Of a stretch of 26,621 nucleotides of DNA, positions 1 through 26,621 are shown piece by piece. The DNA is from Pelagophyceae sp. CCMP2097 (taxonomy: Eukaryota > Sar > Pelagophyceae). Made by a program: the position numbers and the translations under genes. The stretch spans positions 122,423 through 149,043 of the forward strand of contig MU657244.1 of assembly GCA_026770575.1 (NCBI GenBank), written 5' to 3'. The notes beneath the pieces were generated by a model. It was given only the letters and a program-made list of their open reading frames with translations. It had not been told where the DNA came from and ran no database searches. The first letter of the stretch is position 1, and each line of letters opens with the position of its first letter.

Positions 1-430
1 GCGCGAAAAAAGTACGATTTTGGAGCATGATATCTTTTGACTGCAAGGGTGCCCGTTGTCACGGACTTCGGGGATCGCGAGAGGAGGCTGGGCTCTACCT
101 CGATCCGCCGCCCGTGACAACGGGCACCCTTGCAGTCAAAAGTTATGCGGTCTCAAAATTGGCCTTTTCTCGAACTTTGGCAACCTGTAGCTCAGCTCTG
201 CAAGCAGCTTCATAGACACAGACTGGAGCGTTCGAAAGAGGAGGTTAAGGGCTCTCCATATCCGTCGCCCGTGACAACGGGCACCCCCGGAGAGCTGAGG
301 TACTGGCCACCAAAGACCGACTAATCTCAAATTTCCGGAAACTTTCCTCTTTTGGACTTGGAATTGTCAATAAGCCATCTTTTGAGAATTTATCAAGTCT
401 AAAATGGGGCCTTAAGTCCACTACGGAGGG
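1..430. other. Non-coding flank with fold-back repeats
   Basis: Apart from the inverted repeat and its partial third copy I see no gene. The short open frames here are low-quality and rest on the repeat. Bases 330-430 are AT-richer (TTTTGAGAATTT and similar) and are probably 3' flank of the minus-strand gene that ends at about 431. Confidence 0.4.
34..142. repeat. Fold-back inverted repeat
   Basis: Two 31-bp arms (34-64 and 112-142) are perfect reverse complements around a 47-nt loop. The identity continues imperfectly a few bases outward. The inner part of each arm holds the short palindrome GCCCGTGACAACGGGC. A third partial copy of that core lies at 267-286, and the sequence in front of it (about 233-266) resembles the loop sequence, so a unit seems to have been duplicated and then diverged. 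No coding potential is convincing here. It could be a MITE-like fold-back element or a structured 3' flank of the channel gene downstream of 431. Confidence 0.75.
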
Positions 431-3400
431 CTAACGGACCCAAGCCTTTTCGGAACGGCTATCAAAAACATTGGGCGCGATCCTGGCCTTTCCGCGTTTC
501 AAAACGGCCGCCGCAAATCGTAGGCCGCCGCCGCCGCCGCCGCCGCCGCGCCGGGGGGGAGCTTGCGCGCGCCGTCGTTTTGTGGGGTGACGTCGATGAT
601 TGGGACCTGGCGGAGCGTCGATTTCCCGGAATTCTGCCCCACAAACGCCCCCCGACGACGACGGGCCCCGAGGGCAGGCGCGGGTTCGCACGACTGCCTT
701 GTAGAAGAGCAAACCAGCTTCGTGGATGTATGCGTGAAGGAACACAAAAAAACGCGACCGCGCCTGGAGGAAATACTCTAAGAAGATACTCATAGGAAAG
801 CATGACTCGCCTGCACGATGAGCTTGATATCTTGATACGTGTGCTTCGGCGCGAGGTGGATCTCGAAGTCTAAAGCGCCCTCGTCGGCGACCTGCGTGCA
901 GGTGTGGCGGGGCGTCGGGTCAAGCGTCATCCAAGAGGTCCAAACTTACGATGGCCGTGAAATTCACCGCGACAGAGTTCCAATCCGCCGCGTGCCTCTC
1001 CACGTACGCCGCCAGCGCCGCCAGCAGCCTCTCCACATCGCCGGGCCGCGTGCGCGTCGAGAGGCGGAGCTTCTGAATAAAGTTTGCGTTGTTCGAGTTG
1101 GACTTCGTGTAGTTGACCTAATGAGGGTTCCCGATCGGGTTTGCTCTAGAGGGTCGTCGTTGTTCCAAACATGGTCTCAATGAGCAAGTCTCACGATTGC
1201 TTTGATGGCGAGCGTGTGGTTCGCGAAGCGGATCGACTCGCCGTAAATGGTCTTGAACGTGGTCGTCATGGGGCCTAGAGGATATGCCTCTAGAAGACTC
1301 TCGGAATCTCCATGGAACCCCGCACCGATCTGTTCGACGGCCATCGGGTACGCGTCCATCAACAGATCCTTGACTTTCACCCTGTCGCCGATGTCGTATG
1401 GAGCCATGAACAAGACAAAGACAATGCCGGTGAAGAGTTGCGAGGCAGTCGACCCGATGATGAACGAAATGCCGATTGCGAGAGTGGCGACTGATAAAAG
1501 TGCCTGGGTGACGGCAATGTCCCAGAGGACGAGGGTGGCCATACCGCTGACGACGAACCATAACCCCTCGCCAATGTGCCGGAAGATGCCGTTCACGCTC
1601 CCAAACGACTCCATCGTCGCGGCGAGGAAGCACCGCTCCGCGAAAACGCGCGACGTGGCCGCGGAGACGTCTGATTCGTTGACGTGGGTCAGGTTCGCTG
1701 AGAACAGCTCATCGAATGCCGCAACCAACGCCGCTTCGTCCCCCACCGTCGCGCCGTGCCCGACTAAAGCCAGCGCCGCCGCCGCGCCCGTGGTGCGTCT
1801 TGGGGACCGAGGGGAGGCAACGTCGCCTAAAACGAACGTCGCCAGCTGAGGCCTCGAAATCCCGCCGTGCCTCTCCGCCGCTGCCGCTGCGGCGGCGTCG
1901 GCGGGGGCGAAGAAGCGGCGTGGGGCGCGGGCGCCGTCGGTGGAAGGCGTATCTTTTGATGATGCGGAGAAAGGCGCCGTGGCCGTCCTGGCCGCCTTCA
2001 AACCCGCGTCGTCGTCGCCCTTTGCCGCCTCGGTGGGCGTGTTGCAAGGCGCGTTGGCTCGGACCGCCGCAGACTTTAGAAATTTGAAGAGCTTGCGTCC
2101 GACCCGTCTCGCCGTCTGCGAGTTCGTGACGCAACCCACCCCGCCGAGCTGCAGCTCCGTGCTCCGCAACTTCGTCGCCGCCTTTTCGAAAGCCGCGATT
2201 TCTGCCAAGTCGCCCGCGCCCGCAACAGGCTTCTTCGCCGCGAATGGCGCCTCCTGCACAACCTCCTTGGCCACTTTCGGCGGCGTTGCGCCGGGTACGG
2301 GCGACGCTGCGGGCTTCGGGGACGCTTTGCCGTTCGATGGGACTCTAGAGCGTGCGGGCTGCTCGAGCGCCGGCGACGCTCGGCCGCTGCTCGACATGCG
2401 AGACCGCCCAGGCTGCTCCGGCACCGGCGACAGGGCCAGCGCCGGCGACGCGCGGCCCGTCGAAACCGGGCCCAGCGCCGGCGACGCGCGGCCCGTCGTT
2501 GGAGACGCACGGCTCGGGGCGCGCGGCCTCGCGGGCTCCACCGCGGGCGGTGCCAAAGCCGCGGGCGGTAACGCAGCCGCGGCCGGCTTCAAAGCCGGCG
2601 CCGCGGGTTCGTCGTCGAAGAGCAGTCCGACATCTTCGGCTGTGGAAGAGGCTCGTCTTGCGGACGAGGCTCTGCGAAAGTCGGGGATGCTCGAGTCAGC
2701 TCGGAAATCGGCTGCGCTCGACTCGCTGCGAAAGTCGGCCGCGGACTCGCTGCGGCCAATCGCGGACTCGCTGCGGCCAGTCCCACCGTTGCTCAAGTCG
2801 ACGATGCTCGACTCGCTGCGGAAACCCGAAGCGTTGGCGCCGTTGCGCCGGGCGCCGCCGACCGTCGACCCTCCAAAGAGCCCTCCCAGAGTCGCCCGCG
2901 GCGGCGTATTCGCCCGCGGGGTTTCGTCGATGCCGAGGCGCTTCGGGTGCACGACGGGCCGGAACGCGCCGAGCTTGCGGCGCTGAAAGGCGATGGCAAT
3001 CTTCGCAGCCGACTGGATACGTCTCAACTGTTCCACCGTCTTTTCGTGCTCCAGCGTCCTCATCTCCGCCTCCGCCACGGCAGCCAAAGCGCGCATGAGC
3101 AACTTCTGCCCCGCGGCGGTGCGCACGCGGCCCGCGTACTTGCTCGCCTACCAGGAAAAGCATCAAAGGCAGTCGCAAAGACAAGGTAGTAATGTAATGT
3201 AATAGGAATCACAGGATGTCCAGTCCCGGAGGACCTTCTCCTGGCTAGTCGCAAAGACCAGGCACTCGCCGTCCAACGGCGGAGCTTCCAGCGAATTAAA
3301 GTCTTCTGCGCGCCGTAGCCCGTCGCGACGACGCCAAAGTTGACGAGGAGCTTCTTCAGACGCATTTCTGCCGGTCTAAAAAAGGCGTTCACCAGACGGT

Positions 3401-4299
3401 GGCGGTCGCGAGAAGCATCCGCCGGCTGCTCCCACAGCCCCCGGCAATTGTCAAAGGCGCGGGTCTTCGCCTGGCCATCACGCCGAGGGCGGTGTCGCCG
3501 TGGCTGGCCGAGGCGATGCCGGCGACGAGGGCGAGCATCTCAAGGGCATAACACTCAAACGACTCGATGACAAACGACAAAACGGCCCCGGAAGCGTACG
3601 ACCGCACAGTCGCCTAAAGGCGCAATACAGCCCCGACAACACCGGACGCATCGGAAAACCCGCCGAGAAGCGCTCACCGAGTACGCCACGGTCCGCGCAG
3701 CCTCCGCGACCAGTCGGGCGACGATGCAGCCCACGGCGATTCGCAAAACGGCCGTGGCAGTGTCGTCGCTCGTTAGCGGGCCCTTGCGCTTGCCTGCGCG
3801 GCGGGGGTCACCCGCGAGGCGGGGTCATCCAAGGCGTACCTCTGTCGTAGCGCGGCGCGAGGAGGCCGACGAACACGGCCGTCACTATTACAATATAAAT
3901 CGCTTGCACGTACAAGTACCCCGCGCACTTGCGCGCCAGCCGCCAGCGCCGGTCGGCCGCGGGCTCGTCGTCGTCGTCGTCGTCCGAGTCGGACTCGTCG
4001 GCTTCGGGCGCTTTAGCATCTTTCGTAGAGTCTTTCTCTGATCTCGCCGCGTCGTCGGCGGCCTCCTTCTTCTCGACCAAAGCGGCGAGCACGAGGTCCG
4101 GGGCCGTGACTTGGGGTGGGGGCCGTACGGCGCTCTCCGCGGCTTGCAGCGCCGCGAGCAGCGCCGGCTCCGCGGGCGGCCGCTCCGCGGGCGGCTTTTG
4201 AAGGTCCCCCTTCAGAGGTTCCCCTTTTGATTCCGCCTTTTGCTGGTCCAGCGGCGGCGCCTGCCACCGGGTTTCGGCCGGCGCGACGTCCGCCGGCAT
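431..4299 (-). CDS. MscS/MSL-type mechanosensitive ion channel
   Basis: Predicted small-conductance mechanosensitive channel of the plant MSL type, opening under membrane tension to release ions. The diagnostic stretch lies near 1380-1500: a pore-helix segment (SFIIGSTASQLFTGIVFVL) followed by MAPYDIGDRV, which matches the MscS pore and beta domain. Resolved exons on the minus strand are 4299-3840, 3793-3678, 3613-about 3482, 3147-1195, 1117-950, 891-817 and 763-431. The part between 3482 and 3147 is not resolved. The first exon carries an acidic DESDSDDDDDDE run and then a membrane helix (YLYVQAIYIVIVTAVFVGLL). The large exon has a long disordered Ser/Arg/Pro-rich insert (SESS and GRASPAL motifs) before two more membrane helices. 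The start is the first ATG of the open frame. The C-terminal extension includes a Gly run from a GCC repeat and may be annotated too long. Confidence 0.8.
522..549. repeat. GCC trinucleotide run
   Basis: About nine CCG/GCC units in a row. On the minus strand they would encode a poly-Gly run in the extreme C-terminus of the channel, if that exon is translated this far. Confidence 0.8.
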
Positions 4300-4549
4300 G
4301 GCCCTCTGGGAGACGCGCCGAACACGAAACGACCTGCGCGGGAATCGGCGTCTCGACGTTTCGGGAGGGCCCTTAACGCTCGCGTCCGGGACCGAGGCCC
4401 GCCGCGCCACCAAAGGAGCGAAACGCACCCGCGGCGGCTGCGCGAGGCCTGGAAGGTTCGACCCGACTCTTTTTTTGTCACTTTTGTCGCCTTGCCTCGC
4501 CCGGAGATTTGATTCGACGTTTTCAGCTCCAATTTTTTTGTACGAGATA

Positions 4550-4562
4550 TTCCGGAATATTC
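4550..4562. promoter_or_regulatory. Heat-shock element, three perfect units
   Basis: The sequence TTCCGGAATATTC is an exact TTCnnGAAnnTTC array, the binding site of trimeric eukaryotic heat-shock factor. It includes a 14-bp perfect palindrome at 4547-4560. It sits between two divergent transcription units: the channel gene starts at 4299 on the minus strand and a plus-strand gene may start at 4689. Function is inferred from the consensus only. Confidence 0.5.
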
Positions 4563-4618
4563 CCTGTGTTCTGATACGGTATGTGTTCTATGCAAATCCG
4601 AAAGTCTGGGAGGTAAAC

Positions 4619-4627
4619 TATTTAAAA
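4619..4627 (+). promoter_or_regulatory. TATA-like box
   Basis: TATTTAAAA lies in an AT-rich pocket 57 bp after the heat-shock element and 62 bp before the first plus-strand ATG at 4689. The spacing suits a core promoter for the gene on the right. Confidence 0.35.
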
Positions 4628-4688
4628 CCGTGTCGCGAGCGCAGCCGTACGCCGACATCGAGCCTGACAGTGTCGACCGGAACGCCCA

Positions 4689-5497
4689 ATGTCGAAGGAG
4701 TTTTGGAAAAATTTAATGTCGCAAAGAGGCTGCCTGGATTTGATGCACGTTCGAAACGCCAAAACTTGAACCGTCAAGGACTCAAGGAGCCTGCCTGCTC
4801 GTCGCGGCGGCCCGCCGGCGGGACGATGGCGGCGCGACCACGTTCACCGCGGCGCTCGACACCCTCGCAACTGTCCGGCGCACCCACGCGGCGCACGCTT
4901 CGGCGCTCGGCGCCCTCGAACGAGCCTTTGATGGCGAGATAGTCCGCAACCGGTGTCTTGCATCAGTCAAGCTGAAGACGGGGCGGCTCCCACCAGGTTT
5001 TCCCAACGTGACGTGCGCATCACCTCTGAGCTCGAGAGCCCGAGCTCTCGGCCGTGTGTTTTTTCGACGCGAATCCCTCGCAGGCCCTGCTCGCCAAGGA
5101 CCGGCGGGCGCTCCAAGGCGACAGCGCGGCCGTGATGCGACAAGTGGACGAGAAGCTCGCACGCGGAGAAGCCAAACTCGAGGAGAAGCGCGCGGCTGTC
5201 GAGCGGGACCGCGCCGAGTTGGAACCGCACCGGCCAGCCCGCGTGAAGACCCTCGTCGTCGACGATGCCGCCGCGACGCGCGGCCTTTCCGACTGGTGCC
5301 GCTTCCATAAGCCTCCCTCGCTGCCTCGCCCTGGACGCAAGGGCGCCCATCGGCGGTTCGTCTCAAGTGCGTCCACAGGGCATTCGCTTGGGGCGCGTCC
5401 AAAGGGGCCATCCGATCCAGGCGTCCCGGTAAGCGTCGGGGACCCCGCCCGTGTCGGCCGAGTCGGGTCGATGGGGCATATACTTAGTCATTCTTAA
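4689..5497 (+). CDS. Hypothetical coiled-coil protein, poorly resolved
   Basis: I do not recognise this gene. Three open stretches have plausible composition. The first runs from ATG 4689 (MSKEFWKNLMSQRG). The second is around 4822-4953, an Ala/Leu-rich helical stretch (FTAALDTLATVRR, then ALERAFDGEIVRN). The third, about 5057-5290, holds a charged coiled coil (VDEKLARGEAKLEEKRAAV) followed by VKTLVVDDAAA. They lie in different frames and must be joined by introns; a GTGTCT donor at 4953 is one candidate, but I could not find phase-consistent joins. The second stretch vaguely recalls a BTB/T1 fold, too weakly to name. It is preceded by a heat-shock element and TATA-like box, so heat induction is possible. 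Confidence 0.3.
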
Positions 5498-5521
5498 GCC
5501 GCCCGGCGTTCCTCGCCGCGG

Positions 5522-8500
5522 TTAGCGCTGGTGCCTGTCGCGCATGAGCATGTGCTGGGGTTTGCCGAAGTGCGGGGGCGGGGGCGGCAGCCTATTGTGC
5601 GACGTCGCGCGATGGTGGCAACGCAGAGGGGCGACGTACCGACGCTTCCTCTCCGGGTCGTCCGCCGCGCCGTTTGCGCCGCCGTCGTCGTCGAGGCCGC
5701 GGCGCGCGCCGGGCGGCCGCTTGCGCGGCCGCCTGCGGGATGTTGCGTGCCGCGGCCGGCTACGCAAGACAGAGTCCCGTCTCGAACAAACAGGGTCCGA
5801 CTCCAAGAAACGCGCCCTTCCAAGCCAGAGCGCCTCGGTCGTCGAAAGGGGCGCTCACGGGGGCGCCGTTTGCGGCGGCGGCGGGCGGTGGTCGAGGCAG
5901 TAAAATGGCAGGAACGTTTTCTCCTCGTCCGCGTCAGAGTCCGAATCCTACAACGCCAGTCACGGCCTTCCTCGAGGCCAAAGGACGCTGCGATCCGACG
6001 GAGACGTCGCGGTCGCCGCTGAGTGGGGCGTCGAGGGGCGTTGCGAGCGTGAGGTTCCATTTTTCTCTTGCCGCCGCGCAGCGAGGATGAAACGATTTCC
6101 AACATTTTTCTAACGAACAACCGAGCGTGGCCCCAACACGACCGCATGCACCGCACTTGAGCTGCCGGCCGCGGCGGACGGCGGAGTCGACGTTTTCAAA
6201 CGAAGATGCGCTGCGTTTGACTTCCGGCGAGAAAAGAGCGCACCCCTCGTGGACCCAGCACGCACGTCCACTCGTCGAAACATTCATCAAATCCCCAGCC
6301 ACAAAACCAGGGCACGACGCTTGCTCGGCCGAGCGGAGGCCGCACAAGGCGCATCGCGTTGAAGGAGTCTCTTCGGTTGAAAAGTCGACGGAGCCCTTGG
6401 CGTCGCCGTCGAAGAGGACCGACGCGAGCAACGCCGCCTCGCGCGTGCCGGACTGCAGCGCCCCGGCCGCAGTCGCCTAAGACGCCTCCCGTCCGGCGAG
6501 GCGCGCGCGGGGGGACGTCGACGACGCCTTGGCGGACCCGGCCGAGGCACGAGGTGGACGCACGAGGTGCGTCCTGGACGTGGCTTCGCCCGCGAATCGG
6601 AGGCGCCCTCGGCAGAGCGGCGCCGCTAGAGCGTCGACGTCTTTCGGAGTCGAATTCGGAGCCAGGAAGGAATACGACCCTCGTGAGAACTCGTCGCGGC
6701 GCCACGACGAGACTTGCGCGTCGAGGACCAGGCCAGAGATCCTACAAACGCGTTGCCGGACGCACAAGTGCCACTCGCGCCTCTTGACGCGTCTTGCGAT
6801 GGCGGTCTTTCCGAGACGCTGCCGTGCGACGTCTCGGCATCTCCAGGGAAACCCAGCAATCCAGCGAGCGCCTCTGCGCATCTTCGCCGCAGCGCCCCCG
6901 ACGCTGCACGGACCGCGTCGCCTTGGCCGCCCTCGGCATCCTCCAGGTCTTCAGCGGCGGCCGCGGGGACTAAAGCCACGAGGACAGCGGCCCCTGTTGC
7001 GGTTTCCAGATCCGACCACATAAAAAACTCCGACGCGCGTTGCTGCCCCACCCTCCCCAGATGCGGCCGTCGGTCGTCTGGCCAGTACTTTTGGTCCTTC
7101 CAAAAGGTCCTGGAAAAGAGGATTGCGACCTTGTTCAGTAAGCCGAACCCCAGCCGAGAGATGGCGAGCTCTTTAAATGCCGGCAGCGGCGGCGAGAACC
7201 GCAAAGCCCCAGCCTTGAGGCAGCCCAGCGGCAGCGTGCACACCACCGCCTCGCACGCGAAACGAGATCCGCCAACGCCTAAGGCCTCCGTCGGGGAAAC
7301 ATCATCAGAGGAAACCGCGCCGCACCGGTGACGACGAACGAGCCGTCGACCTGCTCCTCGACCAACTCGACGACCAAGCCCGTGCGGACGTCGAGCGCGG
7401 CCTAGATTCGAGGCGTCTCGGGCGTCAGGCGCGCATGTGTGCCGACTGACGGCCTTGTGTTCAGCGAGCGCGGAGAAGCCCTCGCGCAAGACGACGTGCG
7501 CGCCGCCGTGCGCGTGAACATCGTCCTGGTCCCAATGGCGTAAGGAGAGCGCGTTTAACGGGGCTGCGTTGGCGTATTCAAGATTCGCAACGTGCCAAGA
7601 TATCAAAGCCTCCACCGCGTCCTCCGCGCCGCCGTCCGCGGGCCTTGCCGCCACGGCTGCCGCCGCGTCCCTTGTAAAAGCGTCCGACATGGCGTCCGAC
7701 GGAGCCGCGTCCGACGGAGCCGCGTCCGACGGAGCCGCGGCCGTCGGAGCCGCGTCGGCCGCCGCCGCCGCCTCGCGGCCCGCGCGGAGGGCTTGGCGTT
7801 CGCGGTCGAACCATTCAAAAAGGTTAAACTCCGCACCATGGCGGCCGCACGCCCGCGCCGCGGGCAAGGCCGCGGGCGTAGCAGACGCAAACGCAGACGC
7901 CGGAAATGCCGAAAAAAACTCTGCCTCTGCCTGGTCGAGGGCGGCTCGGTCGCCTTTTTCGCGCGCCGTCCCGAGGGCCGCGTTGAAATGGGCCTCTGCG
8001 ACAGTATCCGCCTTGGTGCCCGAGAGGATGCGTCCGGTTTTGAAACACCGGAGAGAGACGTCGTCGCCCGTGTCGACGAGGTGCAGGCCAGCCTGCTGCG
8101 CCGCCGCGGTTAGAGGGTTGCGCCGCACGCCGTGTATCCAAGAGGCGCCTACATCGTAGACTCAAACGAGGCTCGCCCCGACCGGCGGCGCTTTACGACT
8201 GGCGTGGCGGGCAGAAGAGGACTGACCCATGTCGACGCGCGGCGGGTCCGCATCGTCGCCGAGTTTGACCGTGCAGCACCGGCCGCCGACGCGCAACCGC
8301 GCCTCGAGCAATACGACGCGCGCGCCGGACGCCTGCAGCGCCTCCGCGCAGGCCAGGCCTAGGGATAGCGCATGCATAAGGGACCGGCGGCCGACGGCAT
8401 CGCGTCCGGGACGGCCGACAGAGGGCACCCGTACCCGCGAGGCCGGCGCCGATGACTACGACTCGAGGCGCCGCGCTCAGCTTGACGCGGTGCTCCGGCG

Positions 8501-9043
8501 CCGCCGCCGCCGCAAGCGCCGCCGAAAGGCCGGCGCCCCGCGACGCCTCGACCCTAGAGCGACCCTCGGACCGCCGCCGTATGCCCGCGCCGCCATCACG
8601 TCCACTGCGGCACTCACAGTACGCCGACAAGGCGCTCTCCGTCGACAGTCGCAGAGACGTAGCACCCGCCGGGAAAGGCGTGCTCGACGGCGAGCCGCGG
8701 GCCACGCGGGCCCGTCGCCGCCGCGCCGCTCGCCGCGCCCCGCGACGCCTCGACCCTAGAGCGACCCTCGGACCGCCGCCGTATGCCCGCGCCGCCATCA
8801 CGTCCACTGCGGCACTCACAGTACGCCGACAAGGCGCTCTCCGTCGACAGTCGCAGAGACGTAGCACCCGCCGGGAAAGGCGTGCTCGACGGCGAGCCGC
8901 GGGCCACGCGGGCCCGTCGCCGCCGCGCCGCTCGCCGCGCCGCCTGCCGCCGCGCCGCTCGCCGCCGTGCCGCCCGCCGGCGCCACGCCGCCCGCTGGCG
9001 CTGCGCGCGGCTCGGGCGGCGGCTTCTTCTTCTCGCGGACCAT
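5522..9043 (-). CDS. LSD1-type histone demethylase fused to ePHD finger
   Basis: Predicted FAD-dependent lysine-specific histone demethylase (KDM1 family) with a C-terminal extended PHD finger. Eleven phase-consistent exons: 9043-8820, 8755-8618, 8553-8435, 8358-8227, 8148-7451, 7401-7326, 7278-6831, 6741-6564, 6476-6006, 5947-5859 and 5759-5522, giving 936 aa. The FAD motif VVVIGAGLAG is at about 152-161, then LLEARLRVGGRC and VDMGASWIHG. LGFGLLNKVAILF carries the family lysine (about K512). SSWRRDEFSRGSYSF and GEATSRTHLATAAGALQSG form the FAD-binding C-terminus. The ePHD follows with Cys/His pairs from C713 to H848, then an AT-hook-like basic tail (RRRPRKRPPG). No SWIRM domain is visible. 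The 6831 and 6006 donors are the weakest joins. It could be an amine oxidase with another substrate, but the LNKV motif favours LSD1. Confidence 0.8.
7692..7751. repeat. 15-bp coding minisatellite
   Basis: Four tandem units of GCGTCCGACGGAGCC, the last one diverged. On the minus strand they encode an Ala-Pro-Ser-Asp repeat in an insert of the amine oxidase domain. Fifteen is a multiple of three, so changes in copy number keep the frame. Confidence 0.8.
8535..8938. repeat. Tandem 202-bp duplication of an exon and intron
   Basis: Two copies (8535-8736 and 8737-8938) look identical base for base. On the minus strand each contains the end of a coding exon (motif FPGGCYVSATVDGERLVGVL), a GTGAGT donor, a 64-nt intron, and a CTCTAG acceptor. 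The duplicated exon is therefore 138 nt, exactly 46 codons, so including or skipping it keeps the amine oxidase frame. Confidence 0.85.
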
Positions 9044-9163
9044 TCCCGCGCGCGCGGCGACGGCGCGCGCGACGGCCTCGCGAGGCCGAGTTCGAATCTC
9101 TAAATTTAAATCGACCACGGGTTTCCCTCCCCGGTCGTTACGGGTCAATCCCGAGGGTTCACC

Positions 9164-9188
9164 GAGATATAAATAATCAACCCTCACC
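9164..9188 (+). promoter_or_regulatory. TATAAAT/ACCCTCA motif, copy 1
   Basis: GATATAAATAATCAACCCTCA. GAGGGTT at about 9153 faces AACCCTC here, so the site can form a hairpin with the TATA-like part in the loop. It shares its layout with copies at 9295 and 10226. Confidence 0.4.
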
Positions 9189-9294
9189 TTACCGGGATAG
9201 GACGGTCTGCGTCCTCGTGACACTCGACCACTCTCTCCCTGCGAGCGCCGCCGATCTGCATGGGAGATGCACACTGCACCCAATGTCGCTTTCC

Positions 9295-9319
9295 GGATTA
9301 TAAATTAAAACCCTCATGG
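9295..9319 (+). promoter_or_regulatory. TATAAAT/ACCCTCA motif, copy 2
   Basis: GGATTATAAATTA followed by AAACCCTCATGG. It has the same order and spacing as copies 1 and 3. Confidence 0.4.
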
Positions 9320-9456
9320 CATTGACTCATGCCTCCGTGACTCACCGGGTCAAATAGTATTGAAATACTGCTTCCCCGAGTTCCCCGCTCACTGTCCCAG
9401 TGTCCTGACCCCAGGATTGACCCTTTATTCTCAGTGTAGGGCGGGTGGGAGGAAAA

Positions 9457-10137
9457 TCAAATTCCGTCGGTCCTTCTCAGAGCACTCAAACTCGCTTCAA
9501 CAGCGTGTTGCCAAAGAGTGACACAAGGACACGACGGCGTTGCGACGTCAAGTGCAAGGTCGGAAGCTCGCGCGCCGCGACGTTCGCACACTGCGCAGAA
9601 CGCGGTGCCGCGAGCAACCTCCTTGGCAGCTCTCCTTGACACTGTCGCGACGTCGCAACGAAAACGAAACTTTCGAACCGGCAGTTCGGTAAAGAATCCG
9701 TTGATGATCCTGTTCTTCGAATCATAATCAGCGTCCGGCCGAACGATTTCACGGAAAGCCTGAGATCGAATAGGAAGATGGACGGTGCAGTGAGAACGAA
9801 GATACTTGTCAGAATAAAACGTGTTCGAACCTCCAACCCAGCCGGGCCCGCAGCCGGGCCCGCAGCCGGGCCCGCAGCTGGGCCCACAGCCGGGCCCGCA
9901 GCCGGGCCCGCAGCCGGGCCCGCAGCCGGGCCGCCGCGCCTCTACTTCCTCAACCCAACCACAAAACTCCGGCCATGCCCCTCGCGCGTGCCCACAATGT
10001 GCTGGACTGCCTGGCCGGCCCTCGTATCGCTTCGGCGCGCGAAAATAAAGCCGCCCGCCGAGAAAATGAGCCGCCGAGGAGACAACGGCCAGTGCAAGCC
10101 CGAATGCAGCAACCCGAGTTTTCCGGCAGAGAAGCAT
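9457..10137 (-). CDS. Hypothetical membrane-anchored protein with PGCG repeats
   Basis: Open frame of 226 aa from an ATG with no recognised family. The N-terminus (MLLCRKTRVAAFGLALAVVS) is basic then hydrophobic, like a signal anchor, suggesting a type II membrane or secreted protein. After HARGAWPEFCGWVEEVEAR it has eight 4-residue Pro-Gly-Cys-Gly-type units made by a 12-bp minisatellite. The C-terminal half is polar with several Cys. Because the repeat is open in all frames, the true reading frame after it is uncertain: another minus-strand frame (9887-9486) has a hydrophobic stretch, TRFILTSIFVLTAPSIFLFD. A divergent promoter is shared with the plus-strand gene starting at 10376. Confidence 0.4.
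   Translation of the reverse strand: MLLCRKTRVAAFGLALAVVSSAAHFLGGRLYFRAPKRYEGRPGSPAHCGHARGAWPEFCGWVEEVEARRPGCGPGCGPGCGPGCGPSCGPGCGPGCGPGWVGGSNTFYSDKYLRSHCTVHLPIRSQAFREIVRPDADYDSKNRIINGFFTELPVRKFRFRCDVATVSRRAAKEVARGTAFCAVCERRGARASDLALDVATPSCPCVTLWQHAVEASLSALRRTDGI
9841..9936. repeat. 12-bp minisatellite
   Basis: Eight tandem units of GCCGGGCCCGCA. Units 4 and 8 carry substitutions. The unit is rich in the palindrome GGGCCC. Confidence 0.9.
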
Positions 10138-10225
10138 GGTTGAGGCCCTTCGGGGTCGATCCCAGTCGCTCCTGCGCAGGACCTCTTGATCTGCACGTGG
10201 CTCTCTGAGAGTCCGTCATCTCCCC

Positions 10226-10250
10226 GGGATATAAATTACAACCCTCACGC
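10226..10250 (+). promoter_or_regulatory. TATAAAT/ACCCTCA motif, copy 3
   Basis: GGGATATAAATTACAACCCTC lies about 130 bp before the ATG of the TPR gene and about 90 bp before the start of the divergent minus-strand gene. It continues as ACGCCTCA, a word also found just before the glycosyltransferase ATG at 13557. Confidence 0.45.
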
Positions 10251-10375
10251 CTCACCCAGGGCCGTACAATGTAGCCAGCTCCGAACATCCGCGAAACAAT
10301 TTTGTGTATTTTTTTTTGCGAAACGGCCGCCAGCTGCTGTTCTCGGGCATCAGCCCTCGAGGCCCGGCTGCGGTC

Positions 10376-12280
10376 ATGGGCGGCGCGGTCAGTGGGCCGA
10401 AACGCGGCAAGCGCGTGGCGGCGAGCCCCGAGGCGGAGGCCTTTCTTCGCACGGTCGGAGGCTTTTTCGCCTCGCGCGATGAGGTCACGAAGGCGACGCC
10501 CGCCTTTGTGCAAACGAACATCGCCACGTTCTTCGACGACGTCGGCGGCGGTGTCATCCTCAAACAGGACGTCGTCGGCGGCATCGAGACGCAGTTGGAC
10601 GCGTTGTACGCACGAGCGTCCGCGGCAAAGGAAGTATTGGACGGCTTCGGCCGCCGCCTAGTAGCAGACGCCGGCCTCGACCCGAACCAGGAGATGGCCA
10701 CCGAAGCCACCGACGGCGAAGAGGTCCTCCGCGCCTACTCGGCCGGGCCTTTGAAGTCGAGGGCGCGCGCGGCGGAAAAGGCCAAGGACGAGTACGACGG
10801 CGACGCGGCGCGGCTTCTCGACGTCGTGCGCGGCTCCATCGTCTGCGGCGACGAGGCCTCCTTGGTCGCCGTCCTCAAAAGACTCCTCGGTCACACCAAC
10901 GAGGCCGCAAAGGTCTGCGTCGTCTGCAGCAAGAACCGCTTCCGGAAGCCGCTCTTCAACGGGTACCGCGACGTCCTCGTCAACCTGCGCCTCCGGCTGC
11001 CGGACGGCACCTTCATGGTCGTCGAGCTCCAGGTCCACCTCGTCCAGATTTTGGAGTGCAAGGCGAAGACGAAAGAATTTTACGTGCGCTTCCGGACGTA
11101 CTTTTCCGGCAACGTCGAAATCGTCGCCGAGCGCAATAAGGTCCTCGAGCCCGTCGCCGGCAAGGACGCGACGGCGGGCTTCCTCCAAGCCGTCGAGCGC
11201 GCCGTCAAGGCGCGAGACGCGTCCGAGCTCCAGGCTTTGGACGTCCTCCTGGAGCAGCTCGCCGCTTTAGACCTCCTCGCCCTCGTCCGAGAGTGCAAGC
11301 GCGACATGTCGCTGGCCGCCAACGGCGAGGACTCGGTGGAGAACGCCGACGCGCTGAACAGTTTGGCGGAGCTGCGGAGGACGCAGGGCAAGTTTGCTGC
11401 AGCCGAGCCGTTGTACCGACGCGCCCTCGACATCCGCGAGAAGAATCTCGGGGCGTACCACCCGGACGTCGCGACGTCGCTGGACAACGTCGCGTTCTTG
11501 CTGCAGGCCCAGGGTAAGTTCGCCCCCGCGGAGCCGCTTTGCTTGCGCGCGCTCGCGATCCGCGAAAAGGAGCTCGGCCCCGACCATCCGAGCGTCGCGG
11601 TGACGCTGAACAACCTCGCCGAGCTGCTTCGCGCGCAGGGCAAGCTCGACGCCGCCGAGCCGCTCTACCGCCGCGCTCTCGCCATCTCCGAGGAGCAGCT
11701 GCGGCCGGACCACCCGCTTGTCGGCACGTCGCTGAACAACGTCGCCGTGCTGCTGCAGGCGCAGGGCAGGCTCGACGCCGCCGAGCCGCTGTACCGCCGC
11801 GCCGTCGCGATCAAGGAGAAGCAGCACGGGACGGACCACCCGAGCGTCGCGACGTCGCTGGGCAACCTCGCGGGGCTGCTCAAGGCCAAGGGCGAGCTCG
11901 ACGCCGCCGGGATCCTCTACCGCCGCGGCCTCGCCATCTTCGAGCAGCAGCTCGGGCCGGACCACCCGAGCGTCGCTATGTCGCTCCGCAACCTCGCCGG
12001 GCTGCTGGAGAAGCAGGGCGACCTTTCCGGCGCGGAGCCGCTCTACCGGCGCGCCCTATCGATCCGCGAGGAGCAGCTCGGGCCGGACCACCCGAGCGTG
12101 GCGACGTCGTTGAACAACGTCGCGCTCCTCCTGTGGCGCCTCGGCCGCTTGGAAGCGGCGCTGCCTTTGCAGGCCCGCGCGACGGCGATTTGCCAGCGGC
12201 GGGGCGACACGAAGAACGAAGCCGAGTACCGCTTCGAGCTCAAAAAAATGCGGCGCGGCGCGCCGTTCCCATACGCGTAA
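10376..12280 (+). CDS. RelA/SpoT-like domain protein with seven TPRs
   Basis: Single-exon gene of 634 aa; the start is the first ATG in the frame, in good context (GTCATGG). Residues 2-7 (GGAVSG) fit an N-myristoylation site. Residues about 145-250 resemble a RelA/SpoT nucleotidyltransferase: LLDVVRGSIV (acidic residue D149), KNRFRKPLFNGYRDVLVNLR (like the family's NGYrSlH segment) and VELQVHL (like EvQIRT, E218). Seven 42-residue TPRs of the kinesin-light-chain type follow from about 322 to 615 (core LGPDHPSVATSLNNVA). The family makes the alarmone (p)ppGpp. Whether this copy does is uncertain, since the conserved Ser-Leu-His is replaced by Arg-Asp-Val. TPRs suggest a scaffold that recruits a partner. 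Confidence 0.75.
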   Translation: MGGAVSGPKRGKRVAASPEAEAFLRTVGGFFASRDEVTKATPAFVQTNIATFFDDVGGGVILKQDVVGGIETQLDALYARASAAKEVLDGFGRRLVADAGLDPNQEMATEATDGEEVLRAYSAGPLKSRARAAEKAKDEYDGDAARLLDVVRGSIVCGDEASLVAVLKRLLGHTNEAAKVCVVCSKNRFRKPLFNGYRDVLVNLRLRLPDGTFMVVELQVHLVQILECKAKTKEFYVRFRTYFSGNVEIVAERNKVLEPVAGKDATAGFLQAVERAVKARDASELQALDVLLEQLAALDLLALVRECKRDMSLAANGEDSVENADALNSLAELRRTQGKFAAAEPLYRRALDIREKNLGAYHPDVATSLDNVAFLLQAQGKFAPAEPLCLRALAIREKELGPDHPSVAVTLNNLAELLRAQGKLDAAEPLYRRALAISEEQLRPDHPLVGTSLNNVAVLLQAQGRLDAAEPLYRRAVAIKEKQHGTDHPSVATSLGNLAGLLKAKGELDAAGILYRRGLAIFEQQLGPDHPSVAMSLRNLAGLLEKQGDLSGAEPLYRRALSIREEQLGPDHPSVATSLNNVALLLWRLGRLEAALPLQARATAICQRRGDTKNEAEYRFELKKMRRGAPFPYA

Positions 12281-12714
12281 GCATTTATCCGCCGGCGAAA
12301 GGGCTCGGCTATTGAGTCATGGTTGCTGGGGTTAGAGGCACGCAGTGCACGAGGAGTTGTGCATACGTGTGTGGACTGCGCAGAGGCCAGGCATGGGAGC
12401 GCGCGATGCCACTCGAGCTCCCACCGTCCGCGCCGACAAGACGGTCGAACGGAAATTTCGAAAGTGGGTGGATCTTAGGAATCCTAGGAATTCCTACATG
12501 ACATATTATTGTATTATTACAAGAGCGCGCCGGAGGCACACGGAGGACCCGAAGGATACAGCCAAATCCCATTGCAATGCCCACGTAAATAATTATTACA
12601 AGAGCGCGCCGGGCTCATCAGCGCATCAGCGGCTCAGTGGGCTCTGGGTCCAACGTTTCGGCGAGTCCAACAAAAATCTCTCTGAGGGGGGAATTGGAAT
12701 GGTGCCCGACGCGG
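12281..12714. other. Intergenic region
   Basis: Between the TPR gene and the small Cys-rich gene. It contains a near-palindrome around CCTAGG (about 12477-12496) and a 21-bp direct repeat (listed separately). Its AT-rich stretches suggest terminator and promoter sequence. No gene is supported. Confidence 0.4.
12513..12612. repeat. 21-bp direct repeat
   Basis: The same 21 bases, ATTATTACAAGAGCGCGCC plus GG, occur at 12513-12533 and 12592-12612, 79 bp apart. They may mark a duplicated promoter or 3' segment, or the traces of a small insertion. Confidence 0.7.
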
Positions 12715-13052
12715 ATGAAGTCGCGCTTTGCTAAGTACTGCAGGAAACGCCACGAGGCCAACCCTCACAAGCGCCGCCGCCTCACGCAGCTCGAGAGCTA
12801 CGTGAGTCGCTCCGCCGTCTCCGCGGATACATTCGGTCCCGAACCCTGGCCTTCGCCCTCCGCGGCCCGACCCGAACCCGACCCTTCATCGCATAGGGCG
12901 CCGAGGACGGCATCGCGACGATGTCCTGCCCAGCCTGCGACAAGCGCCAGAAGCGGGCGTGCACCTGCGGCCAGAAGCGGAAGTACGAGCGCGTCGGCCA
13001 AGCGGATAGATCTAATCCTTCAATCAACCGAAGGGCCCTTGCCGTAAACTGA
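12715..13052 (+). CDS. Small basic Cys-rich protein, two exons
   Basis: I do not recognise the family. Exon 1 is 12715-12801 and ends at a consensus donor (TAC|GTGAGT). Exon 2 is 12897-13052 after a CATAG acceptor with a C/T-rich approach. Both are phase 0, giving 80 aa. The N-terminus is very basic (FAKYCRKRHEANPHKRRRL), the middle is LTQLESYGAEDGIATM, and the C-terminal half has CPACDKRQKRACTCG, four Cys that could form a zinc knuckle. Basic charge plus a zinc-type motif suggests nucleic-acid binding or a ribosome-associated protein, by inference only. The last codons run into the left arm of a long hairpin. Confidence 0.45.
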
Positions 13053-13080
13053 CGTTGATTAAACGGCAAGGACCCTTCGG
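13028..13080. repeat. 18-bp stem hairpin
   Basis: Arms 13028-13045 and 13063-13080 pair over 18 positions with one mismatch around a 17-nt loop. The left arm overlaps the last codons of the small Cys-rich gene and its stop falls in the loop. It could be a 3'-end processing or stability structure, or a short inverted-repeat element. Confidence 0.75.
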
Positions 13081-13556
13081 GTCCTCAAAAACTGGGTTGG
13101 CAATAATTACTTGGTTTTTGATTACTCCGAGGTAAAGAAATCCGAGGTAATTGCGTTACTCCGCAAGCCAAAAATCCAGTGCGCGGCGCGCTGCGGTCCG
13201 TATTACTCGGCAAGTGCGAAAACGACTTTGCTTCTCCCCAACTTTTGAACGACTGGCTGTGAATTCCACTCGACTTTGGCGAAAACGAGGGCCTGCACGA
13301 CATGATCGCCGACATTCGCGCCGACCAACCAAAAAAAACTTCAAATGCTCGGACGAGTGGCGTGCTAGGCTGCTAGTCGCCCAGAGAGCACGTAGAGAGC
13401 TCTCTTACGCCCTAAAGAAGATTTTATTTTGGGCAGTAACCATTTTTGGCAATATTACTGCATATTACTGCCATGCCCAGTAATACCGAGTAATTACGTG
13501 CCTTCCTGGTAAAACCCCGGGTAATTGCCAGCCTAGCTCAAAACCCCTCACGCCTC
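13053..13556. other. Intergenic region rich in GTAATTAC-type words
   Basis: Upstream of the glycosyltransferase. The words TAATTAC, TATTACT, GTAATTGC and their complements recur (13100-13215 and 13435-13525), for example TATTACTCGGCAAG near 13200 and GTAATACCGAGTAATTACG near 13480. No gene is supported. The last bases before the ATG read CCCCTCACGCCTCATG. Confidence 0.4.
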
Positions 13557-15541
13557 ATGATGAAGCTCTTTCGTAAAAAAATCCAGGTCGTCGCGGGTCC
13601 GAAAACCGCCCCCGTCTGGACTGGAGTCGCGGCTTCGCCCCTAGACAGCTCCGCGAATCGCGTGGGCATGGGGCCGATGCGCGGCCTCTGGCTGGCCTGG
13701 TTCTCTGCCTGCGCTGTTTGTAGGGCCGGAAAAGAAGTCGTCGCAGAAGAGACGGTCGGAAGAGTGTTCAACACCGCCCACGCCACAGACGCATCCGCGA
13801 AACCCGCCGGCGCGAAACGCACCGGCGTTTCGCGAACCGGCGGCGGGTCTCAGCACGGCGGTTTTGCGCAAGCGGTGCGAAAACAAGCCGCAAAGGCAAA
13901 GGCCGCGGAGGCGGCCGCCGCCGCGCGACCCGCCACTACGGCGCAAGCCGTGCGCGCCGCCGCCACGGCCTCTGCGCGGCCCGCCAGTACGGCCGTGCGC
14001 GGCGGCGACGCCGTTTCCACGCCGAGGACCGTGCTTGCCTTTGCCGCCCTCGGCCACTTCCTCCAGAGCGACGCCGTTTCCAATGCCGACGCCGTTTCCA
14101 CGGCGCCGAGGACCGTGCGTTAGAGCCCGAAAGCCGCTTTGACAGACGTCGTATCGCATTTGGGTATAGGGGCGAAAGACTTAACGAACCATGTAGGTGC
14201 ACGTGGTGGGTTTCCGGGCCACGATGGGCCGGCACAACAACTTTTACCACTTTTTCATGGGACGGCTCGCCCCTCTGCTCAGCTGGTGGATGGACGCAAA
14301 ACCGAAACCCAACGATGTGGTGGTTTTCAACGACGTCGACGACAAGAAACGCGACCACTGGCTTTTAGACTTGCTCCAGACGCACGTCGCGAACAATACG
14401 GGCGTGGTAGTCTACAAGAGGGACCTGGGTGAGTTTGAAGCGTTGCGGTATATGTGCCGGGCCCCACACGTTGATACGGTAAGCCCGCCGACCAGCCAAA
14501 ACGCGTTGCCGGTGTAGGCGTCTCTTTGAACATTTCTCGCGCGCAGCTCGGGGGGCTGGTGCAGCCGGGCGACGTTTTGCGACTCGGGCCCTTTCGGCGA
14601 GGTGCGCACCGCCGGGCCCTATGGTTCCTCCCGGGCCTTTTCCGACATGTCGGACAGGTATGGATGCGTTGCTTTATGGCTGCGGCTCTTTGACGCCGGG
14701 CGTGAAGCGCGAGCTTTCGAGGCAGATCCGCGAAGCGCGAACTTTGGTCTTGAAGAGCTGCGGCTGCCCCCCATGCGGCATCGAGACGTGCTCTTTGGAG
14801 GAGAAGACTCGTCGTCGAAGAGGTCCATTACGAGTGACGATTGTGGAAAGGCATCTGCACCAAGAAACGCATACCAAAGAACCGAGAAGCGTCCCGAATC
14901 TGAGGCAGGTGGCCGCTGCCTTGGCGGCGGTGGACGCCATGTCCGTTCGAGCTCGCTCGCCGAGGTTGATCGTGAAAGTGGTCGAGTTTAACAAACTCAC
15001 TCTGTGCCAACAATTTTGCGAATCTGCCCAAACAGACGTCTTGACCGGCGTCCCAACGGGACGCTCCTCGTCGGGCAGCTCACGCACTGCATTAGGTCCT
15101 CGTCGGGCAGCACGGCGCGGGCCTGACGCACACGGCGCTGCTTCGGCAAAGCGCGGCGCTCGTTCGAAGCGGCGTCCGTTTCGGGGATGCGGCAAGAGGG
15201 TTCGGGTGAATCGAGGTCGATTGCTAAAATCCACCTGGTTGTTGTAGGTGGAGATCGTGCCCTTGCCAATGGATTTCAAGACAATCTTTCATTGCACGGC
15301 GGGACTTCGAAACGCGCATTACACCCACGTCCTCCAAAACGCCACGCACGCCCCCGTCGACGTCGTCGACGCCGTTTCGAAGATCTTCCGGGCCGTGGAC
15401 ATGATCGCGGCCGGGGATGCTGTCGAGGATGAAGTGAGATGGCCACAAAACAAACTCACCAAGGCGAACCGTGCGGCCTGTCACCCTTCACAAAAGCCGG
15501 GGGACGACTTCGCCAGTTTGGTCGACTGTAACATGCCCTGA
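13557..15541 (+). CDS. GT61-family glycosyltransferase
   Basis: Predicted glycosyltransferase of family 61 (DUF563, the xylosyl/arabinosyltransferase group), probably a Golgi enzyme. Six exons, all joined in phase 0: 13557-14114, 14197-14478, 14547-14657, 14726-15037, 15096-15161 and 15248-15541, giving 540 aa. Key motifs in order are MGRHNNFYHFFMGRLAPLL (the family NFYHF...L block), LRVTIVERH, then VVEFNKLTLCQQFCESAQTD joined to VLVGQHGAGLTHTALL (the HGAGLT signature), and VEIVPLP. The N-terminal exon has a short hydrophobic segment (RGLWLAWFSACAVCRAG) that may be a signal anchor, then an Ala-rich stem with imperfect repeats. The acceptor sugar is unknown. The donors at 15038 (GTCTTG) and 15162 (GTTCGA) are weak; the motif continuity supports them. 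Confidence 0.7.
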
Positions 15542-15687
15542 CCTCAAGGCGCGTGGTCCCGGCAGGGTCCTCGCACGCGTTCTGTCGCACGACCCTCTGA
15601 TCGCCGAAACGTGCGCCGAGCTTAAGCTTTGAACAAGTCCCTTGAAGACTAAGCGGAGTCCGAGTCGCGCGCCTACGCCTCGTCGGC

Positions 15688-17720
15688 ATGGCGTCGGGCG
15701 CGGCGGTGGACTGCTCCGCGCTCGCGCGGCGCGCGGCGGGCCTGCCGCCGCGCGCGTTGGTGCGCAGGCTGCTCTTTGTGGCCAAGAATTCCGAGGAGCC
15801 GCAGCAAAAGCAAGAGGTGCGGCCTTCGCGGCGGGCGCCCCGAAGGCCTTCTAAGAAGGCACGCAGGCGGCGGCGATGGCAGTCGAGCACGCGCGGCGCG
15901 GCTCGGACTCTGCGCTGTGCGTCTTTCGAAGCGGAGTGGTCGCTTTGGGCCTCTTGAGACGCTTTGGGCCTCTCGAGACGGCCTCTTGAGACGGCGCGCA
16001 GGTACCTCGAGGCCTGCGCCGCGTGCGCCGACGCCGGAGACGCGCGCGGCGGTGCGTCGACGCCTCGTCGGCCGCACTTGCGGACCTCGTCGGCCGCAAG
16101 GGTCCGGGCTGGCCGAGGGCTGCCTTTGCGGACGCTGTGGGCGGTAGGCGCGGTCGACGGGTCGTGGGTCGAGGCGGCGGATTCGGCGTGGCAATTGGAG
16201 CGGGACCGCCTCGAGGCGGCTTTGCACGCGGCTCGGAGCGGTTCTGGCAAGGACGTGCTGCAGCGGGCCCATAAACTCTTGGGCGAGGCGGCGTACGCCA
16301 GAGGCGAAGGGCAGCTCGCTCTCAAGTCCTTCGTGCGCATGCGCGACTACAGTGCGTCCTTCTTCCAAAAGTGTTTTGCCGACGGCGGTGTAGGCACGAC
16401 GCCGCGGCAGACGTTGGACATGTGCGTCCGCGTCTGCGTGGTGGCAGCAGATGTTGGATCCTGGAGCCACGTCACATCATACGCCGCAAAAGCCGACCAC
16501 GCCCTCGAGTCCACGCACGACGTCGTGACGGTGAGCGGGGGGGTTTGAGGCGGCTCGGGGGGACGCGCTTTTTATAGGGTATGCGGCTGCGGTGCGCCGT
16601 CGCCCTGGCGCTGCTCAACGAACGCGATTACGCCGCTGCCGCCCCGAAGCTCGTCGACGTGGTCCTGGCCGCGGCGGCGCCGGTGCCAGAAGGGGCACCG
16701 CGGCCGAGGGACGAGGGCTGGGACGTCTGCGCTGCAGGCGACGCCGCCGGGCTGGCGGCGCTGGCGGCGCTGGCGACGTTTGACCGGAAAAGGCTCGCGT
16801 CGGATTGCGTGAACAGCGTGACCTTCCGCAACGCCGTGGCCGTGGCAGCGCCGAAAGCGCTCGAGTTGGTGCAGGCGTTCTTTGCAGGACGCTACGCCAA
16901 CGCTTTACATCTCCTTGCCGCCGTCGGCGCCGAGCTCCGCCTGGACCCGAACGCGGCGCCGCACGTCGACGCCCTGACGAAACTCGTCCAAGACCGGTGC
17001 GTCGAAACCGTCGCCCGGAAATGCCCAGACCTCGACGCCTCCGACCCCAACTTGTGCGCACCAGGATGGTCGCTCAATATTGCGCCCCCTACCAGACGCT
17101 CTGCCTCCTCCGCCTCGCCGCGACGTTTGAGCTGCCTCTTGTTGAAGCGGAAGCGAATGTGGCTCGCCTCGTCGACGCGGGGCTCATCGTCGCCAAAATC
17201 GACTCAAAGGCCAACGCGTTGCGGCGCGTCGACGGCGACCATCGCCGCGCCGACTTTGCAAAGTTGGTGGACCAAGGGGACGCATACGTGCGCGAGATGA
17301 GGGCTTTAGCGATGCGCATCTCTTGCCTTGAACACGACGTCGTCGTCCGAGGCCGAAACCCGACTTCGGCCGGGCCGCCCGTCGCGGGCCACTCGCGCGA
17401 ACACTTGCCCGCCGGGCCCTGGCAGGCGCGCAGGCGCGACGGCGCCGGACCGGGGGGGGGGTTCTCGCGCAGGTCTGAAAGCAGCGTCACAAGGCCGAAA
17501 ACGCGGGCGCCCGGGGCCTCTTTGCGTCGGACGCGGGGCCGCCGTGAGATGCCGCCGCTGTAGGTCGTTTGAACGGTCTGCGTTCCCCGCGTCCGCTGCG
17601 ATGGCCGCGGACGCAGACGACGACGACGACATGGACGTCGTCGTCGACGACGCGCACGCCGAACGCGCCCGCGACGGCGACGCCGAGATGCACGAGGCCC
17701 CGCGCGCACCCGCCGTCTAG
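15688..17720 (+). CDS. COP9 signalosome complex subunit 1
   Basis: CSN1 homologue, a scaffold subunit of the complex that removes NEDD8 from cullin ubiquitin ligases. Exons: 15688-15816, about 16012-16351, 16394-16530, 16578-16996, 17065-17472 and 17564-17720, about 529 aa (human is 491). The RPN7-like helical region shows VRRLLFVAKNS, WVEAADSAWQLERDRLEAAL, RMRDYSTTPRQTLDMCVRVC and WSHVTSYAAKAD. The PCI domain has MVAQYCAPYQTLCLLRLAAT, then VDAGLIVAKIDSKANALRRV. These align block by block with known CSN1. The introns are tiny (42, 47 and 68 nt). The exon 1/2 junction is uncertain: a strong CAG acceptor at 16001 is out of phase, so I used the next AG. The C-terminal acidic tail (ADADDDDDMDVVVDDAH) depends on a proposed last intron. 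A proteasome Rpn7 origin is less likely, given the match to CSN1 loops. Confidence 0.85.
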
Positions 17721-18112
17721 CCGGCGCGCCCGCAGAGGCCGCGCCGCGCCCGCAGAGGCCACCCGGTGCCGCACGACGCCACGAGACCACACGACGCCAC
17801 GAGACCACGACGTAAGCCCGCCGGCGGTCTGCGACTGCGACCCCCGAGTGGCGAGCACGAGCAAGGAGAGCTTTTGGCCCCGGCAGTCGACCCAGACTCT
17901 CGGAGTAACCCGGCTGTCGACCAGAGTAAACCCGACTTGAGATACGTCTCGCGCGTCGACGTGGGTCCGTGCGTGTTCGTGTCGACTTGGCCGCGTGCCC
18001 TCCACAGACCGACGGCCGGCGCGGTCTGATAGAACAATTTTAAAATGTCGCCACGCATTCGTTCGGCGACCCCGCGGCGAGGCTTGGCCGCAGCCCATGC
18101 GCGGCGGCGTGC
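17721..18112. other. Intergenic region with short tandem repeats
   Basis: Between CSN1 and the RAP gene. It holds two copies of GCGCCCGCAGAGGCC (about 17727-17760) and two copies of a 16-bp CACGACGCCACGAGAC unit (about 17770-17805). AT-rich TTTTAAAATGTCG at 18037-18050 may belong to the promoter or 5' leader of the next gene. Confidence 0.4.
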
Positions 18113-21100
18113 ATGACGCCGTGGCCCCGCGCATATGGCCCGCGCGGCGTCCGCCGCTTCGCGCGGCCCTGTGACAAGGTGGTGCCGCCACGAGGCGGCG
18201 CTGCACTCGCCGAGCTCTACGTCTCTCACCTGCCGCCCGCGACAACGGCGCAGCACGTGCGCGCGGCGTTTGCGGCCGTGTGCGCCGTGCGCGACGTCCG
18301 GCTGCCCGTCGACGGTACGGGGTTGCCGCGAGGGTACGCTTTCGTGACCGTTGATGCGACCGACGCCGACCGCGTCGCAACCGCGCTGCACCGCGCCGTA
18401 GTCGGCGGCGGGCGCATCGCCGTGCAAATCAACGATACGCCCGGGCCTACACGCGAAAGGCGGCCGCCGTCGCAAGCCGGTGCGCGGACTAGAGCCATGC
18501 GACTCAACGGGCTCCTCCTCTCCGCCTCGACGCCAACGGCCGTCCTCGACGTCTTCAACGACGCGGCAGCGGACTTTAATGCCGTCAACTGCGCCACGGC
18601 GCTGCACCGAATCGGCGCGCTCACGCGGGCGTCGCCGGAGGCGGCAGAGGCGGCGGCGCTGCAGCGCCTCGTCGAGCACGCCGCCGAGAGCATGGGCACC
18701 GGCACGTGGCGGCCACGCGAGCTCGCCACCGCCTGCTGGGGCGCCGCTCGAACCGGCGCCGACGCGTCGCTTCTCTTCGGCGCCGTCGCCCAAGCCGCGC
18801 CCGCGAAGATGGCCTCGTTCAAGGCGCAAGAGCTCGCCAACACCGCCTGGGCCTTTGCTTCAAAGGGCGCCGCGCAGAAAGCGCTGCTCCGTGCCATCGC
18901 CGCAGAAGCTGTGAAGAAGATGGAGACGTTTAAACCGCAGGAGCTCGCCAACACCGTCTGGGCCTTTGCGAAGATGGGCGTTGAAGCGCCGGCGCTCTTC
19001 GAGGCCGTTTCAAAGGAAGCGGTGGCGAAGATGGCGCACTTCAAAGCGCAGAACATTGCCAACACGCTCTGGGCCTTTGCAAAGGCTGGTTTTGCAGCGC
19101 CTTTATTGTTCGAAGCGGCGGCGGCGGCGGCGCGGCGGGACGTCGCGCACTTCAAGCCGCAGGAGCTGGCAAACACCGCCTGGGCTTGCGCCACCCTCGC
19201 CGAGGCGCCCCGGTCGCTGTTTGACGCTGTCGCTTTGGAAGCGTCGAAGAAGATGGCGCAGTTCACGCCGCAAAACCTCGCAAACACCGTCTGGGCTTAT
19301 GCAAAGGCGGGCGTTCCGGCGCCGCAGCTCTTCCACCGCGTCGCCTTCGAGGCCTCGGCAAAGGTCGAAGCCTTTCACCCGCAGGAGCTCGCCAACACCG
19401 TCTGGGCCTTTGCGGCCGCGGGCGTCGAGGCGCCCGCCCTCTTCCGAGCAGCCGCCGGCCACGCCCCGAAGAAGATCGAGCAGTTCAACGCGCAGGACCT
19501 TTCAAACACCGCCTGGGCCTATGCGACGGCGGGCGCCTCTGACGCGGCGCTCTTCGAGGCCGTTGCCGCGCAAGCACCAAAGAAGATTGCGACGTTCAAG
19601 CCGCAGGAACTCTCGAACACGGCGTGGGCTTTTGCGACGGCGGGCTTTGAAGCGCCGACTTTATTTGAAGCAGTCGGCGCCGAAGCCGTCAAGAAGATGG
19701 TCACGTTCAAGCCGCAGGAGCTCGCCAACACCGTCTGGGCTTTTGCAAAGGCGGGCCGCTCCGACTCCGCTTTATTTGAAGCAATCGCCGCCGCAGCGCA
19801 AAAACACCTGGCGTTTTTTGGCCCGCAGGCGCTCGCCAACATCGTCTGGGCCTATGCGACGGCGGGCGCCTCTGACGCGGCGCTCTTCCGAGCAGTTGCC
19901 GACGAGGCTCGTTTGAAGCTGGCGAATTTCAAGGCGCAGGCGCTCGCCAACGTCGCCTGGGCCTACGCGACGGCGGGCGAGGTGGACCTCGCGCTCTTCG
20001 AGGCCCTTTCATTGGAGGCATCGAAGAATATCGAAACGTTCAACGCGCAAAACCTCGCAAACACCGTCTGGGCCTTTGCGACGGCGGGTGTCAAGGCGCC
20101 ATTGTTGTTCGAAGCGGTCGCCTTACACGTCCCGGAGAAGATGGCACAGTTCAACGCGCAGTTCAACGCGCAGGCGCTCTCAAACACCGCGTGGGCTTTT
20201 GCAAAGGCGGGCGTTTCGGCGCCGTTGTTATTCCAAGCCATAGCGGCAGAGGCCCCAAAGCAGATTTCAAAGTTCAACGCGCACGAGCTCGCAAACACCG
20301 CGTGGGCTTTTGCGACGGCGGGCGTTGAGGCGCCGGCGCTGTTCGAGACCGTCGGCGCCGAAGCCGTGAAGAAGATGGCGACGCTGACGCCGCGCGACCT
20401 CGCGAGCACGTTGTGGGCGTTTGCAAAGGAGCGCGAAGGGAACCTCGAGTTGTTCGACGCCGCTGCGGCCCAGGCACAAAGGGTCATCGCACAGTTCAAC
20501 GCCCAAGACCTCGCCAACACGGCGTGGGCTTGTGCGACGGCGGGCATCGACGCACCTTTGTTATTTCAAGCTGTTGCAGCGGAAGCCTTTGAGAAGATGG
20601 CGACGTTCAACGCGCAAGATTTAGCAAACACCGCGTGGGCTTTTACGATTGCGGGCGTCGAGGCGCCTTCGCTGTTTGAAGCCGTCGCGGCGGGCGTGCG
20701 GCGTCGGCTGCGGGAATTTTCGAAGGTGGATTTGTCGCAGCTGCACCAGGTCTTGCTCCACCTCCGCCTCGACGCGCCGCGCCACCCGTTGACCCTCTTC
20801 CTGAGCGAGCACGAGGCCACGCTCCGCGCGGCGCACCTCTCCAGCGGGCCGACGCCATCAAGATCGCAGCGCGACGCGTCCGAGGCGCTTTTTCGAGTCG
20901 GGTGGCACCACGAGTTTGAGCACGTCACCGCCGAGGGCGTCAGCCTCGACATGGCGCAGCCTTCGACAAAGGTCGCGGTGGAGTTCGACGGCCCGACGCA
21001 CTACCTCGCGGGCGCGCCGGTCCTCGACGGCCCGTCCAAGGCCAAAGAGCGGCTGCTGCGCCGCTTAGGTTGGACGCTCGTACGAATACCGCACTTCGAG

Positions 21101-21193
21101 TGGGACGCACTCTCGACCGATCGACGAGAAGACTACCTCCGCCGCAAGCTTAGAGAGGCCTCGGCCGGGCCCCGCAGAGGGCCAAAAGGGTAA
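18113..21193 (+). CDS. RRM, OPR-like repeat and RAP domain protein
   Basis: Single-exon gene of 1026 aa, a predicted organelle RNA-binding protein for maturation, splicing or translation of plastid or mitochondrial transcripts. The Arg-rich first 30 residues could be a targeting peptide. An RRM lies at about 34-108, with RNP2 LYVSHL (35-40) and RNP1 RGYAFVTV (73-80). From about 199 to 869 there are 18 tandem repeats of 37 residues, core FKPQELANTVWAFAKAGVEA and a LFEAVAAEAVKKM tail. They resemble the octotricopeptide (OPR) motif LANxLWALAxLG. Repeat 14 carries four extra residues from a 12-bp duplication. The C-terminal RAP domain (about 952-1015) shows VAVEFDGPTHYL and LLRRLGWTLVRIPHFEWD. 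RRM plus OPR plus RAP in one chain is unusual. The RNA target is unknown. Confidence 0.85.
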   Translation: MTPWPRAYGPRGVRRFARPCDKVVPPRGGAALAELYVSHLPPATTAQHVRAAFAAVCAVRDVRLPVDGTGLPRGYAFVTVDATDADRVATALHRAVVGGGRIAVQINDTPGPTRERRPPSQAGARTRAMRLNGLLLSASTPTAVLDVFNDAAADFNAVNCATALHRIGALTRASPEAAEAAALQRLVEHAAESMGTGTWRPRELATACWGAARTGADASLLFGAVAQAAPAKMASFKAQELANTAWAFASKGAAQKALLRAIAAEAVKKMETFKPQELANTVWAFAKMGVEAPALFEAVSKEAVAKMAHFKAQNIANTLWAFAKAGFAAPLLFEAAAAAARRDVAHFKPQELANTAWACATLAEAPRSLFDAVALEASKKMAQFTPQNLANTVWAYAKAGVPAPQLFHRVAFEASAKVEAFHPQELANTVWAFAAAGVEAPALFRAAAGHAPKKIEQFNAQDLSNTAWAYATAGASDAALFEAVAAQAPKKIATFKPQELSNTAWAFATAGFEAPTLFEAVGAEAVKKMVTFKPQELANTVWAFAKAGRSDSALFEAIAAAAQKHLAFFGPQALANIVWAYATAGASDAALFRAVADEARLKLANFKAQALANVAWAYATAGEVDLALFEALSLEASKNIETFNAQNLANTVWAFATAGVKAPLLFEAVALHVPEKMAQFNAQFNAQALSNTAWAFAKAGVSAPLLFQAIAAEAPKQISKFNAHELANTAWAFATAGVEAPALFETVGAEAVKKMATLTPRDLASTLWAFAKEREGNLELFDAAAAQAQRVIAQFNAQDLANTAWACATAGIDAPLLFQAVAAEAFEKMATFNAQDLANTAWAFTIAGVEAPSLFEAVAAGVRRRLREFSKVDLSQLHQVLLHLRLDAPRHPLTLFLSEHEATLRAAHLSSGPTPSRSQRDASEALFRVGWHHEFEHVTAEGVSLDMAQPSTKVAVEFDGPTHYLAGAPVLDGPSKAKERLLRRLGWTLVRIPHFEWDALSTDRREDYLRRKLREASAGPRRGPKG
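18709..20716 (+). repeat. Array of 111-bp coding repeats
   Basis: Eighteen tandem 111-bp units encode the 37-residue OPR-like motif. Some units are nearly identical over tens of bases (for example those around 18938, 19388 and 19718), a sign of recent unit duplication or gene conversion, while others have diverged. One 12-bp block (TTCAACGCGCAG) is duplicated at 20150-20173. Confidence 0.85.
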
Positions 21194-21783
21194 ACATATT
21201 CGCAAACAGTCGTCTGGGTACGCTACTCGGGTTGCTTGCTCAGGCTGAAAATCCTCTCCGGGTGCCAGTGGGGCTGCGGGTTCCGGCCGCAGTTGCCGCA
21301 CCCCCGGGGCTTTTTCGGTCCTTCTAGTGTAATCTCGGTCGGTCGTAGTGCTTCGTCAAGGCGTGCGATGGAGCGTTGGAAAGGCCTCGTCAAGGCGCAT
21401 GTTTGTATGTAACCTTTCCTAGAAATCTGTGCCGGTGAACTCCCGACCTGAGACGATAATGGTCAGGGTATAGGAGAACTCGGTTTCTCGCCTCTCGGGT
21501 CTGGAACTGCTCTGGGGAACTCAACAGACAGATGTGTTATCTCTGATTAGACCCTAGGATTCCTACAAATTCGAAACAAGCGCAAACCGTCAAAAGAATT
21601 TTCTCACACAAACTTCTGCGCGCGAAAATACGAATCTAATTCTGTCGGAAAAAATGCGTTCTGCTAATTTTCCCAATTATCAGAATGGTCAAAATTGAAG
21701 CAATTTTCCAGACTTGAAGCTAAATAATCACCAGGTGCTCATGTTTGAAATTCGTATACGTTTGTCGATTTATAGCGAGCGTA
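21194..21783. other. Intergenic region before the rhodopsin kinase
   Basis: About 590 bp with no supported gene. The left half is GC-rich. From about 21540 to 21760 it becomes distinctly AT-rich (ATTTTCCCAATTATCAG and similar), which suits a promoter for the plus-strand sensor gene. I see no clear TATA box or known light-response element. Confidence 0.45.
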
Positions 21784-24700
21784 ATGTTCTCGCCAGCGGC
21801 GGCGCCGCTCGCATGCGCGGAGGTGGCGCAGGTCTCGCGCATAAACGCGGCGTGCCTGCACGTCGGCGTCGGCGCGCTCTTGACTTACTCGGTTACGGTC
21901 GCCGCGACTTTTTGGTGGTTCGCCGAGTCGAGGGAGTAAGTCGTCTGTGGTGTCGTGCGCCACAAAGGACCGGTGGTGTCGTGCGCCACAAAGGACCGGT
22001 GCACCTGACGCGGAAGAATACCAACTATCACCTGGCGACAGGTATCTCCTGCCGAGGGAGCGCGGCGCCGCCGGCCTCGCCGCCTCGTGCGTCGAGCGCG
22101 AAAAGCCGCGGGCGACGCCACGGGAAACTATACGCCACGCTAGGGCCCTGACGGCGTCGCTCGTGCTGCGCGGCATCACCTGGCTGACGAGCGAGATAGT
22201 GAATCGGTCATCCCCGGACGACGAGTCGAAGCGCGCGCCGGCGACGCCGGGCGTCGTGCGGCGCCGTGTCGGCGATGCCGGCCGCCTCCCGGGGCGTCGC
22301 GGCGACGGCGGGGGATGCCCGAGTCTTGCGCGGCATCCGGAGGCCACCCCCCGTCGCACTGTCTCTGCCGCTCTAGGTCTGGCTGGCGCACTGCGTGAAC
22401 CTGGTGGCGGCGTGCACGTCGTGGCTCTTCTTCCTCGTCCCCGTGCCCGTGGTATGGGACCCGATCACGCACTGCCGCGTGCACATGCTGCGGTGGTGCG
22501 AGTGGGTTGTGCTGAGCTTCACGATGACGTTTATGACCGAGGTGGCGGACCGGAGCGACCCCTGGTCCGCCGTGCGCCTCGGCGCGACGCAAAGCGTCTC
22601 GACGGCCTGCGGCTTCCTGCTGCCCCTCGCGCGCGGGCCAAACGAGTGGGCAGCAATCATGACGCTGAGCATGGTCCTCTACGTCGCGCTCTTCCCGCGC
22701 CTCTGCAAGCGGCGCGCGTCGGTGCGCGGGGCGCGCGCGCGCCGCGACGCCGCGCGCGGCACGCTCCACTACCCCGACGCCGCGGATGAGGCGTCGCGCG
22801 CGCGGGCCGGCGTCCCGTCGAGATGCCGAGGGTCCTTTTGGCGCGCCGCGGCGGCGGAGGCGTCGGCGTCTAGGTGGAGATGTCATACATGCTGCTGACT
22901 TGTTGCTGCACGATCTGGACGACGTTCGTGCTCGTCTACGGCCTCGCCGGCTTTGCCAAGTGGAGCGGGCTGGACACGACACCCGCTCCGGCGTGGCCCT
23001 TTGTCTGCGACGTCTTCGCGGATTTGCTGGCCAAGTTTGTCTACGCGGCGGTCATCGTCGACGCGCACGCCGCGCTCTTCGACGAGGGCGCCATGGGCGC
23101 GCGGAGAATGCGCGAGCTCCACGGCCTCGTTTCCGCGGTGTGGGCCTCGTCGTCGGACACGCTGGCCATCTCAGTCCGGCACCGCCTCGCAGACGGCCGC
23201 GTGCGCGTCGAGACGGCAGTGTCGCACGACGACGCGCAGGGCCCGCCTGCCTGCGCGGCGCAGCACGCGGCGTGGTCGGGCGGCGGCGCCGCCGTGGAAG
23301 CGACGTCCGTCGTCTACGAGGAGCCCGCGACGTCCGTCGTCTACGAGGAGGACGGGGAGCCGCGCCCCGCGGCCGCGGCCGAGGCGTGCTTCGCGGGGCT
23401 GATCCGCCGCGCCTGGCTCGTCGAAGCGGCGCCGCTGGCGGAGCGCAACTTCCGACTGACGCACGAGCTGGCCCGCGCCGACGGGACCACGTTCCAGACC
23501 GAGGCGAGCGTGACCCGGCTCGGGCCGGACCGGATGGTCGTCGTCGTGCGCGACATCACGGAGCGCGACGCGCGCCACGAGGCGGAGAAGGTACTGGTGA
23601 AGCAGGCGGCGGCGCACGAGCGCGACGCCGCAGCCAACCGGTTCACCAGGTGGGGGCCCCTTCACTGTTCGTGGCACGGCGTGGCTGTGCGCTAATCGAA
23701 GACGCGTAGGCACGAGGTGAAGAACGGCCTCCTCGCCGCCATCGGCCTCGCCGACGCGCTCCTCGAGCTGCGCGCCCCGACGGCCGGCGGCTACGCGCGG
23801 CTGCCCGACGCGCGCACCGCCGGCGGCGACTCGGCGGCCTCCGTCGTCGCCGACCTGCAGACGGCCCTGACGGACACTTTGAACACGGTGCTCTCAGAGA
23901 CGATGGCGCGCGAGCTCGTCTACGACACGTACGTGGCGGCGCCCGAGACCGTCGACATCGCCGACGTCTGCCGCGGCCACGGCGGTTACCACAACGCAGT
24001 GAAAAACTTGAAGAACGGGGGTCGCTTCCGCCTCGAGGTCTGGCCCGCCAACCTGCCCTGCCTCGTCCTGGACCCGCAGCTGCTGCACTGCATCCACCGC
24101 AACGCCGTCTCCAACGCGTGCAAGTACGGCGCCGCCGACGGCGAGGTGACGACGCGGCTGCGGCTCGTGGACCCCGCCGACGGCACCGCCGTCTCGGCGG
24201 CGGCGGTGGCCACGCGCAGCAGCGGCACGTTCACGCTCACGCTGGAGGTGGTCAACGAGCCCGGCGCGGACCACGGCCGCCTCGTCGCGCTCGACGGCGC
24301 CGCCGCCGAGGCGCGCGTCTTCGCGCAGGGCGTGCGGCTCCACGCCGAGCTCCACTGCCGCGGCGCGGCGGCGGCGGCGGCATTATCGAGCGGCGACGGC
24401 GGCTGGATTATGCGCAAGTGCGCTCGGGCGCTCGGCGGCGACTGCGGCATTTCGTTCACGGCCGAGGGCTCATTCTTCACGGCGTCGTTCCCCGCGACGG
24501 TGGCCGTGCAGCCGGTGACCCTGCCGCGCTGCCCCAGCGACGCTGGCGGCTTCGCGGCGCTCGGGGACGCGCCGCCGTTCGCTCTACCGGCAGGGACGTG
24601 GGGCATCGGCATCGACGACTCTGGGATGCAGCGCAAGCTCCTGGTCAAGTTGCTCGTCTTTGCGGGCGTCGCCGAGGACCGCGTATTCGTCACGGGCGAG

Positions 24701-25363
24701 ACGGCCGACGAGATCGACAGCTTCGCCGCCTTCGTCGTGGAGCACGTGCGACAACACGCGCAAGACTACCACCTCGTCGTCGTCGACGAGAACCTCGACG
24801 TCAAGCGCACCGGCCCCGGCAAGACCGTCCTCGGCAGCGAGATCATCCTCGAGCTCCGCGCCACCCTCGAGGCAGAGGGCCTCAACGGCCGGCTCCTCAC
24901 CGTCGTGCGCAGCGCCAACGACTCGCCCGAGGACGTGGCCGTCAATCGTAGCCGCGCCCACGGCTTTCTGCCAAAGGCGCCTGTGCGGCGCGACAAGGTG
25001 CTCGAGGTGCTCGCGCCCATCTGGGCCGGCCGCTTTCCGGAGGCGCCCCGCGCCGACGGCGGCGCCGCGGCGGACGCGAAGCTCCACGCGTCGGTGCGCC
25101 AGGTCTGCGCGGCGGCGCCGACGCGCGAATGCGCCGCAGCGCCCGAGGAGCCGCAGCACCACGGGCGGGCCCCGCCGGCGGACGCGGCGGAAGAATCGGG
25201 CGCCGCAGAGGCGCGGGACCCCGCCGGGAGCCCCGAGTCCGAGTCGAACCAGGAGGCGGTGTGCCGCGCCCTCGGCGCGCTGAATATCGCGAGCTCGTCG
25301 CTGGTGCCGGCCTTCGCGGACGCGGCGCTACATCGCGCAGCGCCGGCCGGCGAGCTCTCCTGA
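21784..25363 (+). CDS. Histidine-kinase rhodopsin (rhodopsin-PAS-HK-receiver)
   Basis: Predicted light sensor: a microbial rhodopsin fused to a two-component kinase. Exons 21784-21935, 22144-22198, 22377-22721, 22874-23649 and 23710-25363 join in phase into 993 aa. Seven helices lie at about 13-45, 70-95, 104-124, 133-152, 159-176, 186-214 and 224-250. Helix C has RWCEW (R108, counterion E111), helix F has W199, and helix G has DLLAK with D234 and retinal Schiff-base K238. A PAS-like linker (about 266-425) ends in VVVVRDITERD. The phospho-His box is RHEVKN (H444), the Asn box HRNAVSNACKYG (N578), and the ATP-binding G-boxes are degenerate (NEPGADHGRL; GGWIMRKCARALGGD). The receiver has D745/D746, phospho-Asp D802 (VVVDENLD), S844 and K865. 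An unstructured tail follows. Residues used by proton pumps in helix C are absent, so signalling is more likely than pumping. Confidence 0.88.
21948..21999. repeat. 26-bp tandem duplication in intron 1
   Basis: Two copies of TGGTGTCGTGCGCCACAAAG plus GACCGG, back to back, inside the first intron of the rhodopsin kinase gene. Its TGGTGTCGTGCGCCACA part is itself close to an inverted repeat. Confidence 0.85.
23300..23350. repeat. 27-bp in-frame coding duplication
   Basis: The block encoding ATSVVYEEP occurs twice in tandem (units from 23300 and 23327) in the PAS-like linker of the rhodopsin kinase. Confidence 0.8.
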
Positions 25364-25579
25364 CCGCCGGCAGCGCAGCGGGACGCGGCGGCGGCGCCCG
25401 GGCGACTGAGCGAAGGGCGCCTTTGCGCCGTGCCAGCGCGGCCGCGGCCACTCGTAGTCTAACTCTTACCTCATCGCGCGATACGTATCGGGGGTTTGGA
25501 GGAGGAACCGACAAGGGCCTTTGCGCGGGCTGGGGCTTTGTCGAGTGCGTGCGTACGAGTGCGTTACGGTGCCGACGAG
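25364..25579. other. Convergent intergenic spacer
   Basis: Between two genes that end facing each other. It contains a GC-rich small inverted repeat (GGCGCCTTTGCGCC, about 25408-25421) and a stretch around 25453-25500 of lower GC. It probably holds both 3' untranslated regions; no gene is supported. Confidence 0.4.
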
Positions 25580-26599
25580 TCAGAGAGCGAGGGCGTTGGT
25601 CCAGTACTCCGCGACGGGCCGCGCCGCCGCGGCGTCGACCTGGTCCGTCTTGACGAGCCATGCGTTGAGGGCTTCAAAGTACTCGAGAGCGAGCGAGTTG
25701 TCGTTGACGAACGCCGGCAGCGAGGCTTCGAACGTGGCTCGGTCGGCCCGGGCCTCGCGGGCGCGCTTAATCCAGGTCCGGATGTCGAGGCGTCCGGCCA
25801 GCGTCCGCTTCGGAGCGGCGTGCTCCCGCCAGATGGCTCTCGCGCGCTTCGGGTCCTGCTTGATGAGCCCCGTGGCGCGCCGCATCGCGAGGACCAGTTT
25901 CCGCAGCGGGTCGGCGAGCGCCTCGAGGCGCTGGGGGGTCGTGAAGAGGACCAATTGACAGAAGCAGGGCACGCCGAAGTCCTTGAGCGAGAAGAAGTCG
26001 ACGTCGAGCCCGCGCCCGCGCGCCTCGACGACTTCAAAATTGTAAAAGGCCAGCGTGGCCACGTCGGCGGCGCCGCTGGCCAGAGCGTCCGTGTGGTAGA
26101 AGCCGCCGGCGTGATTGCCAAAGGGCTCGGCGCAGGGGCCGCCGCCGTCGGCCTCGATCATGGTCTGCACGATGGCGGGCCCGCCGGGCCCCGGCGCGCC
26201 GGGGTAGCTAATCGTCGCGCCGCACATGTCGCGCGGCCGCGTGATGTTCCGGCCGCGGACGTACATGACGCCGCCGTCGGTGTGCAGGAACCGCGAGAAG
26301 CCGATTACGGCCTTGCCGCGCGCCGCGTCGAGGGCCAGGTGCAGCGGCTCGGTGACGGCCACGTCGAGGCGGCCGGCGAGGATCTCGTCGTCGGCCTCCC
26401 AGTGGTCGCGCGGCTCGACGAGCTCCACGGCGAGGCCCGCCTCGGCGAAGTAGCCCTCGCGCAGCGCCACGACCAGAGGCAAGTGGTCCGGGTTCAGGAA
26501 CCATTCCAGCCCGACGCGCAGGGCCACCGGCTCCGCCGCTGGCTCCGCGGCCACCAACGCCGCGAGGCACGGCAGCAGCAACGCGAGCCGGAGGCGCAT
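25580..26599 (-). CDS. THI5/NMT1-like substrate-binding protein, secreted
   Basis: Single-exon gene of 339 aa of the SsuA/THI5 fold, the type-2 periplasmic-binding family that includes ThiY/RibY-like binding proteins and fungal Thi5, which makes the thiamine pyrimidine. The N-terminus (MRLRLALLLPCLAALVAAEP) is a clear signal peptide, so the product enters the secretory route or a plastid of secondary origin. Core motifs are LEWFLNPDHLPLVVA (His39 at the position of the ligand-site His region), LVEPRDHWEADDEILAG, GRLDVAVTEPLHLAL, HTDGGVMYVRG, and GVPCFCQLVLF at 210-219. PCFC recalls the CCCFC iron motif of Thi5 but keeps only two of the four Cys. No ABC transporter partner lies in the window. 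It could bind a thiamine or riboflavin-type ligand, or be a diverged pyrimidine synthase. Confidence 0.75.
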   Translation of the reverse strand: MRLRLALLLPCLAALVAAEPAAEPVALRVGLEWFLNPDHLPLVVALREGYFAEAGLAVELVEPRDHWEADDEILAGRLDVAVTEPLHLALDAARGKAVIGFSRFLHTDGGVMYVRGRNITRPRDMCGATISYPGAPGPGGPAIVQTMIEADGGGPCAEPFGNHAGGFYHTDALASGAADVATLAFYNFEVVEARGRGLDVDFFSLKDFGVPCFCQLVLFTTPQRLEALADPLRKLVLAMRRATGLIKQDPKRARAIWREHAAPKRTLAGRLDIRTWIKRAREARADRATFEASLPAFVNDNSLALEYFEALNAWLVKTDQVDAAAARPVAEYWTNALAL

Positions 26600-26621
26600 A
26601 CCGCGAGGGCGGGGGCACTCA

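Follow-up and report, generated by a model that had tools for sequence, protein, structure and literature searches.

A pelagophyte gene predicted to join a strongly diverged microbial rhodopsin to a hybrid histidine kinase, and its relatives in diatoms

The 26,621-nucleotide stretch of DNA analysed here (the window) comes from the alga Pelagophyceae sp. CCMP2097, and a gene near its end raises the question of whether a single protein of a non-green alga joins a microbial rhodopsin to a histidine kinase and a receiver, and whether light would control the phosphorelay so formed. We consider it probable that the product belongs to a large pelagophyte and diatom family of rhodopsin hybrid histidine kinases, built of an extra helix TM0, an opsin of helices A-G and a PAS-like domain, followed by a DHp-CA kinase and a receiver, and that it works as a light-controlled phosphorelay. 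The initial annotation had read rhodopsin, PAS, histidine kinase and receiver, without a cyclase, from this gene, and family profile, conservation and predicted structure support that reading.

The gene is laid out as follows:

21784-21935, 22042-22086, 22144-22255, 22377-22799, 22874-23649, 23710-25363, + strand: whole gene, six exons (join equals P0001; block map)

The six-exon join is identical, letter for letter, to the deposited 1053-residue protein P0001, from Pelagophyceae sp. CCMP2097, a stramenopile of the class Pelagophyceae with a genome of 66 Mb; intron 4 has a GC-AG donor. The five-exon, 993-residue model proposed earlier does join in frame with GT-AG introns; its exon ends were partly wrong, it lacks 60 residues of P0001 (15 + 19 + 26), and we dropped it for the six-exon join. 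The first missing stretch, YLLPRERGAAGLAAS, is an exon at the beginning of helix A; the second, NRSSPDDESKRAPATPGVV, is the A-B loop; the third, RGARARRDAARGTLHYPDAADEASRV, lies in the E-F loop. The paralogue P0002 has all of them in similar form, and the transcript-labelled (mmetsp) protein P0006 has the third and part of the second. The corrected protein has TM0, like other enzyme rhodopsins, and every motif first picked out (RWCEW, the helix F Trp, D-x3-K, HEVKN, the Asn box and the receiver) is found in the gene. Two repeats were seen by eye: within intron 1 a 26-base unit stands in two tandem copies (window 21947-21998), and at about 23303-23350, in the PAS region, the peptide TSVVYEE recurs.

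Searching with the window product returned 37 proteins, P0001 included, and a profile search with A1 (30 of these first 37) returned six, all already among the 37; searching with the relative P0008 returned 268, itself included, of which 120 are listed. The set comprised 141 proteins in all, of which alignment A2 holds 83 and A3 68. Members with a legible organism come from this pelagophyte or from diatoms (e.g. Thalassiosira, Skeletonema, Cyclostephanos, Corethron, Cylindrotheca), most members being nameless, and none of the names listed says rhodopsin. The mmetsp-labelled relatives hold membrane and kinase halves in one protein. On virus contigs, tblastn with patterns from the kinase part only found no encoded relative.

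The membrane part of P0001 has these features:

21805..21918, + strand: extra N-terminal helix TM0, residues 8-45 (AF2 model; block pLDDT 85-98 from residue 11; Rh-PDE structural match from residue 19)
22052..22207, + strand: rhodopsin helix A, residues 55-87, split by intron 22087-22143 (AF2 model)
22250..22436, + strand: rhodopsin helix B, residues 102-123, split by intron 22256-22376 (AF2 model)
22485..22544, + strand: rhodopsin helix C, residues 140-159 (AF2 model)
22491..22505, + strand: RWCEW, residues 142-146 (R in 131/132, E in 124/132, W146 in 131/132)
22916..22918, + strand: W259, helix F Trp (W in 133/135)
22994..23077, + strand: rhodopsin helix G, residues 285-312 (AF2 model)
23021..23035, + strand: D294-x3-K298, putative counterion and putative retinal Schiff-base Lys (K in 135/135; D/E in 133/135)

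The predicted structure of P0001 shows a seven-helix bundle of bacteriorhodopsin fold, with a B-C beta hairpin (strands 126-130 and 137-139) ahead of helix C, and TM0 and a cytosolic enzyme domain as in eight-helix (type Ib) enzyme rhodopsins. In VIA-align 7cj3 is matched from residue 19 onwards and outranks seven-helix rhodopsins by about 3 Z; these rhodopsin matches arise from that second look and not from Foldseek, where all 50 rows shown are kinases or phytochromes. Hyccin matches of the membrane part (E 0.1 and worse) were discarded.

In sequence, the rhodopsin nature of this part is detectable only with profiles built from the family. The initial annotation had made its claim hang on a rhodopsin match in a profile search and, taken literally, it fails there: Pfam finds none in P0001, where Bac_rhodopsin (PF01036) does not reach its cut-off, a detection rule and not a defining trait of microbial rhodopsins. 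Bac_rhodopsin matched one of 30 family members (E 0.069); searched across the genome it found two other genes and not this one, and a phmmer search of the PDB with the membrane part gave no rhodopsin match. When the A2 membrane profile (81 rows, after two short ones of the 83 were left out) was aligned by hhalign with eight canonical rhodopsins, 182 columns aligned with a score of 35.7, in register at RxxEW/RxxDW and at the Schiff-base Lys. The best of 450 shuffled profiles scored 26.6 and reversed profiles 12.5 and 16.8; the hhalign probability was 47 %, which is not high. Ranked against PDB sequences, the membrane domain of Rh-PDE came first (E 2.7e-4 with A2, 1.4e-5 with A3) and bestrhodopsin next with both profiles. 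Homology to microbial (type I) rhodopsins is thereby found at the level of the family profile, and together with conservation and predicted structure this supports reading the membrane domain as a strongly diverged microbial rhodopsin.

K298 is in register with the rhodopsin Lys of helix G and is present in all 135 proteins that cover the site (A2 plus the other 58 proteins; six do not cover it); the membrane domain has 293 columns filled in at least 100 sequences, and no position among them other than K298 and P127 is invariant. RWCEW aligns with RYAEW of 7cj3 and RYIDW of a canonical rhodopsin, placing E145 opposite E164 of Rh-PDE and D85 of bacteriorhodopsin; of 132 sequences, 124 have Glu at this site, 6 have Gly, 1 has Ala and 1 has Lys. 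Rh-PDE itself has an acidic pair, E164 and D292, and the lysine K296 (PMC7644710). W259 would, from its position, be the retinal-pocket Trp. By offset from bacteriorhodopsin numbering, the family has mostly Leu or Cys at T89, Ala or Ser at T90, mostly Phe or Thr at P91, mostly Val at P186 and mostly Leu or Met at D96. Because the T89, T90, P91 and P186 sites are replaced, the pocket chemistry would be unusual; with the D96 site they make proton pumping unlikely and the spectrum not guessable. Carotenoid-oxygenase (PF03055) genes are present in the genome, so retinal is possible, not certain, as RPE65-family genes may yield products (apocarotenoids) other than retinal; a search for a Blh-type oxygenase gave nothing in the genome and nothing in the controls either, and is uninformative. 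P0001 would probably bind retinal and be gated by light. In P0066, P0069, P0072, P0073, P0091, P0104, P0119 and P0120 the counterion-site Glu is replaced by G, A or K and the Schiff-base Lys kept; these are candidates for shifted colour.

After helix G come the PAS-like domain, a long helix, the DHp His, the ATPase domain and the receiver:

23159..23566, + strand: PAS-like domain, about residues 340-475, with RDITER at its end (strand-helix pattern in AF2 model; Foldseek)
23711..23713, + strand: H504, phospho-accepting His of RHEVKN, in DHp helices of residues 473-573 (H in 141/141)
23945..24511, + strand: ATP-binding (CA) domain, residues 582-770 (HATPase_c E 0.08, sub-threshold; Foldseek)
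24599..25036, + strand: receiver domain, residues 800-945, with D805/D806, D862, S904 and K925 (alpha/beta pattern in AF2 model)
25058..25360, + strand: C-terminal tail, residues 953-1053 (pLDDT <50 in 953-991 and 993-1053)

Of the top eleven Foldseek rows, nine belong to LOV (PAS-type) kinases or to entries for blue-light photoreceptors, and the kinase part matches HK853 and GacS. On P0001 the sub-threshold HATPase_c is the sole Pfam match, with none to PAS or Response_reg; among 30 members, PAS_4 and PAS_9 each match two (best E 0.046 and 0.099) and HATPase_c, at E up to 1, matches 21 (best 4.8e-8). Within the CA domain we located the N-box at N638 (kept in 122/126), the G1 position at N685, and G731 and G733 (77/79 and 79/79 in the 83-sequence alignment). 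The G1 position is Asp in typical kinases; here it is Asn in 121 of 122 sequences, so ATP use is not assured. The receiver keeps D862 in 92/97, S904 in 91/93 and K925 in 92/93. Judged by fold and motif, P0001 holds in one chain the opsin, phospho-His DHp, ATPase and receiver of a histidine-kinase rhodopsin (HKR), with Pfam matches sub-threshold or absent and G1 atypical. It does not have the C-terminal guanylyl cyclase of a 2c-Cyclop: the low-confidence tail follows the receiver, and Pfam finds no cyclase in P0001.

An HxxKG motif was looked for in the P0001 tail and is absent, and yet by this motif 65 of 77 receiver-complete proteins of the family carry an HPt-like site near the C-terminus. 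The 12 others include P0001, P0002 and P0003; P0009 and P0129 read HxxRG. In A3 the site has letters in 63 of 68 sequences, 62 of them with His. The predicted structure of P0110 has helices over 961-1061 (block pLDDT 80-94 over 971-1060). Pfam finds no HPt in P0110 or P0008; the structure-match tables are filled by the membrane domain, so the absence of HPt there carries no weight.

We propose that retinal, bound as a Schiff base on K298 with D294 (and E145) as counterion, would be isomerised by light, and that the change would leave helix G, cross the PAS-like domain and the long helix and reach the DHp dimer, altering phosphorylation of H504. The phosphoryl group could then pass from H504 to D862 of the receiver, on to an HPt and so to an output protein; the HPt would lie in the same chain in most receiver-complete relatives and on a separate protein for the window protein. 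Light-controlled transfer from H504 to D862 is proposed because of the analogy with 2c-Cyclop, in which His-to-Asp transfer is described as most likely inhibited by light (PMC6284317). The green-algal 2c-Cyclop, which is light-inhibited, is the nearest studied protein by architecture; for the window protein we infer kinase activity and light control, which might be of either sign.

Other accounts of the gene have to be weighed against this one. That membrane exons and kinase exons are two separate genes, run together by a faulty model, is scarcely credible: P0001 does come from gene prediction and has one GC-AG intron, but relatives encoded on other contigs share the domain order, as do mmetsp-labelled proteins, one of which (P0006, whose sequence diverges from the family downstream of the H box) carries helix C together with the H box, and these relatives largely refute an artefact.

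It is decidedly improbable, but less so, that the protein is a rhodopsin-fold receptor that has given up retinal and responds instead to a different ligand or to the state of the membrane, with an ordinary hybrid-kinase output. The missing Pfam rhodopsin match, the replaced T89/P91 sites of helix C and P186 site of helix F, and the presence of the same kinase type behind apparently non-opsin sensors in the genome (L015, L016, L018, L020 and L023, by eye) would all agree with it; set against them is the Lys kept in 135/135 although the D85 site varies, and since a membrane-helix Lys without exception is otherwise hard to explain, a Schiff base is favoured. Of the alternatives we find it least implausible, and still unlikely, that the relay is kinase-dead, light controlling a phosphatase or scaffold while phosphate enters from elsewhere. 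The near-uniform Asn at G1 and the sub-threshold HATPase_c of the window protein suit that idea; the conservation of H504, N638, G731 and G733, a relative that reaches 4.8e-8 for HATPase_c, and the HPt-like His kept in 62 of the 63 A3 sequences covering the site speak against it.

Among known systems, the green-algal HKRs or 2c-Cyclops (Cop5/HKR1, Cop6, Ot-HKR; PMC6284317, PMC7693036) likewise have an N-terminal opsin, a histidine kinase and a receiver, and Cr2c-Cyclop1, for which eight helices with cytosolic ends are inferred, uses His-to-Asp transfer (PMC6284317). The window family differs in that a PAS-like domain separates the opsin from the kinase (PMC7693036 has no PAS row in its table), in the HPt-like domain of many relatives, in its stramenopile host and in an opsin beyond Pfam recognition; at site 89 it has mostly Leu or Cys, against Thr, Ser, Gly or Ala in the HisK rhodopsins tabulated there. 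Rh-PDE of Salpingoeca rosetta (7cj3, 7d7q; PMC7644710) also has eight helices with TM0, and its E164/W165 align with E145/W146; from the motif and the end of the structural alignment, its D292/K296 would correspond to D294/K298 and its W264 to W259. It differs in its phosphodiesterase output, its choanoflagellate host and an identity of 13-14 % in the structural alignment, while bestrhodopsin (7pl9), by its entry title, has rhodopsin domains fused to bestrophin and no kinase.

The absence of a cyclase, which the initial annotation took as a new point, is already in print, HisK-RR rhodopsins standing outside the cyclase row in the table of PMC7693036, where forms without a cyclase are listed. 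HKRs were predicted in Guillardia theta (PMC7714340), and three type-I rhodopsins of Hyphochytrium were termed the first of a stramenopile (PMC5795050). Among the matches listed from the open-licence PMC literature, none reports a rhodopsin-histidine kinase from a diatom or a pelagophyte, and the accessible text of a 2025 review of algal photoreceptors does not contain the word pelagophyte (PMC12558739). What is new with respect to known HKRs is the divergence of the opsin, the PAS-like insertion, the HPt-like domain and the host range.

This gene's kind may be an overlooked light sensor of these algae, and its diatom relatives share the layout. Blue-green light sensing in diatoms is only partly known. 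More speculatively, and as a possibility rather than an expectation, diatoms and pelagophytes could own a large class of rhodopsin sensors, many of them one-chain His-Asp-His relays (opsin-PAS-kinase-receiver-HPt) with a non-standard ATP lid and colours varied by change of the counterion-site E to G, A or K, forming a so far unseen main route of light sensing. A family of retinal sensor-kinases, missed as Pfam overlooks the opsin, would offer a testable photoreceptor linking light to two-component signalling, and the built-in HPt-like domain of many members, with the variable counterion site, could be a source of light-switched phosphorelay tools.

Elsewhere in the genome, the frame L002 (L002:1033-3318, G000:C13) carries Bac_rhodopsin over the cut-off (37.5 bits) and a sub-threshold Response_reg. 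Its layout resembles that of the window protein, a single 762-residue frame giving first a membrane rhodopsin, then the motif HEYTN and a receiver; it differs in that Pfam sees its rhodopsin and that PAS and HATPase_c matches are absent. The family profile gave only a 30-column match to this single protein, over helix G, with probability 1 (near null), which, like the 47 % hhalign probability, weighs against reading the family as rhodopsins. With HEYTN and no HATPase_c, L002 seems to be a sensor of its own, its rhodopsin more canonical and its kinase degenerate. L001 (G000:C96:47031-47642), with RYIDW, DVTAK and a Bac_rhodopsin score of 147 bits, is a canonical rhodopsin that may pump protons. 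By eye, L015, L016, L018, L020 and L023 encode similar unusual hybrid kinases (HE[LVF]KN, RNxxG[PV]xH, GDGFPM) with a receiver, seemingly behind extracellular sensors. Among the scored candidates, only the window gene and C36:81.3-84.6 kb match the membrane domains of P0001-P0003; P0002 and P0003, deposited as Pelagophyceae sp. CCMP2097, have no near-identical copy in genome G000, the best segments reaching 75 % and 78 %.

Rfam found nothing above its gathering score over the window. Upstream of the gene lies a frame with RRM, FAST_1 and RAP domains (18044-21190), perhaps an organelle RNA factor, and downstream, convergent with it, an NMT1/THI5-like substrate-binding protein frame (25583-26620, - strand, 156 bits); further frames encode a flavin amine oxidase (6629-8161, - strand) and a long, nephrocystin-3-like TPR protein (10235-12277, + strand).
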